Source: Chloroflexales bacterium ZM16-3 | Lineage (GTDB): Bacteria > Chloroflexota > Chloroflexia > Chloroflexales > Chloroflexaceae | Assembly: GCA_004138175.2 (NCBI GenBank) | Contig: RYFE02000023.1 | Coordinates: 1-64,000 of the forward strand | Direction of reading: 5' to 3' | Length of the DNA stretch: 64,000 bases | Part shown: one piece after another, positions 1-64,000 of the stretch | How the letters are laid out: each line of letters opens with the position of its first letter | Position numbering within the stretch: the stretch's first letter is position 1 | Made by a program: the position numbers and the translations under genes | Notes under the pieces: model-generated | The model's database searches: none | Seen by the model: the letters and a program-made list of their open reading frames with translations, nothing else | What the model was told of the DNA's origin: nothing

Positions 1-75
1 TCCCGACTCCCGACTCCCGACCCCCGACCCCCGACCCCCGACTCCCGACCCCCGACCCCCGACCCCCGACCCCCC
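1..75. repeat. Heptamer tandem array (CCCGACY)n
   Basis: About ten direct copies of a 7-base unit, CCCGACT or CCCGACC, fill the left edge of the window and end just before the promoter of the propionyl-CoA synthase gene. The array is cut by the window edge. The same unit, in both orientations, recurs inside several genes of this window. Confidence 0.9.
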
Positions 76-78
76 CGC

Positions 79-107
79 TTGACACCGCGCCCCTACCCCG
101 ATACCCT
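79..107 (+). promoter_or_regulatory. Promoter of propionyl-CoA synthase gene
   Basis: TTGACA at 79-84, a 17-base spacer, and TACCCT at 102-107 form a sigma70-type promoter. Transcription would start near 114, about 40 bases before the ATG chosen for pcs. Confidence 0.55.
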
Positions 108-153
108 GTAGCACGTACCCATTGTGCATCGCATGTACAAGCTCGGAGGATCG

Positions 154-3100
154 ATGATGATCAATAACGCGCCCCATGCCGCGCCGCACGCCCCGCGCAG
201 GAACCCCATCCGCTCCCGCGCCGATTGGGAGTCCCAGCGCGCCAGCGCCCTGGGCGACCCCGGCTCCTTCCACGGGGCGATCGCCCGCAGCGCGATCCAT
301 TGGTACGATGCGGGGCTGGGCGCGTGGATCATCTGGGATGAGCCACGCCAGGTATGGGCCGCCCTCGACGCAGGCAGCGGCCTGCCCGTCGCTGTGCCCT
401 ACGACAACACCCATATGCCCTGGCGTCGCGCCCTCAACGACGATAGCCCGCCCTTCTACCGCTGGTTTGAGGGCGGCCTGACCAATGCCTGCTTCAATGA
501 GGTGGACCGCCACGTTATGCTCGGCTTTGGCGACGAGGTCGCCTACTTCTTCGAGGGCGACCGCTGGGACAGCAGCCTGAATGATGGCCGGGGCGGCCCG
601 GTCGTCCACGAGGCGATCACCCGCAAGCAGCTGATGCTAGAGGTGGTCAAGGCCGCCCAGGTGCTGCGCGACCTCGGCCTGAGCCGGGGCGACCGCATCG
701 CGCTGAATATGCCCAATATTCTGCCGCAGATCTTCTACACCGAGGCGGCTAAGCGCCTGGGTATTGTCTACACGCCGGTGTTCGGCGGCTTCAGCGATAA
801 GACGCTCTCTGACCGCATCCACAATGCCGGTGCCCGCGTGGTGATCACCTGCGACGGTGGCTACCGCAACGCTCAGGTGGTGCCCTACAAGGAGATCTAT
901 ACCGACCAGGCGCTGGATAGGTATGTGCCGGTTGAGGTGGCGCTACAGATCGTCCGCAGCACTCTGGAGGCCGAGTTGCTCGATACCTGGCATGTCCAGT
1001 CGATCTATGGCGCTGTCGAGGAACAAATCTCCGACGAGATCACTGTGGAGCGCGCGGATGTGATGCGCGGGGTGGGCGTGGGCCTGGCGCGGCTGGGCGA
1101 GCTCGACGCCGCGCTGCAGGCCCGGCTGCGCACGGTGGTGGCCCAGGCTCTGGTGTCCGCGCCGCCCAGGGTCGATGCGGTGGTGGTGGTGCGCCACACC
1201 GGCCAGGAGATCCTCTGGCGGCAGGGCCGCGACCGCTGGAGCCACGAGCTGATCGCGCAGGCCAGCGACCGCATCCTGGCGGCGGCCCGCGCCGCCGGTG
1301 TGGAGGTGGCGGACGAGGCCGCGCTGCTGGATCTGCCCACCGAGCAGTTTGTGCGCGCGCTCTACGCCAGCAGCCCATGTACGCCCCTCGACGCCGAGTT
1401 CCCCATGTTTATCATCTACACCTCGGGCAGCACCGGCAAGCCCAAGGGCGTCGTCCACGTCCACGGCGGCTATGTGGCCGGGCTGGCCCACACCATGCGG
1501 GTCAGCTTCGACGCCGAGCCGGGCGATGTGATCTATGTGATCGCCGACCCCGGCTGGATCACCGGCCAGAGCTATATGATTACCGCCAGCCTGGCCTGTC
1601 GGCTCACCGGCGTGCTCGCCGAGGGCTCGCCGGTCTTCCCCTCGGCCGGGCGCTACGCCAGCATCATCGAGCGCCACGGCGTGCGCATCTTCAAGGCTGG
1701 CGTCACCTTCCTCAAGTCTGTGATGTCGAACCCTCAGAATGTGGAGGACGTGCGCCAGTATGATATGGGCAGCCTGGAGGTGGCCACCTTCTGCGCCGAG
1801 CCGGTGAGCCCAGCGGTGCAGCAGTTCGGTATGGAGATTATGACCCCGCAGTACATCAACTCGTACTGGGCCACCGAGCACGGCGGGATTGTCTGGACGC
1901 ACTTCTTCGGCAACGACGACTACCCCCTGCGCGCGGACGCCCACACTTACCCGCTGCCCTGGGTGGCGGGGGATGTCTGGGTGGCTACAGGGGTTGGGAG
2001 TCAGGATTCGGAGGTTGGTGATGGCAGCATGTATCGCGTGGCCGACTATGAGGAGAAGGGCGAGATCGTGATCACCGCGCCCTACCCCTACCTCGCCCGC
2101 ACGATCTGGGGCGATGTGAAAGGCTTCGAGGAATCACTCAACACTCAGCCCTCAGCCCTCAGCCCTTGGAGAGGCGACGCCGAGCGCTTCCTGACAACCT
2201 ACTGGCGGCGCGGGCCGGCGGGCGAGTGGGCCTATGTGCAGGGCGACTTCGCCCGCAAGTACGCCGACGGCAGCTTCACCCTGCACGGTCGATCCGACGA
2301 TGTGATTAACGTCTCGGGCCACCGCATGGGCACCGAGGAGATCGAGGGCGCTATCCTGCGCGACCGCCAGATCACCCCCGACTCGCCGGTCGGTAACTGC
2401 ATTGTGATCGGCGCGCCCCACCGCGAGAAGGGGCTGACCCCGCTGGCCTTTGTGCTCACCGTCCCCGACCGCAAGCTCGCCGGTGTTGACCGCCGCCGCC
2501 TGGATGATCTGGTGCGCTCGGAGAAGGGCGTGGTCAGCGTCCCCGAGGACTATATCGAGGTGTCGGCCTTCCCCGAGACGCGCAGCGGCAAGTACATGCG
2601 CCGCTTCCTGCGCAGCCTAATGGCCGATGAGCCGCTGGGCGACACGACCACCCTGCGCAACCCCGAGTCGCTCGCCGAGATCGCCGAGAAGATCGCGGCC
2701 TGGAAGCGCGCTCAGCAGATGGCCGAGGAGCAGCAGATCATCGAGCGGTACAGGTACTTTACGATCGAGTACCACACCGTCGGAAGGAAGAAGGAAGAAG
2801 GAAGAACGATGAAAGATGGCGATCCGGATCATCCTTCATCCTTCATCCTTCATCCTTCAAAGCTCGCCATCGTCACCGTGACCAACCCGCCGGTGAACGC
2901 GCTGAACGAGCGGGCGCTGGATGAGCTGAACACGATTGTGGATCACCTGGCCCGGCGGCGGGATGTGGCGGCGGTGGTCTTTACGGGGCAGGGCACAAAG
3001 AGCTTTGTGGCCGGGGCGGATATCCGCCAGCTGCTTGAGGATCTGCACACGGTGGAGGATGCGCTGGCCCTGCCGAACAATGCGCATCTGGCCTTCCGCA

Positions 3101-5763
3101 AGATCGAGCGGATGGCTAAGCCCTGCGTGGCCGCGATCAATGGGGTGGCCCTGGGCGGCGGGCTGGAGTTTGCGCTGGCCTGCCATTACCGGGTGACAGA
3201 GCCCTATGCCGAGTTTGGCCAGCCCGAGATCAACCTGCGCCTGCTGCCTGGCTACGGCGGTACCCAGCGTCTGCCGCGCCTGCTGTACTCCCGCGCCAGG
3301 GGCACTGGCCTGCTGCGCGCCATTGAGCTCATCCTCGGCGGGCGCAGCATCAGCGCCGAAGAGGCTCACGAGATCGGCCTTGTCGACGCCCTGGCCGCCG
3401 GAGATCAGGATGTGCTCTCGCTGGCCTGCGCTCTGGCCAGCGCCTACGTGCAGCAGGACAGCGTCGAGGCGGAGCCATCCACCGAGCTGGGCCAGGCGTT
3501 CGCCGAGCGCCGCCGACAGGTGGCCGCATGGGCCGCCCCGCAGCCAGACTTTGTCGCCGATGAGCTGGCCCACATCCTGGCCCACCCCGATATCGAGCGG
3601 ATTATGCGCCAGGCCCAGGGGGCCGGGCGCGGCCCCGCCGTGAGGCGGGCGGTCGAGGCGATGCGCCTTGGCTTCGAGCGCGGCCTCGACGAGGGGCTGT
3701 CCCACGAGGCCAGGCTCTTCGCCGAGGCCGTGGTTGACCCCGAGGGCGGCAAGGCCGGCATCAGCGCGTTTATGGACAGGCGCAGCGCGCCCCTGCCCAC
3801 CCGCCGCCCGCGGGTGGGCGCGGAGCATGAGCAGACCCTGCGCGACCAGGGCCAGCTGCTGCCCATCGGCTCGCCCTTCTTCCCCGGCGTCACGCCCCTG
3901 CCCGCCTGGCAGTACGCCCAGGCCGTCGTGCGCGACCCGCAGAGCGGGGCGGGCGCCCACGGCGACCCGATCAGCGCCGAGCGCCAGATCATTACTCCCG
4001 TCGAGCGGCCAGGGCCGAGTCAGGCACTGCTCTACGTGCTGGTCAGCGAGGTCAACTTCAACGATATCTGGGCGATCACCGGCATCCCGGTGAGCCTGTT
4101 CGACGAGCACGACCGCGACTGGCACGTGACCGGCTCGGGCGGGGTGGCCCTGATCGCCGCGCTGGGCGAGGATGCCCGCCGCGAGGGCAGGCTGAAGGTG
4201 GGCGATATGGTGGCGATCTACGCGGGCCAGAGCGACCTGCTCTCGCCGCTGGCCGGGCTCGACCCGATGGCGGCCGACTTTGTGATCCAGGGCTACAACA
4301 CGCCGGACGGCTCGCACCAGCAGTTTATGCTGGCCCAGGCGCCGCAATGCCTGCCTCTGCCGCCCGACATGAGCCTGGAGGCGGCCGGCAGCTTCATGCT
4401 GAACCTGGGCACCGTCTACCGGGCGCTCTTCACCACGCTGGGCGTCCGGGCCGGGCGGAGCATCTTCATCGAGGGGGCGGCCACCGGCACCGGGCTGGAC
4501 GCGGCCCGCACCGCCGCGCGCAACGGGCTGGACGTGATCGGCCTGGTCAGCTCGGAACAGCGGGCGGTCACCCTGCGCGCGGCCGGGGCGCGCGGCGCGG
4601 TCAACCGCAAGAACCCGGCGCTGGCCGAGTGCTTCACCCGCGTGCCGCCCGACCCGGAGCTGTGGGGGACGTGGGAGCAGGCCGGCGAGGCGCTGATCGA
4701 GCGCTTCAAGGAGCAGAATGACGGCAGGCTGGCGGACTACGCCGTCTCTCACGCGGGTGAGACGGCCTTCCCGCGCAGCTTCCAGCTGCTGGGCGCGCCG
4801 CGCGACGGCCACATCCCCACGATCGCCTTCTACGGGGCCAGCAGCGGCTACCACTTCACCTTCCTGGGCAAGCTGGGCAGCGCCAGCCCCACCGAGATGC
4901 TGCGCCGCGCCGGGCTCCACGCCGGGCAGGCGGTGGCGATCTACTACGGCGTCCAGGAGTCGGGAATTGGGAGTCGGGAGTCGGATCCGACTCCCGACTC
5001 CCGACTCCCGACTCCTGCGCTGATCGACCCCGCCGGCCTTGAGGCGATCGAGTCGGCGCGGGCGCTCGGGGCGCGGGTGGTTGTCGTGACCTACACCGAG
5101 GCCCAGCGCGAGTTTGTGCAGAGCCTGGGGTTCGGCGCTGCGCTGCGCGGCGTGGTGAGCCTGGAGGAGATACAGCGGCGGATGGGCGCCGACTTCGACT
5201 GGCCGGAGACGATGCCAGACCTGCCGGACTCGAAGGCCGACCCGGCCGGGCTGAAGGAGGCGGTGCGCCGCTTCAACGAGCTGACCTTCAAGCCGCTGGG
5301 GGCGGCGGTGGGACAGCACCTGCGCAGCGCCGACAACCCGCGCGGCTACCCCGACCTGATCATCGAGCGGGCTGGCCACGACGCGCTGGCCGTCAGCGCC
5401 ATGCTGGTGAAGCCCTTCACCGGGCGGATCGTCTATTTCGAGGAGCTAGACGGGCGGCGCTTCTCCTTCTTCGCCCCGCAGATCTGGATGCGCCAGCGCC
5501 GCATCCTCATGCCTACGGCCAACATCTACGGCACGCACCTCTCCAACGCCTACGAGATTGTCCGCCTGAGCGACGAGATCAGCGCTGGGCTGCTCGGCAT
5601 CACCGAGCCGACCCTGGTGCCCTGGGAGGAGCTGCGCGAGGCGCACCAGGCCATGTGGGAGAACCGCCACGCCGCTGCCACCTATGTGGTGAACCACGCC
5701 CTGCCCGCCCCTGGGATCAGGGGCAGGGACGAGCTCTACGAGGCGTGGGCGAGCCTCTTCTGA
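154..5763 (+). CDS. pcs: Propionyl-CoA synthase (trifunctional)
   Basis: Converts 3-hydroxypropionate to propionyl-CoA in the 3-hydroxypropionate bi-cycle. Three fused activities are visible: an AMP-forming acyl-CoA synthetase (signature YTSGSTGKPKG at about residues 422-432), an enoyl-CoA hydratase (from about residue 904, with VAGAD and GVALGGG oxyanion-hole segments) and an enoyl-CoA reductase of the medium-chain type (about 1280-1869). The ATG at 154 is preferred to the GTG at 124 because GGAGG lies 5 bases before it. At 1869 residues it is longer than the roughly 1820 I recall for Chloroflexus. The excess coincides with four low-complexity stretches built from short tandem repeats, at about residues 612-624, 661-673, 875-903 and 1602-1623, mostly between domains. 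It ends 5 bases from the convergent glycosyltransferase gene. Confidence 0.95.
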   Translation: MMINNAPHAAPHAPRRNPIRSRADWESQRASALGDPGSFHGAIARSAIHWYDAGLGAWIIWDEPRQVWAALDAGSGLPVAVPYDNTHMPWRRALNDDSPPFYRWFEGGLTNACFNEVDRHVMLGFGDEVAYFFEGDRWDSSLNDGRGGPVVHEAITRKQLMLEVVKAAQVLRDLGLSRGDRIALNMPNILPQIFYTEAAKRLGIVYTPVFGGFSDKTLSDRIHNAGARVVITCDGGYRNAQVVPYKEIYTDQALDRYVPVEVALQIVRSTLEAELLDTWHVQSIYGAVEEQISDEITVERADVMRGVGVGLARLGELDAALQARLRTVVAQALVSAPPRVDAVVVVRHTGQEILWRQGRDRWSHELIAQASDRILAAARAAGVEVADEAALLDLPTEQFVRALYASSPCTPLDAEFPMFIIYTSGSTGKPKGVVHVHGGYVAGLAHTMRVSFDAEPGDVIYVIADPGWITGQSYMITASLACRLTGVLAEGSPVFPSAGRYASIIERHGVRIFKAGVTFLKSVMSNPQNVEDVRQYDMGSLEVATFCAEPVSPAVQQFGMEIMTPQYINSYWATEHGGIVWTHFFGNDDYPLRADAHTYPLPWVAGDVWVATGVGSQDSEVGDGSMYRVADYEEKGEIVITAPYPYLARTIWGDVKGFEESLNTQPSALSPWRGDAERFLTTYWRRGPAGEWAYVQGDFARKYADGSFTLHGRSDDVINVSGHRMGTEEIEGAILRDRQITPDSPVGNCIVIGAPHREKGLTPLAFVLTVPDRKLAGVDRRRLDDLVRSEKGVVSVPEDYIEVSAFPETRSGKYMRRFLRSLMADEPLGDTTTLRNPESLAEIAEKIAAWKRAQQMAEEQQIIERYRYFTIEYHTVGRKKEEGRTMKDGDPDHPSSFILHPSKLAIVTVTNPPVNALNERALDELNTIVDHLARRRDVAAVVFTGQGTKSFVAGADIRQLLEDLHTVEDALALPNNAHLAFRKIERMAKPCVAAINGVALGGGLEFALACHYRVTEPYAEFGQPEINLRLLPGYGGTQRLPRLLYSRARGTGLLRAIELILGGRSISAEEAHEIGLVDALAAGDQDVLSLACALASAYVQQDSVEAEPSTELGQAFAERRRQVAAWAAPQPDFVADELAHILAHPDIERIMRQAQGAGRGPAVRRAVEAMRLGFERGLDEGLSHEARLFAEAVVDPEGGKAGISAFMDRRSAPLPTRRPRVGAEHEQTLRDQGQLLPIGSPFFPGVTPLPAWQYAQAVVRDPQSGAGAHGDPISAERQIITPVERPGPSQALLYVLVSEVNFNDIWAITGIPVSLFDEHDRDWHVTGSGGVALIAALGEDARREGRLKVGDMVAIYAGQSDLLSPLAGLDPMAADFVIQGYNTPDGSHQQFMLAQAPQCLPLPPDMSLEAAGSFMLNLGTVYRALFTTLGVRAGRSIFIEGAATGTGLDAARTAARNGLDVIGLVSSEQRAVTLRAAGARGAVNRKNPALAECFTRVPPDPELWGTWEQAGEALIERFKEQNDGRLADYAVSHAGETAFPRSFQLLGAPRDGHIPTIAFYGASSGYHFTFLGKLGSASPTEMLRRAGLHAGQAVAIYYGVQESGIGSRESDPTPDSRLPTPALIDPAGLEAIESARALGARVVVVTYTEAQREFVQSLGFGAALRGVVSLEEIQRRMGADFDWPETMPDLPDSKADPAGLKEAVRRFNELTFKPLGAAVGQHLRSADNPRGYPDLIIERAGHDALAVSAMLVKPFTGRIVYFEELDGRRFSFFAPQIWMRQRRILMPTANIYGTHLSNAYEIVRLSDEISAGLLGITEPTLVPWEELREAHQAMWENRHAAATYVVNHALPAPGIRGRDELYEAWASLF
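2136..2170. repeat. Heptamer array inside pcs (CCTCAGC unit)
   Basis: Direct copies of a heptamer close to CCTCAGC lie in the synthetase part of the propionyl-CoA synthase gene and stay in frame. They encode a Ser/Pro/Leu-rich loop. Confidence 0.65.
2777..2860. repeat. Heptamer arrays in the ligase-hydratase linker of pcs
   Basis: A GGAAGAA heptamer array (2779-2803) is followed by a CATCCTT heptamer array (2835-2860). Both are translated, giving a charged then Ser/Phe/His-rich linker of about 28 residues between the synthetase and hydratase domains. The reading frame is kept. Confidence 0.85.
4956..5016. repeat. Inverted heptamer arrays in the reductase part of pcs
   Basis: GGGAGTC heptamers run up to GGATCC and then continue as the reverse complement GACTCCC, so the insert is palindromic. 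It encodes about 20 residues rich in Ser, Arg, Asp and Pro within the reductase region and does not shift the frame. Confidence 0.9.
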
Positions 5764-5768
5764 TGGCC

Positions 5769-6983
5769 TCAGCGCACCAGCGAGCCGTACAGCTCGACGG
5801 TGCGCTCGGCGATCGCGTCCCAGCTGAAGTGCTCCTCGACGCGGCGGCGGCCGGCCGCGCCGAAGCGGGCCTGGAGCGCCGGGTCGAGGGCCACCCGGTT
5901 GATCGCGGCGGCCAGGTCGGCCGAGAAGGCCGCCGGGTCAACCGGCTCGAAGGTGCCCTCCCGCAGCTTCAGATCGACCAGCAGGCCGGTCTCCTCGGGC
6001 ACCACCACCTCCTTGATCCCGCCGACCGCCGAGGCGACCACCGCCGTCTCGCATGCCATCGCCTCCAGGTTGATGATCCCGAAGGGCTCGTAGACGCTGG
6101 GGCAGATGAAGGCGGCGGCGTGGGAGTATATCTGGATCACGTCGGGGCGAGCCAGCATCTCCTGGATCCAGATCACGCCGGGGCGATCCTTGACCACGGC
6201 GGCCAGACCCTCCTGCATCTCGTGGGCGATCTCGGGCGTGTCGGGGGCGCCGGCGCAGAGCACCACCTGGAGCGAGGGGTCGATCTGCGGGATGGCATTT
6301 ACCAGGTGGATGATGCCTTTCTGGCGGGTGATCCGGCCCACGAACAGCACATAGGGTCGGCTCGGATCGACCCCGTAGCGGGTCAGCGCATCGGTGGCGG
6401 TGGCCTTGCGGTACTCGGCCAGGTCGATCCCGTTATAGATCACGTGGACCTTCTCGGGGCTCACGTCGAACAGACGCAGCACATCCTCGCGGGTCTCCTT
6501 GGAGACGGCGATGATCGCGTCGGCCTGCTCCATAGCGGTGCGCTCCATCCAGGAGCTGAGGTGGTAGCCGTTGCCAAGCTGCTCGACCTTCCAGGGGCGC
6601 AGGGGCTCCAGCGAGTGGATGGTGAGCACGTAGGGCACGCCCCAGAGCTTGCTGGCCAGCAGCCCGCCCATATCGGTGTACCAGGTGTGGCAATGGACGA
6701 TCTGGGCGTCGAGGTTATCCTTGGCCATCAGCAGCGAGCGCGCAAAGGCGTCCACCGCGCCGGAGTAGCGCGGGTCAGTGTTCCGCTTCACCTCATCCCA
6801 GAGCGGGTAGCCGCGCACGCTGAGGCGCTCGCCGTCGGCCTGCTGGCTGCCGAAGCAGCGCACCTCAACATCGACGAGCTTCGCCAGCGCCTTGCTCAGG
6901 TACTCCACGTGAACCCCGGCGCCGCCGTAGACGTTGGGCGGGTACTCGTTGGTAAACAGGGCGATCTTCTTGAGATCAGGCAT
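5769..6983 (-). CDS. glgA: GT4-type glycogen synthase (corynebacterial GlgA family)
   Basis: A 404-residue retaining glycosyltransferase with two Rossmann domains. It opens with the FTNEYPPNVYGGAGVHVEYL segment typical of the corynebacterial-type glycogen synthase family (GT4, also linked to maltose-1-phosphate synthesis), and carries the C-terminal E-x7-E element in YEPFGIINLEAMA. Expected role: elongation of alpha-1,4-glucan from a nucleotide sugar, that is, glycogen storage in the cytosol. It is monocistronic, convergent with pcs, and read from an extended -10 promoter. Donor (ADP-glucose or other) cannot be told from sequence. Confidence 0.85.
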   Translation of the reverse strand: MPDLKKIALFTNEYPPNVYGGAGVHVEYLSKALAKLVDVEVRCFGSQQADGERLSVRGYPLWDEVKRNTDPRYSGAVDAFARSLLMAKDNLDAQIVHCHTWYTDMGGLLASKLWGVPYVLTIHSLEPLRPWKVEQLGNGYHLSSWMERTAMEQADAIIAVSKETREDVLRLFDVSPEKVHVIYNGIDLAEYRKATATDALTRYGVDPSRPYVLFVGRITRQKGIIHLVNAIPQIDPSLQVVLCAGAPDTPEIAHEMQEGLAAVVKDRPGVIWIQEMLARPDVIQIYSHAAAFICPSVYEPFGIINLEAMACETAVVASAVGGIKEVVVPEETGLLVDLKLREGTFEPVDPAAFSADLAAAINRVALDPALQARFGAAGRRRVEEHFSWDAIAERTVELYGSLVR

Positions 6984-7028
6984 AGCAATCCCTTACTTCC
7001 AATCAGGCGCACGGTCACAGGTGGCTCA

Positions 7029-7037
7029 AGTATAGCA
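7029..7037 (-). promoter_or_regulatory. Extended -10 promoter of the glycogen synthase gene
   Basis: TGCTATACT on the minus strand, about 45 bases before the start codon, with no good -35. The same nine bases occur upstream of the nucleotidyltransferase and hydrogenase genes. Confidence 0.5.
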
Positions 7038-7080
7038 TCAACTGTGTTTGGGCTGATGCAACATTCTGAGCGCCTCACGG

Positions 7081-7202
7081 CTGGCGACTGGAAGTCGCGC
7101 CGACGGGGCGCGTTGCGCCGGGCGTCGGCCTACGCCGACGCCGGAACCGCCCGCCTAGGCGGGCGGCTGGCCGCAGGCCCCCGCGACGCGGCTTCAGCCG
7201 CC
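7081..7202. repeat. Palindromic element related to the insert in cobD
   Basis: This GC-rich stretch starts GCTGGCGACTGGAAGTCGC (7082 on) and ends with a degenerate inverted copy. It shares its interior (GGCGTCGGCCT, CGCCGACGCCG, GGCGGGCGG) with the 125-bp element inside cobD. It lies just before the LysE leader promoter. Confidence 0.75.
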
Positions 7203-7234
7203 ATCGACAATGCACTCGCCCTTGGGTGGAGCTA

Positions 7235-7243
7235 TGGTATACT
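7235..7243 (+). promoter_or_regulatory. Extended -10 promoter of the LysE leader
   Basis: TGGTATACT ends 7 bases before the ATG of a short leader ORF at 7251, so the transcript would be leaderless or nearly so. Confidence 0.5.
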
Positions 7244-7250
7244 GCGCGCC

Positions 7251-7325
7251 ATGAGCATGATTACCGTCAGCAGCACGCGCCAGCAGCAGCGCCGCACCCG
7301 GGGGCCGGGAGGTACGGCGATCTGA
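7251..7325 (+). CDS. Putative leader peptide upstream of the exporter
   Basis: A 24-codon ORF begins right at the predicted transcription start and ends 24 bases before a GC-rich hairpin. It contains three consecutive Gln codons and four Arg codons (core TRQQQRRTRG). It is followed by a terminator-like stem and then a LysE-family exporter gene, the layout of a transcription attenuator. Peptide function is inferred from position only; no homologue is recognised. Confidence 0.4.
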   Translation: MSMITVSSTRQQQRRTRGPGGTAI

Positions 7326-7348
7326 CGCTGCGCAGCTAGCCGAACTCG

Positions 7349-7384
7349 CGCCCGCCGGGACACCCCCGGCGGGCGCTTTGTGTT
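7349..7384 (+). terminator. GC-rich hairpin in the exporter leader
   Basis: GCGCCCGCCGGG pairs with CCCGGCGGGCGC around a short loop and is followed by TTTGTGTTGT. It lies between the leader ORF and the LysE-family gene and could act as an attenuator. Confidence 0.6.
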
Positions 7385-7415
7385 GTCGCCAGGATTGTAT
7401 GTGAGGGAAGAAACG

Positions 7416-8030
7416 ATGGACACGGGATTTCTGCTGCGGGGGCTGGTGGTGGGGGTCGCTATCGCGGCTCCGGTGGGGCCGATCGGGGTGCTGTGTATTC
7501 GGCGCACCCTGGCCGACGGGCGGGCTACGGGCTTCGCCTCGGGGATGGGCGCGGCTACGGCTGACCTGATCTACGGGACGGTGGCGGCCCTTGGGCTGAC
7601 GGCGGTGGCTGGCCTGCTAGAGGGGGTGAGCCTGTGGACGCGCCTGCTGGGCGGGCTGTTTTTGTGCTACCTGGGGGTGCGTACGCTGCTTGAGGCACCA
7701 TCGGAGCGCCCGGCGGCGGCCGGGGCGCGCGGGCTGCTGGGGGCCTACGCCTCCACCTTCGCCCTGACGATCACCAACCCGGCGACGATCATCGCCTTCG
7801 CGGCAGTGTTCGCCGGCATGGGCGCGGCCAGCGGGGTGTCTGGCTACGGCGACACGCTGCTGCTGGTGGCCGGGGTGTTCAGCGGATCGGCCCTCTGGTG
7901 GCTGCTGCTCAGCGGCGGGGTGAGCCTGCTGCGCTCGCGGGTGACGCCGACCGCCCTGCGCTGGGTGAACCGCAGCGCAGGGCTGATCATCCTGGGCTTT
8001 GGCGTGGCCGCCCTGGCAAGCCTGCTCTGA
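7416..8030 (+). CDS. LysE/RhtB-family amino-acid exporter
   Basis: A 204-residue polytopic membrane protein with about six hydrophobic segments and the N-terminal family motif GxxxGxxxPVGPIGVLC (here VAIAAPVGPIGVLC) followed by the LG-rich fold. The family exports amino acids or related small molecules across the inner membrane. The ATG at 7416 follows GAGGGAAG; the GTG at 7380 lies inside the hairpin and is less likely. Expression may be controlled by the upstream leader ORF and hairpin. Substrate is unknown; arginine or lysine is only suggested by the Arg-rich leader. Confidence 0.85.
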   Translation: MDTGFLLRGLVVGVAIAAPVGPIGVLCIRRTLADGRATGFASGMGAATADLIYGTVAALGLTAVAGLLEGVSLWTRLLGGLFLCYLGVRTLLEAPSERPAAAGARGLLGAYASTFALTITNPATIIAFAAVFAGMGAASGVSGYGDTLLLVAGVFSGSALWWLLLSGGVSLLRSRVTPTALRWVNRSAGLIILGFGVAALASLL

Positions 8031-8068
8031 GGGATGGGCTCAGGGAGGGCAAAAGCCCTCCCTGAGCC

Positions 8069-8228
8069 CTCTATGCGGCGTCACCCGGCGGCTGAAGCCG
8101 CGGGCTCTTGTTCTGCGAAGGCCGCCTGCGCGGCCTCAGGCAGGCCGCGCAGGCGGCCTTCGTTGGACAGAGCCCGCCCGTTCACGGGCCGGGTGCTCGG
8201 GGTGATAGGGTGACTTTTGCGGTATTGC
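8069..8228. repeat. MITE-family copy, right end intact
   Basis: A palindromic block with the GAAGGCCGCCTGCGCGGCCT core and CGGCGGCTGAAGCCGCGGGC flank seen at 37571, 39483 and 55670. It ends with the family terminus GACTTTTGCGGTATTGC at 8228. The left terminus is degraded. Confidence 0.75.
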
Positions 8229-8236
8229 GCTCAGCG

Positions 8237-8836
8237 CTATAGCCCTATGCCTCGGCGGAAGAAGCCAGCGACAGCGTCGGGCATCTCCTCGGGGTTAGGT
8301 GTGCCGGTAATGCTCAGCCGACCCACGTTCGGCGACATAAACAGGGCGTAGAAGATTCGCACAATGCTGGCCTCATCAAGCTGCGGGTTGATCTCCCCGG
8401 CGGCGATGGCCTGGTGAACCAGATCCACCACCACCGCATCGATCCGACAGATCTGATCGAGCGGCTCCTGGTGGCCCTTGAGCATATGTACGATCTCGGG
8501 CATCCACAGCTGCATCGCCGTGACGCGCCGGTCGAGCTGCACCTGCACCCCCGTGCGCAGTAGGTCGGTCAGGCGGTCGAGGGCCGACCGGCCCGACGCG
8601 CCACCGTCGTCCACTACTGAGAAGAGGCGATCCATCACCTGGGCCGCCATCGCCACCACCAGCGCCTCCTTAGTGGAGAAATGGCTGTAGAGGGTTGGCT
8701 TGGAGACACCGACGTGCGCCGCCAAGTCATCCATCGACATCGCGGCGTAGCCCCGCTCGGCGATCAGATGCTGGGCCGCCTCTAGGATCTCATCCCGCAG
8801 CACCTGGCGTCGGCGCTCGCGCAGGTTACTCGCCAT
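8237..8836 (-). CDS. TetR-family regulator of the RND operon
   Basis: A 199-residue one-component regulator. The N-terminal helix-turn-helix is clear (DDLAAHVGVSKPTLYSHFST, about residues 37-56); the C-terminal ligand domain is of the AcrR-like type. It is the last gene of a leftward operon after an RND permease and its adaptor, so it most likely represses efflux until a substrate binds. A long hairpin separates it from the adaptor gene. A TetR-like palindrome occurs instead before the second efflux operon at 55958, so it might act there too; that is speculative. Confidence 0.85.
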   Translation of the reverse strand: MASNLRERRRQVLRDEILEAAQHLIAERGYAAMSMDDLAAHVGVSKPTLYSHFSTKEALVVAMAAQVMDRLFSVVDDGGASGRSALDRLTDLLRTGVQVQLDRRVTAMQLWMPEIVHMLKGHQEPLDQICRIDAVVVDLVHQAIAAGEINPQLDEASIVRIFYALFMSPNVGRLSITGTPNPEEMPDAVAGFFRRGIGL

Positions 8837-8891
8837 GAAACGGCCTTTCTACCAGGGAGGTGCATTGGATCGCGAAAGATACGGAAGGGGC

Positions 8892-8937
8892 GAAGGACAC
8901 GCACACGAACTTCGCGAAGTTCGTGTGCGTGTCCTTC
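8892..8937. repeat. Perfect long hairpin between adaptor and tetR
   Basis: An uninterrupted inverted repeat, about 23 bases per arm, centred on TTCGCGAA. It belongs to the set of long perfect hairpins found between genes in this window and may end or process the transcript. Confidence 0.8.
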
Positions 8938-8960
8938 ACCAGGATTCGTGTCCTCCCTGA

Positions 8961-10496
8961 TCAGATCTGGATGCTGACGCGGGCGCTCATGCCGGCCCGC
9001 AGGCCGTCCTGTGTGTCGAGGACGATCCGCACCGCGTAGGTGCGCACCGTGCCGGAGACGGTCGCCGTTGGGGCGACGTAGGTCACCTTGCCAGTGAATG
9101 TCTGGCCGGGGATGGCGTCCACATCAACGGTGGCGGACTGGCCCTCGCGCACCTTGGCCACATCGGTGTCGCTAATGTTTACCTCGATCCGCAGCTCGCT
9201 CACGTCTACCACCTGGATGACCATCTGGCCGGAGCCGTTCGCCAGGTCGCCCGGGTCGATGCTGACGATGGAGACGATCCCGGCGAAGGGGGCCGTGATT
9301 GCGGCCTTGTCGCGGTTGAGCTTCGCGGAGTCGCGGGCGGCCTCGGCCGCCCGCACCTGGGCCATGGCGCCGGCGACGGTGGCCTCGGTCGGGTCGGCGG
9401 TGATCTGCCCAAGGTTGGCCTGGGCGGCGGCGAGGCCGGCCTGGGCCGATGCGAGTTGTCCGGCGCGCTGGTCGCCCTTCAGCTTGTCGAGGTTTGCCCG
9501 GGCCTGGGCCACGGCTGCGTCGGCGGCGGCGCGCTGGTCGGCGGTGGCCCCGTCGATCAGCTTCTGTAGGCTGGCCTGGGCCCCGCTCAGCTGGGCCTCG
9601 GCCGCCCGGACGCCATCAATCTCGTTCTGCTGGGCCTGCTCGTAGGCCAGCCTCGCGCTCTCCAGCGCGGCCCTAGCATCTTCCACCGCGCGCAGGGCTG
9701 CTGTCTCCTGATCCTTCAGGCTCTGCGGCAGGTCGCCGGGCAGCTTGTCCAGCTCGCGGTTGCTCCAGTAGATCCGCGAGTAGGCGTCTTGGGCGGTGCG
9801 CAGTGAGTTGGCGGCCGACTCCATCCGCAGGTTGGCGCTCTCCTTCGCGGTCGAGAGGTTGGTGCGCTGGATCTCTAGGTTCGACTGGGCCTGCTGCACA
9901 GAGGACTGGGTCTGCTGGAGATCGGTGGCCTTTGGCCCGGCGGCGATGTCGGCCTGGCGGGCGATGGCCTGCTGGAGGTTGGCCTCGGCGGCGGCGATAT
10001 CCTGGCTGGTCACAGAGCCGCGCGTCTGGCGCACGCCGGCGGCGGCCTGGGCCACCTGGGCTTGGGCGGCGGCGATCTGATCGGGTGTGGCCCCATCGAT
10101 CGTGCGCTGGTAGTTTGCCTGCGCCGATGCCAGCTGGGCCTCGGCCTGAGCCACCTGGAGATCCAGCTCGCGGGTGTCGAGGCGGGCCAGATCCTGGCCC
10201 TTGGACACGACCGCGCCCTCCTCGACGAGCACCTCGGCCACGGTGCCGGGCACCCGGAAGCCCAGATCTGCGGTGTAGCGCGCGGCAACCTCGCCCGATG
10301 CCGTCACCCCAATGTTGATCGCGGGCGCGCCGGTTGCGGGCGCGGCGGTGGCGGCTGGAGAGCCAGTATCGCCGCTAGAAGGCAGCACCATAGTCGGGAC
10401 GGCACCGGCGGGCGCGGCGGTGGGGCTCGCCTGCGTCGCGGCGCATGCGCTCAGCGCGGCGGCGAGCATGATGGCGGCGAATATCTTCTTATGCAT
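8961..10496 (-). CDS. RND efflux membrane-fusion lipoprotein (HlyD/AcrA type)
   Basis: Adaptor subunit of an RND efflux pump, 511 residues. It has a lipoprotein signal (LAAALSACA, Cys at about residue 18), a lipoyl half-motif, a very long Ala/Gln-rich coiled-coil region (about residues 110-390) and a C-terminal beta-barrel part. It shares a distinctive AQDAYSRIYWSNRELDK segment with the adaptor at 56033, so the two are paralogues. GAGGAA precedes the ATG. It follows the RND permease gene after 105 bases that include a small hairpin. Confidence 0.88.
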   Translation of the reverse strand: MHKKIFAAIMLAAALSACAATQASPTAAPAGAVPTMVLPSSGDTGSPAATAAPATGAPAINIGVTASGEVAARYTADLGFRVPGTVAEVLVEEGAVVSKGQDLARLDTRELDLQVAQAEAQLASAQANYQRTIDGATPDQIAAAQAQVAQAAAGVRQTRGSVTSQDIAAAEANLQQAIARQADIAAGPKATDLQQTQSSVQQAQSNLEIQRTNLSTAKESANLRMESAANSLRTAQDAYSRIYWSNRELDKLPGDLPQSLKDQETAALRAVEDARAALESARLAYEQAQQNEIDGVRAAEAQLSGAQASLQKLIDGATADQRAAADAAVAQARANLDKLKGDQRAGQLASAQAGLAAAQANLGQITADPTEATVAGAMAQVRAAEAARDSAKLNRDKAAITAPFAGIVSIVSIDPGDLANGSGQMVIQVVDVSELRIEVNISDTDVAKVREGQSATVDVDAIPGQTFTGKVTYVAPTATVSGTVRTYAVRIVLDTQDGLRAGMSARVSIQI

Positions 10497-10541
10497 GGGT
10501 TCCTCGTAAAAAACAGGAGTTGCTAGATATTACATGCGTTG

Positions 10542-10580
10542 GGGCACCCCAATGTTGGTGTCCACATTGGGGTGTCCGTA
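10542..10580. repeat. Hairpin between RND permease and adaptor genes
   Basis: ACCCCAATGTTGG is matched by its inverse CCACATTGGGGT 4 bases on, with extra pairing outside. No T-run follows in the direction of transcription, so an mRNA-processing or attenuation role is more likely than full termination. Confidence 0.55.
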
Positions 10581-10601
10581 CATTTGTTTCCAGATAGCTG
10601 T

Positions 10602-13600
10602 CTAGTCCCCCGCCGCCTCTCCAGCGTGCGTGCTGGTCTGGGCGGCAGGTGCCTCCGGCTGGGCGACGGGTGCCTCCGGCTGGGCGGCGGGTGCCTCCGG
10701 CTGGGCCGAATCGCCCTGGCGGAATAGACCCATAAAGCGGCTCACCGCTGAGTCAAGCAGGCTGTAGACCGTCGGCACAACCAGCAGGGTCAGCAGGGTT
10801 GAGGTTGTGACGCCGCCGACGATCACCCATGCGAGGCCACGGCGGAACTCGGAGCCCTCACCGCTGCCGAAGAAGTGGATGCCAAAGGCGGTGGGCAGGG
10901 CACCAGCGATCAGGGCCACCGAGGTCATCAGGATAGGCCGCAGGCGGATGGCACCCGCCAGGCGCAGCGCCTGGTGCTTCTCCAGACCCACCCGGCGCAG
11001 GCGGTTCGTGAAGTCCACCAGAAGAATGGAGTTCTTCACCACCACGCCGAGGAGCATGATCAGGCCGATCATGCCGGTGATGTCCAGGTCGATGCCGACG
11101 ATGCGCAGGGCCAGGAAGGCACCGATGAAGCTGAAGGGCATGGCCATCATAATCACCAGTGGCTGGGTGAAGGAGCCGAACTGTGAGGCCAGCACCATAT
11201 AGACGAACAGCACCGAGAGCGCCATGGCCAGGATGAGCGAGCCGAAGCCCTCGCTCGTCTGCTGGAGCGTGCCCTGGTAGCTCACCACAATATCGGCGGG
11301 GATGCCCAGTGCGTTGATCTTCGGCTGTAGCTCGTTGGAGACATCGGTGAGGTTGCGACCCTCCAGGTTCGCGCCAACCAGCAGCTGGTTCAGCCGGTCG
11401 TAGCGGCGGATGGTGGTCGGGCTAGAGTCCAGCGACACCGTGCCCAGCGAGCTGAGCGGCACCACGCCCGAGCGGGTCGGGATGGTTATCGAGCTGAGCG
11501 CCTGGACGCTGCTGCGGTCGTCGGGGCGCAGGCGCACCACCACATCGGTGTCCACGCCGTTCTGGCGCAGCACCGTGGCTCGGCTGCCATTGATCAGGGC
11601 GCGCACTGAGGCGGAGATATCATCGTTGGTGATGCCCAGGTCGCCGATCCGGCCGGGGTCGGCGTTGAAGCGCAGCTCGGGCTTGCCGGTGGTGTAGTTC
11701 GTGTCGATGTCCACCAGGCCATCCACCTGGCCGAGCGTGTCGCGCACCGCCGTCACCACCGGGGCCATATCGGCCAGGGGGCGGGTGCTCTGCAGGCTCA
11801 CCTGGAGCTCGCGGCCGGACACGCCGGTGCTGCCGCCGGAGAAGCTCGGCACGGCGAACGACAGGCGGGGCAGATCTTTAAGCTGGCTGCGCAGGCGCTC
11901 CTGCACCGTTAGCGACGGGATGTGGCTATCGATCTTGATCGAGAACTCGGCTCGCTCAGGGGCGCCGGTGAAGCCCACGGTCGAGATCGCCGTCAGCACC
12001 GCCGGGTCAGCCTTCAGCACCGCCTCAGCCTCCTGGGCCAGGCGGTCGGTCTCAACCAGGGCGGTGCCGGGGGGCAGCTCGAAGCCCATAATGAACTGGT
12101 GGTTGTCCTGGGTGGGGAAGAACGAGAACTTCAGGCCGCTGGCCACCACGCCGCTGAGCAGCAGCACGCCGATGGCGATCGCCACGATAAACATGCGGTT
12201 GCGCAGCGAGCTAAGGCTCCAGGCCAGCAGCTTCCCGTAGAAGATGCCCATGCGGCCCGGGTCCTCGTGGGCCTCCTCGATCAGCCCGGCGTCGCGCTCG
12301 TTGAGCTCGGCGTCTGCGGCGATCTTCAGGTCGGGCATCATGTCGCGATGCACCGTGCTGTGCTTCTTCGCCTTCGGCTTAATATTCGGGAAGAGGTTGG
12401 CCGACATCATCGGGGCGAAGGTGAATGCCTCGACCAGCGAGAGCAGGATGGCGATCGCCACGATCAGGCCGAAGGAGCGGAACACGATCCCGGCGGTGCC
12501 CTCGGCGAAGGTGACGGGCACGAACACCGCCACGATGGTCAGCGTCATCGCCAGCACCGAGAGGCCGACCTCCCATGTGCCCTTGGACGAGGCGACGCGG
12601 GAGCTGTCGCCGCGCTCCAGGTGGCGGAAGATATTCTCGCGCACCACGATCGCGTCATCGATCACTAGGCCCACGCACAACGAGAGCGCCAGCAGGCTGA
12701 TCAGGTTGATCGTGATCCCGAAGAGCGGCATGAAGATGAAGGTGCCGATCAGGATCACCGGCAGGCCGACCATGGTGATGATCGTGCTGCGCAGGTTGCC
12801 GAAGAAGAGCCAGACCACCAGGAAGGCGGCCAGCGCGGCGAAGCCCAGCTCCTGGAGCGAGCTGTTCACCGAGGCGCGCACTGAGGTCGAGTCATCAACC
12901 GGGATCTCGTAGGCCAGATCGGGCCGGGCGTCGAAGGTCTTCGTCAGGGTGGCCCGCACATTGTCGGCCACCTGCACGGTGTTCGCGCCCGACTGCTTGA
13001 GGATCGAGAGGATGATCGCGCTATCGCCGTTGAGCCGCGAGTAGCTTGTATTGTCGGCCACGCCATCCTCGATGGTGGCCACATCCGACACGCGGTAGCT
13101 CGTGCCAGTGATCTGGATTCGCCCGATATCATCGGGCGTCTGGAGCAGGCTCGGGGCGCGCAGGCCGATCTCCTGGTTGCCCTGGGTGATCGTACCCAGG
13201 CCGAGGGTGGCGTTGGCCTGCTGGAGCGAGCGGGTGATCTGCGAGGGCAGGATTCCATATGCCTGCAGCTTGCTCAGATCCATCAGCACATTGATCTGGC
13301 GCACCTGGCCGCCGTTGATCGTGATGTTGCCCACGCCGCCGGCGCGCTGGAGCAGCGGCACGATGTTGTTCTCAATGTCGGTGCGCAGCTCTAGCGGCGT
13401 CTGGCCCGCATTACCTGAAACCGCCACCTCCATGATCGGCGCGGCATTCGGGTCAAAGCGCTGGAAGACCGGGTCGCGCACGTCCTGCGGCAGGCTCGGC
13501 ATCACGCCGTTCACCTTCTCGCGCACGTCCTGGTCGGCCTGGTTGATATCCGTCCCAGACTTGAACGACAAGATGATCAGGCCGAATCCGTCGCTGGCCT

Positions 13601-13880
13601 GCGAGGTGATATGCTCAAGCCCCTCCAGCGTATTGACCGCGTCCTCGATCGGTTTGACCACCTGGTCGGCCACGCTCTCGGGGCCGGCGCCGGAGTAGGA
13701 GATCGTCACCGCCACCACCGGCACGTCAATGTCGGGCAGCAGGTTGACCGGTGTCGTGTTAAAGGCCAGGATGCCGAACGTAATAACGGCCAGCATGATC
13801 ATCGTGATAAAAACTGGCTGGTTGATCGCAACATCAGATATCGCCAGGCCATGGAGCTTCTCGCGCCGGCGTGGAGCCAT
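10602..13880 (-). CDS. RND-family efflux permease (AcrB/MdtB type)
   Basis: A proton-driven inner-membrane exporter of about 1090 residues. Two homologous halves each carry a large periplasmic domain after the first transmembrane helix (VFITMIMLAVITFGILAF) and a block of membrane helices; the proton-relay acidic pair is visible in GLVIDDAIVVREN. The start at 13880 (MAPRRREK) is chosen because GGGAGG lies 6 bases upstream; an in-frame ATG at 13901 is possible. The C-terminus bears a tandem PxAQPEA tail encoded by a DNA repeat at about 10637-10705. First gene of the permease-adaptor-tetR operon. Substrate unknown. Confidence 0.93.
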   Translation of the reverse strand: MAPRRREKLHGLAISDVAINQPVFITMIMLAVITFGILAFNTTPVNLLPDIDVPVVAVTISYSGAGPESVADQVVKPIEDAVNTLEGLEHITSQASDGFGLIILSFKSGTDINQADQDVREKVNGVMPSLPQDVRDPVFQRFDPNAAPIMEVAVSGNAGQTPLELRTDIENNIVPLLQRAGGVGNITINGGQVRQINVLMDLSKLQAYGILPSQITRSLQQANATLGLGTITQGNQEIGLRAPSLLQTPDDIGRIQITGTSYRVSDVATIEDGVADNTSYSRLNGDSAIILSILKQSGANTVQVADNVRATLTKTFDARPDLAYEIPVDDSTSVRASVNSSLQELGFAALAAFLVVWLFFGNLRSTIITMVGLPVILIGTFIFMPLFGITINLISLLALSLCVGLVIDDAIVVRENIFRHLERGDSSRVASSKGTWEVGLSVLAMTLTIVAVFVPVTFAEGTAGIVFRSFGLIVAIAILLSLVEAFTFAPMMSANLFPNIKPKAKKHSTVHRDMMPDLKIAADAELNERDAGLIEEAHEDPGRMGIFYGKLLAWSLSSLRNRMFIVAIAIGVLLLSGVVASGLKFSFFPTQDNHQFIMGFELPPGTALVETDRLAQEAEAVLKADPAVLTAISTVGFTGAPERAEFSIKIDSHIPSLTVQERLRSQLKDLPRLSFAVPSFSGGSTGVSGRELQVSLQSTRPLADMAPVVTAVRDTLGQVDGLVDIDTNYTTGKPELRFNADPGRIGDLGITNDDISASVRALINGSRATVLRQNGVDTDVVVRLRPDDRSSVQALSSITIPTRSGVVPLSSLGTVSLDSSPTTIRRYDRLNQLLVGANLEGRNLTDVSNELQPKINALGIPADIVVSYQGTLQQTSEGFGSLILAMALSVLFVYMVLASQFGSFTQPLVIMMAMPFSFIGAFLALRIVGIDLDITGMIGLIMLLGVVVKNSILLVDFTNRLRRVGLEKHQALRLAGAIRLRPILMTSVALIAGALPTAFGIHFFGSGEGSEFRRGLAWVIVGGVTTSTLLTLLVVPTVYSLLDSAVSRFMGLFRQGDSAQPEAPAAQPEAPVAQPEAPAAQTSTHAGEAAGD
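10637..10705. repeat. Tandem repeat encoding a Pro/Ala/Gln/Glu tail
   Basis: Three copies of a 24-base unit (GGTGCCTCCGGCTGGGCG-like) at the 3' end of the RND permease gene encode repeated QPEAPxA peptides. Confidence 0.8.
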
Positions 13881-14157
13881 TCCATCCTCCCCAGAGGTCA
13901 TTGCATGTTCAGGTTTTGCACAGGCACACCATATTTAACTATAGCGTAAAAGAACCTGACCCGCAAGTAGGCCATTGGGATGAGGGTTCAGTCACCCAAA
14001 AGGATGAGGGGGTACGCGACAAGGTTCGTAGCAGTTTGACCGTTTGCCGTCGGACGGCCCTCACCCCCTAGCCCCTCTCCCGCTGCGGCGGGAGAGGGGG
14101 GGCGATCCTTTGCTGATACGGTGTATGGCTTCATGCTACACCTGTTCTGTCCGCATA
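13881..14157. other. Intergenic stretch with a CT-rich palindromic repeat
   Basis: Upstream region of the RND operon. On the minus strand CGCTATAGT near 13935 is a possible -10. A palindrome at 14055-14102 (CCCCTCTCCCGC ... GCGGGAGAGGGG next to CCCTCACCC) is one of five similar copies here; others are at 18020, 42228, 42333 and 59844. I see no gene. Confidence 0.5.
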
Positions 14158-14285
14158 GCACAATACCGCAGAAGTCACCCTGTCACACATGTCACGCTGA
14201 GCGAAGCGAAGCGTCCCGGCGGGAGATAGGTATACCGGGATTCTTCGCTTCGCTCAGAATGACAGGACGAGTTTTGCGGTATTGC
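14158..14285. repeat. MITE-family copy (variant interior)
   Basis: Starts CAATACCGCAGAAGTCACC and ends GAGTTTTGCGGTATTGC, matching the family termini. The interior has inverted GAGCGAAGCGAAG / CTTCGCTTCGCTC blocks like the 114-bp copies. No target duplication is visible, so it is probably older. Confidence 0.8.
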
Positions 14286-14286
14286 C

Positions 14287-15459
14287 TTATATGCACGTGC
14301 CCCATGCGGTGAGCAGCCGGGCGTTCTCCTCGGGGCGGCGCGGGGACACCCGCACCCAGGCGGGTAGCCCGAACGATGCGCAGTCGCGCACGACGCAGCC
14401 GAGGCGCAGCAGGGCGGCGCGGGTGGCCGCGCCATCGCCCGTACGCACGAGCATAAAGGGCAGATCGGCGCGGTGGACGGGCAGGCGCATGGCGATCAGC
14501 CCGTCGCGCAGTGCGTCGCTACACGCCCAGATCTGTGGCAGGCTTGTCGGCAGAAATGTCAGGTCGCCCAGGGCGGCCAGGCCGGCGGCCTGGGCGGCAC
14601 TGCTCACGCTCCAGGCGGGCTGGTAGGCGGCGACGCGCGCGATCAGCTCGGCGTCGGCCAGCAGGTAGCCCAGGCGCAGCCCGGCGATGGCGTAGCTCTT
14701 GGTGAGTGAGTAGAGGCGCAGCAGGTTCGCGGGTGCCGCCGCGTCGAGCGGGTCGCCCCCCGGCTGGCGACTGAAGTCGCGCCGGAGGAGCGCTGCGCGC
14801 TGGGCGTCGGCCTGCGCCGACGCCGAATCCGCCCGCACAGGCGGGCGGTCAGCCGCAGGCTCACGCGCTGCGACTTCAGTCGCCAGCGGCAAAAAGCTGC
14901 GGTAGGCCCGGTCGAGCACCAGCAGCCCGCCCGCCGCCGCGCAGGTCTCGGCCAGGCTGAGGATGGCGTCGTCCGACAGGTCAACTCCGGTGGGGTTGTT
15001 CGGCGCGCAGAGCCAGGTCAGGCGCGGGCGCGCGCGGACAATTGCGGCCGAGAGGGACTCTGTGTCGAGCAGGAACTGGCCATCCTGGTGGGCGCGCAGC
15101 TCAACAAGCTGCGCACCCGCCAGCTGGCAGGCGTGCGCGTACTCGCCGAAGGTCGGGCCAACAACCAGGGCCACATCGCCGGGACGCAGCAGGGCGCGGG
15201 CGATCAGATGGATCAGCTCGTTGGCACCGTTCCCAGGCAGGATCGCGTCGGGCGCGCAGCCGTGGCGCTCGGCGAGGGCCAGTCTCAGGCGACGGCAGCT
15301 GCGATCTGGGTAGGGCGCCGGGTCCAGGGCGGCCAGGGCCGCGCCCACCGCCGCCGGGGGGCCGAAGGGGTTGAGGTTGCTGCTGAAGTCGATCAGCCCC
15401 TCCGGCTCAAGCCCGAGCGCGGCCAGCTCGGCGTGGTCAAGCGCGCCGTGTGCGATCAT
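14287..15459 (-). CDS. cobD: Threonine-phosphate decarboxylase / CobC-like aminotransferase
   Basis: A PLP-dependent fold-type I enzyme that supplies the aminopropanol phosphate linker of cobalamin. Its N-terminus ([14 protein letters not shown]) and the PLP-lysine segment [15 protein letters not shown] match the CobD/CobC family and resemble histidinol-phosphate aminotransferases. It overlaps cobU by 23 bases at its start and is last in the leftward cob cluster. About 42 residues (roughly 191-232, rich in Ala, Arg and Asp) are encoded by a 125-bp palindromic element inserted in frame just before the active-site lysine. This lengthens a protein usually near 350 residues to 390; whether it is still active is unknown. 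Confidence 0.85.
14763..14887. repeat. Palindromic element inserted in frame in cobD
   Basis: Perfect 18-base terminal inverted repeats, GCTGGCGACTGAAGTCGC at 14763-14780 and its complement at 14870-14887, enclose GC-rich inverted blocks. A related copy is at 7081-7202. The whole element is translated within cobD. Confidence 0.9.
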
Positions 15460-16006
15460 CGCGGGCCTCCTGCGCCCAGCTCGCCGCCAGGTGCTTCAGC
15501 TCAACCGGCAGCCCGGCCACCACCAGGTAGACCTCGTCGGCGGCGGCGGCGACCTGCTGATTCGCTCGGCCCAGCAGGTCACGGTAGACCCGGCCAAGCG
15601 GGTACTCGGGCACGATGCCCATGCCGACCTCGTTGGTGACGACTAGCAGGGTCAGGTTGCGGGCGCGGGCGACATCCATGATCGCCGCGACCTCGGCGGT
15701 GACGGATGGCTCAGGGTCGGCCTCGTTGGCCAGGAGCAGGTTTGTGACCAGGAGCGAGAGGCAGTCGAGCAGCACGGCGCCGCCGACGGGGATCTCGCCC
15801 AGGGCGGCGGATGGCGCCAGGGGCGCCTCGACGGTGGGCCAGGCGGCGGGGCGCTGGGCCTGGTGGTGGGCGATCCGCTCGCGCATCTCGTCGTCGCCAG
15901 CCTCGGCGGTAGCGATGTAGACGACGGGGCGGCCCAGGCGCGCGGCGTACTGCTCGGCGCGGGCGCTCTTGCCGCTGCGCGCGCCGCCGGTGAAGAGGAT
16001 GATCAT
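15437..16006 (-). CDS. cobU: Adenosylcobinamide kinase / guanylyltransferase
   Basis: Bifunctional enzyme of the nucleotide-loop assembly: phosphorylates adenosylcobinamide and then adds GMP. The P-loop GGARSGKS sits at residues 7-14, and the length (189) is normal. It overlaps cobD by 23 bases. Two long hairpins (16017-16061 and 16114-16164) separate it from cobS upstream. Confidence 0.95.
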
Positions 16007-16016
16007 AACACTCCTG

Positions 16017-16061
16017 TTTTTGTTGGGCTTGAGCGGCGAAGCCGCTCAAGCCCAACAAAAA
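16017..16061. repeat. Perfect hairpin with GCGAAGC turn
   Basis: TTTTTGTTGGGCTTGAGCG and its inverse surround a GCGAAGC turn. It is flanked by a T-run on one strand and an A-run on the other, so it could terminate in both directions. Lies between cobS and cobU. Confidence 0.85.
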
Positions 16062-16113
16062 GCGTGTTTGTGTGCTTGGTGTACGGCGGGGCCGCAGGCA
16101 TCCAGAAATGCTC

Positions 16114-16164
16114 ATCTATGTGGCTGAAGTTGCCAGCGAAGCTGGCAACTTCAGCCACATAGAT
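16114..16164. repeat. Second perfect hairpin between cobS and cobU
   Basis: Arms of about 22 bases (ATCTATGTGGCTGAAGTTGC and inverse) around a GCGAAGC turn, followed by GGGGGTTTTT. Same design as the neighbouring hairpin but a different stem. Confidence 0.85.
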
Positions 16165-16172
16165 GGGGGTTT

Positions 16173-16937
16173 TTAGTTGGCGGCGGTGATCGTCGCCAGG
16201 GCGACCACCTCGATCAGCTCGCAGATCGCGCCGTAGGTGTCGCCGGTGAGCCCGCCCAGCTCGCGGGTCCACCAGCGCCCGAGGGCGTGGGCGACGGCGG
16301 CGGCGAGCAGCGCCGCGCAGAGCCCGCCGACCCCGGCGATGGCCGTGGCGGCGAGCATGACGAGGGCGCTGACCGTCAGCAGCTGGGGCAGGCCGATCTG
16401 GCCCTGCACCGAGCTGCCCAGCCCCCCCGGCCGCGCGGCGGGGAAGCTGGCGATGGCCTGGAGCATGGCCCAGCGCCCGAGCATCGGCGCGACGAGGGCG
16501 GCGCGCCACCAGCCCGCCCCGGCGTCGGACAGGAAGGCCAGCTTGAGCAGGAAGACGCCGATGATCGCCAGGGCGCCCATCGCGCCGATCCGGCTGTCCT
16601 TCATGATCTCCAGCTTGCGCTCGCGCTCGCGCCAGCTCATGATCGCGTCGAAGGTGTCGCTCAGGCCATCGAAGTGCAGCCCGCCGCTCAGCACGGCCCA
16701 GGCCACCACCAGCAGCGCGGCCTGGGTGAGCGGTGGCCACCAGAGCCCGGCGGCCCAGCCGACCCCCACCAGCAGCGCGCCGATGATCGCGCCGACCAGC
16801 GGAAAGAAGGGCAGCGCCTTCGCGATTCCGCTGGTCGCTGGCGCGGGCCAGGGCATCGGCAGGGTGGTCAGGAAGCGCAGCGCGGTGTCGAGCTGCGCCA
16901 GCGGGCCGTCCTGCGGCGTCTCGTCCTGGTCGCTCAT
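16173..16937 (-). CDS. cobS: Cobalamin (5'-phosphate) synthase
   Basis: Integral membrane enzyme that joins adenosylcobinamide-GDP to alpha-ribazole (phosphate). 254 residues with several hydrophobic helices; the family segment GGLHFDGLSDTFDAIMSW, with its acidic metal ligands, lies near residues 85-102. Its ATG overlaps the cobT stop (ATGA), implying coupled translation. Confidence 0.93.
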   Translation of the reverse strand: MSDQDETPQDGPLAQLDTALRFLTTLPMPWPAPATSGIAKALPFFPLVGAIIGALLVGVGWAAGLWWPPLTQAALLVVAWAVLSGGLHFDGLSDTFDAIMSWRERERKLEIMKDSRIGAMGALAIIGVFLLKLAFLSDAGAGWWRAALVAPMLGRWAMLQAIASFPAARPGGLGSSVQGQIGLPQLLTVSALVMLAATAIAGVGGLCAALLAAAVAHALGRWWTRELGGLTGDTYGAICELIEVVALATITAAN

Positions 16938-17992
16938 GCCTCTTTGTCCGAGACCCCGGCCTCGCCGAAGGTGGACATCTCGTCCAGCGCCTTACAGGCG
17001 GCCTGCACGAGCGAGATTCCCAGCACCGCGCCGGTGCCCTCGCCCAGGCGCATGCCCAGGTCGAAGAGCGGCTCCAGATCGAGGCGGGTGAAGACGGCCT
17101 GGTGGCCGCGCTCGACCGAGCGGTGGGTGGCGATCAGGTAGGGCTGCGCGGCGGGGGCCAGGGCGCAGGCGATCAGGGCGGCCGCCCCTGAGATGAAGCC
17201 ATCGACCATCACCGGCACGTGCCGGGAGGCTGCGGCGATCATCACCCCGGCGATGCCGCCAATCTCTAGGCCGCCGACCTTCGCTAGCACGTCCATCGCG
17301 TCGGTGGGGTTGGGCTTGTGCAGAGCCAGGGCGGCCTCGATCAGCGCGACCTTATGCTTGAGCCCGGAGTCGTTGAGCCCGGCCCCGCGTCCGGTCACTT
17401 CGGCGACCGAGAGGCCAGTGAGTGTGGCCACAATCGCGCTCGACGGCGTGGTGTTGCCGATGCCCATCTCGCCGGTGGCCAGGATGTCGGCCCCGGCGTC
17501 GATCAGCTCGTTGGCCACCGCGATGCCGACCTCAAGCGACTCCTGGGCCTGCGCGCGGGTCATTGCCGGCTCGGCGGAGAGGTCGGCGGTGCCGTAGGCG
17601 ATCTTGCGCGCGATCAGGTCAGCGTGGGCCGGCAGGTCGGCGGCCACGCCGATATCGACCACGGCAACCTGAGCGCCGACATGGCGGGAGAGCACATTGA
17701 TCGCCGCGCCGCCCGCCAGGAAGTTCATCACCATCTGGGGCGTCACCTCGGGCGGGAAGGGGCTGACCCCCTGGCGGGCGACGCCGTGGTCGGCGGCCAT
17801 CACCACCACGGCGGGCTTGAGCAGGCGCGGGCGGGCCGCGCCGGTGATCCCGGCGACCTGGATCGAGAGCGCCTCCAGGCGGCCAAGGGCTCCCTGCGGC
17901 TTGGTGAGCATATCCTGGCGGGCGCGGGCGGCCTCCATCGCGGCGACGTCCAGCGGGCTGATCTTGGCGATGGTCTCGGTGAGCAGGGTCAT
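16934..17992 (-). CDS. cobT: Nicotinate-nucleotide:dimethylbenzimidazole phosphoribosyltransferase
   Basis: Makes alpha-ribazole phosphate, the activated lower ligand of cobalamin. 352 residues from the ATG at 17992; the open frame extends further upstream but that part is out of frame with the cobB it overlaps. Family features visible: KPQGALGRLE near the N-terminus, the VVMAADHGV loop, and the TGEMGIGNTTPSSA nucleotide loop. ATGA overlaps link it to cobB (upstream) and cobS (downstream). Confidence 0.95.
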   Translation of the reverse strand: MTLLTETIAKISPLDVAAMEAARARQDMLTKPQGALGRLEALSIQVAGITGAARPRLLKPAVVVMAADHGVARQGVSPFPPEVTPQMVMNFLAGGAAINVLSRHVGAQVAVVDIGVAADLPAHADLIARKIAYGTADLSAEPAMTRAQAQESLEVGIAVANELIDAGADILATGEMGIGNTTPSSAIVATLTGLSVAEVTGRGAGLNDSGLKHKVALIEAALALHKPNPTDAMDVLAKVGGLEIGGIAGVMIAAASRHVPVMVDGFISGAAALIACALAPAAQPYLIATHRSVERGHQAVFTRLDLEPLFDLGMRLGEGTGAVLGISLVQAACKALDEMSTFGEAGVSDKEA

Positions 17993-19458
17993 GGGTGGTT
18001 CCTTTCGTTCTGGTGCGGAATCTCCCCTCTCCCCTTGAGGGAGAGGGGCAGGGGGTGAGGGGCGTCCGGTGGCGATGATGCCTGGGCTGCGGCGACAAAG
18101 CGTGTCGCCAGCTCGGGATATGCGAGAAAGTGGAGGTGGACATAAGATGCCAGGACGTTGCCAGCGTGTGCGCCCTCGGGGCTGGGCGCGGGCCGCATGG
18201 TGTCGGGCAGGCGCTGGTAGAGCCAGGGCATCTCCGCTGGCCGGCCGTCCCAGACTGAATAGTGAAACTCGTGGCCGCGCACCGTCTCGCCCGAGCGCCA
18301 GAGCCAGCTGTCGGCCTGGGCCTGCACGGTGCGGTAGCCAAGGGTGAGCCGCCCGGTCATGGCGGAGCGGCCGGGGAGCAGGCCGGCCAGCGGGTACGCC
18401 TGGCCCTCGGCATCGACGACCGCCTCGGTCAGGTACATCAGGCCGCCGCACTCGGCGTAGATCGGCAGCCCGGCGGCGGCGGCGGCGCGCAGCGACTCCA
18501 GCAGGGGCTGGTTCGCGCTGAGCTGTGCGGCGTACAGCTCGGGGAATCCGCCGCAGAGGTAGACCGCCCCGGCGCCCTTGGGCAGCGTGCCATCGCGCAG
18601 CGGGCTGAAGAAGGCGATCCGCGCGCCCGCCGCGCGCAGCAGGTCGAGGTTCTCCTCGTAGATAAAGCTGAACGCCTCATCGCGGGCCACGGCGATCATG
18701 GGAGTCAGGGGGCGGGAGTCGGGAGTCGGGGTTTGCGCAGCGGCGAGGATCGGTTGTGAGAGCGATGGCGCGGCGCGGGCGATGTCAAGCAACCGATCAA
18801 GATCGATGCCTGCCTCGACGCGGGCGCGCACCGCGTCGATCCATGCCTGCCAGCGCCCCGGCTCGGCGGTGGGCACCAGGCCCAGGTGGCGCTCGGGCAG
18901 CGTGATCATCTCCTCGCGGGCGAGCGCGCCCAGCACCGGCAGGCCGGTGTCGCCCTCGATCGCCTGCGTTACCATCTGGGCGTGGCGCGGGCTGCCGACG
19001 TTGTTCAAGATCACACCGGCCACGCGCAGACGCGGGTCGAAGTCGCGCAGCCCGGCGATGAGCGCCGCCGCCGTGCGGGCCATGGCCCGCACATCGAGCA
19101 CGATCACCACCGGCGTGTCGGTCAGGCGGGCGATATGCGCGCTGCTGCCCGTATCATTGTCGCCCGCGTAGCCGTCGAAGAGGCCCATCACGCCCTCGAT
19201 CACAGCCAGGTCGGCCCCCTCGGCGCGGCGGGCCAGCACCCCGGCGATCTGCTCGGGCGGCACCATCCATGCGTCGAGGTTGGCGCATGGCCGCCCGGCG
19301 GCCAGGGCGTGGTAGCTCGGGTCGATGTAGTCGGGGCCGCACTTGAAGGGCGCGACCTGCAGGCCGCGCGCGGCCAGGGCCGCGATAATCCCGGCGGTGA
19401 TGGTGGTCTTGCCGCTGCCGCTCATGGGCGCGGCGAGCAGCAGGCGGGGGAGGATCAT
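17989..19458 (-). CDS. cobB: Cobyrinic acid a,c-diamide synthase
   Basis: ATP- and glutamine-dependent amidation of cobyrinate side chains a and c (CobB/CbiA). N-terminal P-loop APMSGSGKTT (residues 9-18) and a C-terminal class I glutaminase domain with the nucleophile in YAECGGLMYL. Two parts come from repeats: about ten residues (about 240-250) from GGGAGTC heptamers, between the synthetase and glutaminase domains, and the last 20 or so residues from the CCCCTCTCCC palindrome at 18020-18063. Its start codon overlaps a remnant of another corrin gene, showing that the operon once continued upstream. Confidence 0.93.
   Translation of the reverse strand: MILPRLLLAAPMSGSGKTTITAGIIAALAARGLQVAPFKCGPDYIDPSYHALAAGRPCANLDAWMVPPEQIAGVLARRAEGADLAVIEGVMGLFDGYAGDNDTGSSAHIARLTDTPVVIVLDVRAMARTAAALIAGLRDFDPRLRVAGVILNNVGSPRHAQMVTQAIEGDTGLPVLGALAREEMITLPERHLGLVPTAEPGRWQAWIDAVRARVEAGIDLDRLLDIARAAPSLSQPILAAAQTPTPDSRPLTPMIAVARDEAFSFIYEENLDLLRAAGARIAFFSPLRDGTLPKGAGAVYLCGGFPELYAAQLSANQPLLESLRAAAAAGLPIYAECGGLMYLTEAVVDAEGQAYPLAGLLPGRSAMTGRLTLGYRTVQAQADSWLWRSGETVRGHEFHYSVWDGRPAEMPWLYQRLPDTMRPAPSPEGAHAGNVLASYVHLHFLAYPELATRFVAAAQASSPPDAPHPLPLSLKGRGEIPHQNERNHP
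18020..18063. repeat. CT-rich palindrome forming the 3' end of cobB
   Basis: CCCCTCTCCC ... GGGAGAGGGG with adjacent GGGGGTGAGGGG, the same unit as at 14055, 42228, 42333 and 59844. Here it is translated as the C-terminal tail of CobB and precedes the cobT ribosome binding site. Confidence 0.75.
18700..18731. repeat. Heptamer array inside cobB
   Basis: Copies of GGGAGTC/GGGAGTCGGG in the interdomain region of cobB, read on the minus strand as Thr/Pro/Asp/Ser/Arg residues. In frame. Confidence 0.8.
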
Positions 19459-19577
19459 GGCTGTCTCCTGTCGCGCAGCTCGGCAGATTCCGCAGGCGCT
19501 GGCAGGATGGCGATCCGGTCATCGCCCGCGCTCAGCGGCAGGCCAAGCCGGGCGACGGCCGCGGCGAACGAAGAATG
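19455..19577 (-). pseudogene. Remnant of precorrin-2 C20-methyltransferase (cbiL/cobI)
   Basis: The minus-strand frame that ends in a TGA overlapping the cobB start reads SSFAAAVARLGLPLSAGDDR followed by IAILPAPAESAELR. This resembles the internal SFxAAxARLxxPLxxGDxRxxxLP region of precorrin-2 C20-methyltransferases as I remember it. Only about 40 codons remain; the rest of the gene is missing on both sides, and the upstream break coincides with the rightward nucleotidyltransferase block. The assignment rests on motif memory and a database search would settle it. Confidence 0.5.
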
Positions 19578-19588
19578 CGCTTGCATCA

Positions 19589-19597
19589 TGCTATACT
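19589..19597 (+). promoter_or_regulatory. Extended -10 promoter of the nucleotidyltransferase gene
   Basis: TGCTATACT, identical to the extended -10 before the glycogen synthase and hydrogenase genes, 130 bases before the chosen start codon. Confidence 0.5.
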
Positions 19598-19729
19598 TTC
19601 GACATCATGCACCATTCAGAAGGCACGAACACGGCTCCACGTCTGGCGACCCAATTCCTTCGGATTGCACTCCGTCGTGCAGCCCGAGGCACAGGGTCGC
19701 AGATCCAATTCTATTCCCAGAGAACCGCG

Positions 19730-20248
19730 ATGTATAAGGTTCCAAACCTCCAGACGCTGCTCGGTTCGGTGCGCTGGCTGCTTGTTGGCGGCGTGGCGCT
19801 GCGTGCCTACATGCCCGAGCGCGCCACGTTGGACGTTGATATCCTCATCCACGAACGTGATGCACAAGTAGCCCAATCTATCTTTATCGAGTCTGGCTAC
19901 CGTCTTATGGGGACATTGAGCATCGGCGGATTCACCGTTCAGATCGAGAATGAAGCTCCTATCGATATCCTGACTCGTAGCGACCCATGGCTTGATGATG
20001 CCTTTGCGCATGCCGTGCTTGATAGTGCCGGTATTCCCGTGATTCCACGTGCCTACCTTATCCTGATAAAGCTCCAGGCGGGACGAACTCAGGATCTGGC
20101 AGACATCCAGCGGCTGCTCGCGCTGACCCCCATAGCTGAACGCGTGATGGTGCGTGGGATCGTCGAGCAGTACAGCCCAGAGCTGACTGAAGATTTCGAC
20201 TCACTCATCACCCTGGCCGATCTCGAATTTGGCTTGCCAGGTCAGTAA
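19730..20248 (+). CDS. MNT-type nucleotidyltransferase, inserted in the cob cluster
   Basis: A 172-residue protein with a nucleotidyltransferase core: LLVGGVALRAYMPERATLDV followed by DILI (the GG...DxD arrangement) near residues 17-40. Such domains occur in AbiEii-type toxins and in DUF6036-like proteins; which it is cannot be decided. It opposes the surrounding leftward cobalamin genes, is less GC-rich than they are, and overlaps the 3' end of cbiET by 48 bases, all consistent with acquisition. The same frame is open to an ATG at 19607, which would add 41 residues of low similarity to anything known to me. No obvious antitoxin gene is adjacent. Confidence 0.7.
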   Translation: MYKVPNLQTLLGSVRWLLVGGVALRAYMPERATLDVDILIHERDAQVAQSIFIESGYRLMGTLSIGGFTVQIENEAPIDILTRSDPWLDDAFAHAVLDSAGIPVIPRAYLILIKLQAGRTQDLADIQRLLALTPIAERVMVRGIVEQYSPELTEDFDSLITLADLEFGLPGQ

Positions 20249-21478
20249 AAACACCGGGTTGTACGCCTCAAGCCGCAGCATCCCCAGGATCGGCGTGCCG
20301 ACGCTGACCTGCACCTGGGCCACGCGGGCGTCGGGCAGGCAGTCGCGGGCGATCTGCAAGCTCTCCAGCGTCACCAGGGCCAGCGCCAGCCGCCCGCCGG
20401 GGTGCAGCCGCCGCTGCACCAGCGCGATCAGCTCGGCCAGCGTACCGCCGCTGCCGCCGATGAAGACGGCGTGCGGGTCGGGCAGATCGGCGCAGGCCGC
20501 AGGCGCAACGCCCTGAACCAAGTGCATGTTCGGCGCGGGGAAGCGGCGCATGTTCTCGCGGATGTGCTCACACATCAGGCTGCGCCGCTCGATCGCGTAC
20601 ACCGTCGCCGCTGGCTGCCAGCGCGCCGCCTCGATGCTCACCGCGCCGCTGCCCGCGCCCAGATCCCAGAAGACCTCGCCGGGCTGCGGGGCCAGCTCGG
20701 CCAGGCTCAGCAGGCGGATCTCGCGCCTGGTCAGCAGGTGGCCGGTGGTTGAGAAGTTCGCGTCGGGAATGCCGGGCTGGATGGGCGACAGGGTCACAGG
20801 CTCGCAGGGCGACAGGGCGACAGGGTGGCCATCGCCCTGCGGCACCCGCTCGCTCCACACCACCAACACATTGAGCGCCGCGAATGTCTGCTTGGCCGCA
20901 TCGGCCAGGCTCGTGCGGACGATCCGCTGCTCAGGCTCGCCCAGGTTCTCGCAGATCGCGCAGGGCCGGTCAGCGGGCATCCCGGCGTCGAGCAGCGCCT
21001 GTGCGATCAGCGCCGGGGTGTGCAGGTCGTCGGTGAGGATAGCCACCTTGGTTGCGGCGCAGACCATGCGCACAACCTCGGCGAGCGGGCGTCCGTGGGC
21101 GCTGAGCAGCGTGGCGTCGTGCCATGGCTCGCCGAGGGCGGCGAAGGCCAGCTGGTAGGAGGTGGGCGCGGGCACGATCTCCAGCTCCTCGGCGGCGAAG
21201 GAGCGGCGCAGGCTGGAGCCGACCCCGTAGCAGAGCGGGTCGCCTGATGCCAGCACCACCGCGCGCTGCCCTGCGTCGAGCGCCTCACGCAGCCGCCGGG
21301 TCGCTACGACGATGCCCTGGCGCAGGCTCAGCCGCTCGCCGGCGCACTCGGGGAAGTAGCTCAGCTGGCGATCCCCGCCCACCAGCAGCTCCGCCTGGAG
21401 CACGCGGGCTAGCTGGGCTGCGGATAGGCTCTCGCGCCCGGCCCCCGTCACACCGATCACTAGAATCTTGTCCATCAC
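20201..21478 (-). CDS. cobL: Precorrin-6Y / cobalt-precorrin-7 methyltransferase (CbiE-CbiT fusion)
   Basis: Methylates C5 and C15 of the corrin ring and decarboxylates the acetate side chain. The N-terminal CbiE half (VIGVTGAGRESLS; ASGDPLCYGVGSSL) and the C-terminal CbiT half (SAM site WDLGAGSGAVSIEAA, then FIGGSGG) are both complete. The linker (about residues 217-232) contains repeated ALSPCEP/TLSP peptides encoded by an 8-base-type tandem repeat (GGGCGACA) at about 20782-20828. The last 16 codons overlap the opposing nucleotidyltransferase gene, so the C-terminal tail was probably created by that insertion. Confidence 0.92.
   Translation of the reverse strand: MMDKILVIGVTGAGRESLSAAQLARVLQAELLVGGDRQLSYFPECAGERLSLRQGIVVATRRLREALDAGQRAVVLASGDPLCYGVGSSLRRSFAAEELEIVPAPTSYQLAFAALGEPWHDATLLSAHGRPLAEVVRMVCAATKVAILTDDLHTPALIAQALLDAGMPADRPCAICENLGEPEQRIVRTSLADAAKQTFAALNVLVVWSERVPQGDGHPVALSPCEPVTLSPIQPGIPDANFSTTGHLLTRREIRLLSLAELAPQPGEVFWDLGAGSGAVSIEAARWQPAATVYAIERRSLMCEHIRENMRRFPAPNMHLVQGVAPAACADLPDPHAVFIGGSGGTLAELIALVQRRLHPGGRLALALVTLESLQIARDCLPDARVAQVQVSVGTPILGMLRLEAYNPVFLLTWQAKFEIGQGDE
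20782..20828. repeat. Short tandem repeat in the CbiE-CbiT linker
   Basis: Five near-copies of GGGCGACA (with GGGTCACA and GGCTCGCA variants) translated in frame between the two methyltransferase domains. Confidence 0.75.
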
Positions 21479-21481
21479 ACC

Positions 21482-22438
21482 TCAGCTCTCCGCCGCACCA
21501 GCGGCGTGCCGTCGAATCCCGCCAGCCCCATCCGGTGTTGTCCGTCGCCTTGGCGCCACGCATGCCGCGCCGATGGCCGCAAGTGCGGCGAGCATAATCA
21601 GCATGGCGACGCGGGTGATGCTGCGGGCCTCATGAACCATCGCGGCGTCGGCTACTCGTGTGCCATTGCCAAGGGTGTAGTGCTCACGCTTTGTGAGCGT
21701 CGTATCGAGGGCACCTGCCATCGCGGCCATGGGCCAGCCAGCGTTTGGCGATGCGGTGCTCCCGTGGTCGCGCCACGCGCCGCGCCCGGCCTGCGTGCCA
21801 CGGCCACAAACGATCTGTGCCGCCAGGGCGATCATCGCCGCCGTCAGCCGGGCTGGCGCAAGGTTGAATAGGTCATCGAGCCGGGCCGCCGGCTTGCCCA
21901 GATACTCGTAGCGCTCGCTGCGGTAGCCCCACATCGCGTCGGCGGTGTTGCTCAGGCGGTAGACCGCCAGCCCCGGTAGGCCGCCGACGAGGTAGGCCAG
22001 CGCCGGGGCCACCAGGCTATCGGACAAGTTCTCGGCCAGCGACTCAATCGCCGCCGCCGCCACCTCATCAGCGCTCAGCTCGCCCGTGGCCCGGCTCACC
22101 AGGTGCCAGCTGAGCAGCCGCCGCGCCTCGGCCAGATCATCCCGCTGGAGGGCGGCCTGCACCTCGCCCACGGCGCGATCCAGCCCCCGGTAGGCCAGCA
22201 GGGTCGAGGCGAGCGCGCCCTGGGCCAGCGGGTGGCGCGGGGCCAGGCTGGCCAGCGCGCCCACGCCGCCCGCGCCGACCCCCAGCCATGTCGCGCCCCA
22301 TGTCAGGCGCGCCCGGTCGCCCGCCGGGGCCAGCCGCTCGCCCAGGCCCATCCAGCGCCCGAGCAGCACCACAGGGTGCCAGGCGTTCGGCGGGTCGCCC
22401 AGCAGCGTGTCGGCGGCCAGGGCCACCAGCAGCGCCAT
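21482..22438 (-). CDS. cbiB: Adenosylcobinamide-phosphate synthase
   Basis: Membrane protein that attaches the aminopropanol (phosphate) arm to adenosylcobyric acid. Family start MALLVALAADTLLGDPPNAW at 22438 (318 residues) with the conserved WHPVVLLGRW; later YRLSNTADAMWGYRSERYE. The frame is open to a TTG at 22516, which overlaps the cobO stop and would add 26 residues encoded partly by GACTCCC heptamers; which start is used is uncertain. Sits between cobO and cobL in the operon. Confidence 0.9.
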   Translation of the reverse strand: MALLVALAADTLLGDPPNAWHPVVLLGRWMGLGERLAPAGDRARLTWGATWLGVGAGGVGALASLAPRHPLAQGALASTLLAYRGLDRAVGEVQAALQRDDLAEARRLLSWHLVSRATGELSADEVAAAAIESLAENLSDSLVAPALAYLVGGLPGLAVYRLSNTADAMWGYRSERYEYLGKPAARLDDLFNLAPARLTAAMIALAAQIVCGRGTQAGRGAWRDHGSTASPNAGWPMAAMAGALDTTLTKREHYTLGNGTRVADAAMVHEARSITRVAMLIMLAALAAIGAACVAPRRRTTPDGAGGIRRHAAGAAES

Positions 22439-22473
22439 GGCGCGAGAGCGAAGCGGGGGAGCATTACTCCGAC

Positions 22474-22508
22474 TTCCCCTCGACTCCTGACTCCTGACTC
22501 CCGACTCC
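22474..22508. repeat. Heptamer array between cobO and cbiB
   Basis: Copies of GACTCCT/GACTCCC. If the TTG at 22516 is the cbiB start, the array is translated as an N-terminal Ser/Gly/Arg-rich extension; otherwise it is a short spacer. Confidence 0.8.
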
Positions 22509-22512
22509 CCGC

Positions 22513-23070
22513 TCAAAACTCAATCCCCTTCTGCGCCCGGACGCCCTGCTCGCGGAAGGGGTGCTTGACCTCGCGCATCTCCGTCACCAGGTCGGCGAAC
22601 GCGATCAGCGCCTCCGGCGCATCGCGCCCGGTGATGATCAGGTGCAGCATCGGCGGCTTATGCTCAGCCAGCCACGCCACCACCTCGCCCGCATCCAGCC
22701 AGCCGTAGTGCATCACATACGTGAACTCGTCCATCAGAAAGACGTCGTAGTCCCCGCTGAGAATCTTCGCCTTGGCCAGCTCCCAGCCGTGCAGCGCCTT
22801 GGCCTGGGTCTCGTCCATATCGCGGCTCATCCAGGTGAAGCCGTCGCCCACCGGGGTGAGCGCGATGCCCATGCGCTCCAGGGCGCGCAGCTCGCCGTAG
22901 TTGGAGTTCTCGTGCTTAAAGAACTGGATCCCGCCAACCCGCATGTCGCGGCCCCAGGCCCGCAGCAGGATGCCAAGGGCGGCGGTGGTTTTGCCCTTGC
23001 CGTTGCCGGTGTTGACGATCACCAGGCCCTTCTTGATGCGCTTCGCCTGCGCGGGCGAGTCTTCGCTCAT
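22513..23070 (-). CDS. cobO: Corrinoid adenosyltransferase (CobA/CobO type)
   Basis: Transfers the 5'-deoxyadenosyl group of ATP to the reduced corrinoid cobalt. P-loop [14 protein letters not shown] near residues 20-33, then the FMxSRDMDE and VFLMDEFTY blocks of the BtuR family; 185 residues from the ATG at 23070. The open frame runs 23 codons further, into a long hairpin, which is unlikely to be coding. Relevant to the AdoCbl-dependent sensor protein predicted at 48720. Confidence 0.93.
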
Positions 23071-23093
23071 AAGAGAATATTCCTTATTGTTAT

Positions 23094-23144
23094 CGTGTTT
23101 GGCAGAAGTTTGCGAGCGAAGCTCGCAAACTTCTGCCAAACACG
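23094..23144. repeat. Perfect hairpin upstream of cobO
   Basis: Arms CGTGTTTGGCAGAAGTTTGC and inverse around a GCGAAGC turn, about 51 bases in all. It lies 24 bases before the cobO start codon, on the upstream side. Confidence 0.85.
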
Positions 23145-23175
23145 GTGAGTTTTTAGGGCGGCAGCCCTAATCACC

Positions 23176-23225
23176 TATATATTTGGTTAAAATGCCAGCG
23201 AAGCTGGCATTTTAACCAAATATAT
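23176..23225. repeat. Perfect hairpin downstream of btuD
   Basis: Arms ATATATTTGGTTAAAATGCC and inverse around GCGAAGC. Together with the hairpin at 23094 it separates the btuFCD import genes from the biosynthetic genes and is a likely terminator or processing site. Confidence 0.85.
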
Positions 23226-23230
23226 GATCA

Positions 23231-24013
23231 TCACTCCCCGCGCAGCGGGGTAATCAGCGGCGTGCCGTCGAGCGGGTGGCGGCAGACTGCCACCGGCACC
23301 TCGTAGGTGGCGCTGATCAGCTCGGCGGTGAGCACCTCGTCGGGCGCGCCCACGGCCTGCACGCGGCCATGGGCGAGCAGGGCCAGCCGGTCGGCCACAC
23401 CGGCGGCCTGGTTCAGGTCGTGCAGCGTGACGACGACCGCCAGCCCGTCCTCGTGGGCCAGCCGGCGGGCCATGGCGAGGATGGCCGCCTGGTACTTCAG
23501 GTCGAGGGCGGCGGTCGGCTCATCGAGCAGGAGCACGCGCGGCTCCTGGGCCAGGGCGCGGGCCAGGATGGCCCGGCGCTGCTCTCCGCCAGAGAGCTCA
23601 GTCACCTGGCGCTCGCGCATCGACTCCAGTCCGGTGCGGCCCATAGCCGCCCGCACGGCGGCGTGGTCATCGGGGCCGAGCGGCATCAGCCAGCCCCGGT
23701 GGGGCGCGCGGCCCAGCCCGACAAACTGCTCGACGGTGAGCGGCCAGAGATCGGCACCCTGCGGGGCCAACGCCAGCCGCCGGGCCACCGGGCGCGGGCG
23801 CAGCCGCCAGATATCCTGGCCCTCCAGGCTGACAGCGCCGCCGAGCGGGCGCAGCAGGCGAGCCAGCGCGCGCAGCAGGGTGGTCTTCCCCGCGCCGTTC
23901 GGGCCGATCAGAGCCAGCACCTCGCCCGGTCGCACCTGCAGCCGCACCTCATCGAGCACATCACGCCCGCCCAGCACACAGCGCAGCCCCTCGGCCGCCA
24001 GCGAGTCGGTCAT
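23231..24013 (-). CDS. btuD: Cobalamin/iron-siderophore-type ABC ATPase
   Basis: ATP-binding subunit of a corrinoid importer, 260 residues. Walker A GPNGAGKTT (about residues 38-46), signature LSGGEQRR, Walker B VLLLDEP. Overlaps the permease gene by 4 bases. FecE-like sequence alone does not separate B12 from siderophore transport; the riboswitch and neighbours point to B12. Confidence 0.9.
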   Translation of the reverse strand: MTDSLAAEGLRCVLGGRDVLDEVRLQVRPGEVLALIGPNGAGKTTLLRALARLLRPLGGAVSLEGQDIWRLRPRPVARRLALAPQGADLWPLTVEQFVGLGRAPHRGWLMPLGPDDHAAVRAAMGRTGLESMRERQVTELSGGEQRRAILARALAQEPRVLLLDEPTAALDLKYQAAILAMARRLAHEDGLAVVVTLHDLNQAAGVADRLALLAHGRVQAVGAPDEVLTAELISATYEVPVAVCRHPLDGTPLITPLRGE

Positions 24014-25014
24014 CGCGACCCTCCCGAGCTGAGCATCCAGAGGAAGAACGGCCCGCCCAGCAGCGCGGTGAGCACGCCCACCGGCAGCTCCACCGGGGCG
24101 AGGACGGTGCGCGCCGCGCTGTCGGCGAGCACCAGCAGCAGCGCGCCCACCAGGGCGCTGGCCGGGATGAGCCGGGCGTGGCTGGAGCCGCAGAACAGCC
24201 GCGCGATGTGCGGCGCGGCCAGGCCGATGAAGCCGATCAGGCCGCCCGCCGCCACCGCCGCCGCCGTGGTCAGGCTGGCCGCCGCCACAATCGCCGCCCG
24301 CGCCGCGTTCAGCGGCAGGCCCAGGCTGCGCGCCGTCTCCTCGCCGCCGGTCAGCACATCGAGCGGGCGGGACAGCAGCCAGAGCGCGATCAGCCCGGCC
24401 AGCAGCGGCGGCCCGCTCATGGTCAGGGCCGGCCAGCTGCGCCCCGAGAGCCCGCCCAGCAGCCAGGAGAAGATCTCGTGGAGGTCGCGGTCGCTCATCA
24501 GCATCAGCAGCGAGACGATCGCCGAGAGCACGGTGCTGAGCGAGGCCCCGGCCAGCAGCAGCGAGGTGGCCGAGCTGGCCCCGCTGGCCATGGTGATCCC
24601 GTAGACGAGCATGACCGCGCCCATGGCCCCGATGAAGGCCGCCACCGGCACGCCCACCCCGCCGATCCGCCCGATAATTGCCAGGGTCGCCCCGAGCGCC
24701 GCACCCCCCGACGCCCCGATCACGAAGGGGTCGGCCAGAGGGGTGCGAAACATGCCCTGGAAGGCCGCCCCAGAGCCAGCCAGCCCCGCGCCCACCACGG
24801 CGGCCAGCAGCACGCGGGCCAGCCGCAGATCCCAGACGATCGTCACCGCCGTGGCCCGGGCGTCGGGGCTATGCGGCTCCAGCAGCGCCCGCGCCACCTG
24901 CTCGGGGCTCAGCCAGACCGCGCCCACCCCCAGGCTGAGCGTGGCGGCCACAGCCAGGCCGATCAGCAGGGCGGGTGCCCAGACCAGCGGGCGCAGGCGG
25001 AGGCGACTGATCAC
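24010..25014 (-). CDS. btuC: Cobalamin-type ABC permease (FecCD/BtuC)
   Basis: Polytopic inner-membrane permease of 334 residues, FecCD family (GSGAAFQGMFRTPLADPFVIG is characteristic; the GGLIGFIGLAAPHIAR segment is the ATPase-coupling region). Overlaps its neighbours by 4 bases on both sides, so btuF-C-D is one operon under the cobalamin riboswitch. Confidence 0.92.
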   Translation of the reverse strand: MISRLRLRPLVWAPALLIGLAVAATLSLGVGAVWLSPEQVARALLEPHSPDARATAVTIVWDLRLARVLLAAVVGAGLAGSGAAFQGMFRTPLADPFVIGASGGAALGATLAIIGRIGGVGVPVAAFIGAMGAVMLVYGITMASGASSATSLLLAGASLSTVLSAIVSLLMLMSDRDLHEIFSWLLGGLSGRSWPALTMSGPPLLAGLIALWLLSRPLDVLTGGEETARSLGLPLNAARAAIVAAASLTTAAAVAAGGLIGFIGLAAPHIARLFCGSSHARLIPASALVGALLLVLADSAARTVLAPVELPVGVLTALLGGPFFLWMLSSGGSR

Positions 25015-25973
25015 TTGAACTGCTCCGGGTAGAGCGCCGCAACCAGCGCATCCAAGACATCGGCGAGGCGCGGGCCGGGCCGCGAGGCCATGTCGCCGTC
25101 GATCAGGTAGATCCGGCCAGCGCGCACGGCGCTAATATTCGCCCAGCCCGGTCGCGCGGACACTTGATCGGGCGTCAGCTTATCGCCGTGCGAGCTCGGC
25201 CCCACAATCACCGCCGGGTCACGATCCACAACGGCCTCAGCGCTCACCTGCGGGTATGCCTCCGTCGCGTCGGCGAAGATGCTCGTCGCCCCCGCCATGC
25301 CGATCATCTGGCCGATGAAGGTGCCCGGCCCGGCGCTCATCAGCGGCTCGTCAAACACCTCGTAGAAGACCGAGGGCCGCTGATCGGTCGGGATACCCGC
25401 CACCTTCGCCTGCACAGCGGCGATCCGATCCTGCATCGAGCTCACCACAGCCGCAGCATCCTGCGCATGGCCCGTCACATAGCCAACCTGCTGGATGTTG
25501 CTATAGACATCCTCAAAGGTCGTCGGGTCGAAGATAAGCGTAGGGATGCCCACAGCCTCAAGCGCATCGGCGACCGATGCCTGGGCTGTGCTCCCGCCGA
25601 TCACCAGGTCGGGGCTGAGGGCGACGATCGACTCGATGCTGATCGTCTTAGCCGAGAAGCCGCCGATCTCAGGCAGGGCGTCAGCCTCAGGCGGATAGTT
25701 GCAGTAGGAGGTGTCGCCCACCACCTGCGGGCCAGCGCCCACAGCGAAGAGTATCTCGGTGGCCGACGGGGCCAGCGAGACGATGCGCTGCGCGGTGGCC
25801 GGCAGGCTAACCTGGCGGCCCAGGGCGTCGGTGATCTGGATGCCAGCGGGCGCAGCGGTGGGTACCTCGGTGGCAGGCGCGGCAGGGGGCGCCTGGGCGG
25901 CGGGCGCGGCGGCGCAGGCCACCATGGCCACAGCGACAAAACAGGCTGAAAGAACGTGGATCAGGCGGCTCAT
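25011..25973 (-). CDS. btuF: Cobalamin-binding lipoprotein of ABC importer
   Basis: Captures corrinoid outside the cytoplasmic membrane and delivers it to BtuCD. 320 residues; signal peptide with lipobox VAMVACAAA (lipid-attachment Cys near residue 19), Pro/Ala-rich tether, then the periplasmic-binding fold of the BtuF/FhuD type (QRIVSLAPSATEILFAVGAG). The ATG at 25973 follows GGGAG by 7 bases; the longer frame to 26015 lacks a site. Preceded by a terminator, small ORF and riboswitch. Confidence 0.92.
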   Translation of the reverse strand: MSRLIHVLSACFVAVAMVACAAAPAAQAPPAAPATEVPTAAPAGIQITDALGRQVSLPATAQRIVSLAPSATEILFAVGAGPQVVGDTSYCNYPPEADALPEIGGFSAKTISIESIVALSPDLVIGGSTAQASVADALEAVGIPTLIFDPTTFEDVYSNIQQVGYVTGHAQDAAAVVSSMQDRIAAVQAKVAGIPTDQRPSVFYEVFDEPLMSAGPGTFIGQMIGMAGATSIFADATEAYPQVSAEAVVDRDPAVIVGPSSHGDKLTPDQVSARPGWANISAVRAGRIYLIDGDMASRPGPRLADVLDALVAALYPEQFK

Positions 25974-26022
25974 AGAGATGCTCCCGTAGGCGGCAAACAG
26001 ACAAAAAGACGGCAAATAGAAA

Positions 26023-26048
26023 CCCCAGCCTTCTCAGAAGGCTGGGGC
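26023..26048 (-). terminator. Terminator of the cobalamin riboswitch leader
   Basis: CCCCAGCCTTCT and AGAAGGCTGGGG form a near-perfect 12-bp stem followed on the minus strand by TTTCTATTT. It lies 50 bases before the btuF start and is the expression platform of the riboswitch upstream. Confidence 0.85.
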
Positions 26049-26099
26049 GACAGAACATCGGGCTAACCATCGCGGGTGCGATGATAAGGCGCGTGTCAT
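26034..26099 (-). CDS. Small leader ORF between riboswitch and terminator
   Basis: A 21-codon ORF with an excellent ribosome binding site (AAGGAGGA, 6 bases before ATG at 26099). It begins just after the riboswitch's conserved B12 box and its TGA lies exactly at the tip of the terminator hairpin, so its translation would run through the 5' arm of the stem. Peptide starts MTRALSSHPRW and ends APAF; it resembles nothing I know. It may be regulatory rather than functional as a peptide. Confidence 0.55.
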   Translation of the reverse strand: MTRALSSHPRWLARCSVAPAF

Positions 26100-26114
26100 G
26101 TTCGTCCTCCTTAG

Positions 26115-26265
26115 CGCGAGAAGGGGTGAACAAAAAGTACGAGGCAGGCTCCCTGGCTTCCGGCGTCCTCATCGGACAACGGTTACAGTTGCGGCACAGC
26201 GCTGGACTCACACCAGCTTCCACCTTTACGCCCTAGCATCCGGGCTTGCGGGTCACCTCGACACT
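26115..26265 (-). promoter_or_regulatory. Cobalamin riboswitch
   Basis: On the minus strand the conserved elements occur in order: GGTGTGAGTCCAGCGCTG, then CCGCAACTGTAACC, and the B12 box AGCCAGGGAGCCTGCC (26143-26158). AdoCbl or another corrinoid would bind and lower expression of btuFCD and possibly the downstream cob genes. Boundaries are approximate. Confidence 0.93.
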
Positions 26266-26293
26266 ATGAAATTTGACATGTACAACGGGCGCA

Positions 26294-26302
26294 AGTATAC
26301 CA
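26294..26302 (-). promoter_or_regulatory. Extended -10 promoter of the riboswitch/btu transcript
   Basis: TGGTATACT on the minus strand, about 30 bases before the riboswitch. Confidence 0.55.
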
Positions 26303-26355
26303 CGCTCTGGGAGTGAGTATTGAGCATGAAGCCGCAAGTTGTCAATTCTTAATAC

Positions 26356-26599
26356 GCAATACCGCAAAACTAACGCTGTGTGGCGAATGGGGTATCATCG
26401 GTTCGGATCCTGAGCAGGAGGAACCGATGAAGACCCTGAAGCGATTATATCCGAGCGAGCGGATCATCTACTCATCCCGAAGTGTCGACCTGCCTGGTGT
26501 GCAGAGGGCCGCTGATGCTGCGGAACACCTTGCTCTGGGACAAAACGGTGGAGACCCTCGACGGGGTGTTCTCGGTGGCCAGCCGTCCGGCCTGTTGTG
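26356..26599 (+). pseudogene. Broken transposase gene with MITE-type end
   Basis: GCAATACCGCAAAACTAACG at 26356 matches the terminal repeat of the MITE family in this window. 50 bases on, an ATG at 26427 with GGAGG starts a transposase-like reading (MKTLKRLYPSERIIYSS) that shifts frame near 26490 and continues as TCLVCRGPLMLRN then LLWDKTVETLDGV, a CxxC zinc-ribbon start reminiscent of transposases common in Chloroflexota. The gene stops at the inserted IS3-type element. It may be what is left of the autonomous parent of the MITEs. Confidence 0.5.
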
Positions 26600-26600
26600 C

Positions 26601-27128
26601 CTATAATGGCTCAAGGAATTCGGACACTCGGCCAGGCAAAAGAAAGGGAGCCTGACCCGATGGAAAAGGTTTACACGTCCGCCTTCAAGGCTCAGGTCGC
26701 GCTGGAACTGCTCAAGGAAGAGAAGACCCTGGCCCAGCTCAGTAGCGAGCATGGAGTGGGACCGACCGTGCTGTGCTCGTGGCGGGCCATCGCACGCAAG
26801 GGTTTGGCCTCGCTCTACGAGCGGCGAAACAACCTAGCCGACCAGCACGCCGCCCACGAGCAGCAGCTGGAGGATCTGTACGCCGAGATCGGTCGGCTCA
26901 CCACGCAGCTGCATTGGCTGAAAAAAAAGGGCTCTCCCGCACTTCCCGTGCAGGCAGAATACCTCCCTCTTGCACTATGAAGAATTTCCGCCTGTCGATC
27001 TGGAAGAATAAGCGCACATCAGCATGGGGCTTGACCCAGGGCTTATTCGCGCTAACAAACCTTTTTCATCGGGTCAGGCTCCCTTTCTTTTGCCTGGCCG
27101 AGTGTCCGAATTCCTTGAGCCATTATAA
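26601..27128. mobile_element. IS3-like derivative with about 70-bp inverted ends
   Basis: The first 70 bases (TATAATGGCTCAAGGAATTC on) recur inverted at the right end with one mismatch. Since the inverted copy includes the start codon region of the transposase gene, the right end appears to be a duplication of the left end replacing the missing orfB. The 5-base string GTGCC lies directly left of the element and, one base offset, right of it, a possible target duplication. About 528 bp. Confidence 0.8.
26660..26980 (+). CDS. IS3-family transposase OrfA (orphan)
   Basis: A 106-residue helix-turn-helix protein of the transposase_8 type: YTSAFKAQVALELLKEEKTL, ... LSSEHGVGP ... WRAIARKG, followed by a leucine-zipper-like segment ending in LHWLKKKG. 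The A8G run at 26931-26939, where IS3 elements frameshift into orfB, is present, but no orfB follows. The element is therefore non-autonomous. Confidence 0.75.
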   Translation: MEKVYTSAFKAQVALELLKEEKTLAQLSSEHGVGPTVLCSWRAIARKGLASLYERRNNLADQHAAHEQQLEDLYAEIGRLTTQLHWLKKKGSPALPVQAEYLPLAL

Positions 27129-27263
27129 GTGCCCACTCGAACTGGCCGGCTACGACGTGGCATCCCTGCCCATGGCGCAGCTCTGCCGCGGCCAGCTGCT
27201 CCACTGGCCCCCTGAGGCCCTCGGCGCAGTAGTCCCCAGGACGTAACGGTCTCCCTCCCCGCC

Positions 27264-27293
27264 TTGCCCCCCTGTCGCACCGCGTGGTATACT
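27264..27293 (+). promoter_or_regulatory. Promoter of the sugar nucleotidyltransferase gene
   Basis: TTGCCC, 18-base spacer, TATACT with an extended TGG, about 75 bases before the start codon. Confidence 0.55.
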
Positions 27294-27372
27294 TGCTGCG
27301 CGGCATAGCGCATCACAGAGCTAAACAGCGCGTCAGAGCTCCTGCCGACGAGCCAGGAAGCGGGGATATGGC

Positions 27373-29871
27373 ATGAAAGCTGTGGTCATGGCTGGCGGCG
27401 AGGGCACTCGCCTCAGACCGCTTACTATCAACCGCCCCAAGCCCATGGTCTCGCTTGTAGACCGGCCCGTGATCCAGCATATTATTGAGCTGCTTAAGAT
27501 CCACGGCATCACTGAGATCATTGTCACTGTCCAGTACCTCGCCAATGCTATCCAGGACTACTACGGGGACGGGAGCGCTCACGGGGTTACTATTACATAC
27601 TCGCTGGAGGAGGTGCCGCTGGGCACCGCCGGTAGCGTGAAGAATGCGGAGAACCTGCTCACCGAGCCATTTCTGGTGATCTCTGGCGATGCGCTTACCG
27701 ACTTTAACCTCTCGCAGATCATTGAGCACCATTTCGCCACCGACTCAATGGCTACGATTACGCTCACCCGCGTCGCTAACCCCCTCGACTATGGCGTTGT
27801 CATCACCGATGAGGAAGGCAACATCCGCCAGTTCCTTGAGAAGCCGAGCTGGGGCGAGGTCTTCTCTGATACGGTTAACACTGGTATCTATGTGCTTAAC
27901 CCCGAGGTGCTGGCCTATATCGAGCGCGGTCGCAACACCGACTGGTCGAAGGATGTCTTCCCGCGTATGCTCAACCGGGGCGATAAGCTCCAGGGTTTTA
28001 TTGCGAGTGGCTACTGGACGGATGTGGGCACGATCGAGGAGTATATGCGCGCCTGTGGCGACTATCTCTCCGGCAAGGTGAACCTGCCCCGTGTTGGCCA
28101 TAATATCGGCGGCGATATCTGGGTGGATGGGGACGCCGAGATCGCGCCCGATGCCCAGCTTCACGGGCCGATCTTCCTCGGCCACGGTGCTAAGATTAAG
28201 GGCGGGGTGATCGTCCACGGCCCTGCTGTCATCCGCGACTATACCATTATTGATACGCGGGCCAGTATCGACCGCTCGATCATCTGGCGCAACTCCTATA
28301 TCGGCGAGCGCGCTGAGTTGCGCGGGGCGATTGTGTTGCGCCAGTCGAATATTCGCTCGCGGGCCGTGCTCTTTGAGGGTGTGGTGATCGGCGACGGTGT
28401 CCAGATTGGGGCTGGGGCCGTTATCCAGCCGAATGTCAAGATCTGGCCTGGCAAAGAGGTCGATGAGGGCGCCACCGTCACCGCCAGCATTATCTGGGGT
28501 AGCCAGGGCCGCCGTGTGCTCTTCGGTCGCTATGGGATCTCTGGTCTCGTCAATATCGAGATCACTCCTGAGATGTGCGCTAAGATAGGCGCATCCTATG
28601 GAGCCACGCTGCCCCGTGGCTCGTCGGTGACGATCAACCGTGATGCTCACTACACCCCGCGTATGCTCAAGCGGGCGATTGTTGCCGGTCTGCCATCTGC
28701 TGGCGTCAGCGTGACCGACCTACAGAATGTGCCGATCCCGGTGGCTCGCTACTATACCCACGCCACCGGTGCTGCGGGCGGCATCCATGTGCGGCTCTCG
28801 CCTTTCGACAGCCGTGTGGTCGAGATTAAGTTTTTCGACCAGCGCGGCCTCGATATTCAATCTGCCGCTGAGCGTAAGATCGAGAGTACCTACTTCCGCG
28901 AGGATTTTCGCCGCGCCTACCTCGATGAGATCGGTCGTATCTCCTACGGCAATGCGGTTGAGGATATCTATACGGCCGCATTTGTGCGCGCTCTGCGCCC
29001 TGAGACGGTCGATGGGATGAGCCGTGGCTTCAATATTGTGGTTGACTATGCGAACTCTAGCTCTGGCGATATGCTTTCGCACATCCTGCGCCGCCTGCAC
29101 GTCGATGCCGTCGAGCTGAATGTTAACCTCGATGAGAATATGGTCTACCAGACTGCCGCGCAGCTTGAGGCGGCCATGAACCGCCTGGCTAAGATCACCG
29201 CTGTGGTGGGCGCGCAGTTCGGCGCCCGCCTCGACTCGGGTGGCGAGAAGATCTTCCTCGTCGATGATACCGGCGCGCGACTCAACCCTATGCGCGCCCT
29301 GGCCGCGATCACCGCTCTGTCGATGCGCGCGGCCGACGGTGGCACCGTGGCTGTGCCTGTCACTGCGCCCCGCGTCTTCGAGACGATTGCCGCCCGCTAC
29401 GGCGGCCAGATCATTCGCACCAAGGCCACCCTCGGCGCCCTCATGCAGACGGCCTCGCAGCAGCCGACGATGCTGCTGCTCGGCGATGGCACCGGCAACT
29501 ATATCTTCCCCACCTTCTACCCGATCGCCGACGGGATATTCGCCATCGCCAAGCTTATGGAGCTAATCGCGATCTCGAGCACCCGCCTTAGCGCTGTGCT
29601 TGCCGACCTGCCCCCTTACTACCTCGCCCAGACCCGCGTGCCCTGCCGCTGGGAGAGCAAAGGCAAGGTGATGCGTATCCTCAACCAGCAGTACGCCGAG
29701 CGGCAGGCCGAGCAGGTCGATGGGATCAAGATTGACCTCGGCAGCGAGTGGGTGCTTATTCTCCCTGACCCCGACGGCCCGTTCTTTCACGTCTATGCCG
29801 AGGGCTCCTCCGATGAGCAGGCCCGCATTCTGATCGAAAAGTATGTCGGCCTCGTCACTGGTCTGCAATAA
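27373..29871 (+). CDS. Mannose-1-phosphate guanylyltransferase-like, fused to degenerate phosphomannomutase
   Basis: 832 residues in three parts. Residues 1-235: sugar-nucleotidyltransferase ([22 protein letters not shown]). About 245-370: left-handed beta-helix hexapeptide repeats. About 375-832: phosphohexomutase fold. In the last part the catalytic TASHNP serine loop is replaced by [10 protein letters not shown] and the metal loop DGDxDR by LDSGGEK, so mutase activity is doubtful. Likely makes GDP-mannose or a similar activated sugar for cell-surface polysaccharide. Own promoter; GGGG lies upstream of the ATG. Wobble positions use T more often than in neighbouring genes. Confidence 0.8.
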
Positions 29872-30048
29872 GTGACGCTAGGGCGCTGCCCTCCCAAACC
29901 CTCCCCTGCACACCCCCTGCCTTGCCTTTGCGCATCCTGAAGCGCTAGAATAGCTCTTCGGTTGTGTTTTATCCATCATACTTGAATGATTTCTTAACGA
30001 AATTACCGACCCCGCCTTGCTATACTCGGCACAACCCCCCCGGAGCAA
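29872..30048. other. Intergenic region before the hydrogenase operon
   Basis: Contains an AT-richer stretch (29950-30000) and the hydrogenase promoter. No ORF or RNA gene is seen. Confidence 0.5.
30018..30026 (+). promoter_or_regulatory. Extended -10 promoter of hydrogenase operon
   Basis: TGCTATACT, identical to the elements at 7029(-) and 19589(+); 55 bases before the small-subunit start codon. Confidence 0.5.
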
Positions 30049-30081
30049 ATGTCCCTCGCCAGTGTAGGTAGGAGGATGCCG

Positions 30082-31176
30082 ATGCCCTCACGCACCCCCA
30101 GTCTAGAAGTGCGTCTGCGCGATCATGGGATCAGCCGGCGCGAGTTCTTGAAGTTCTGTAGCCTGATGACCGCGACCCTGGCCCTGCCGGCGGCCTTCAC
30201 CCCGAAGATCGCAAAGGCGATGAATACCGCCGCCCGCATCCCCGTGGTCTGGCTTGAGTTCCAGGACTGCGCTGGCAACACCGAGTCCTTCCTGCGCTCG
30301 GCCGCGCCCACCACAGCCGAGATCGTGCTTGAGCAGATCTCGCTCAACTACCACGAGACGATTATGGCCCCGGCGGGCGCGGCTGCCGAGCGTTCTCTCG
30401 CCGAGACCTTGGAGGCGTACCCCGGCAAGTACATCGCGATTGTCGAGGGCGCCATTCCGCTGAAGGATGGCGGGATCTACTGCACGATCAACGGCCGCAC
30501 CGCCCAGAGCATCGCCCAGGAGGTCTGCTCCAACGCGCTGGCGACCATCGCCGTGGGCGCATGCGCCTGGGACGGCGGATGGCCTGGGGCCGGGGTGAAC
30601 CCGACCGGGGCGGTGGGGCTGCGCGAGGCGGTGCCGGGCCTGAAGAACCTGGTCACGATGCCGGGCTGCCCGGTGAATGTGGTGAACCTGACGGCTCTGC
30701 TCGTCCATTTCATCACCTTTAACGAGCTGCCTGCCACCGACCAGGAGGGTCGCCCGCTGTTCGCCTACGGTCAGCTGATCCACAATAACTGCGAGCGGCG
30801 CGGCCACTTTGACGCCGGGCGCTTTGTCGAGATCTGGGGCGACGAGGGACACCGCATGGGCTACTGCCTCTACAAGATGGGGTGTAAGGGGCCGCAGACC
30901 TACTCAAACTGCCCGTCGGTGCAGTGGAACGAGGGTACCAGCTGGCCGATCGGGGCAGGCCACGGCTGCGTGGGCTGTATGTCGTCGAATTTCTGGGACA
31001 ACACCTCGCCCTTCTACGAGCGCATCCCGCACCTGGAGGGCTTTGGCGTTGAGGCGACGGCCGATATGGTGGGCGCGGTGGCTGTGGGCGCGGTGGTGAT
31101 CGGCGCGGCCGGCCACGCCGCCGCCAGCGCCGTGCGCGCCAAGGTGCAGCCCAGCGGCGTCCAAACCGACGATTAA
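30082..31176 (+). CDS. hupS: Uptake [NiFe] hydrogenase small subunit
   Basis: Electron-transfer subunit with three Fe-S clusters of a membrane-bound H2-uptake hydrogenase. A twin-arginine signal (SRREFLKFCSLMTATLALPA) is at the N-terminus, so the heterodimer is exported folded. Cluster ligands are seen in FQDCAGNTES, the GCPVN loop and later C-rich segments (CKGPQTYSNC, GHGCVGCMSSNFWD). A C-terminal hydrophobic helix anchors it to the membrane. The ATG at 30082 has AGGAGG 7 bases upstream; other in-frame ATGs at 30049 and 30076 are less well placed. Confidence 0.93.
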   Translation: MPSRTPSLEVRLRDHGISRREFLKFCSLMTATLALPAAFTPKIAKAMNTAARIPVVWLEFQDCAGNTESFLRSAAPTTAEIVLEQISLNYHETIMAPAGAAAERSLAETLEAYPGKYIAIVEGAIPLKDGGIYCTINGRTAQSIAQEVCSNALATIAVGACAWDGGWPGAGVNPTGAVGLREAVPGLKNLVTMPGCPVNVVNLTALLVHFITFNELPATDQEGRPLFAYGQLIHNNCERRGHFDAGRFVEIWGDEGHRMGYCLYKMGCKGPQTYSNCPSVQWNEGTSWPIGAGHGCVGCMSSNFWDNTSPFYERIPHLEGFGVEATADMVGAVAVGAVVIGAAGHAAASAVRAKVQPSGVQTDD

Positions 31177-31254
31177 TAACCTTCGGCTTTCGTGGGGAGG
31201 GTCACGCCCTCCCTTCCCCCCTTCTGACGAGACGAGAGATGAGGATATACCCCA

Positions 31255-32970
31255 ATGGCTAAGATCGCCATCGACCCGGTAACTCGTATCGAGGGCCACC
31301 TGCGCCTGGAGGCGCAGGTGGAGAATGGCCGCGTGGTGGACGCATGGAGCAGCAGCACGATGTTCCGCGGCATGGAGCTCATTCTGCGCGGGCGCGACCC
31401 GCGTGATGCATGGGTCTTCGCCCAGCGCATCTGCGGCGTCTGCACCACCGTCCACGCCCTGGCCTCGGTGCGCGCCGTCGAGGACGCCCTCGGCATCCAG
31501 ATCCCCGATAACGCCCGCCTCCTGCGCAATATTATCGCCTCGACCCTCGATATTCAGGACCACGTCGTCCACTTCTACCACCTCCACGCCCTCGACTGGG
31601 TCGATATCGTAAGCGCCTTGAAGGCCGACCCGGCCAAGACCGCCGAGCTCGCCCAGTCGATCTCCGACTGGCCCAAGTCTACAGCCGGCTATTTCAAGGC
31701 GACTCAGGAGCGCATCCAGCGCTTCGTGGACAGCGGGCAGCTGGGCATTTTTGCGAATGCCTACTGGGGCCACCCGGCCTATCAGCTGCCCGCTGAGGCC
31801 AACCTGATGGCGGTGGCGCACTATCTGGAGGCGCTCGACTGGCAGCGCGAGATGGTTAAGATCCACGCGATCATCGGTGGGAAGAACCCGCATCCGCAGA
31901 CTTTTCTGGTGGGCGGAATGGCCTCGCCGGTTGACCCGAACACCCAGAAGGCGATCAACACTGGCCGTATCGCTCAGATGCGCGCGCTGGCCCAGCAGGC
32001 GCTGGAGTTCGTCTCGAAGGTCTATATCCCCGACCTGCTGGCCATCGCCAGCTTCTACAAGGACTGGGCCGGAATCGGCGGCGGGGTGGGGAACTACATG
32101 TCTTACGGCGAGTACCCGCTCAGCGGCGACAAGAGCGCTGCGAGCATGTGGGCGCCGCCCGGCGTGATCTTGAACAAGGCCGTCGGCAGCCCGCCCGCCG
32201 CTGTCGATCAGGCCAAGGTGGCTGAGTATGTGACCCACTCCTGGTACAGCTACGCCAGCGGCGACGAGGCCGGCTTGCACCCCTGGAAGGGCGAGACTGA
32301 GCCGAACTACACCGGGCCGAAGCCGCCCTTCGACTGGCTCACCACCGAGGGCAAGTACTCGTGGCTGAAGACCCCTCGCTACGACGACGCGCCGATGGAG
32401 GTTGGCCCGCTCGCGCGCACGCTGATCGCCTACGCCGCCGGTCGCCCGCGCACCGTCGAGGTGGTAAACAGCGTGCTCGGGCAGCTCGGCGTCGGCGCAG
32501 AGGCGCTCTTCTCGACCCTCGGCCGCACCGGCGCGCGCGGCATCGAGACCCTGCTGATGTGCGAGCAGCTGCTCGGCTGGATCGAGGAGCTCTCGGCGAA
32601 CATGGGCCGGGGCGATCTGGCCATCCATAACAGCGAGAAGTGGAACCCGGCCAGCTGGCCCAAGGAGGCCGAGGGCTGGGGCTACACCGAGGCCCCGCGC
32701 GGCGCGCTCGGCCACTGGGTGCGGATTGTGGACGGCAAGATCGCCAACTACCAGTGCGTCGTTCCCACCACATGGAACGGCTCGCCCCGCGACGCGAAGG
32801 GCGTCCGTGGCCCCTACGAGTCCTCGCTGATCGACACGCCCGTGGCCGACCTGGAGCAGCCCCTGGAGATCCTGCGCACCGTCCACTCCTTCGACCCCTG
32901 CATGGCCTGCTCCGTCCACGTCGTCAACAGCCGGGGCGTCGAGGTCAACCGCATTGTGGTGACGAAGTAG
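31255..32970 (+). CDS. hupL: Uptake [NiFe] hydrogenase large subunit
   Basis: Carries the NiFe(CN)2CO active site, 571 residues. Both cysteine pairs are present: RICGVC in the N-terminal part and DPCMACSVH at residues 547-555. The 16 residues after His555 are the peptide removed by the maturation protease encoded two genes on. Operon order small-large-cytochrome-protease is that of group 1 respiratory uptake hydrogenases. No hyp genes are in the window. Confidence 0.96.
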   Translation: MAKIAIDPVTRIEGHLRLEAQVENGRVVDAWSSSTMFRGMELILRGRDPRDAWVFAQRICGVCTTVHALASVRAVEDALGIQIPDNARLLRNIIASTLDIQDHVVHFYHLHALDWVDIVSALKADPAKTAELAQSISDWPKSTAGYFKATQERIQRFVDSGQLGIFANAYWGHPAYQLPAEANLMAVAHYLEALDWQREMVKIHAIIGGKNPHPQTFLVGGMASPVDPNTQKAINTGRIAQMRALAQQALEFVSKVYIPDLLAIASFYKDWAGIGGGVGNYMSYGEYPLSGDKSAASMWAPPGVILNKAVGSPPAAVDQAKVAEYVTHSWYSYASGDEAGLHPWKGETEPNYTGPKPPFDWLTTEGKYSWLKTPRYDDAPMEVGPLARTLIAYAAGRPRTVEVVNSVLGQLGVGAEALFSTLGRTGARGIETLLMCEQLLGWIEELSANMGRGDLAIHNSEKWNPASWPKEAEGWGYTEAPRGALGHWVRIVDGKIANYQCVVPTTWNGSPRDAKGVRGPYESSLIDTPVADLEQPLEILRTVHSFDPCMACSVHVVNSRGVEVNRIVVTK

Positions 32971-32983
32971 CCGGAGGTACGCT

Positions 32984-33712
32984 ATGCGCCAGCGAATCTA
33001 TGTCTGGCAGATCCCGGTGCGGCTGACCCACTGGGTGAACGCCATCAGCATCGTTATCCTCAGTTTCACCGGCTACTTCATCGGCAACCCCTGGCTGTTC
33101 GTGGCCAGGCGTGAGACCTACGCGTCCTTCTTTATGGGCACGGTGCGCTTCGTCCACTTTGCGGCGGCCTTTATCTTCCTGGCCAGCGTGCTGCTGCGCA
33201 CCTACTGGGCGGTGGCGGGCAACCCCTGGTCGAGCTGGCGCGGGCTCTTCCCGTTCCTCACGAAGCGTGGCCGCCAGAGCATGCTGCACGCCTTCCAGTA
33301 CTACTTCTTCCTGCGCCGCGACCCGCCGGAGACGATTGGGCACAACGCGCTGGCCGGGATGACCTACGCGATTATTGTGCTGCTCTACGGCATGATCATC
33401 TTCTCGGGGGTGGCTCTGTTCGGCGAGCTGCACCCGGAGAGCCTCTGGGCGCGGCTCACCGGCTGGATCTTCCTGTTCGTGAGCTCGCCGCAGATCCGCC
33501 TGACCCACCATGTGATCATGTACCTGCTGATCATCTTCGCGATCTACCATATCTATGTGGCCTGGCTGATCGACATGGAGGAGGCCAACGGGCTCATGTC
33601 GAGCATCTTCAGCGGCTTCAAGTTCCTTCACCCCGACCAGTCACCCGACTGGATCGAGCCGGATGCGTCGCCCGCCCCCGCAGCGGGTAAGGCATCGAGT
33701 CATGCTGATTAA
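32984..33712 (+). CDS. hupC: Ni/Fe-hydrogenase cytochrome b subunit
   Basis: Membrane di-heme cytochrome b (HyaC/HupC family) that passes electrons from hydrogenase to the quinone pool, here presumably menaquinone made by the men genes. 242 residues, four main membrane helices with histidines (LTHWVNAISIVILSFTGYFI; VRFVHFAAAF; LTHHVIMYLLIIFAIYHIYV). Starts 13 bases after hupL with GGAGG in place. Confidence 0.93.
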   Translation: MRQRIYVWQIPVRLTHWVNAISIVILSFTGYFIGNPWLFVARRETYASFFMGTVRFVHFAAAFIFLASVLLRTYWAVAGNPWSSWRGLFPFLTKRGRQSMLHAFQYYFFLRRDPPETIGHNALAGMTYAIIVLLYGMIIFSGVALFGELHPESLWARLTGWIFLFVSSPQIRLTHHVIMYLLIIFAIYHIYVAWLIDMEEANGLMSSIFSGFKFLHPDQSPDWIEPDASPAPAAGKASSHAD

Positions 33713-33789
33713 ATTGCAGATTGTAGATTGCAGATTGCAGATTGGCACTGCGCCAATCTGCAATCTGCAATCTGCAATCTGCAATCACC
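33713..33789. repeat. Inverted heptamer arrays between hupC and the protease gene
   Basis: AGATTGC-type heptamers, a short spacer, then the reverse-complement GCAATCT heptamers, forming a long hairpin immediately before the protease start codon. Confidence 0.9.
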
Positions 33790-33792
33790 ACT

Positions 33793-34263
33793 ATGCCAAG
33801 CACCTTACTTATGGGTCTGGGAAACATCATTCTGCGCGACGAGGGACTTGGCGTGCGGGCCTACGAGCGCCTGGTTGAGCGCTACACGCTCCCCGAGGAT
33901 ATCGAGGCGATTGACGGCGGCACCCTTGGACTGAACCTGCTGCCCTACCTGGAGGACGCCAGCCGCGTTCTGCTGATCGACGCCGTGCGCGGCGGGCTGG
34001 AGCCGGGCGAGATCGTGCGCCTGGAGGGCGCGCAGATCCCGGCCGCCCTGGCCCTGAAGATGTCGATGCACCAGGCTGGACTGCACGAGCTGCTGGCGAT
34101 CAGCGCCCTGCGCGGCACGACCCCCGAGACGGTTGTGCTCTGGGGTATGGAGCCGCTGGTGATGGAGCCCGGCCTGGATCTGACCCCGCCCTGCGCGGCC
34201 GCCCTCGATGACCTGGTGGACAGGATCGTCGGCGAGCTGCGGGCCTGGGGGCATAATTTTTAG
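33793..34263 (+). CDS. hupD: Hydrogenase maturation protease
   Basis: Endopeptidase that trims the large-subunit C-terminus after nickel insertion. 156 residues; MGLGNIILRDEGLGVRAYE carries the conserved acidic nickel-sensing residue, DGGTLGLNLL and a later His (MHQAGLHELL) match the family. The start at 33793 lies right at the end of a heptamer hairpin with no clear ribosome binding site, so translation may depend on the upstream genes. Confidence 0.9.
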   Translation: MPSTLLMGLGNIILRDEGLGVRAYERLVERYTLPEDIEAIDGGTLGLNLLPYLEDASRVLLIDAVRGGLEPGEIVRLEGAQIPAALALKMSMHQAGLHELLAISALRGTTPETVVLWGMEPLVMEPGLDLTPPCAAALDDLVDRIVGELRAWGHNF

Positions 34264-34377
34264 GCAATACCGCAGAAGTAACGCTGTGAGGCGTCCTGTC
34301 ATTCTGAGCGAAGCGAAGAATCCCGGCCGGGACCCTTCGCTTCGCTCAGGGTGACAGCGTTACTTATGCTCTATTGC
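34264..34377. mobile_element. MITE, 114 bp, with 8-bp target duplication
   Basis: Starts GCAATACCGCAGAAGTAACG and ends with a related inverse (CGTTACTTATGCTCTATTGC). It is flanked on both sides by ATTTTTAG. It is identical over its full length to the copy at 45867-45980. It abuts the stop codon of the protease gene. Confidence 0.93.
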
Positions 34378-34383
34378 ATTTTT

Positions 34384-34440
34384 AGTGTTGAGTGTTGAGT
34401 GTTGAGTGCCCGGCACTCAACACTCAACACTCAACACTCG
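34384..34440. repeat. Inverted heptamer arrays (GTGTTGA / TCAACAC)
   Basis: Four GTGTTGA heptamers, a GCCCGGC centre and four inverse heptamers; a perfect long hairpin between the MITE and comEC. Confidence 0.9.
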
Positions 34441-34503
34441 TAACTCACACCTATCCCCTGGCGGTATAGCTTCTATACGAGGCTTTACCGTCGGGGGATT
34501 GCT

Positions 34504-36039
34504 ATGCTCATCCGACTCGCGATTGCGTGGATGGCCGGGGTGGTTGCCGGGGCGCTCTGGTGGCCGGGGGCGGCTTGGCTGTGGGCGGCGGCGGGCGCGG
34601 GACTGCTCGCCGCCCTGGCTCTGCGCCGCTCGCCGCGTGGGCTGGCTATCGCGCTGTCGCTGGCCTGCGCCGCCCTGGGCGCGCTGCGCTACGGCGCCAG
34701 TGTGCCGCCCGCCGGGCCAGATGATGTGCGCCTGCTGGCTGGGCGCGGCGAGCTGACTCTGGCGGGCACGGTGGCGGGCGACCCGACCCGCAGCGAGGAG
34801 GGCCAGAAGCTGCTGCTGCGGGTTGAGGCGGCCCGGCTGGGCGCGAAGAACCGCCCCGTCGAGGGGCTTGTCCTGATCACCCTGGCGCCATTCCCGGCGT
34901 ACAGCTACGGCGACCGGCTGGCCGTTACCGGCGAGCTGCTGGAGCCTCGGCCAGCGGCGCAGCCCGGCGACTTCGACTACAAGGCGTACCTGGCCCACCG
35001 GGGCATCCACGTCCTGATGCGCGACCCCGCCGAGATCCGCCCGCTGGCCGAGGCGGGCGGCGGGCCGCTGCGCCTGCTCTATGACGCCCGCGAGCGCTGC
35101 CGGGCCACCCTCGTCCGGCTTATCCCCGAGCCGCAGGCCGCCCTGATCGTTGGCATCCTGCTCGGCATCCAGTCGAGCATCCCCGATGATGTGTATGCCG
35201 CCTTCTCGACGACGGGCACAAGCCATATTCTGGTGGTCTCAGGCTGGAACTTCACCATCGTCGCCGCGCTGCTGGGTGGGCTGATGGAGCGGCTGCGGCT
35301 GGGGCGCTGGCCGGCCTTCTGGATCACCCTGGCGATGATGTGGGTCTACGCCATGTTCACTGGCGGATCGGCGGCGGTGCTGCGGGCGGCGGTGATGGCC
35401 AGCCTGATGGTGCTGGCCCGGGCCAGCGAGCGGCGCAGCGAGCCATGGACGCTGCTGTTGGCGGCCTGCTGGATCATCAGCGCGGCCGACCCGCATACCC
35501 TCTGGGATCTGGGCTTCCAGCTGTCGGCCATGGCCACGGGCAGCCTGTTCGCCTTCGCCCGCCCGGTCGAGGGCTGGCTGGGCGGGCGTCCGCCCTTCAG
35601 CTGGCCATGGATGGCCCCCTTCACCGAGGCGCTGACGGCCACCCTGGCCGCCCAGGTGCTGACCCTGCCGCTGATCCTCTATGCCTTTGGCAACCTCTCG
35701 ATCATCGCGCCCCTGGCCAACGTGCTGATCGTGCCGGTGGTGCCCTACGCTATGCTCTTCGGCAGCCTGGCGCTGGCCGGCGGCCTGCTCTGGCTGCCGC
35801 TTGGCCAGGCTCTGGGCACCCTGCTCTGGCTGCCGCTGACCTGGATCGCCCAGGGCGTCAGCATCCTCTCGCAGCCGACATGGGCCGCCGTGCAGATGCC
35901 GCCCTTCCCGCTCTGGCTGCTGCTGGGGTACTATGTTGTGATTGGGGCTGGGTGGTGGTGGTCTCTCAGGTCTAGGGTCCCTGAGCAAACCTCACCCGCG
36001 CTCAGTATGCCCCTGTCCCCTACCGCACCCTCTTCTTGA
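34504..36039 (+). CDS. comEC: ComEC/Rec2-family DNA-uptake channel (short form)
   Basis: Polytopic membrane protein of 511 residues with the N-terminal DUF4131 region and the Competence domain (FSTTGTSHILVVSGWNFTIV). Presumed role: passage of single-stranded DNA through the cytoplasmic membrane in transformation. The C-terminal metallo-beta-lactamase domain of full-length ComEC (750 or so residues) is absent; the protein ends soon after the last helix, within Pro/Ser-rich low-complexity sequence. No other competence genes nearby. Confidence 0.88.
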   Translation: MLIRLAIAWMAGVVAGALWWPGAAWLWAAAGAGLLAALALRRSPRGLAIALSLACAALGALRYGASVPPAGPDDVRLLAGRGELTLAGTVAGDPTRSEEGQKLLLRVEAARLGAKNRPVEGLVLITLAPFPAYSYGDRLAVTGELLEPRPAAQPGDFDYKAYLAHRGIHVLMRDPAEIRPLAEAGGGPLRLLYDARERCRATLVRLIPEPQAALIVGILLGIQSSIPDDVYAAFSTTGTSHILVVSGWNFTIVAALLGGLMERLRLGRWPAFWITLAMMWVYAMFTGGSAAVLRAAVMASLMVLARASERRSEPWTLLLAACWIISAADPHTLWDLGFQLSAMATGSLFAFARPVEGWLGGRPPFSWPWMAPFTEALTATLAAQVLTLPLILYAFGNLSIIAPLANVLIVPVVPYAMLFGSLALAGGLLWLPLGQALGTLLWLPLTWIAQGVSILSQPTWAAVQMPPFPLWLLLGYYVVIGAGWWWSLRSRVPEQTSPALSMPLSPTAPSS

Positions 36040-36057
36040 GCCTTGTCTAATAGCGCC

Positions 36058-37748
<1,691 letters not shown>

Positions 37749-37853
37749 GGCAATTGGCCATCGGGCTGGGCGCGTGTGTGCGCTAGATATGCTAGAGTCT
37801 CTGAGAGGGCACGCGCAGACGAGGGCGGGCGTGCGGCTAGCGGAGATGCTGTT

Positions 37854-39482
37854 ATGGCTGAGGAGCAGGCAGAGTTGCCCGGCGATGGTGATTCGGCGGG
37901 TGAGACGACGCTTGAGGTGGCGGTTGCGACGGTGCTGCGGGCGCTCGGCGAGCGCGCCCGCTACGATGAGCCCCTGCGCGCGAGCCTTGCCCTGATTGGG
38001 CAGGCCATGCTCGCCCTGACCGAGCCACCCCAGACCGAGGTGGCTGAGGAGGCCGAGGAGGTGGCGACGCCAGAAGCGGACACTGGCCCAGGGGCGGGCG
38101 AGGATGTTGTGGCGGCTCCCGCCCCGCAGGCCACATCCTCCCCACCGGCCACCCACGAAGATCTCCAGCGCCTCGCCCGCGTGATGATGGGCCAGGAGCA
38201 ACCGGATCACGAGGAGCCGCCCAGCCACGCGTGGCGTCGCTCGCCGCCTCCGCCGCCCGAGCCGCCTGATCTCCAGGGGGTGGTTGATCGCTGCCAGGCA
38301 AAGTCCGCCATCCTCAGGTGGTACGCCGACCATCTGGCCGACACGCCCCGCGCGGTGCCGCCCCGTGACCTGATCGCCCGCGCTAAACTGCTGCCTGGCT
38401 GCCAGCTCTGGATGCTGCGGCAGGATGGCTCGCTCTCCCTGGATCATGGCCACGCGGCTAGGCTGGCGGGCAGCCTCAACGCAATGGCCGCCATCAGCGC
38501 GGCCCTGGTGAAGATCGATAAGCACGCGCTCTCGCAGATGCTGCTGCGCTCCGCCGTCGAGCTCGCGGCCGAGGTGCAGTCGGGGCTCAGGGCCACCCTT
38601 CGCCTTGCAGGCGTGACGGCAGATGACAATGATCAGCTGGCGCTCTTTCAGTGGCTGCGCCAGCGCGCGGCCGAGGAGCAATTTTTCATCGCGCGCTATA
38701 TGCGTAAGGACGACCCGGCCGACCCACTGGAATGGGAGGATCGCCTTGATCGCACGTACCAGCTCGGCGCGAAGGTTGTCCAGATCGCCGAGCAGCGCAG
38801 GATGCAGCGCAAGCTGCTCGGCACCCTGCGCTACCGGATGAAGAAAGAGGTTGCTCCCGCTGCCAGCCGTGAGGCCCGTGAGGCGGCATGGGTGCGTATC
38901 GGAGAGACCCTTGATCTCCTGGTGGAGAACGGGATGCCGCCCACATACCCGAGCCTGCGCCCGCCGCTCGTGCCCCACCTCGACACGCTCCCCGAGGGCG
39001 TCGCCCTCCCCCAGCGTGCGGTGAGCGTGCTGGAGGCGGTGGCGGCGCACCGGGCGAACGGCCCGGCAAGATCGCCTGATGGGACAGATGCCTCTGAGGG
39101 TGAGGACGACCCGCTTGTCGCCGAGGTCGCCGAGCTGCTGCGCGACCAGACGGTGGTGGTGCTCGGCGGCGACCGTCGGCCCTATACGATCCAGGCGATC
39201 CGCGAGGCATTCGACCTGAAGGATCTGATCTGGTGTACGACCCAGGAGGGGCAGAGCTACCTGTCGATTGAGCCGTTTATCAGGCGGCCCGATGTGTCCC
39301 TGGTGATCTTGGCGATCCGCTGGGCGAGCCATAACCTGAGCGAGGCGACGAACCTGTGTACCCGCTACAACAAACTTCTGGTGCGGCTTCCGGCGGGCTA
39401 CAACGCCTCTCAGCTGGCCCACCAGATTATGCAGCAGGTCGGCGAGCGCCTCCAGTCCCTCGCGGCAGAGCGCGAGGCATGA
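37854..39482 (+). CDS. Hypothetical protein with DUF2325-like C-terminal domain
   Basis: 542 residues, unknown function. Residues 1-40 acidic; about 60-140 disordered (Glu/Pro/Ala); about 160-360 helical; the last 100 residues form an alpha/beta domain (VVVLGGDRRPYTIQAIREAF; DVSLVILAIRWASHNLSEAT; LCTRYNKLLVRLP) that resembles DUF2325, with the conserved GG, SHN and C..Y/K positions. Start at 37854 has GGAG 8 bases upstream. Monocistronic between two MITE copies. TGCTAGAGT at about 37788 is a possible extended -10. Confidence 0.7.
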   Translation: MAEEQAELPGDGDSAGETTLEVAVATVLRALGERARYDEPLRASLALIGQAMLALTEPPQTEVAEEAEEVATPEADTGPGAGEDVVAAPAPQATSSPPATHEDLQRLARVMMGQEQPDHEEPPSHAWRRSPPPPPEPPDLQGVVDRCQAKSAILRWYADHLADTPRAVPPRDLIARAKLLPGCQLWMLRQDGSLSLDHGHAARLAGSLNAMAAISAALVKIDKHALSQMLLRSAVELAAEVQSGLRATLRLAGVTADDNDQLALFQWLRQRAAEEQFFIARYMRKDDPADPLEWEDRLDRTYQLGAKVVQIAEQRRMQRKLLGTLRYRMKKEVAPAASREAREAAWVRIGETLDLLVENGMPPTYPSLRPPLVPHLDTLPEGVALPQRAVSVLEAVAAHRANGPARSPDGTDASEGEDDPLVAEVAELLRDQTVVVLGGDRRPYTIQAIREAFDLKDLIWCTTQEGQSYLSIEPFIRRPDVSLVILAIRWASHNLSEATNLCTRYNKLLVRLPAGYNASQLAHQIMQQVGERLQSLAAEREA

Positions 39483-39606
39483 GCGTCGCCCGGCGGCTGA
39501 AGCCGCGGGCTCTTGTTTGACGAAGGCCGCCTGCGCGGCCTGCCTGAGGCCGCGCAGGCGGCCTTCGCAAACCGGAGCCCACACGTTTACGGGCCGGGTA
39601 CGCGGC
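39483..39606. repeat. MITE-family core lacking terminal repeats
   Basis: CGGCGGCTGAAGCCGCGGGC, the GAAGGCCGCCTGCGCGGCCT palindrome and CGTTTACGGGCCGGG as in the 178-bp element, but neither GCAATACCGC end. It fills the convergent gap between the DUF2325-like gene and menE and overlaps the former's stop. Confidence 0.8.
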
Positions 39607-39612
39607 TACTGC

Positions 39613-41181
39613 CTATGAACCTATCTGATCGCCTGTGTCGGCGCTGCTAGAGTGCGGTGACATGATCTCGCGCAGCAGCCTGCGCTGGAGCTTGCCTGAG
39701 GCGGTGCGCGGCAGCTCTGTGCGCACGATGATGCGGCGGGGTAGCTTGTAGGCGGCTAGGCGCTCGCGCAGGAAGGCCAGGATCTCGGCCTCGGCGGCGG
39801 GGCTGCGCAGGACGACGGCGGCCGCCGGGGCCTGTCCCCAGCGCTCGTCGGGCAGGCCGACTACGCCTGCCTCGGCGACGGCGGGGTGAGCTAGGAGGGC
39901 CGCCTCAACCTCGGCGGGGTAGATGTTCTCGCCGCCGGAGATGATCAGGTCGCTGCGGCGATCTGCCACGTAGAGGTAGCCCTCAGCGTCGCGGTGGCCC
40001 AGGTCGCCGGTGTGGAGCCAGCCGTCGCGGATGGCCTCGGCGGTGGCCTCGGGCTGGCCGATGTAGCCGCTGGTGATCGTCGGGCCGCTGAGCAAGATCT
40101 CGCCCACCTCGCCGGGGTTGGCTTCGCGGCCGTCTACGTCGATGCGCAGGCCCACCGGCAGGAGGGGCTGGCCGGCCGAGCCGAGCTTGCGCAAGGCGTC
40201 GGCGGGGGATAGGGTGACGGCCTGGGAGCTGCTCTCGGTGAGGCCGTAGGTCTGGACGACGGGGACGCCGAGGGCGGCGCAGCGCTCTAGCAGCGGGCGG
40301 GGGGCCGGGCCGCCGCCGAGCAGGGCGCAGCGGAAGTGCGGCGGGTAGGGCGTCTCGCCGCGCGCGTCGAGCATGCGCTGGAGCGTGGCGGCGACGACGG
40401 AGATGATCGTCACGCCCTGGGTGTCGATGGCGGCGTTGACGGCGACGGGGTCGAAGCGCTCGTGCAGGACGACGGGGATGCCGTAGATCGCGCCGCGCAG
40501 CAGGATGGAGAGCCCGCCGACGTGGAAGAGCGGCAGCACGGCCAGCCAGCGGTCGTCCTCGCGTAGGCCGAGGTTGAGGGCCGATGCCGTCGCGCTCCAC
40601 CAGTGGTTGCCGCAGCTGAGCATGGCCCCCTTGGGGCTGCCGGTTGTCCCCGAGGTGTAGATGATCGTGTGGGGGGCGTTGAGGTCGATCTGGGGGTTGG
40701 GGGTCGGGAGTCGGGAGTCGGGAGTCGGGAGTCGGGAGTCGGCCCCCGCCCCCTGACTCCCGCCCCCCGACTCCCGCCCCCTGACCCCTGACCCCCGTAG
40801 CTCGTCGAGCGAGAGGGTTCCCAGGGTGGGGGAGGGGATTTGGGCGGCCGGACCTAAGTGCGTTTCATCGTAGGCAATCAGATGTACTGCGCTGTCCGCA
40901 GCCTGAAAGGCGAGCTCGGCGGGGCTCAGGCGGGTGTTGAGCGGGACGAGTGTGGCCCCGCAGCGCGGCGCGGCGTGGATGAGGGCGACGTAGTCGGCGC
41001 AGTTGCGGGCCAGGATGGCGACCCGGTCGCCGGGGCGAATGCCGTGGGCGGCGAGGCGCGCGGCCACCGCGTCGGCGCGGCCATGCAGCTCGGCGAAGGA
41101 CCAGGTGGCGCCGGGGGCGATCAGGGCCGGGCGGTCGGGGCGGGCTGCGGCGCGGCGGGCCAGCCAGTCGGGGAGGTGCAT
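39613..41181 (-). CDS. menE: 2-succinylbenzoate-CoA ligase
   Basis: AMP-forming ligase that activates o-succinylbenzoate in menaquinone synthesis; 522 residues. Signatures: IYTSGTTGSPKGAML, QTYGLTESSSQ, HTGDLGHRD and the C-terminal catalytic lysine in PRTASGKLQRR. Residues about 128-164 are not family sequence: they are encoded by GGGAGTC heptamers in both orientations (40692-40797), inserted just before the P-loop-like YTSGTTG motif, in frame. Last gene of the leftward men cluster. Assignment as MenE rests on its neighbours. Confidence 0.9.
   Translation of the reverse strand: MHLPDWLARRAAARPDRPALIAPGATWSFAELHGRADAVAARLAAHGIRPGDRVAILARNCADYVALIHAAPRCGATLVPLNTRLSPAELAFQAADSAVHLIAYDETHLGPAAQIPSPTLGTLSLDELRGSGVRGRESGGGSQGAGADSRLPTPDSRLPTPNPQIDLNAPHTIIYTSGTTGSPKGAMLSCGNHWWSATASALNLGLREDDRWLAVLPLFHVGGLSILLRGAIYGIPVVLHERFDPVAVNAAIDTQGVTIISVVAATLQRMLDARGETPYPPHFRCALLGGGPAPRPLLERCAALGVPVVQTYGLTESSSQAVTLSPADALRKLGSAGQPLLPVGLRIDVDGREANPGEVGEILLSGPTITSGYIGQPEATAEAIRDGWLHTGDLGHRDAEGYLYVADRRSDLIISGGENIYPAEVEAALLAHPAVAEAGVVGLPDERWGQAPAAAVVLRSPAAEAEILAFLRERLAAYKLPRRIIVRTELPRTASGKLQRRLLREIMSPHSSSADTGDQIGS
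40692..40797. repeat. Inverted heptamer arrays inside menE
   Basis: GGGAGTC heptamers (40700-40740) followed by inverse GACTCCC and degenerate CCCCTGA units (40742-40797), about 105 bases in all and fully translated. It is the longest in-gene array in the window. Confidence 0.93.
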
Positions 41182-41188
41182 ATCATGC

Positions 41189-41263
41189 CGCGTAGGGGCG
41201 CAGGAGCGGGTATCTGCGGGTGCCGCGCGCGGCACCCGCAGATACCCGCTCCTGCGCCCGTAC
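41189..41263. repeat. Perfect hairpin between menA and menE
   Basis: Arms of about 35 bases (CGTAGGGGCGCAGGAGCGGG and inverse) centred on GCCGCGCGCGGC. It lies just before the menE start codon. Confidence 0.85.
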
Positions 41264-41274
41264 AATAATTCGGA

Positions 41275-42189
41275 TCATCGCCCCAATAACAGCCCCAGCG
41301 CCAGCAGCGCGCCGAAGACCATGTGCAGGCGGCCGGTACCGGCGAGGGCGGCGTTGAGCGGGCGGCCGCGCTGCTTGCCGACTCGGTCGAGCAGGGGCAG
41401 GGCCAGGGGCATGCTGAGCCAGCAGAGCAGGACGAAGGGCGATGCCCCTCCCCACATCCATGTCAGCGGGGCGGTGAGGTAGGCCCCGAGCACCAGCAGG
41501 GCGTACTCGCTGCGGGCGAAGCCCTCGCCGAAGATCACGGCCAGGGTGCGCTTGCCGGCCACCTTGTCGGTGGGCGCGTCGCGCAGGTTGTTGACCACGA
41601 TGATCGCGGTGACGAGCATGGCCACAGGAAGCGAGGCCAGCACGGCCACCGGGCGCACCTGGAGCGTGTGCAGGTAGTCGGTGCCGACGACGGCGATGAC
41701 GCCGAAGAAGATGAAGGTGAAGATGTCGCCGAGGCCGTTGTAGCCGAGCGGGAAGGGGCCGCCGGTGTAGAGGATTCCTGAGGCGATTGAGAGCAGGCCG
41801 ATGGCCAGGATGGGCCAGCCGCCGACGTAGATCAGGTAGGCCCCGCAGAGCGCGGCCAGGGCGAAGGTCGCCAGCATGATGTTACGCACGGTGGCGGGCG
41901 GGATGAGCCCGCTCTGGGTGACGCGGGTCGGGCCGAGGCGGTCGGCGGTGTCGGCGCCCTTCTGGTGGTCGAAGTAGTCGTTGGCGAGGTTGGTGCCGAT
42001 CTGGATGAGCAGGCTGGCCAGCAGGGCGGCGAGGAAGGCCAGCGGGTTGAACTGCTTGTCGCCGAGGGCGGTGGCCGAGCCGACCAGGACGGGGACGACG
42101 GCGGCGGGCAGGGTGGGTACGCGGATGGCCATGAGCCAGGCCCGGGCGGGGCCGGGCGGGGATGCGTTTGTCTTTGTCTTTGTGGTCAT
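41275..42189 (-). CDS. menA: 1,4-dihydroxy-2-naphthoate polyprenyltransferase
   Basis: UbiA-family membrane prenyltransferase that joins DHNA to the isoprenoid chain. About 304 residues, 8-9 hydrophobic helices; first Asp-rich motif in NDYFDHQKGAD and second in NNLRDAPTDKVAGKRT. Start at 42189 (MTTKTK) is the last plausible ATG before the conserved region. CT-rich palindromes lie upstream in the gap to menB. Confidence 0.93.
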   Translation of the reverse strand: MTTKTKTNASPPGPARAWLMAIRVPTLPAAVVPVLVGSATALGDKQFNPLAFLAALLASLLIQIGTNLANDYFDHQKGADTADRLGPTRVTQSGLIPPATVRNIMLATFALAALCGAYLIYVGGWPILAIGLLSIASGILYTGGPFPLGYNGLGDIFTFIFFGVIAVVGTDYLHTLQVRPVAVLASLPVAMLVTAIIVVNNLRDAPTDKVAGKRTLAVIFGEGFARSEYALLVLGAYLTAPLTWMWGGASPFVLLCWLSMPLALPLLDRVGKQRGRPLNAALAGTGRLHMVFGALLALGLLLGR

Positions 42190-42227
42190 TATGAGGAGCC
42201 TCGTGGTCGCCCTCACCCTGCCCCGCT

Positions 42228-42376
42228 GCGGCGGGCTGGACAGCCCTCACCCCCGGCCCCTCTCCCGCTGCGGCGGGAGAGGGGAGACCAGATGCGAACC
42301 TGTACTCTTTTGACGGGCGTTGCGGCTGAAGCCCCCCCTCTCCCGCTTGCGGGAGAGGGGGACGGGGGGTGAGGGC
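42228..42376. repeat. Two CT-rich palindromes between menB and menA
   Basis: CCCCTCTCCCGC...GCGGGAGAGGGG at 42257-42282 and CCCCCTCTCCCGC...GCGGGAGAGGGGG at 42334-42361, each beside CCCTCACCC or its inverse. Same family as at 14055, 18020 and 59844. No gene in this 190-base gap. Confidence 0.8.
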
Positions 42377-42383
42377 GTGTGTG

Positions 42384-43211
42384 CTACGGGAACCGTCTAA
42401 ACCGCCGGAAGTTGGGCTTGCGCTTCTCTAGGAATGCCTGCTTGCCCTCTTGGGCCTCCTCGCTGAGGTAGTAGAGCAGGGTGGCGTCTCCGGCGAGCTG
42501 CTGGAGGCCGGCGTGGCCGTCGGCGGCGGCGTTGATCGCGGCCTTGAGGAAGCGGATGGCCATGGGGCTCTTGTCGAGGATCTCCCTGGCCCACTGCACG
42601 CCCTCGTCCTCTAGCTGCTCCAGCGGCACGATGGTGTTGATCAGGCCCATGTCGAGGGCCTGCTGGGCGTTGTACTGGCGGCAGAGGTACCAGATCTCGC
42701 GGGTCTTCTTGTCGCCGACCATGCGCGAGAGCAGGTTCGAGCCGTAGCCTGCGTCGAAGCTGCCCACCTTCGGCCCGGTCTGGCCGAAGACCGCGTTCTC
42801 GGCGGCGATGGTCAGGTCGCAGACGATGTGGAGGACGTGGCCGCCGCCGATGGCGTAGCCGGCCACCAGGGCGATCACCGGCTTGGGGGTGACGCGGATG
42901 AGTCGCTGGAGGTCGAGCACGTTCAGGCGGGGCACCTTGTCGCCGCCGACGTAGCCGCCCTGCCCGCGCACGCTCTGGTCGCCGCCGGAGCAGAACGCCT
43001 TGCCGCCCGCGCCGGTGAAGAGGATGACGCCGACGGTCTCGTCGTCGCGGGCGCGGGTGAAGGCGTCGATCAGCTCGGTGGTCGTCTCGGGGCGGAAGGC
43101 GTTGTGCTTCTCGGGGCGGTTGATCGTGATCTTGGCGATCCCCTCGCCGCCTGCGTCGTGCTCGTAGATGATGTCGGTGTACTCGCCGACGTTCTTCCAC
43201 TCGATGGGCAT
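42384..43211 (-). CDS. menB: 1,4-dihydroxy-2-naphthoyl-CoA synthase
   Basis: Crotonase-fold enzyme that closes the naphthoquinone ring. 275 residues of normal length; [36 protein letters not shown] (oxyanion hole) and [14 protein letters not shown] are diagnostic of MenB. Followed by menA and preceded by a perfect hairpin. Confidence 0.96.
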
Positions 43212-43256
43212 CTCTTGCTCCTTATGTTGCGCCTGCGGCAGCGTGGTACTGACGTT

Positions 43257-43307
43257 TTTCTATGCAGGCGATTGCGCACCAAAGGTGCGCAATCGCCTGC
43301 ATAGAAA
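43257..43307. repeat. Perfect hairpin between menH and menB
   Basis: Arms of about 22 bases (TTTCTATGCAGGCGATTGCG and inverse) with an ACCAAAGGT turn and flanking T and A runs, so it resembles a bidirectional terminator although the men genes seem to form one unit. Confidence 0.85.
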
Positions 43308-43310
43308 TAG

Positions 43311-44060
43311 TTATTGCCGGAGGAATCCTACCACAAGTTCGGCGAATGCCTGGGGCCGCTCCAGGTGGGCGGCGTGGCCCGCGCCGAGTAGGCTGGTGTG
43401 GTGCGAACTCGACATAATATTATTCATCTGCTGGTTAATCGCGACGAACTTGGCGTCGAGCGCGCCGGTGATCAGCAGGGTGGGCATGTCCAGCTCGCTG
43501 AGCTGATCCCACAGCGGCTGCTGGCGGCCGGTGCCCATGCCGCGCAGCGAGCAGGCCAGGCCGGCGGGGCTGTTGCGCAGGCGGCGGGCGCGCAGGGCGG
43601 CGCGGGCCTCGGCGGGCATGGCGGCCTGGCTGGCGAAGAGCGGGATGCCCTGCCAGTAGTCGACAAACCACTCCAGCCCCTCGGCCACGATCCGGTCGGC
43701 CAGGGCGTCGTCGGCGGCGGCGCGGGCCGCCCGCTCGGCGGGGTCGGCCAGGCCGGGCGAGGCGCTCTCTAGGATGAGCGCGCGCACCCGCTCGGGGGCG
43801 GCCGCCGCAAGGTGGAGGGCGACCCGCCCGCCCAGCGAGTAGCCGAGCAGGTCGAACTGGGTGTGGCCAAGCTCGTCCATGAGGGCGAGCAGGTCGGCAG
43901 AGCACTGAGGCATTGAGGGGGTGAGGCACTGAGCTGTTGAGCGCCCGTGGCCGGGCAGATCCACGGCGACGACCCGGCGCTGCCCGGCGAGGGCCGGCGC
44001 GAGCTCGGCCCACTCCTCGGCGCTGCCGGTGAAGCCGTGCAGGAGCAGGATGGGGTTCAT
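43311..44060 (-). CDS. menH: 2-succinyl-6-hydroxy-2,4-cyclohexadiene-1-carboxylate synthase
   Basis: Alpha/beta hydrolase, 249 residues from the ATG at 44060; LLLHGFTGSAEEW, nucleophile elbow GYSLGG and a late GAGHAAHLE histidine. It eliminates pyruvate from the MenD product. About nine residues (about 42-51, CLTPSMPQC) come from a short 7-8-base repeat (CACTGAG/CATTGAG, 43905-43937) between the first two family motifs, in frame. Sits between menD and menB. Confidence 0.88.
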   Translation of the reverse strand: MNPILLLHGFTGSAEEWAELAPALAGQRRVVAVDLPGHGRSTAQCLTPSMPQCSADLLALMDELGHTQFDLLGYSLGGRVALHLAAAAPERVRALILESASPGLADPAERAARAAADDALADRIVAEGLEWFVDYWQGIPLFASQAAMPAEARAALRARRLRNSPAGLACSLRGMGTGRQQPLWDQLSELDMPTLLITGALDAKFVAINQQMNNIMSSSHHTSLLGAGHAAHLERPQAFAELVVGFLRQ

Positions 44061-44104
44061 AGGAATATCCTCAGGGTAGGGTTGTAGGGAGGGCTTTGCC
44101 CTCC

Positions 44105-45850
44105 CTACAACCCTCCCGCCCGCAGGGCCTCGGCGACGGCGGGCCAGATCGCCCGGTGGTCGGCGACGTTCTGGCTGCGGTCGGTGCGCACTTCGACGAT
44201 GTGCAGGCCGCGCCTGGCCACGCTCGCGCCCACGGCGGCGCGAAACTCTGGCCAGCTTGTGGCGTGGCTGTAGGTTGCGCCGTAGAGCTCGGCCAGGGGC
44301 CGGAAGTCGAGGCCGTGGGGCGTGCCGAAGAGTTGCTCGAACACATCCTGCTCGCTGGCCTGGGGCAGGAAGGAGAAGATCCCGCCGCCGTCGTTGTTGA
44401 TCAGCACGATGGTCAGGCTTAGGCTGTGTAGCCTGGCGGCCAGCAGGCCGTTGGAGTCGTGGTAGAGCGAGAGGTCGCCGGTGACGAAGACGACTGGCCC
44501 GAGCCCGCCGGCGGCTAGGCCGAGGGCGGTGGAGGTCAGGCCGTCGATGCCGTTGGCCCCCCGGTTGCCGAGGATGCGCAGGGGCTGCGGGCCGGGCGGC
44601 AGGAAGGTGTCGAGGTCGCGCACGGGCATGGAGTTGGCGGCGAAGAGCGTGGCCCCGTCGGGGAGGATGCGCGAGAGCTCGGCGAAGACCCCTGGCTCGC
44701 TGATGTCTTCCCTGGCCGCGAGGTGCGCGGCGATGGCTGTCTGGGCGGCCCGCTCCACGGATGCCCAAACCTCTGCCCAACCGCCGCGCGGGCGCTCGCT
44801 CCGCATCTGTCCGGCGACCCGATCACAGAGATAGACCTCGTCGGCGAAGATGTGTTCGGCGGCGAGGCTTGTCGGCTCGCGCCAGCCGGCCCCGCCGTCC
44901 ACGATGATCTGGCGGGCGGCGGGGTGGCGGGTGAGGTACTGGAGCAGCGGCTTGGCCGTGGGCATGGCCCCCAGGCGCAGCACCAGGTCGGGGGCGTGCT
45001 GCGTGGCGAAGCGCTCGTCGCGCAGGAAGGCGTCGTAGGCCCCGATGGTCAGCTCGCCGACGTGGGGGCCGCGCCGCGCCTGCGAGAGCGGGTCGGCCAG
45101 CAGTGGCCAGCCGAGGGCGTCGGCGAGGCGGGCGGCGGAATGGGCCAGGGCGGGGTCGTCGTGGGGGCCGATGATGATCAGTCCTCGCTCGGCGGCGAGC
45201 ATCTCGGCGCCGAGCAGCTCGATGGTGTGCGCGCCTGCGGCGCGCCGGTGGGAGGTGACGCGGGGTGGCTGCGGGCCATCGGCGGCAAGGATGGACTCGA
45301 TCCTGGCGCGATCCGGCACGAGCGGCTCGCGGAAGGGCAGGTTGAGGTGGACGGGGCCGGCGTGCGGGCCGACGGCCGCCGCCAGGGCGCGGGCAACCAC
45401 CGAGCGCAGGTAGGGCAGCAGGCCATCGGTGGGCTCGGGCAGGTCGCAGGCCCAGCGCGTGCGCGGGCCGTAGATCCCGACCTGGTCGATGGTCTGGGGC
45501 GCGCCGTTGCCGCGCAGCTCGTGGGGCCGGTCGGCGGTGAGCAGCAGCAGCGGCACCCGCGCCAGGTCGGCCTCGGCGACGGCGGGCAGGAAGTTGGCGG
45601 CGGCGGTGCCCGAGGTGCAGACGAGGGCGACGGGGCCGCCCCTGGCGCGGGCCATGCCGAGGGCGAAGAAGCCGGCCGAGCGCTCGTCGTAGTGCATCCA
45701 GAGGCGGGCCTGCGGGTGGCGGGCGGCGACGAGGGCCAGCGGCGTGCTGCGCGAGCCGGGGCAGACCACGATGTCGGCCGCGCCGCCGCGCACGAGGCCG
45801 TCGATGATCGCGACGACCCAGTCGGTGAGAAGCTCATCTGCTTGTGACAT
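44105..45850 (-). CDS. menD: 2-succinyl-5-enolpyruvyl-6-hydroxy-3-cyclohexene-1-carboxylate synthase
   Basis: Thiamine-diphosphate enzyme joining isochorismate and 2-oxoglutarate; 581 residues. CPGSRSTPLAL and the catalytic-glutamate region near the N-terminus, ThDP site GDLSLYHDSNGL ... NNDGGGIF near the C-terminus. The ATG at 45850 is the family start. A MITE and a hairpin lie in the gap to menF. Confidence 0.95.
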   Translation of the reverse strand: MSQADELLTDWVVAIIDGLVRGGAADIVVCPGSRSTPLALVAARHPQARLWMHYDERSAGFFALGMARARGGPVALVCTSGTAAANFLPAVAEADLARVPLLLLTADRPHELRGNGAPQTIDQVGIYGPRTRWACDLPEPTDGLLPYLRSVVARALAAAVGPHAGPVHLNLPFREPLVPDRARIESILAADGPQPPRVTSHRRAAGAHTIELLGAEMLAAERGLIIIGPHDDPALAHSAARLADALGWPLLADPLSQARRGPHVGELTIGAYDAFLRDERFATQHAPDLVLRLGAMPTAKPLLQYLTRHPAARQIIVDGGAGWREPTSLAAEHIFADEVYLCDRVAGQMRSERPRGGWAEVWASVERAAQTAIAAHLAAREDISEPGVFAELSRILPDGATLFAANSMPVRDLDTFLPPGPQPLRILGNRGANGIDGLTSTALGLAAGGLGPVVFVTGDLSLYHDSNGLLAARLHSLSLTIVLINNDGGGIFSFLPQASEQDVFEQLFGTPHGLDFRPLAELYGATYSHATSWPEFRAAVGASVARRGLHIVEVRTDRSQNVADHRAIWPAVAEALRAGGL

Positions 45851-45866
45851 AGAAAAACCCACAAAC

Positions 45867-45980
45867 GCAATACCGCAGAAGTAACGCTGTGAGGCGTCCT
45901 GTCATTCTGAGCGAAGCGAAGAATCCCGGCCGGGACCCTTCGCTTCGCTCAGGGTGACAGCGTTACTTATGCTCTATTGC
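45867..45980. mobile_element. MITE, 114 bp, with 8-bp target duplication
   Basis: Identical to the element at 34264-34377 and flanked by CCACAAAC on both sides. It inserted between menF and menD. Confidence 0.95.
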
Positions 45981-45995
45981 CCACAAACATATTCT

Positions 45996-46040
45996 TCTTT
46001 CTCAACGATGCACGCCAAAGGCGTGCATCGTTGAGAAAGA
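45996..46040. repeat. Perfect hairpin between menF and menD
   Basis: TCTTTCTCAACGATGCACGC and its inverse around CAAAG. Lies between the MITE and the end of menF. Confidence 0.85.
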
Positions 46041-46092
46041 AAGAGAGAGTACCGCGCTGCCGCAGGCGCAATATCGCCCTTGGCGGCGCGAT

Positions 46093-47511
46093 CTACGCGC
46101 CGCCGAGCGCCCCCAGCATCGGGCGCAGCTTCAGCTGCGACTCCTGCTCCTCGCGGTGGGGGTCGGAGCCGGAGACGATGCCGCAGCCCGCGAAGAGGGC
46201 CGCCTCGCGCTTGCTGACCAGGGCCGAGCGCAGGGCCACGGCGAACTCGCCCTCGCCCTGGGCGTCGATCCAGCCCACCGGGCTGGCGTACCAGCCTCGG
46301 TCGAGGCGCTCGTGGGCGCGGATCCACTCTAGGGCCAGGTCGCGGGGCTGGCCGCCGACGGCGGGGGTGGGGTGCAGGGCGGCCACCAGGTCGAGCACGC
46401 CGCGCCCGCCGGCGATGCGCCCGCTGACGGGGGTGAAGAGGTGCTGGATGTTGCGCACCTTCATCAGCGCCGGCTCGGCCGGGGACTCCACAGCGGTGCA
46501 GAGGTCGGCCAGGGCGGCGCGGATCATGCCCACCACCACGGCGTGCTCGTGGCGGTCCTTCTCGCTGGACAGCAGCTCGTCGCCCAGGCGCGCGTCCGCC
46601 TCGGGGGTGGCCCCGCGAGCGATGGAGCCAGCCAGTCCGCTGGCCGAGACCACGCCGCCGCGCAGGCTGACCAGGCGCTCGGGTGATGCGCCGAGGAAGG
46701 CCCGCCCGCCCCTGGCCACCGCGAACACGAAGGTGTCGGGGTAGTCGCGGCGCAGGGTCTCCAGGGCGGCGGGGATGTCCAGGTCGGCCTCGGCGTGCAG
46801 GCGCACCTCGCGGGCCAAGACGACCTTCTCCATCGCGCCCGCCCGCAGGTCGGACACGGCATCGGCCACGATGCCGCGCCAGGTGCTGGCGGGCATGGCC
46901 TCCTCAACGGGCAGGCCCTCGGCGGGGCGGGCCGCGCGCCAGGGGCCGCCGACCAGGTCGCGCAGGCGGCGGGCGGCCGAGAGGTGCAGGGCCACCGACG
47001 AAGTCTCGGGGCCGACGAGGCCGTTGAAGGTCAGGCTGGCGACATCGCCCTGGCGGGCCAGGAGCATACGCGGCAGGACAAGCAGGCCGTCGGGGAAGTC
47101 GGCCCAGAGGCCGCTGGCGGGGCGGATCGGGTCGAAGGAGAAGCCTGCGGCGGCGACCGGGCCAGCGAAGGGCAGGGAAGGGTCGGCGTCCACACAGGCG
47201 CTGCCGATCAGGTCGCGCCAGGCGGCGGCGGCGCTGGCGAAGCGGCCCTCGCCGCCGGCGGCGATATCCCAGGCCGAGCCGAGCCCAGCGACGGCGAGGC
47301 CGTCGGACGGGCGGCTCCAGAAGAAGCGGTTGTGGGTGGCCCCGGCGGCGCGGGCGAAGAGGGCCAGCGGGTCATCGGGGGCAACCTGGGCGGTGACGCT
47401 GACGAGGATAGGGCGGCCGAGCTGGCGGGCGCGCTCGCGGGCGACCTCGGCGAGCTCCTCCATGCGGGCCACCTCGCGCAGGGCGGCGGTGGCGACTCGG
47501 ACGTGGATCAT
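46093..47511 (-). CDS. menF: Isochorismate synthase
   Basis: Chorismate-utilising enzyme, first step of menaquinone synthesis; 472 residues. Conserved segments include VVLAREVRL, FVFAVARGGRAFLGASPERL, the GSIARG and HPTPAVGG blocks, and the C-terminal GCGIVSGSDPHREEQE. First gene of the leftward men cluster (F-D-H-B-A-E); promoter at 47547. menC is not in the cluster or elsewhere in the window. Confidence 0.93.
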   Translation of the reverse strand: MIHVRVATAALREVARMEELAEVARERARQLGRPILVSVTAQVAPDDPLALFARAAGATHNRFFWSRPSDGLAVAGLGSAWDIAAGGEGRFASAAAAWRDLIGSACVDADPSLPFAGPVAAAGFSFDPIRPASGLWADFPDGLLVLPRMLLARQGDVASLTFNGLVGPETSSVALHLSAARRLRDLVGGPWRAARPAEGLPVEEAMPASTWRGIVADAVSDLRAGAMEKVVLAREVRLHAEADLDIPAALETLRRDYPDTFVFAVARGGRAFLGASPERLVSLRGGVVSASGLAGSIARGATPEADARLGDELLSSEKDRHEHAVVVGMIRAALADLCTAVESPAEPALMKVRNIQHLFTPVSGRIAGGRGVLDLVAALHPTPAVGGQPRDLALEWIRAHERLDRGWYASPVGWIDAQGEGEFAVALRSALVSKREAALFAGCGIVSGSDPHREEQESQLKLRPMLGALGGA

Positions 47512-47546
47512 GGGCGTGGCTTCCTGGTACAACGGGTATGTCACCT

Positions 47547-47555
47547 ATTATACCA
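47547..47555 (-). promoter_or_regulatory. Extended -10 promoter of the men cluster
   Basis: TGGTATAAT on the minus strand, 36 bases before the menF start codon. Confidence 0.6.
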
Positions 47556-47598
47556 GGGGCCGCACGCGCCGAGACCCTGCGTCATCTCCCGGTGGGGG

Positions 47599-47670
47599 TG
47601 CGGGGGCGGCGAAGCCGCCCCCGCAGGATTTTTGTATTGGGTTTGGGCGGCGAAGCCGCCCAAACCCAAT
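47599..47670. repeat. Two adjacent perfect hairpins with GCGAAGC turns
   Basis: TGCGGGGGCGGCGAAGCCGC... at 47599-47625 and ATTGGGTTTGGGCGGCGAAG... at 47636-47670, between the GGDEF gene end and the men promoter. The second has flanking T and A runs. Confidence 0.85.
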
Positions 47671-47736
47671 AAAAGACCGGGTCTGGGGCTTCGCCCCAGC
47701 ACTTTGCATCAGCCGAGACCCTGCGGCAAAGGGGCT

Positions 47737-48723
47737 TTAGGCGCGCCAGACCTCAACTCGGTTGCGCCCGTTGGCCTTGGCCTGATAGAGCGCGCTGTCG
47801 GCGTGGGACAGCAGCTGCTCAAACGTATCGCGCTGCCGGTCAAGCTCGGCCGCGCCGACGCTGATCGTCACTGGGAACGCCGTCGCCCCGGCGGCGAAGG
47901 GCGCGTGCTCGATAGAGAAGCGTAGGCGCTCGGACAGCACTACGGCGGCCTCTTCAGAGGTCATCGGCAGCACGCAGAGAAACTCCTCGCCGCCATAGCG
48001 CCCCAGGTAGTCGGTAGAGCGGGTGGATTGCCGCAGCAGGCGTGCGCAGCTGCGCAGCACCTTATCGCCCACCTGGTGGCCGTAGCGGTCGTTGACCTGC
48101 TTAAAGTGGTCGATATCGATCATCAGGATCGAGACCGCCGAGCTGTAGCGCTTCGCGCGATCAACCTCCTCGGTTAGCCTGAGCATAATGCTGCGCCGGT
48201 TGAGGAGCTGGGTGAGCTCATCGACGTGGGCGATCAGCTCGATCTTCGCGAGTGCATCCTCTAGCATATGCTGCTTCTGGGTCAGCTCGTAGCTGATCTT
48301 TTGCAGGCTGCGGGTGGTGGTCGAAAGCTCGCTGGTGACGCGCATATACTCCTCGGCCCCGTGCTGGTCGAGGGCGGCGATCGGCTCGGCGAGCAGCACC
48401 AGCTGCGAGTCGGCGGCTGCGGTCAGGTAGCAGCGGTAGGACTGGGGGATCGCGGTGGGGTTCTCGGTAAAGTTGAGGGTGGTCGGCCCGGCGCGCTGCT
48501 CGGCCAGGGCCTGCTGAATCTGCTTGTGGAAGCGTGGGCGGCTGCTGGGATCCAGGAGCGTGAGGATGCTCTGAGCGTCGGGCTGTAGCGCAAGAATCTG
48601 CTGTAGGCGCGGGTTTGTCTCGATCAGCCCCCCGCGAGGATCGATCAGGGCGATCAGGCTGCTGCTCTGCTCGATCAGCAGCCGCCCACCGATAGTGATC
48701 AGTCGCTCGCCAGGATCCTTCAT
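47737..48723 (-). CDS. Diguanylate cyclase with PAS-like N-terminus
   Basis: Makes the second messenger c-di-GMP. 328 residues: PAS-like region (about 15-115), a coiled-coil linker (about 125-165) and a GGDEF domain (about 166-326). The active-site loop is GGEEF at 244-248 and the inhibitory RxxD site (RSTD, 235-238) sits five residues before it, so both catalysis and product inhibition are likely. It starts within the stop codon of the B12-binding protein gene (ATGA), so the two are translated together. No EAL or HD-GYP domain. Cytosolic. Confidence 0.92.
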   Translation of the reverse strand: MKDPGERLITIGGRLLIEQSSSLIALIDPRGGLIETNPRLQQILALQPDAQSILTLLDPSSRPRFHKQIQQALAEQRAGPTTLNFTENPTAIPQSYRCYLTAAADSQLVLLAEPIAALDQHGAEEYMRVTSELSTTTRSLQKISYELTQKQHMLEDALAKIELIAHVDELTQLLNRRSIMLRLTEEVDRAKRYSSAVSILMIDIDHFKQVNDRYGHQVGDKVLRSCARLLRQSTRSTDYLGRYGGEEFLCVLPMTSEEAAVVLSERLRFSIEHAPFAAGATAFPVTISVGAAELDRQRDTFEQLLSHADSALYQAKANGRNRVEVWRA

Positions 48724-49841
48724 GCTAACGTCAGACAGCCTTCTTTATACGCAGCCTCAATGTAGTTGATCCCCGCGCGCGCATTATGGGCGAACCCATC
48801 GGCCCCCATCTGCCGCCAGCGGTCGGGGGTGAACTGATACGCCTGCCCGCCGACCAGGATCTGCGGGGTCGGGCTAAGCCCAGCTGAGCGCACTTGTGCG
48901 ATCAGCTCCGCCACAGCCGGTAGGCTGGTGGGCAGGGTCGTAGAGATGCACAGGAAGCGGGCCTGCGTCTGCGCGAGCAACGCGACAATGCTGTCGGCGG
49001 GGGTGTTTGCCCCGGTGTAGTAGGTATCCCAGCCGTTCATCTCCAGCAGGTCGGAGACGATCCGCGCCCCGATCTCGTGGAGCTCGCCCGGCGACGCGGC
49101 AACGACAACGCGGCCCTTCATACGCGGCAGCTCAAGGATCTGCGGGTAGAAGTGCGCCATGACCCGCTGGGAGATCGCCGTCGCCAGGTGCTCCTGCCCG
49201 ACGCTGATCTCGCCCTGCGCCCAGCGGTGGCCGACCTCGTACATCGCTGGCTGGATGATACACTCCCACCAGGTGGCGATCTGGTCGGGGGACTTGATAT
49301 ACTCGTCTGCCGCCAGCAGCGCCGCACGCATGTCGGGCGTGAGCAGGGCATTGAGGTAGCGCTGCAGGTAGGGATGCAGCTCGTCCGCGATGTCCGGCTG
49401 ATCCTGGGGGGTCTTGGCAAGCAGCATCAGCTGCCCGTGCAGATCCTCCATGCACTGGTAGACAGCGCCGATCTGGGCGGCGCTGCGCGGATCTAGGTAG
49501 TGCGCGACGCCATCGCGCCAGATCTCCAGGTCGACGGGGAAGATGCGCGAGGGGAGCCCGCGCAGGAAGTGTTTTCGATAGCCCCAGGCGAGCATCGTGA
49601 TCAGGGCGTCGGTGCCCCTCAGTTCCAGCTGTGCAGCCATAAAGTCAGCGTGCTCGATGTGCTGGCGGTAGAGCATATCCAGGGCGAACGGGCCGATCAG
49701 ATCGCCGATATCGGCGCGCTCAGCCATCTGTTGATCGGCGTAGGCGATCAGCAGCGGCGTATGAACCCGGTAGGACTCGCAGGCGTCATCATCGACGGCG
49801 GCAAGGGCTGTTGTGAGATGGTATGTGAAGAAACGATCCAT
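48720..49841 (-). CDS. B12-binding protein with CarH-type photoreceptor signature
   Basis: 373 residues. Residues 1-150 are helical and unassigned. About 155-240 form the four-helix B12 cap and about 243-365 a Rossmann B12-binding domain. The cap has W207-x9-E217-H218, the Wx9EH motif of AdoCbl-based CarH/LitR light receptors, and the B12 domain has ExHxxG (E253, H255, G258), His255 being the expected lower axial ligand. There is no MerR DNA-binding domain, and the residue after Trp207 is Ala, not the His that ligates cobalt in light-exposed Thermus CarH. Coupled to a GGDEF gene, so light or B12 control of c-di-GMP is the best guess. A B12-sensing, non-light role is also possible. Confidence 0.82.
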   Translation of the reverse strand: MDRFFTYHLTTALAAVDDDACESYRVHTPLLIAYADQQMAERADIGDLIGPFALDMLYRQHIEHADFMAAQLELRGTDALITMLAWGYRKHFLRGLPSRIFPVDLEIWRDGVAHYLDPRSAAQIGAVYQCMEDLHGQLMLLAKTPQDQPDIADELHPYLQRYLNALLTPDMRAALLAADEYIKSPDQIATWWECIIQPAMYEVGHRWAQGEISVGQEHLATAISQRVMAHFYPQILELPRMKGRVVVAASPGELHEIGARIVSDLLEMNGWDTYYTGANTPADSIVALLAQTQARFLCISTTLPTSLPAVAELIAQVRSAGLSPTPQILVGGQAYQFTPDRWRQMGADGFAHNARAGINYIEAAYKEGCLTLA

Positions 49842-49896
49842 AGCACTTTACCTTAATGTAAACACGAGGGTACGAGTGCGTATCGTAGCCAATAAC

Positions 49897-49925
49897 AGTG
49901 TAGTACGTAATACAGTGAGTTTCAA
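49897..49925 (-). promoter_or_regulatory. Promoter of the B12 sensor/GGDEF operon
   Basis: On the minus strand TTGAAA, 17-base spacer, TACACT; about 56 bases before the ATG. Confidence 0.6.
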
Positions 49926-50205
49926 TAGGGGGCAGGTACTATACTATACCCGACAGGCGTATGGGCAGGGCGGGTAGCTTAAAACCACCCCGTCGCGGGT
50001 GTGACGTATGTTTTCGGCGCATAGGCGAGACACCCAGCCGTAAACGGCCGGGCTGATCAACAAAGCCCCTGCGGGGCTGCTGCCAGAGCCCCGCAGGGGC
50101 TTTGTCTCGTGAGCCCGCCCGTTTACGGGCCGGGCGCGTGACGTTGCAAACCCCTGAGCCCAAAACCACACATCGCCCCCGCATTGCAACACACGGGCGA
50201 AGATA
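49926..50205. repeat. Intergenic region with MITE-like palindromes
   Basis: 50030-50150 holds nested palindromes: AAAGCCCCTGCGGGGCT / AGCCCCGCAGGGGCTTT, then GCCCGCCCGTTTACGGGCCGG matched by GCCGTAAACGGCCGGGC. These resemble the MITE interior but lack the GCAATACCGC ends. The rest, including ACTATACTATACC at 49937, shows no gene. Confidence 0.6.
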
Positions 50206-50214
50206 TGCTATCCT
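50184..50214 (+). promoter_or_regulatory. Possible promoter of the GT4 gene
   Basis: TTGCAA (50184-50189) and extended -10 TGCTATCCT (50206-50214), 19-base spacing. Confidence 0.4.
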
Positions 50215-50336
50215 ATGGCGCTGCCGCAGCGGCGGCCAGGGAGGGGATGCGGGAGTCTATGCACGATACGGTACAGCTTGTCGTAGCGAGCCATGGCGGC
50301 TCCGCCCCTGTCGCCTTGTCGCCACAGGCCAGAACC

Positions 50337-51428
50337 ATGCGCGTCGCCCTCGCCCACGACTATCTGAACCAGTACGGCGGCGCCGAGCGCGTGCTTGAGG
50401 CGCTGCATATGCTCTACCCGGACGCGCCGGTCTACACCTCTATCTATGACGCCGACGCTATGCCCGACCACTACCGGGGGTGGGACATCCGCACCTCGTT
50501 TATGCAGAGCCTGCCCGGCTGGCGCAAGCACTTCCGGCGCTACTTCTTGCTCTACCCGAGCGCGTTCGAGAGCTTCGACCTGGGCGAGTACGACCTGATC
50601 ATTAGCAGCAGCAGCGCCTACGCCAAAGGGGTCATCCCGCGCCCCGGCGCTATCCACATCTGCTACTGCCACACGCCCATGCGCTTCGCATGGCGCACCC
50701 GCGACTATGTCGCCCGCGAGCAGATCAGCGGCTTCCAGGGCGCGGTCCTGCCCTTCCTGCTCACCTACCTGCGGTTGTGGGACTCGGTGGCGAACGCGCG
50801 GGTGGATGCGTTTGTGGCCAACTCGCGCGAGGTGGCCGGCCGCATCCGCCGCTACTACGGGCGCGGGGCGACGGTCATCCCGCCGCCGGTGGATCTGCCG
50901 ACGACGATGCCGCAGCCTGCGGGCGATTTCTACCTGGCCGGAGGGCGGCTCATCCCCTACAAGCGGATCGAGCTGATCGTCGAGGCGTTCACCCACCTGC
51001 GCCTGCCCCTGAAGATCTTTGGCGACGGGCGCGACCGCGCCCGCCTGGAGCGTATGGCCGGGCCGAATATCGAGTTCCTCGGCTGGGTCGATGAGCCGAC
51101 CCGCCACGACCTCTTCGCCCGCTGCCGGGCCTTCATCTTTCCCGGCGAGGAGGATTTCGGCATCACCCCGCTGGAGGCTATGGCCGCCGGGCGGCCGGTG
51201 ATCGCCTATGGCGCGGGCGGCGCTCTGGAGACAGTGATCGATGGGGTGACCGGGCGCTTCTTCTATGAGCAGACCGCCGCCGCCCTCGCCGCCGCCGTGG
51301 CCGCATCTCACGTCGATGTCTATGACACCGTCGCCATCCGCCAGTACGCCGAGGGCTTCGGGCTCAACCTCTTCCTGGCCCGTATGCGTGCCCTCATCGA
51401 TGAGGCTGTGGCCACTAAACAATTGTAG
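50337..51428 (+). CDS. Family 4 glycosyltransferase
   Basis: Retaining GT-B glycosyltransferase, 363 residues from MRVALAHDYLNQYGGAERVL at 50337, the usual family start. The frame is open upstream and ATGs at 50247 and 50259, with better Shine-Dalgarno sequences, would add 26-30 residues partly from a TGTCGCC repeat, so the start is uncertain. The C-terminal donor site has EEDFGITPLEAMAAGRPVIA (E-x7-E). It heads an exopolysaccharide set with two Wzz-like proteins and a tyrosine kinase. Donor and acceptor unknown. Confidence 0.88.
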   Translation: MRVALAHDYLNQYGGAERVLEALHMLYPDAPVYTSIYDADAMPDHYRGWDIRTSFMQSLPGWRKHFRRYFLLYPSAFESFDLGEYDLIISSSSAYAKGVIPRPGAIHICYCHTPMRFAWRTRDYVAREQISGFQGAVLPFLLTYLRLWDSVANARVDAFVANSREVAGRIRRYYGRGATVIPPPVDLPTTMPQPAGDFYLAGGRLIPYKRIELIVEAFTHLRLPLKIFGDGRDRARLERMAGPNIEFLGWVDEPTRHDLFARCRAFIFPGEEDFGITPLEAMAAGRPVIAYGAGGALETVIDGVTGRFFYEQTAAALAAAVAASHVDVYDTVAIRQYAEGFGLNLFLARMRALIDEAVATKQL

Positions 51429-51486
51429 ATTTTAGATTTTAGGTTTTAGATTGCCTTTGCAATCTAAAACCTAAAATCTGCAATCA
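51425..51486. repeat. Inverted heptamer arrays (TTTTAGA / TCTAAAA)
   Basis: AT-rich heptamers ATTTTAG/GTTTTAG followed, after TTGCCTTTGCAA, by the inverse units. It forms a hairpin between the GT4 gene and the first Wzz-like gene. Confidence 0.88.
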
Positions 51487-51493
51487 GGAACCT

Positions 51494-52171
51494 ATGCAGC
51501 TACGCGCCTATCTCGCCATCCTGCGCCGCTTCTGGCCAATGATCGTCCTGCTGCCTCTGCTCGCCGGTGGCCTCAGCCTGGGACTGGGCATGCGCCAGCC
51601 CGTGCGCTACCAGGCCACCGTGCGCCTGATGGTGACGCGCAGCCTGATCGATACGAGCGGCGGGGCCAGCCTGCCCGACTTCAACGACAGCTACTCGTGG
51701 ACGACCACTGAGTTTATTCTCGACGACCTGGGGCTGGTGGTCGCTAGCGCGGCCTTTGCCCAGGATGTCTCCGCCGCCGTGGGGGGGCTGCCGCCCGCCG
51801 CCATCCAGGGCGGCCTGAGCGCCACCGTGCTGCACCGCTCGGTCTACCTCAGCGCCGTGGCCGATACGCCTGAGCAGGCGCTGGCGGTGCTGGGGGCGGC
51901 GACCGACGCCCTGCGCACAAAGGGCCTCGCCTACTGGGGGCGCGGCGAGGGCGGGCTCGACGTGGCCATCCTCGACCCGCCCCAGGCATCTGGCAGCGTC
52001 GGCGGCCTGCGCCCCGCCCTGATCAACGCCACACTGCGCGCCGCGCTCGGGCTCGCCGTCGCCATCGGCCTGGCCCTGCTGGTACACTATCTTGATGACC
52101 GGCTGCGCAGCCCGGCCCAGGCCGAGCTGTGGACCGGCGCCCGCGTGCTCGCCACTATCCCGAAAGAGTAG
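51494..52171 (+). CDS. Wzz-like polysaccharide chain-length protein 1
   Basis: 225 residues: N-terminal Wzz segment with a membrane helix (FWPMIVLLPLLAGGLSLGLG), extracytoplasmic region, second helix (ALGLAVAIGLALLVHYLDD) and a short cytosolic tail ending LATIPKE, the sequence at which kinase-bearing co-polymerases continue into the ATPase domain. Expected partner of the tyrosine kinase at 52865. Next gene starts 4 bases after its stop. Confidence 0.8.
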   Translation: MQLRAYLAILRRFWPMIVLLPLLAGGLSLGLGMRQPVRYQATVRLMVTRSLIDTSGGASLPDFNDSYSWTTTEFILDDLGLVVASAAFAQDVSAAVGGLPPAAIQGGLSATVLHRSVYLSAVADTPEQALAVLGAATDALRTKGLAYWGRGEGGLDVAILDPPQASGSVGGLRPALINATLRAALGLAVAIGLALLVHYLDDRLRSPAQAELWTGARVLATIPKE

Positions 52172-52175
52172 GCAT

Positions 52176-52829
52176 ATGCAGCTACGTGACTATATCTCTG
52201 TGATCATGAAGCGCTGGTGGGTGATCGCGCTGACCGCGCTGGCCGCCGCTGTGGCAGCCTATGGTGTGAGCAAGATGCTGCCGCACACCTTCCGCTCGCA
52301 GGCGGTCTACCTAGCCCTGGCCAACCAGGCCGACAACGGCCTAAACATCGTGCTGCGCAACTCGATGAACAGCTACCGCGAGCTGGTGATGCAGCCCAGC
52401 GTGCTCGACCAGATCAGCCAGGGGCTCGGCCTCGACATCAGCGGCGAGAAGTGGATGGCCGACGTGAACATCCAGCCCCTGCCCGACGAGCAGAAGATCG
52501 TGATCGAGGTGGACTCCCCCCAGCTCGATCAGGCCCAGGCCATGGCGAACGCCGTCGGCGACCGCATGATCGCCGAGGTGAACCGGATCAACGCCAGCCT
52601 GGAGGGCACCGCCCGGATCAACGTCACCCGCATCCAGGAGGCTCGCCTGCTCAGCATGAGCCCGAACACAAAGATTAATGTCCTGGCCGGCGGAATCCTT
52701 GGCCTGGTGATCGGCGTGCTGCTGGCCTACATCCTGGAGTATATCGACGATACGCTCAAGAGCAGCGAGGATGTCGAGCGCTTTGTGGGCCTCACCACCC
52801 TTGGCGCTATCCCCACCGCTGATAAGTAA
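52176..52829 (+). CDS. Wzz/YveK-type polysaccharide co-polymerase 2
   Basis: 217 residues; MQLRDYISVIMKRWWVIALT at the N-terminus, two flanking helices and a tail ending LGAIPTADK. It is a paralogue of the preceding protein, with the same first four residues MQLR. Likely controls length or export of the polysaccharide and activates the BY-kinase. Confidence 0.85.
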   Translation: MQLRDYISVIMKRWWVIALTALAAAVAAYGVSKMLPHTFRSQAVYLALANQADNGLNIVLRNSMNSYRELVMQPSVLDQISQGLGLDISGEKWMADVNIQPLPDEQKIVIEVDSPQLDQAQAMANAVGDRMIAEVNRINASLEGTARINVTRIQEARLLSMSPNTKINVLAGGILGLVIGVLLAYILEYIDDTLKSSEDVERFVGLTTLGAIPTADK

Positions 52830-52864
52830 TGCAAAAGTTCATGTTGCATTGACGAGGTTCTACC

Positions 52865-53527
52865 GTGTCCACACCTGCATCCCCCGAGCGCACGCTGATC
52901 ACCTTGCGCGACCCCGGCTCGGCCGCAGCCGAGGCATACCGCACGCTGCGCACGAATATTCAGTTCTCCAGCATCGACCGCCCGCTGAAGACGCTGCTGA
53001 TCACCAGCACCGCCCCCGACGAGGGTAAGAGCATCAGCCTGGCTAACCTCGCCGTGACCATGGCCCAGGCCGAGCAGCGCGTGTTGATGGTGGACTGCGA
53101 TCTGCGTCGGCCGAGCCTGCACAGCATCTTCGGCCTGAGCAACGAGCAGGGGCTCACCAGCGCAATCCTAGAGGGCGAGGGCGCGCTGCCCATCCAGGCC
53201 ACCGCTGTGCCCGGCCTGAGCCTGCTGGCCAGCGGCCCGCTGCCGCCGCGCCCGGCCGACCTGCTCGGCTCGCGGCGCATGGTCGCCCTGATCGAGCGCC
53301 TGCGCGCCAGCGCGGACATCGTGCTGTTCGACACGCCCCCGGTGGTCGCCGTCACCGACGCCGCCGTCCTCGCCCCCCAGGTCGACGGGGTGCTGCTGGT
53401 GCTCCAGGCCGGCCACACCCGCCGCGACCGCGCCCGCGAGGCCCGCCAGATCCTAGAGAAGGTCAAGGCGCATATCATCGGCGTGGTGCTGAACAACGCC
53501 CGCCTTGAGGGCGGCTATAGCTATTAA
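52865..53527 (+). CDS. Bacterial tyrosine kinase (CpsD/CapB type)
   Basis: 220-residue cytosolic BY-kinase. Walker A STAPDEGKSISLAN, Walker A' VLMVDCDLRRPS and Walker B VLFDTPPV are all present. The C-terminus (EGGYSY) has only two tyrosines, a short version of the usual autophosphorylated Tyr cluster. Works with the separate Wzz-like membrane proteins as in Gram-positive-type systems. Confidence 0.92.
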   Translation: MSTPASPERTLITLRDPGSAAAEAYRTLRTNIQFSSIDRPLKTLLITSTAPDEGKSISLANLAVTMAQAEQRVLMVDCDLRRPSLHSIFGLSNEQGLTSAILEGEGALPIQATAVPGLSLLASGPLPPRPADLLGSRRMVALIERLRASADIVLFDTPPVVAVTDAAVLAPQVDGVLLVLQAGHTRRDRAREARQILEKVKAHIIGVVLNNARLEGGYSY

Positions 53528-53569
53528 TGCAAAATGCAAAATGCAAAAGTGAGATTTTGCATTTTGCAT
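53527..53569. repeat. Inverted heptamer arrays (ATGCAAA / TTTGCAT)
   Basis: AATGCAA heptamers then GATTTTGCATTTTGCATT; a hairpin filling the convergent gap, with a possible terminator role for both genes. Confidence 0.88.
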
Positions 53570-54379
53570 TCACCTCAGCCAGCGCCGGTTCAGCTCCTCA
53601 AACAGCCCCTCGGCGCGCAGCGTGTCCAGGGCGCGGTTGACCTCGGCCTGGAGCTGGAAGGCTGAGGCGGGCACGGCCAGGGCGTAGGGCTGCGAGCTGA
53701 GGGCGGCGGCGATGCGCAGGCCGGGGGCCAACTGCACGGCGGCCAGGGCGCTCACATTGTCGCAGATCACCGCGTCGAGCCGCCCGGCCCGCAGGTCGGC
53801 GATGGCCTGGCCCGGCTCGTCATAGGTCGAGCGCAGGTCGATGCCGACAAGGCGGCGGGCCAGGGCGTCGGCGTCGCTGCCCAGGGCCACGCCCACCCGC
53901 TGCCCGACGAGGTCGGCGGCCCCGGCGATGTGGGCGCCCTCTGCCGTGAGCAGCACCTGGCCAGCATCAAAGTAGAAGCTGCTGAAGCGGGCGCGCTCGC
54001 CCTCCTCGGGCGCGTAGGGCAGGGCCGAGGCGATCATATCGGCCTGGCCGCTCACCAGGGCGTTATAGAGCGCGTCGAAGCCGATCGGCACGAACTCGGC
54101 CCGCAGGCCCAGCCGCCCGGCCACCGCGCGGGCCAGATCCACATCATAGCCCACCAGCTCCCCGTCGCGCTGGTCGACGAAGGGCCGAATGCCCACATCG
54201 ACCGCCACCCGCAGGCTGCCGCGCGCCAGCGCCGCCGCCCACACCTGGTCGAGCGCCGGGCCAGCGCCGCCGCCTGCCTCCGCGCCCCAGGCCAGCCAGA
54301 GGTAGGCAAGCAGAACACCGATGGCCAGGGCATCGCCAATGGCGTTGCGGTGTCGTTTTGATACCCACATCCTCATCAA
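53570..54379 (-). CDS. Family 3 extracellular solute-binding protein
   Basis: 269 residues: basic N-terminus and a hydrophobic signal/anchor (AIGVLLAYLWLAWG), then the periplasmic-binding domain of polar-amino-acid transporters (LRVAVDVGIRPFVDQRDGEL, GYDVDLARAVAGRLGL). No permease or ATPase gene adjoins it, so it may serve a distant transporter or act as a sensor. Confidence 0.85.
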   Translation of the reverse strand: MMRMWVSKRHRNAIGDALAIGVLLAYLWLAWGAEAGGGAGPALDQVWAAALARGSLRVAVDVGIRPFVDQRDGELVGYDVDLARAVAGRLGLRAEFVPIGFDALYNALVSGQADMIASALPYAPEEGERARFSSFYFDAGQVLLTAEGAHIAGAADLVGQRVGVALGSDADALARRLVGIDLRSTYDEPGQAIADLRAGRLDAVICDNVSALAAVQLAPGLRIAAALSSQPYALAVPASAFQLQAEVNRALDTLRAEGLFEELNRRWLR

Positions 54380-54412
54380 GACCCCACTCGCCGATGTGTC
54401 CCTACGTGTGGG

Positions 54413-55465
54413 TCAAAACAGCCGCCCCTGCTGTGGCCCGCCCGGCTCATCGCCGGGTGATCCGCGCTCGGTGTAGGGGATTCCCAGGTGCTCGTAGGCT
54501 CGCCGGGTGGCGATGCGCCCGCGCGGAGTACGCTGGAGGAAGCCGAGCTGGAGCAGGAAGGGCTCGTACACATCCTCGACCGCATCCACCTCTTCGGCCA
54601 GGGCGGCGGCCAGGGTGCTTAGCCCCACCGGCCCACCGTTAAACAGCTCGATGATCGCGTGCAACAGCCGACGGTCATTCTCGTCGAGACCAAGATCATC
54701 CACCTCAAGCTGCTCAAGCGCCGCGCGGGCCACCGGCACGTCGATAGTGCCATCGGCGATCACCTGGGCGTAATCACGCACGCGGCGCAGTAGGCGGTTG
54801 GCGATACGCGGCGTGCCACGGGCGCGCCGGCCGATCTCCAGAGCGCCGTCGTCGGTGATCGGCATGCCCAAGATTCCTGCCGAGCGCGCCACGATCTCGC
54901 GCATCGCGTCATCGTTGTAGAAGACCAGCCGGTGTACCGACACGAAGCGGTCGCGCAGGGGCGAGGTGAGCAGGGCCAGGCGCGTGGTCGCCCCGATCGC
55001 AGTGAAGCGCGGCAGGCTCAGGCGTAGGCTGCGTGCGCTCGGCCCCTTCCCCACCATCAGATCCAGGGCGAAGTCCTCTAGCGCCGGGTAGAGCACCTCC
55101 TCAACCGCGCGGTTCAGCCGGTGAACCTCGTCGATGAAGAGCACATCGTCCTTCTGCAGGTTCGTCAGGATGGCGGCCAGGTCGCCAGCGCGCTCAATGG
55201 CCGGGCCGCTGGTGATCTTGATCTTCACGCCCATCTCCTGGGCGATCACCCCGGCCAGCGATGTCTTGCCAAGCCCGGGCGGCCCGTAGAAGAGGGTGTG
55301 ATCCAGCGGTTCGCCACGGGCCTTCGCGGCGGCGATGGCGATCTTCAGCTGGCCGACGGTCTTCTCCTGGCCGATGAACTCGGCCAGCGAGCGCGGACGC
55401 AGGCTCTTCTCGACCTGCTGGTCCTCGCCGTCGGGGTTGGGGTTGACCAGGCGATCCTCGGACAT
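54413..55465 (-). CDS. ruvB: Holliday junction branch-migration helicase RuvB
   Basis: AAA+ motor that drives RuvA-bound Holliday junctions. 350 residues; Walker [13 protein letters not shown], Walker [10 protein letters not shown], sensor [17 protein letters not shown], and the C-terminal winged-helix ([20 protein letters not shown]). GAGGAG before the ATG at 55465. No ruvA or ruvC beside it. Confidence 0.97.
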
Positions 55466-55506
55466 TCTCACTCCTCGCACGGGTGTGCGGCATGGCTATG
55501 GGGCGC

Positions 55507-55515
55507 ATTATAGCA
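55507..55515 (-). promoter_or_regulatory. Extended -10 promoter of ruvB
   Basis: TGCTATAAT on the minus strand, 42 bases before the start codon; heptamers occupy the -35 area. Confidence 0.55.
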
Positions 55516-55562
55516 TAGGGGTTGGGGGTTGGGGGTTGAGGGTTGGGGGTTGGGGGTTGGGC
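55516..55562. repeat. Heptamer array (GGGGGTT)n upstream of ruvB
   Basis: Six copies of GGGGGTT/GGGTTGA in one orientation. Confidence 0.9.
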
Positions 55563-55669
55563 TATTGACATACGGTGTGGAGGGTGCTATTTTAGCCTTA
55601 GCTAAATAATAATAATGGAATAGCTAAAAAGCCTGCAACCCTACTGCCCCTCATCCGTATATACTTCAG
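55563..55669. other. AT-rich intergenic stretch
   Basis: Relatively AT-rich for this genome, with TAGCTAAATAATAATAATGG near 55600 and a second TAGCTAAAAA. I see no gene or clear site. Confidence 0.4.
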
Positions 55670-55849
55670 GCAGTCCCGCAAAACTCGCCCTGTGCGGTGT
55701 CGCCCGGCGGCTGAAGCCGCGGGCTACGGTCTGCGAAGGCCGCCTGCGCGGCCTCAGGCAGGCCGCGCAGGCGGCCTTCGTTGGACAAGAGCCCGCCCGT
55801 TTACGGGCCGGGCACGCGCAGGGTGACAGGGTGAGTTTTGCGGTATTGC
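55670..55849. mobile_element. MITE, 180 bp, older copy
   Basis: Ends GCAGTCCCGCAAAACTCGCC and inverse of GCAATACCGCAAAACTCACC; interior as in the 37571 copy. Flanking octamers TACTTCAG and TACGTTAG agree at 6 of 8 positions, a decayed target duplication. Confidence 0.88.
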
Positions 55850-55921
55850 TACGTTAGGGTAGGCTCGGTAAGTAGGGCGTGTCACGCCGCCCCCTCCCTA
55901 CGAGTCCGCGCTACTGTTCTC

Positions 55922-55978
55922 TTGACATCCTCGCTATCGCGGTGTATCGTATAACTGACCGACTGGTCGGTTTATAAT
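55922..55978 (+). promoter_or_regulatory. Promoter and TetR-type operator of the MacAB-like operon
   Basis: TTGACA at 55922 with TATCGT 17 bases on; then the inverted repeat ACCGAC-TG-GTCGGT at 55958-55971, typical in form of TetR/AcrR operators, next to a TATAAT at 55973. A repressor bound there would block transcription of the exporter genes. Confidence 0.6.
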
Positions 55979-56032
55979 GACGTGAAGGTAAGTTACCCTC
56001 TCCCCTCTGCCCTGTCCCCTGAAAGGAGGCCC

Positions 56033-57508
56033 ATGATGCGCCTGCGTATCAGCCACCTCTGGCTCCTCCCGCTCGCCGGGCTACTGCTCGGCGGGTGCGC
56101 GGGCTTCGGCGGCCAATCTGCTGAACCCACCGCCGACCCTATCGCCATGCCCCCGCCGCCGCGCGTGGTCGCCGACGGCAAGATCATGCCTGTCCGCAGC
56201 GCCGAACTGCGCTTTCTGACCCCCGGCCTGGTGGGCGAGATCATGGTCTCCGAGGGCGACCAGGTGGCCGAGGGTGATCCGCTGGCCCGGCTCGACAGCG
56301 CCGAGCTTGAGCTGAGCGCCGAGCAGGCCCGGGCCGCCCTCACCCAGTCCCAGGCCGCCTACGAGCAGCTGGCCGCCGGGGCCGCGCCCGATACCATCGC
56401 CGCCGCCGAGGCTGTCGTGGCTCAGGCCCAGGCCAGCGCCCGCCAGGTAGACGGCAGCGTCAGCGCCAGCGACCTCGCCGCCGCCCGCGCCGACCTCGAC
56501 CAAGCCCGCGCCACCCTAGCCCGACTCCAGTCTGGCCCTAAGGACGATGAGGTGAAGCAGGCTCGCGCCGCCCTCGCCCAGGCTCAGGCCGACCTGCAGA
56601 CCCAGCGCGACGCCCTCTCGGCGGCCAAGAGCCAGGCCGATCTCGGTGTCACCCAGGCTGCCAACGCCCTGCGCGACGCCCAGGACGCCTACAGCAGCAT
56701 TTACTGGGACAACCGCAAGATTGATCGAAATGGTGATCTCACCCAGGCCCAGAAGGACGCCGAGGATAGCGCGAAGCGCGCCGTATCGAGTGCTGAGGCG
56801 GCGCTTGAGCAGGCCCAGGTAGCCCTGGAGAACGCCCACCAGGCCGAGATGAGCGGTGTGCAGAGCGCTCAGTCGCGGGTGACTCAGGCCCAGGCTAGCC
56901 TGAACCTGCTGCTCGCCGGTACCGACGCCGACCAGATCGCCGGCGCTCGCGCCCGCGTGGCCGCCGCCGAGGCGGCCCTGGCCCGCCTCACCGGCGACGC
57001 TCGGGCCGGTGAGGTGGATGCCGCCCAGGCTGGCGTGCAGCAGGCCCAGGCCAACCTGAGCCAGCTCCAGGTCGGCCCGCGCGACGTTGACCTTGCCGTG
57101 GTCGCCGCCCAGGTGCAGGCCGCCTCTGTGGCGGTGCGCCAGGCCGATCTGGCTATTGAGCGGGCCACCCTGCGCGCCCCCTTCGCTGGCACCGTTGTTG
57201 CGATCAACCTCAAGACCGGCGAGCTCGCCCCCGCCGAGCCAGCGATCATCTTCGCCGACACCTCGGACTGGAAGATCGAGACGAACGATCTGACCGAGCT
57301 CGACATCGTCGCCGTCAACCTCGGCGACCAGGTCACTCTCAGCTTTGACGCCATGCCCGACCTGACGCTCCAGGGTGTGGTGACGGACATCAAGGGGCTG
57401 GGCACTTCCTACCAGGGCGATGTGATCTATACCGTGGTGATCAAGCCGGAGAGCTGGGACCCGCGCCTGCGCTGGAATATGACGGCGACGGTGACGATCG
57501 GCACCTGA
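56033..57508 (+). CDS. MacA-type membrane-fusion lipoprotein
   Basis: Periplasmic-side adaptor of an ABC exporter, 491 residues. Lipoprotein signal (LAGLLLGGCAG), biotinyl-lipoyl-like half-motifs, a long Ala/Gln coiled coil (about 75-355) and a beta-barrel. AQDAYSSIYWDNRKIDRNGD matches the RND adaptor at 8961, so the two adaptors diverged from one gene. Start at 56033 with AGGAGG upstream; the GTG at 55982 would add 17 residues from a CT-rich repeat. First gene of a three-gene operon. Confidence 0.88.
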   Translation: MMRLRISHLWLLPLAGLLLGGCAGFGGQSAEPTADPIAMPPPPRVVADGKIMPVRSAELRFLTPGLVGEIMVSEGDQVAEGDPLARLDSAELELSAEQARAALTQSQAAYEQLAAGAAPDTIAAAEAVVAQAQASARQVDGSVSASDLAAARADLDQARATLARLQSGPKDDEVKQARAALAQAQADLQTQRDALSAAKSQADLGVTQAANALRDAQDAYSSIYWDNRKIDRNGDLTQAQKDAEDSAKRAVSSAEAALEQAQVALENAHQAEMSGVQSAQSRVTQAQASLNLLLAGTDADQIAGARARVAAAEAALARLTGDARAGEVDAAQAGVQQAQANLSQLQVGPRDVDLAVVAAQVQAASVAVRQADLAIERATLRAPFAGTVVAINLKTGELAPAEPAIIFADTSDWKIETNDLTELDIVAVNLGDQVTLSFDAMPDLTLQGVVTDIKGLGTSYQGDVIYTVVIKPESWDPRLRWNMTATVTIGT

Positions 57509-57520
57509 TGGCGGATCATT

Positions 57521-57562
57521 TCTATTGATGTGTGGCGGCGAAGCCGCCACACATCAATAGAG
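57521..57562. repeat. Perfect hairpin between adaptor and permease genes
   Basis: TCTATTGATGTGTGGCGGCG and its inverse around a GCGAAGC turn, within an otherwise co-directional operon. Confidence 0.85.
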
Positions 57563-57586
57563 ACGTGGGTTCAGGGGAGACGGCCT

Positions 57587-59830
57587 ATGCTCAGCCTAAA
57601 GAACCTATGGCGTCGTAAGACGCGCACCCTCCTCACCACCCTCGGCATCGCCGTGGGCGTGGCGGCGGTGGTGGTGCTCTCGGCCTTGGGCAACGGCATG
57701 GCCGATGGCTTCGGCGCGATCGGCGCATCCACCGACGCCGACCTGCTGGTAAGCCAGAAGGACGCGGTGATGATCATCGTTGGCGCGATCGACGAAAGCG
57801 TCGGCGACGAGATTCGCCAGATGCGCGGGGTGTCCGCCGTGGCAGGGACGACCGTCGGCATCGTGCAGATGCCCGAGTCGCCCTACTTCCTGGTGGCCGG
57901 CGAGGACCCGCGCGGCTTCGCGATCGGTCGCTACAAGATCATCGCCGGTCGTCAGATCGCCTCCAAGCGCGAGGTGATGCTCGGGCGACAGAGCGCCGAG
58001 AACCTGAAGAAGACGGTCGGCGACAAGTTCCGCATCAACGACATCAGCTATCGGGTGGCCGGGATCTACGAGACGGGCCAGAGCTTCGAGGATAACGGCG
58101 CGGTGATCGGCCTGGAGGATGCCCAGCGCACCTTCGATAAGCGCCGCCAGGTTAGCTACTTCAAGCTCCAGCTCGACGACCCCTCGTACCGCGAGGCGGT
58201 CCGCGCGGAGATCGAGTCGCGCTGGACGAACCTGGGCGTGACCCGCTCGGGCGAGGCGACCTCCCAGGATGAGATGCTCAAGATCTACCGCTCGATGGGC
58301 TGGGTGCTGGGGGTCTTCGCCATCCTGGTGGGCGGGCTTGGCATGATGAATGCCATGCTGATGAGCGTGTTCGAGCGCACCCGCGAGATCGGCGTGCTGC
58401 GTGCCATGGGCTGGCGGCGCTGGCGGGTGGTGCGAATGATCTTGGGCGAGGCCCTGATCCAGTCGATCATCGGTGGGCTGATCGGCCTGGCTCTCGGTGC
58501 GGGGACGATCGCTCTTGCTCGCCAGGCCCCGGCAGTGGCTGGCCTGCTCAGCCACGGTATGGACCCAGCCACCGGGGCGCAGGCATTTGTCGTTGCCCTG
58601 GTGCTCGGCCTGGTGGGCGGCGGCTACCCGGCCTGGCGCGCCGCGCAGCTGGCCCCCCTGGAGGCGATGCGCTCCGAGAGCGGCGCGGCGGTGACGCTCG
58701 GCCCAGTGGCGCGGCTGCTCAGCCGGGTGATCCGCTTCAACGCTGCGCGCAACCTGCTGCGCCGCCCCGCCCGCACCCTGATGACCGTCCTCGGACTCGG
58801 GCTCGGCGTCGGCTTCGTGATCGCGCTCAGCGGGATCGTCGAGGGCTCCAAAACGATGATCACCAGCCTGCTCAGCGCCGGTCAGGCCGACATCATCATC
58901 GAGCAGGCCAACGCCTCCGACTCCATGTTCTCGGCGATCGACGAGCGCATCGTCAGCCAGCTGCGCCTCGACCCGGCGGTGAAGAGCCTCTCTGGCCTTG
59001 TCTTCGGCACTACCACGGTGCCTGGCCTGCCCTTCTTCATTGTCTACGGGCTTGACCCGCGCGAGAACTACGCGGCCCACTACACCGTCCAAGAGGGCCG
59101 ACCGCTCCAGCGCCCCGGCGAGCTGATCCTCGGTCGCCTAGCCGCCAACAGCCTCAAAAAGAGCGTCGGCGACAGCCTGCGCTTTGGCGGGGGCAGCTTC
59201 GAGATCGTCGGCATCTTCGAGACCGGCGCGGCCTTCGAGGACGCCGGCGCGGTCATCCCCCTGCGCGAGGCCCAGCGCATCTTTGGCAAGCAGCGCCAGG
59301 TCTCCTTCGTCGGCATCACCCTACACGACAGCAGCCAGGCCGACGCCGTGGCCCGCAGCATGGAGCAGCACTACCCCGACATTATGGCCAGCCCCACGGC
59401 CGACCTCACCGAGCGCATGCAGGACTTCGCCACCACCACGGCGGCGATGAACGGGCTGATGGCGCTGATGGTGCTGGTCGGCGGGATCGTGATGATGAAT
59501 GTGATGATGATGAGCGTCTTTGAGCGTACCCAGGAGATCGGCGTGCTGCGCGCCCTCGGCTGGGGCCGCCGCCGCATCCTGGGCACCGTGCTCGGCGAGT
59601 CGCTCACGCTCTGTGTGGTGAGCGCGGTGGCCGGGGCCGGGCTCGGCATGCTCCTCAACTGGCTCTTTACCCTTGTCCCCGACTATGGCGGCATGCTCAC
59701 ACCAAGCTACAGCCCGGCCACTTTCGGCCTCGCCGTGGCCATGTCCCTCAGCCTCGGTGTGATTGGCGGTCTGCTCCCGGCCTGGCGCGCGGTGCGGCTC
59801 AGCCCGCTGGAGGCGTTACGTTACGAGTAG
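57587..59830 (+). CDS. FtsX/MacB-type ABC permease, internally duplicated
   Basis: 747 residues made of two homologous FtsX-like halves (about 1-365 and 380-747). Each half begins LxNLxRRxxRTLLTxLGxxxG, has an extracytoplasmic MacB domain (both with VAGIYETGQSFEDNGAVIGL-like text), and ends with helices around VFERTREIGVLRAMGW or VFERTQEIGVLRALGW. One polypeptide thus supplies both permease copies. GGGGAG precedes the ATG at 57587. The ATPase is encoded next. Confidence 0.9.
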   Translation: MLSLKNLWRRKTRTLLTTLGIAVGVAAVVVLSALGNGMADGFGAIGASTDADLLVSQKDAVMIIVGAIDESVGDEIRQMRGVSAVAGTTVGIVQMPESPYFLVAGEDPRGFAIGRYKIIAGRQIASKREVMLGRQSAENLKKTVGDKFRINDISYRVAGIYETGQSFEDNGAVIGLEDAQRTFDKRRQVSYFKLQLDDPSYREAVRAEIESRWTNLGVTRSGEATSQDEMLKIYRSMGWVLGVFAILVGGLGMMNAMLMSVFERTREIGVLRAMGWRRWRVVRMILGEALIQSIIGGLIGLALGAGTIALARQAPAVAGLLSHGMDPATGAQAFVVALVLGLVGGGYPAWRAAQLAPLEAMRSESGAAVTLGPVARLLSRVIRFNAARNLLRRPARTLMTVLGLGLGVGFVIALSGIVEGSKTMITSLLSAGQADIIIEQANASDSMFSAIDERIVSQLRLDPAVKSLSGLVFGTTTVPGLPFFIVYGLDPRENYAAHYTVQEGRPLQRPGELILGRLAANSLKKSVGDSLRFGGGSFEIVGIFETGAAFEDAGAVIPLREAQRIFGKQRQVSFVGITLHDSSQADAVARSMEQHYPDIMASPTADLTERMQDFATTTAAMNGLMALMVLVGGIVMMNVMMMSVFERTQEIGVLRALGWGRRRILGTVLGESLTLCVVSAVAGAGLGMLLNWLFTLVPDYGGMLTPSYSPATFGLAVAMSLSLGVIGGLLPAWRAVRLSPLEALRYE

Positions 59831-59843
59831 TAAAGAGTTCGAC

Positions 59844-59884
59844 TCCCCTCTCCCGCACGCGGGAGAGGGGCTGGGGGTGAGGGC
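59844..59884. repeat. CT-rich palindrome between permease and ATPase genes
   Basis: CCCCTCTCCCGCACGCGGGAGAGGGG followed by GGGGGTGAGGGC; a further copy of the family at 14055, 18020 and 42228. Confidence 0.8.
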
Positions 59885-59916
59885 AACGAGGCGCCCTCAA
59901 CACAGGAGAATTCCCT

Positions 59917-60732
<816 letters not shown>

Positions 60733-60802
60733 GGGGGCATGATCCTAAATGTAGTACGACAGCTCTAAAGTTATCCACATATTGTGGAAAGATGTGCATA
60801 AC

Positions 60803-60861
60803 ACCACAAGATATAGGGATGCCCGACCAGAAACTGGCCGGGCATCCCTATATCTTGTGGT
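60803..60861. terminator. Long hairpin after the ABC exporter operon
   Basis: Arms of about 24 bases (ACCACAAGATATAGGGATGC and inverse) around CCAGAAACTGG. Likely terminator for the exporter operon. Confidence 0.7.
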
Positions 60862-60933
60862 CAGCCTTGCCTTCATCCAAGTATGTTAAAATAGGGTTTA
60901 AGCTTCTCTCTCCCGCCAGTATCAGCACGAGCC

Positions 60934-61920
60934 ATGCAGCTCCATCTCAGCGACCAATCTCGCTACGAGCGTATCAGCGCATCCCTGCGCGCGGTCGTAT
61001 CGACATACCCGCAAGCGCTGCGGCAGCTCTGCGCGCCCGCCCTGGATGTGCTGCTGACTGGGGAGTTCAGCCAGCTCGCGGCCCTGCTGCCGACCTGGCT
61101 GGCCGACCTGATCCCCCTCGATGATGCGCAGATCGACACCCTCGGCGAGGCCGGGCTCTGGCTCTGGTGGTACGCCAGCGTCCTTGACGGGCTGATCGAC
61201 GGCGACACGCACCCGACAGCCCTGCCAGGCGCCCAGCAGGCGCTGCTGCGTGCCCTGGAGATCTACCGTCACCTTGGGCTGGCCGACACGCCTGCATGGG
61301 ACGAGCTGATGTCCCGCGCGCTGCTCGCCGCCGACGCCTACGCCCGCGAGATCGCCACCCGTACCATGGCTCTGACCGATCTTAGCGACGACAATCTGGC
61401 GCTGTGGGAGCCCGCGCTGCTCATGGATCGCGCTGCGCCCTTCGGCTTCACCCTCACGGCGCAGCTGCATCTGGCGGGTGCATCGGTAGACGATGCCAGG
61501 CGTACGGATCTTGCCGCCACGCTGCGCGCCCTCACTGCCGCCCGTCAGATCGCCGACGATGCCTCGGACTGGATCGGCGATCTGGGGCGCGGTCAGATCA
61601 ATAGTGTCTCGGCTGGGCTGATCCGCTACGCTCGGCGTCACCGCCCCGCGCAAACCGGCACCCTGAGCCCAGAGCAGATCGTCGGCTACGAGATCCACGC
61701 AGAGCACTACTGGGCTCAGGTCGAACAGGTTCACGCCGACCTCTGTCAGCAGGCGCTGGATCACCTGGCACCCTATGGCGACTGTCGGCTGCGGGCGCTG
61801 ATCTCCGCTCAGCTGCGCAGCGACGCGCTCGGCTGGGCACGCATGCGCGAGCGAAGGGCGAGCGTGCGCAAGCTGTTCGGCATCGGGGGAGAGGCATCGA
61901 CAGAGCATTGCCTCGCCTAA
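60934..61920 (+). CDS. Class I isoprenoid-synthase-like protein
   Basis: 328 residues, all-helical. Two Asp-rich motifs lie at the positions expected in class I terpenoid/prenyl-diphosphate synthases: VLDGLIDGD (Asp85, Asp89, Asp91) and IADDASDWIGDL (Asp208, 209, 212, 216). The first is not the canonical DDxxD, so the reaction (prenyl transfer, cyclisation, or none) is open. The neighbours, a RiPP-precursor-like gene and a possible cyclase-like gene at the window edge, suggest a specialised pathway. No clear ribosome binding site; TGTTAAAAT at about 60886 is a possible extended -10. Confidence 0.6.
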   Translation: MQLHLSDQSRYERISASLRAVVSTYPQALRQLCAPALDVLLTGEFSQLAALLPTWLADLIPLDDAQIDTLGEAGLWLWWYASVLDGLIDGDTHPTALPGAQQALLRALEIYRHLGLADTPAWDELMSRALLAADAYAREIATRTMALTDLSDDNLALWEPALLMDRAAPFGFTLTAQLHLAGASVDDARRTDLAATLRALTAARQIADDASDWIGDLGRGQINSVSAGLIRYARRHRPAQTGTLSPEQIVGYEIHAEHYWAQVEQVHADLCQQALDHLAPYGDCRLRALISAQLRSDALGWARMRERRASVRKLFGIGGEASTEHCLA

Positions 61921-62050
61921 TTCTCGATTAGAACGCAGGATGACCAGCGTTTATCCTGATGGATAATTCGGGTACAATGAGCGACGCGCCCATATATGCC
62001 CAGTTGTCTCAGCGACCCTCGGAGGCAAATGTAGCAATGAAGGAGGTCCT

Positions 62051-62269
62051 ATGAGCCCTGATCTCGAACGACTCATTGGCCGGGCCGTGATTGACCAGAA
62101 GTTCCGTGACGAACTACTCAAAGACCCTGATGCGGCGATCGCTAACTCTGGCCTCAAGCTCAGCGATGATGAGATAAAGAAGGTGAAGGCCGCAGCTGAG
62201 GCACGCAGGGTGGACAGCGCCGGTACGAATAGGAATCTGGACGCGGCCAAAGGAACACAGTGGGGTTAA
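62051..62269 (+). CDS. NHLP-clan (Os1348-like) small protein, possible RiPP precursor
   Basis: 72 residues. The first 48 (MSPDLERLIGRAVIDQKFRD ... LLKDPDAAIANSGLKLSDDE) match the leader-like domain of the Nif11/nitrile-hydratase-leader clan, in which a GxxL-type helix precedes a variable core. The last 24 (from AEARRVDSAG to KGTQWG) could be the core; there is no Cys and little Ser/Thr, which argues against lanthipeptide or thiazole products. It has a near-perfect AAGGAGGT site. A five-codon ORF (ATG at 62038) overlaps the site and its TGA overlaps the start codon. No maturase is recognised in the window. Confidence 0.6.
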   Translation: MSPDLERLIGRAVIDQKFRDELLKDPDAAIANSGLKLSDDEIKKVKAAAEARRVDSAGTNRNLDAAKGTQWG

Positions 62270-62293
62270 TGGTATCTCCCATATGCGCTCCTT

Positions 62294-62325
62294 CTGCCTA
62301 CCGAGTATTTGCTCGGTAGGCAGAT
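62294..62325 (+). terminator. Hairpin after the small precursor-like gene
   Basis: CTGCCTACCGAG and CTCGGTAGGCAG around TATTTG, 25 bases after the stop codon. No T-run, so termination efficiency is uncertain. Confidence 0.6.
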
Positions 62326-62335
62326 ACGATCTATG

Positions 62336-62428
62336 GCAGTATCCCAAAAGGAGCGCTGTGAACCGTACGGTAGCCCACCCGTGTACGGGCGGGCGCACAA
62401 GGTGACAGCGTTCCTTCTGCGGTATTAC
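62336..62428. mobile_element. MITE, 93 bp, with 8-bp target duplication
   Basis: Short family member ending GCAGTATCCCAAAAGGAGCG and CGTTCCTTCTGCGGTATTAC. GATCTATG flanks both sides exactly. It lies between the precursor-like gene and the phosphatase gene. Confidence 0.9.
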
Positions 62429-62451
62429 GATCTATGTGAAACTAGCCTCCT

Positions 62452-63843
62452 ATGGCATCGCAAACCTCTGCACAAGACTTAAATCTCGCTGATATTGAGC
62501 CGCAATCTGATCTCCGGCGTAAATCAGATCTGCTTCGACCGCTCAATAACAGCCTGCTGATACTTACGCTGGTGGGGCTCACGATTACCTTGCTCAATAA
62601 TCCATCAGGACTTTGGGTTGTCGGCGTGAGCTTGTTCGTCAATGTGCTTGTTATGTGGCTGGATCGAACTGGCCGGACGCTCCTCGCCGCGCATCTCTTC
62701 ACGTACTGGATCAATATTGGCATCCTAATATACTCTTATAATAACCTCTATATTGCATATAGCTTGCCCGCAGGGGTGATTTTCGCGTGCGTGCTCGCAA
62801 TGAGCGTGATGCTCGCCGGCATGCTGCTTGGTATACGCTATGTTATCGGGCTCGTCACATTCAATGTGATTGTCCTGATCGGGATGCTCTACTTCTTCTT
62901 TCTGCTGATCGACCCCCTAAGCTCCCCCAACCCTGACGATGGAACGATCGCGTACGGCGTGCCGATCTCCGCCTTCCTCATGATGATCGCCGTGATCTCC
63001 TGGCTCTACCATCGCGCCCTGGCTCATGCCTCGGACAGGCTGGAGGCGGCCCGTCAGCGGATTGTGCGTGACGAACTGCTCCGGCGCGACCTAGCCGTCG
63101 CCCGCGAGCTGCAACAGCGGCTCTACCCGCCGCCGCCGCTCACCAACGCGGGCATTAGCATTGCTTCGCGATCTGAGCCTGCCCGCGAGACGAGCGGTGA
63201 CTTCTACGACTTCATCCCTCTCGACGGCGACCGGCTGGGGATCGTGGTGGCCGATGTGACCGGCAAGAGCATCGCCGCCGCCCTGGTGATGGCGATGTCG
63301 CGCAGCACCATCCGATCCGAGGCCACCCGCCACGTCAGCCCCGCCGACGTGCTGCGCTACGCGAACCAGACGCTCTGCCAGGACAACACCTTCAAGCAGA
63401 TGATCACGGCATTCTACGGCGTGCTCGACACGCGCACCCTGCGCCTGGCGATCTCCAACGCTGGCCACCCCTTCCCGGTGCTCCGCCGCGATGGGCGGAT
63501 CAGCGAGCTAGAGATCTGCGGGCTGCCCCTGGGCGCCCGCGCTGAGGCGATCTACATTGAGCAGATCATCCAGCTCCAGCCCGGCGACCAGCTCGTGCTG
63601 ATTAGCGACGGCCTGCTAGAGGAACAGAATAGTCGCCGCGAGCTGTTCGGCTTCGAGCGCATGCTGGCGACGATCGCCAACGCGCATTCGCACGACCCTG
63701 AGCATACGCTTGATGATATCTGGCAGACGGTGGCGCGGTTCCGTGGCGCATCCGAGCAGAGCGACGATATCACCCTGGTGGTGGTGCAGGTGGCGCCATC
63801 CGCTGTCGTTGGCGGTGCAGCTTCGCCCCTTGCCGACGACTAA
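62452..63843 (+). CDS. Membrane-bound SpoIIE-type PP2C phosphatase
   Basis: 463 residues. About six membrane helices in residues 30-190, a coiled-coil linker (about 195-222, LAVARELQQRLYPPP) and a PP2C/SpoIIE domain. Metal-site residues are present in SGDFYDFIPL, VVADVTGKSIAAAL, ISNAGHPFP, LISDGLLEEQN and SDDITLVVVQ. Such proteins dephosphorylate anti-anti-sigma factors or similar partner-switch proteins, none of which is nearby. The membrane half is clearly less GC-rich than the catalytic half, suggesting a domain fusion of different origin. Confidence 0.88.
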   Translation: MASQTSAQDLNLADIEPQSDLRRKSDLLRPLNNSLLILTLVGLTITLLNNPSGLWVVGVSLFVNVLVMWLDRTGRTLLAAHLFTYWINIGILIYSYNNLYIAYSLPAGVIFACVLAMSVMLAGMLLGIRYVIGLVTFNVIVLIGMLYFFFLLIDPLSSPNPDDGTIAYGVPISAFLMMIAVISWLYHRALAHASDRLEAARQRIVRDELLRRDLAVARELQQRLYPPPPLTNAGISIASRSEPARETSGDFYDFIPLDGDRLGIVVADVTGKSIAAALVMAMSRSTIRSEATRHVSPADVLRYANQTLCQDNTFKQMITAFYGVLDTRTLRLAISNAGHPFPVLRRDGRISELEICGLPLGARAEAIYIEQIIQLQPGDQLVLISDGLLEEQNSRRELFGFERMLATIANAHSHDPEHTLDDIWQTVARFRGASEQSDDITLVVVQVAPSAVVGGAASPLADD

Positions 63844-63851
63844 ATACGATT

Positions 63852-63947
63852 GCAGATTGGGCCGATATCGCTGATAGATACTGCGGTATCCTAGCGAATG
63901 ATGCTTGTATGGGATCTCGCTACAATCTACAATCTACAATCTACAAT
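63852..63947. repeat. Heptamer array at the window end (ATCTACA)n
   Basis: GATTGCAGATTG at 63849 and four ATCTACA heptamers at 63922-63947. The latter lie inside the N-terminus of the next ORF if the ATG at 63909 is used. Confidence 0.85.
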
Positions 63948-64000
63948 CGTGCTGAGCGGGCGATCGCATGGCTGCGGAGCGACCAGCGCCCCTCGGGCGA
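63909..64000 (+). CDS. 5' end of a possible squalene-cyclase/prenyltransferase-like gene (cut by window)
   Basis: From the ATG at 63909 the frame reads MGSRYNLQSTIYN (heptamer-encoded) and then RAERAIAWLRSDQRPSG. The second part resembles the repeat (AIxWLxSxQxPDG) of squalene-hopene cyclases and class II terpene cyclases. Only about 30 codons are present, so this is tentative; an ORF in another frame starts at 63901. Confidence 0.35.
   Translation, partial: MGSRYNLQSTIYNRAERAIAWLRSDQRPSG

Follow-up and report, generated by a model that had tools for sequence, protein, structure and literature searches.

A putative transcriptional cobalamin riboswitch of Chloroflexaceae with a predicted direct antiterminator and a conserved five-codon micro-ORF

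The window analysed here is a 64,000-nt stretch of the genome of Chloroflexales bacterium ZM16-3, and the locus of interest lies on its minus strand (Table 1). A cobalamin riboswitch aptamer, which scored well above the RF00174 gathering score of 31.5 bits, is followed by a hairpin (P13), a 21-codon ORF, an intrinsic terminator and an operon whose first gene is btuF-like. A preliminary description of this DNA had reported the riboswitch, the ORF led by a Shine-Dalgarno (SD) sequence and a terminator with the ORF stop codon at its tip; all of these elements were recovered on the minus strand, at or near where it had placed them. The SD and the ATG of the ORF are separated by 6 nt (spacer ACGAAC). 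The terminator has a predicted stability of -22.8 kcal/mol, which none of 200 shuffled sequences equalled, and its U-tract is only moderate (TTTCTATTT). The idea that the ORF is an out-of-frame N-terminus of btuF was dropped, since btuF has its own start (ATG 25973) and a signal peptide. A truncated insertion-sequence-like element lies upstream of the riboswitch promoter: two 71-nt inverted repeats (26602-26672 and 27057-27127), 99% complementary and with 384 nt between them, enclose a short ORF whose product has a transposase HTH domain (PF01527, E = 5e-7).

Table 1. Features of the btuF leader and operon in the ZM16-3 window.
Feature	Position	Strand	Basis or remark
Promoter-like site TTGACA-N18-AATACT	26345-26316	-	Consensus scan, 10/12 matches, 0.3 expected by chance
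Cobalamin riboswitch aptamer (RF00174)	26275-26126	-	cmscan 54.3 bits, E = 9.6e-11, model positions 1-189
P13 hairpin UGUUC-A-CCCCUU / AAGGAGG-AC-GAACA, containing the SD	26132-26100	-	Strands conserved in the family alignment
Antiterminator (predicted)	26115-26041	-	Folding of the leader up to the terminator loop; conservation
AAGGAGG, SD of the ORF and 5' strand of the antiterminator	26112-26106	-	Sequence; conserved across leaders
21-codon ORF MTRALSSHPRWLARCSVAPAF, ending TGA	26099-26034	-	ORF reading
Intrinsic terminator, 12 bp	26048-26022	-	Precedes btuF; 3-nt loop is the UGA stop of the 21-codon ORF
btuF-like substrate-binding lipoprotein, first gene of the operon	25973-25011	-	PF01497 (Peripla_BP_2), E = 3e-46
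Remainder of the operon: btuC/btuD-like genes for a FecCD permease and an ABC ATPase, then CobO-type adenosyltransferase and CbiB/CobD	25014-21482	-	Pfam matches

Cobalamin riboswitches were found in all 41 genomes examined from the host family, the Chloroflexaceae (named relatives: Oscillochloris, Chloroflexus, Viridilinea and Chloroploca), at more than 110 places. We collected 112 riboswitch loci and sorted them by the sequence 3' of the aptamer. The commonest leader type was that of the window (CCTTCTCG....AAGGAGG), and the addition of related families and of a second order brought this set to 94 leaders. The leaders are kin, so all the counts given below are less independent than they look. 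A DNA similarity search of plasmids matched only the aptamer core, in Thermus.

The SD lies within P13, in which UGUUC..CCUU is predicted to pair with AAGG..GAACA. With B12, the aptamer would favour P13, which would hold AAGGAGGAC..GAAC; the terminator would then form and the btuF operon would be off. Because P13, which would be stabilised by the B12-bound aptamer, contains the SD, B12 should hide the ribosome site, as the preliminary description had supposed. The two strands of P13 are conserved in the family alignment. The isolated hairpin folds at -9.8 kcal/mol, a stability not above that of shuffled sequences; no significant covariation was detected in P13, and pairing of its own strands showed no excess over swapped ones.

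Leaders were folded from the SD to the terminator loop, that is, as they stand before the 3' arm of the terminator exists. In the window, GCU (26115-26113) and GG.GG (26110-26106) pair with CCCC-AGC (26047-26041) of the terminator 5' arm. This antiterminator overlaps eight of the 12 positions of the arm and stacks on a helix linking the ORF start to bases ahead of the terminator. The leader cut at the terminator loop had a fold z-score of -2.9, with two of 200 shuffles as stable. The same shape was common to most leaders: the SD (GG-A-GG) binds the C-run in the 5' arm of the terminator, and these pairs stack on a helix between the SD-start spacer and the bases ahead of the terminator. Of 70 leaders that have a start codon, 62 had an expectation of at least two pairs between the SD and the terminator arm; the share was 43% when the interior was shuffled with dinucleotides kept. 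The strands of the helix paired at -4.60 kcal/mol within their own leaders and at -3.90 kcal/mol (sd 0.15) when swapped between leaders, none of 500 swaps being as good. P13 and the antiterminator are mutually exclusive because the same strand makes both, and in the fold models the antiterminator excludes the terminator as well. Fold predictions and strand co-evolution thus place an intrinsic terminator before the gene and a helix that excludes both it and the aptamer-linked hairpin, as direct antitermination calls for, and direct antitermination is the best-supported layer of this system. Without B12, the SD strand of P13 would bind two other targets, the region just ahead of the terminator and the C-run in the terminator 5' arm, which would keep the base of the terminator from closing and let transcription continue. 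The contact between SD and C-run is short, consisting in most leaders of four pairs and a bulge, and may not be strong enough for antitermination. Of the 20 leaders that lack a start codon, 17 also had the predicted antiterminator, a share close to that among leaders with one. A standard antiterminator, which the preliminary description had mentioned as an alternative to its own model and as grounds for refuting it, is therefore present, made by the SD strand against the terminator 5' arm and kept with or without the ORF.

The model preferred in that description was a different one, in which B12, by way of P13, controls translation of the leader ORF and a translating ribosome prevents the terminator from forming, so that the ribosome itself acts as the antiterminator. 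The location of the SD within P13 agrees with such a mechanism, and in the fold model a ribosome with its P site at codons 16-21 removes the whole terminator (all 12 pairs). ORFs of 21 codons that end in the terminator loop also occur in leaders L050, L053 and L057 from another genus, and 18 leaders, many of them from Roseiflexus, have ORFs running through the terminator. However, the leaders closest to the window speak against it. Among same-genus leaders of btuF type, as called from the lipoprotein-like start of the next gene, the window has 21 codons, and the ORFs of L087 and L059 (both MTRAP-stop) and L080 (MPYTF-stop) end after five codons, 35-38 nt before the terminator. L073 and L064 have no start codon at all; the contig of L064 ends ahead of the next gene, and it is assigned to the btuF type by leader similarity only. 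Given the missing start codons and the early stops, a stop codon in the terminator loop is not the conserved design, and the two leaders without the ORF are of the kind that the preliminary description had itself named as counting against its model. In 45 of 93 leaders the ORF is at most five codons long, and the terminator was kept in 42 of these 45 when a ribosome was masked at the stop codon. With an RNA antiterminator about equally present in leaders that lack a start codon, antitermination by the translating ribosome is not the best explanation, and we regard it as unlikely for the family. For the 21-codon form of the window it is physically possible according to the fold model, although neither needed nor conserved. 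Taken alone, a single 21-codon ORF, or the position of its stop codon, would be within chance.

A comparison of related leaders gave a different result for the SD and the start of the ORF. A start codon lay 5-7 nt after the SD in 71 of the 94 leaders, and 42 of these 71 had a stop exactly at codon 6. Stops in the other two frames numbered at most nine in 74 leaders at any one position, and in the leaders without a start codon a stop at codon 6, in any of the three registers, was found in only two of 20 (Fisher's exact test: p = 9e-5). The 42 five-codon ORFs end with UGA (31), UAA (7) or UAG (4). Their codon 5 encodes Pro in 39 cases, with all four Pro codons used, codon 4 encodes Ala or Gly in 37, and codon 3 encodes Arg in 34 (CGC, CGU or CGA). 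The residues R-A-P or R-G-P occur in 32 of the 42, with the stop codon following in all 42, and the consensus is M-x-R-A-P-stop (MIRAP, MTRAP or MPRAP before the stop), with synonymous changes. When changes were inferred on an aptamer-based tree, codons 3-5 showed 60, of which 35 fell at the third position (p = 6e-5); for the three codons after the stop the figure was 44 of 137. In a second order (Thermoflexales/Roseilinea-type genomes), eight of 13 leaders encode MIRAP-stop, using other codons (for example GTG ATC CGC GCA CCG TAG and ATG ATT CGA GCG CCC TGA) and with a hairpin and sequence after the stop that are unalignable with those of the window type. The comparison indicates that M-x-R-A-P-stop is conserved across two orders of Chloroflexota, that it has the pattern of a short coding sequence, and that the SD with its micro-ORF is beyond chance, the conserved form having five codons and not 21. 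The R-A-P-stop is absent from the window copy itself, whose peptide begins MTRAL; by this comparison, the stop at codon 6 has been lost from the window copy, which makes the 21-codon form a derived one. The fallback offered by the preliminary description, an accidental ORF, is contradicted by this conservation. A conserved SD-led ORF, as expected of a leader-ORF attenuator, thus exists at the level of the family, and the 21-codon form of the window is not the conserved one.

Conceivably, the micro-ORF merely follows from RNA structure as a by-product and would then have no function as a translated sequence. In the Chloroflexaceae an RNA helix does constrain part of its codons: the start codon is paired in the antiterminator with a mean probability of 0.71, and CCGYGCCCC pairs with GCCCGG in many leaders. 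However, a structural constraint of this kind fits poorly with the use of all three stop codons and the excess of third-position changes, with the start codon being retained in nine of 70 leaders in which it is mostly unpaired, and with the persistence of MIRAP-stop in another order opposite a different partner strand. We consider it quite improbable. Another explanation is that the micro-ORF is an insulator: RNA pairing fixes the SD, ribosomes load inevitably, and an early stop keeps them off the terminator. This would account for the clustering of stops at codon 6, most of them 33-44 nt ahead of the terminator, and for the rarity of that stop in leaders without a start codon. It leaves the conservation of R-A-P with synonymous changes unexplained, though, losing the start codon would be a simpler solution, and many leaders have run-through ORFs. 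An insulator therefore seems rather doubtful, if less so than a by-product or a ribosome acting as antiterminator.

In folds with an assumed ribosome footprint, which are the only basis for the sign of the effect, a ribosome at the micro-ORF leaves the terminator intact and takes the SD strand from the antiterminator; therefore its predicted effect is that of a brake. Ribosome position did not decide terminator formation in the 42 of 45 masked leaders, and only the antiterminator would be affected. A ribosome-dependent antiterminator made from the strand after the micro-ORF was also considered and was dropped, as the terminator stays in these same leaders. Several Roseiflexus-type leaders (L209, L210, L213, L214, L216, L217 and L220) have an SD-led ORF without an early stop, whose frame crosses the terminator hairpin. 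Such run-through ORFs possibly represent the opposite arrangement of ribosome and terminator.

Our preferred reading, to which we assign a probability of roughly 0.6, is a cobalamin riboswitch of the transcriptional OFF type that works by direct antitermination and, added to it, a conserved micro-ORF that probably parks a ribosome on the ligand-free leader. In most relatives the SD-led M-x-R-A-P-stop micro-ORF lies within the switching strand, and the ligand-free leader would probably load a ribosome that pauses at the Pro-stop. A ribosome on the micro-ORF would block the antiterminator, which is opposite in sign to the effect proposed in the preliminary description; with the derived 21-codon form of the window, it could instead block the terminator. 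The sequences show the anatomy, its conservation and, in folds, the mutual exclusivity of the structures; the direction of the B12 response, translation, pausing and the sign of the ORF's effect are inferred. The conservation of the micro-ORF suggests an undescribed translation-sensitive layer in the switch of the relatives. A more specific version is tentative and falls somewhat short of even odds: the ligand-gated ORF (M-x-R-A-P-stop, or MTDP-stop or MTEP-stop) would park the ribosome via its C-terminal Pro, removing the switching strand from the antiterminator and integrating B12 with the rate of translation initiation or termination.

Other cobalamin platforms occur in the family. The second riboswitch of the same genome (L002; contig C73:171108-171256) has another P13 (CCTTCGCG..AAAGGAGG) and carries a four-codon ORF, MTEP-stop, and its relatives L085, L086, L088 and L092 have MTDP-stop. 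The occurrence of these ORFs in a different platform looks like convergence on a Pro-stop end. A third platform class (CACCCGCG..AAGGGGGUG; L091, L096, L101, L104 and relatives) has no ORF, and shows a long, classical and unambiguous direct antiterminator against its terminator. Still shorter SD-led ORFs were seen in cobalamin leaders L240, L248 and L033 (MRN-stop, MP-stop and MR-stop).

A riboswitch and a ribosome-dependent attenuator are commonly regarded as two distinct kinds of device. If the proposed mechanism is true, a conserved micro-ORF in the switching strand of a B12 riboswitch, whose peptide ends like known pausing motifs and recurs in two platform classes, would join them, and ribosome-pausing motifs would be extended to peptides of 4-5 residues at stop codons. 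The micro-ORF is a clean test case, as it has five codons and its start, peptide, stop and pairing are separable by mutation. For annotation, micro-ORFs so short are invisible to gene callers.

In the open-access literature searched, of which coverage was incomplete, a conserved micro-ORF in Chloroflexota cobalamin riboswitches was undescribed. The Pro-stop ends of the micro-ORFs resemble known ribosome-pausing motifs. TnaC senses tryptophan and acts against Rho; unlike TnaC, the Chloroflexota micro-ORF has, to our knowledge, no known role in metabolite sensing. The likeness to TnaC and to pausing at C-terminal Pro lies in the Pro codon directly before the stop, and MTDP-stop and MTEP-stop present Asp-Pro and Glu-Pro stops: in E. 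coli, termination can be slowed by a Pro at the position before the stop codon, and Asp-Pro and Glu-Pro are among the favoured sites of tmRNA tagging (PMC3985003), an effect that may vary between species (PMC7246954). The arrest peptides RAPP, RAPG and SecM share an R-A-P core with a nearly fixed Arg; in RAPP and RAPG this Arg is irreplaceable and a change of Ala to Gly is tolerated (PMC12992588). The R-A-P core recurs here, and R-G-P-stop also occurs. However, in RAPP-type peptides the nascent chain is long and the A site holds Pro or Gly (PMC10951233), whereas here the peptide has five residues and a stop codon is in the A site in all 42 cases. Therefore the micro-ORF does not belong to the RAPP type, and the relation is one of resemblance.

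As in the known P13-controlled platform of RF00174, P13 follows the aptamer, competes with a downstream structure and precedes B12 uptake genes. It differs in that P13 holds the SD of the micro-ORF, not that of the regulated gene, and that the same strand forms the antiterminator. The nearest published cases are the uORFs of M. tuberculosis B12 riboswitches (PMC11260477) and the metA riboswitch of S. meliloti (PMC9373788). In the ppe2 and metE B12 riboswitches of M. tuberculosis, a translated uORF alters expression of the downstream gene (Kipkorir 2024, PMC11260477) by translational coupling, termination-reinitiation or possibly Rho (PMC11260477), whereas the ORF described here does not overlap the gene, has five codons that encode a conserved peptide, and is accompanied by an intrinsic terminator. 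The SAM-II riboswitch of S. meliloti metA likewise combines an SD and an upstream AUG with a Rho-independent terminator, which lies between the upstream AUG and the true start codon, but in that case a second, in-frame AUG serves as the start, with the SD acting at a distance, and no micro-peptide is conserved (PMC9373788).

Follow-up and report, generated by a model that had tools for sequence, protein, structure and literature searches.

The 64,000-nucleotide stretch of Chloroflexales bacterium ZM16-3 analyzed here (the window) contains two overlapping genes, one for a B12-binding protein and one for a diguanylate cyclase, which raises the question whether the two proteins together form a light switch. 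The sensor gene (48720..49841) encodes 373 aa with a predicted N-terminal globin and a C-terminal B12-binding domain. The cyclase gene (47737..48723) encodes 328 aa comprising a PAS-like domain, a coiled coil and a GGDEF domain. Both genes, and all their features described below, are located on the minus strand. An earlier note on this DNA had listed the two open reading frames, which are present at the coordinates given there, and an overlap of the sensor's stop with the cyclase's start, which comprises the 4 bases ATGA (48720..48723). Our reading, to which we assign a probability of about two in three, is that the two genes form a light switch in trans, in which a permuted photocobilin would control a separate cyclase and the globin would be auxiliary. 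The host is a phototroph, as reaction-centre L/M genes are present in the window's own genome. An adenosyltransferase gene is also found there, so that a supply of AdoCbl is plausible. Divergent to the sensor gene lies an exopolysaccharide-type cluster (50184-53527, plus strand) with a glycosyltransferase, Wzz and a ParA/tyrosine-kinase-like ATPase. Exopolysaccharide production is a typical c-di-GMP-controlled function. These neighbours were considered as a clue to the output of the pair and dropped, since they are not located beside it in Oscillochloris sp. ZM17-4 (L007).

The B12 part of the sensor consists of a helical cap (PF02607, residues 159-230, 49152..49367, Pfam E 7e-14) and a Rossmann B12-binding domain (PF02310, residues 243-351, 48789..49115, Pfam E 1e-19). 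It contains all four parts of the signature published for light-responsive B12 domains, GxxW, EH, GxxH and GxxxP (PMC11796333), as GHRW at 204-207, EH at 217-218, GELH at 252-255 and GANTP at 277-281. All four signature proteins tested responded to light, and a signature-less control did not (PMC11796333). Trp207-x9-Glu217-His218 (49188..49223) represents the putative adenosyl pocket, and His255 (49077..49079, within E-x-H-x-x-G) is the expected lower axial cobalt ligand; both assignments are based on the sequence and on the alignment of relatives. Trp207, Glu217, His218 and His255, pointed out at the right positions by the earlier note, do not vary in an alignment of 20 relatives from Chloroflexota, Bacteroidota and Paenibacillus and are therefore not a chance motif. 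Ranking solved structures by sequence (phmmer) placed the photocobilins SasPcob and AbDPcob first (E 2e-22), followed by CtMerR and CarH, and the predicted model of the B12 part reached Z 22.6-23.8 against photocobilins over 206-212 residues and about 16.5-17 against CarH. By both sequence and model, the B12 domain appears nearest to photocobilins, ahead of CarH. No Pfam match to a MerR DNA-binding domain was obtained in the sensor, and the NCBIfam CarH model scores it with 71 bits against a cut-off of 400. The label "CarH-like" used before thus fits the AdoCbl-type pocket and signature but not the closest kin, which are SasPcob and AbDPcob. We give hardly any credence to a role of the protein as corrinoid carrier of methyl groups, or to a degenerate B12 domain of the AppA-SCHIC type. 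MttC-type corrinoid proteins and AppA are matched as well, but far more weakly than the photocobilins; the sensor retains His255 and an intact W/EH pocket, and no gene adjoining it was seen to encode a methyltransferase.

Trp207 is followed by Ala where Thermus CarH has the light-state His ligand, which had been raised as a caution against light sensing. The observation is correct and extends to 12/12 window-type proteins. As a warning it does not hold: SasPcob has Gln at this position, AbDPcob Tyr and CtMerR Arg, and all three are light-responsive (PMC11796333) and respond without a bis-His state (PMC11796333, PMC10979010), so that Ala here is no counter-argument. Further B12 proteins were seen in genome G000. 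One is a DICT-GAF-B12 protein of 703 aa with the full signature and His after Trp (contig C35, L108 711-8768), encoded about 5 kb from a 426-residue protein with the genome's only PF01126 match. Another is a stand-alone B12 domain of 214 aa with the W9EH signature (contig C43, L109 2042-3762). It follows a same-strand ORF of 308 aa which is PAS-like by eye, and the two may make up a further two-gene B12 sensor of this genome.

The N-terminal domain (residues 1-150, 49392..49841), called unassigned in the earlier note, can be assigned to a globin of the photoglobin/phycobiliprotein family by a chain of profile-profile comparisons together with the predicted fold. Pfam gave no match on residues 1-150, and no globin family, neither Protoglobin nor Globin, was matched in the ten members scanned. 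The window-type globin's own profile found no globin among PDB sequences, and its direct hhalign comparison with the two solved photocobilin globins was not significant (2.6%), which is why the assignment was made through intermediates and with the help of the predicted fold. The intermediates are distant sensors of the same layout, a globin-type domain followed by a B12 domain, from Bacteroidota, Paenibacillus and other Chloroflexota. The window-type globin aligns with these homologues at 92% (E 6e-7) with a score of 44, against a mean of 11 (sd 1.9) and a best value of 18 in 100 column shuffles; controls with the reversed sequence, the B12 cap and cross-domain pairs all stayed below 2% probability. 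The N-terminal profile of the distant sensors in turn matches allophycocyanin (E 8e-8), SasPcob (E 5e-6), smURFP and AbDPcob. For the structural comparison the domain was searched alone because Foldseek and VIA searches with the full-length protein mainly returned the B12 domain. Predicted alone, it has a middling AlphaFold pLDDT of 71. Among the best 50 VIA-align matches all are globins, biliproteins or a biliprotein-like design, with 6m9a at Z 14.5 and 2.7 A over 144 residues. The Foldseek E-values are weak (best 0.028), so that the fold assignment relies on the consistency of this list and on the profile chain. Proteins combining globin and B12 domains are known as photoglobins and belong to the same clade as the biliverdin-specific BBAG-2 globins (PMC10151467), and the authors of the photocobilin study had already noted that the B12 domain is N-terminal in some groups and C-terminal in others (PMC10979010). 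In its predicted layout the sensor is a permuted photocobilin, with the globin first and the cyclase on a second gene.

The pocket of this globin differs from that of bilin-binding relatives. In a nearly gap-free core alignment, the position of the bilin-holding Asp (SasPcob Asp270, the Asp of phycobiliprotein CXRD) is occupied by Gln, Asn, Leu or Thr in 10/10 window-type sensors, Gln60 here, and most distant sensors retain the Asp. His61 and His64, close to Gln60 (49650..49664), are invariant in all ten window-type sensors. Trp86 (49584..49586) is the counterpart of SasPcob Trp296, which packs on ring D of the bilin (PMC10979010), and is retained in 9/10. In AbDPcob, an accepted photocobilin, the Asp is replaced by His and biliverdin is bound poorly (PMC10979010); the missing Asp therefore weakens the case for biliverdin rather than membership in the family. 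The B12-first photocobilins of Chloroflexaceae have Gly at this site. Judged from these residues, window-type globins probably do not have as their ligand a bilin bound as in SasPcob. Besides, a globin of the window type without B12 domain was found in G353 (L052 1231-1953), upstream of an ORF which is PAS-STAS-like by eye. It has kept His61 and lost His64.

The distribution of heme oxygenase, searched as the PF01126 family only, was also analyzed. The gene is present in the window's genome and in six others with a window-type sensor. It was not detected in three further genomes with such a sensor, G260 (100% complete), G403 and G408, in nine Chloroflexaceae genomes with B12-first photocobilins, or in 17/17 genomes with distant sensors (those of L008-L012, L022 and L057-L072), for one of which completeness is given and in which most sensors keep the bilin Asp. 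As a control of the search, PF01126 was found in 20/247 Bacteroidota. In total, 29/36 genomes with such sensors show no PF01126 match and therefore have no known home-made source of biliverdin. This gap questions biliverdin as the general ligand of photoglobin-B12 proteins.

As another reading, the globin could be the main sensor, for heme and O2 as in globin-coupled-sensor cyclases or for another tetrapyrrole, with the B12 domain structural or modulatory. The heme globin-coupled sensors BpeGReg and DosC, which control GGDEF domains, are indeed its nearest folds in VIA-align (Z 13-14.5, ahead of smURFP and allophycocyanins at 10-11), and the invariant His61 and His64 would suit such a role. 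We nevertheless consider it quite improbable, as its sequence kinship is with phycobiliproteins and photocobilins, as Pfam matched no globin family in any member, and as the end of the Trp86 helix shows no conserved His in window-type globins, the two invariant ones being located on another helix. In addition, G401 and G402 have lost the globin: their sensors of 280-281 residues (L101 2027-2869 and L102 2010-2849) represent natural deletions retaining the B12 domain and the cyclase. Both nest inside the window-type clade (100/97), so that the loss is derived. A two-input sensor is also conceivable, in which the His pair replaces the bilin Asp, the globin binds heme or another tetrapyrrole, and B12 light sensing and this second signal are passed through a dedicated trans-acting receiver to exchangeable outputs, c-di-GMP synthesis or phosphorylation. 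We regard this as a tentative possibility about which we are rather doubtful. With the bilin Asp lost, two relatives without globin and most genomes without heme oxygenase, B12 is probably the main input.

The cyclase appears active. Its GGDEF domain (PF00990, residues 165-322, 47758..48231, E 1e-49; TIGR00254 score 185 bits) contains the order RSTD-YLGRY-GGEEF, in which the I-site RSTD (235-238) has the correct spacing from the active site GGEEF (244-248; both within 47980..48021). This agrees with the active-looking enzyme with I-site described earlier. The same arrangement is found in 10/11 cyclase partners, and the 11th is cut off by the end of its locus. The region in front of it, a PAS-like domain and coiled coil (about residues 14-162, 48238..48684), is recognised weakly by domain models and is proposed to be a dedicated receiver for the sensor. 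A profile of this partner front end (A5) gave one match each in 12/41 family genomes and no others, and all 12 adjoin a sensor and run in the same direction. Behind the receiver lies a GGDEF domain in 11 genomes and a histidine kinase with receiver domains (HisKA/HATPase/REC) in G408. The receiver is modular: its front end is constant and the output is exchanged.

Behind each of the ten window-type sensors in the 41 family genomes lies a partner gene of one and the same type, in the sensor's orientation. Only the closest relatives and the distant Chloroflexota locus L022, which has the two-gene layout with a GGDEF output, share the 4-base overlap; elsewhere the two genes lie side by side on one strand, at most about 150 bases apart. 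A PAS-like/coil front end is encoded directly downstream of eleven Bacteroidota sensors (L062-L072), of L008, L009 and L011 (Bacteroidota) and of L010 (Paenibacillus). Recurrence beside GGDEF or EAL genes, suggested by the earlier note as a check, was found for GGDEF in 11/12 family genomes and L022, but not throughout, since the front end is joined to a histidine kinase in G408 and, where scanned, in Bacteroidota and Paenibacillus. Window-type and distant front ends show moderate similarity (74-76%, E 2e-5), with a score of 41 against a mean of 13 (sd 2.3) for column shuffles, about 12 sd above. The partner is absent beside the distant sensors L012, L018, L074 and L077, and those of L019, L023 and L024 have coil-only neighbours. 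Globin-less short B12 proteins in Bacteroidota mostly occur without such a downstream partner. The sensor/partner pair is ancient. At L023 (2569-3471) we observed that the distant Chloroflexota sensor gene directly follows a PAS-GGDEF gene, with 0 intervening bases, and is itself followed by the gene for a short coiled-coil protein.

Such pairing could also mean that sensor and cyclase are co-transcribed and share a physiology without contact, the PAS domain of the cyclase sensing a signal of its own. PAS domains usually bind ligands of their own, and the weak PAS matches in the cyclase front end would be compatible with this. It is very unlikely in our view, as the receiver has a single copy in each genome that carries it, always beside the sensor, and persists where a kinase has become the output, and as the two-gene logic recurs in three phyla.

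For the light switch in trans, the following sequence of events is proposed by homology. In the dark, the sensor would hold AdoCbl in the base-off form: His255 would lie beneath the cobalt, the adenosyl group would stack on Trp207, and the Glu217-His218 helix would be at a dimer interface. On illumination with green light, the Co-C bond would be cleaved, yielding aquo/hydroxo-cobalamin; no bis-His state is proposed because Ala follows Trp207. The Glu-His helix and the oligomer would then shift, as in SasPcob, and the cyclase would receive the signal through physical contact with its PAS-like/coiled-coil front end, so that its GGDEF domains would be spaced or dimerise differently and its c-di-GMP output would change. 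In vitro, control of a separate cyclase in trans was shown for a photocobilin (PMC10979010). By analogy with AbDPcob, in which light raises cyclase turnover more than 10-fold (PMC10979010), light is more likely to activate the cyclase than to inhibit it. The core of the earlier proposal of a light-to-c-di-GMP switch, an AdoCbl-type B12 photoreceptor module which is paired with a cyclase and is no transcription factor, is well supported by homology, the complete signature and the conserved pairing. It would not be the first of its kind, and the precedent of AbDPcob reduces the novelty of coupling B12, light and a cyclase (PMC10979010).

Instead of light, the sensor might report the supply of AdoCbl or the AdoCbl/OH-Cbl ratio, with the apo and cobalamin-bound states setting cyclase activity and light being incidental. 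AdoCbl binding alone lowers the cyclase activity of AbDPcob compared with the apo form (PMC10979010). Phototrophy is not known for most of the Bacteroidota, or for the Paenibacillus, in which the equivalent module occurs. CarH-type photoreceptors are, on the other hand, also used by non-phototrophs. The retained Trp, Glu-His and Pro residues form the adenosyl/photochemical pocket, every signature protein tested was photoactive (PMC11796333) and the host is a phototroph, all of which makes a supply sensor unlikely.

If light control in trans is correct, the pair would provide a route from green light to c-di-GMP in anoxygenic phototrophs. The output control known for photocobilins is that of one fused protein and of an artificial mixture in trans, whereas natural two-gene pairs are found here. 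The family offers a receiver domain with no other use in the family genomes covered by the search, swaps between cyclase and kinase output and natural globin deletions. With these variants, the way in which B12 photochemistry passes between proteins, and the role of the globin, become directly testable.

Photoglobins and photocobilins are already known, as is the control of a cyclase by B12 and light. Apparently new in the literature examined are the two-gene form, the dedicated output-swapping receiver, the His-pair pocket, the natural loss of the globin and the missing heme oxygenase; the neighbourhood pattern may partly be described in the 2022 photoglobin paper. The photoglobins likewise have a globin fused to a B12 domain, include members with a C-terminal B12 domain and have signalling neighbours, but the window-type pocket departs from the bilin-binding consensus, and no characterised member of this arrangement was found in the literature examined. 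AbDPcob, a photocobilin-diguanylate cyclase from Acidimicrobiaceae (sensor part PDB 8J2Y), shares the W/EH/H B12 domain, the photoglobin-type globin, the GGDEF output, a residue other than His after Trp and the replaced bilin Asp. It differs as a single polypeptide with the globin after the B12 domain, whereas here the globin comes first and the cyclase is separate, with its own PAS-like/coil front end. SasPcob (PDB 8J2W/8J2X) is, like the protein described here, a stand-alone B12 and globin sensor; its B12 domain is the closest sequence match and its Trp296 corresponds to Trp86. Its domain order is reversed, Gln60 stands here in place of its biliverdin-holding Asp270, and the invariant His61 and His64 are new here. 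CarH and CtMerR have the AdoCbl pocket and signature in common with the sensor. They differ by a MerR DNA-binding domain, transcription as output and, in CarH, His after Trp, none of which is found here, where the predicted output is c-di-GMP. The globin-coupled-sensor diguanylate cyclases DosC and BpeGReg also have a globin fold feeding a GGDEF domain, but as heme-binding single chains, in contrast to the phycobiliprotein-type sequence, the intervening B12 domain and the cyclase in trans of the pair described here.
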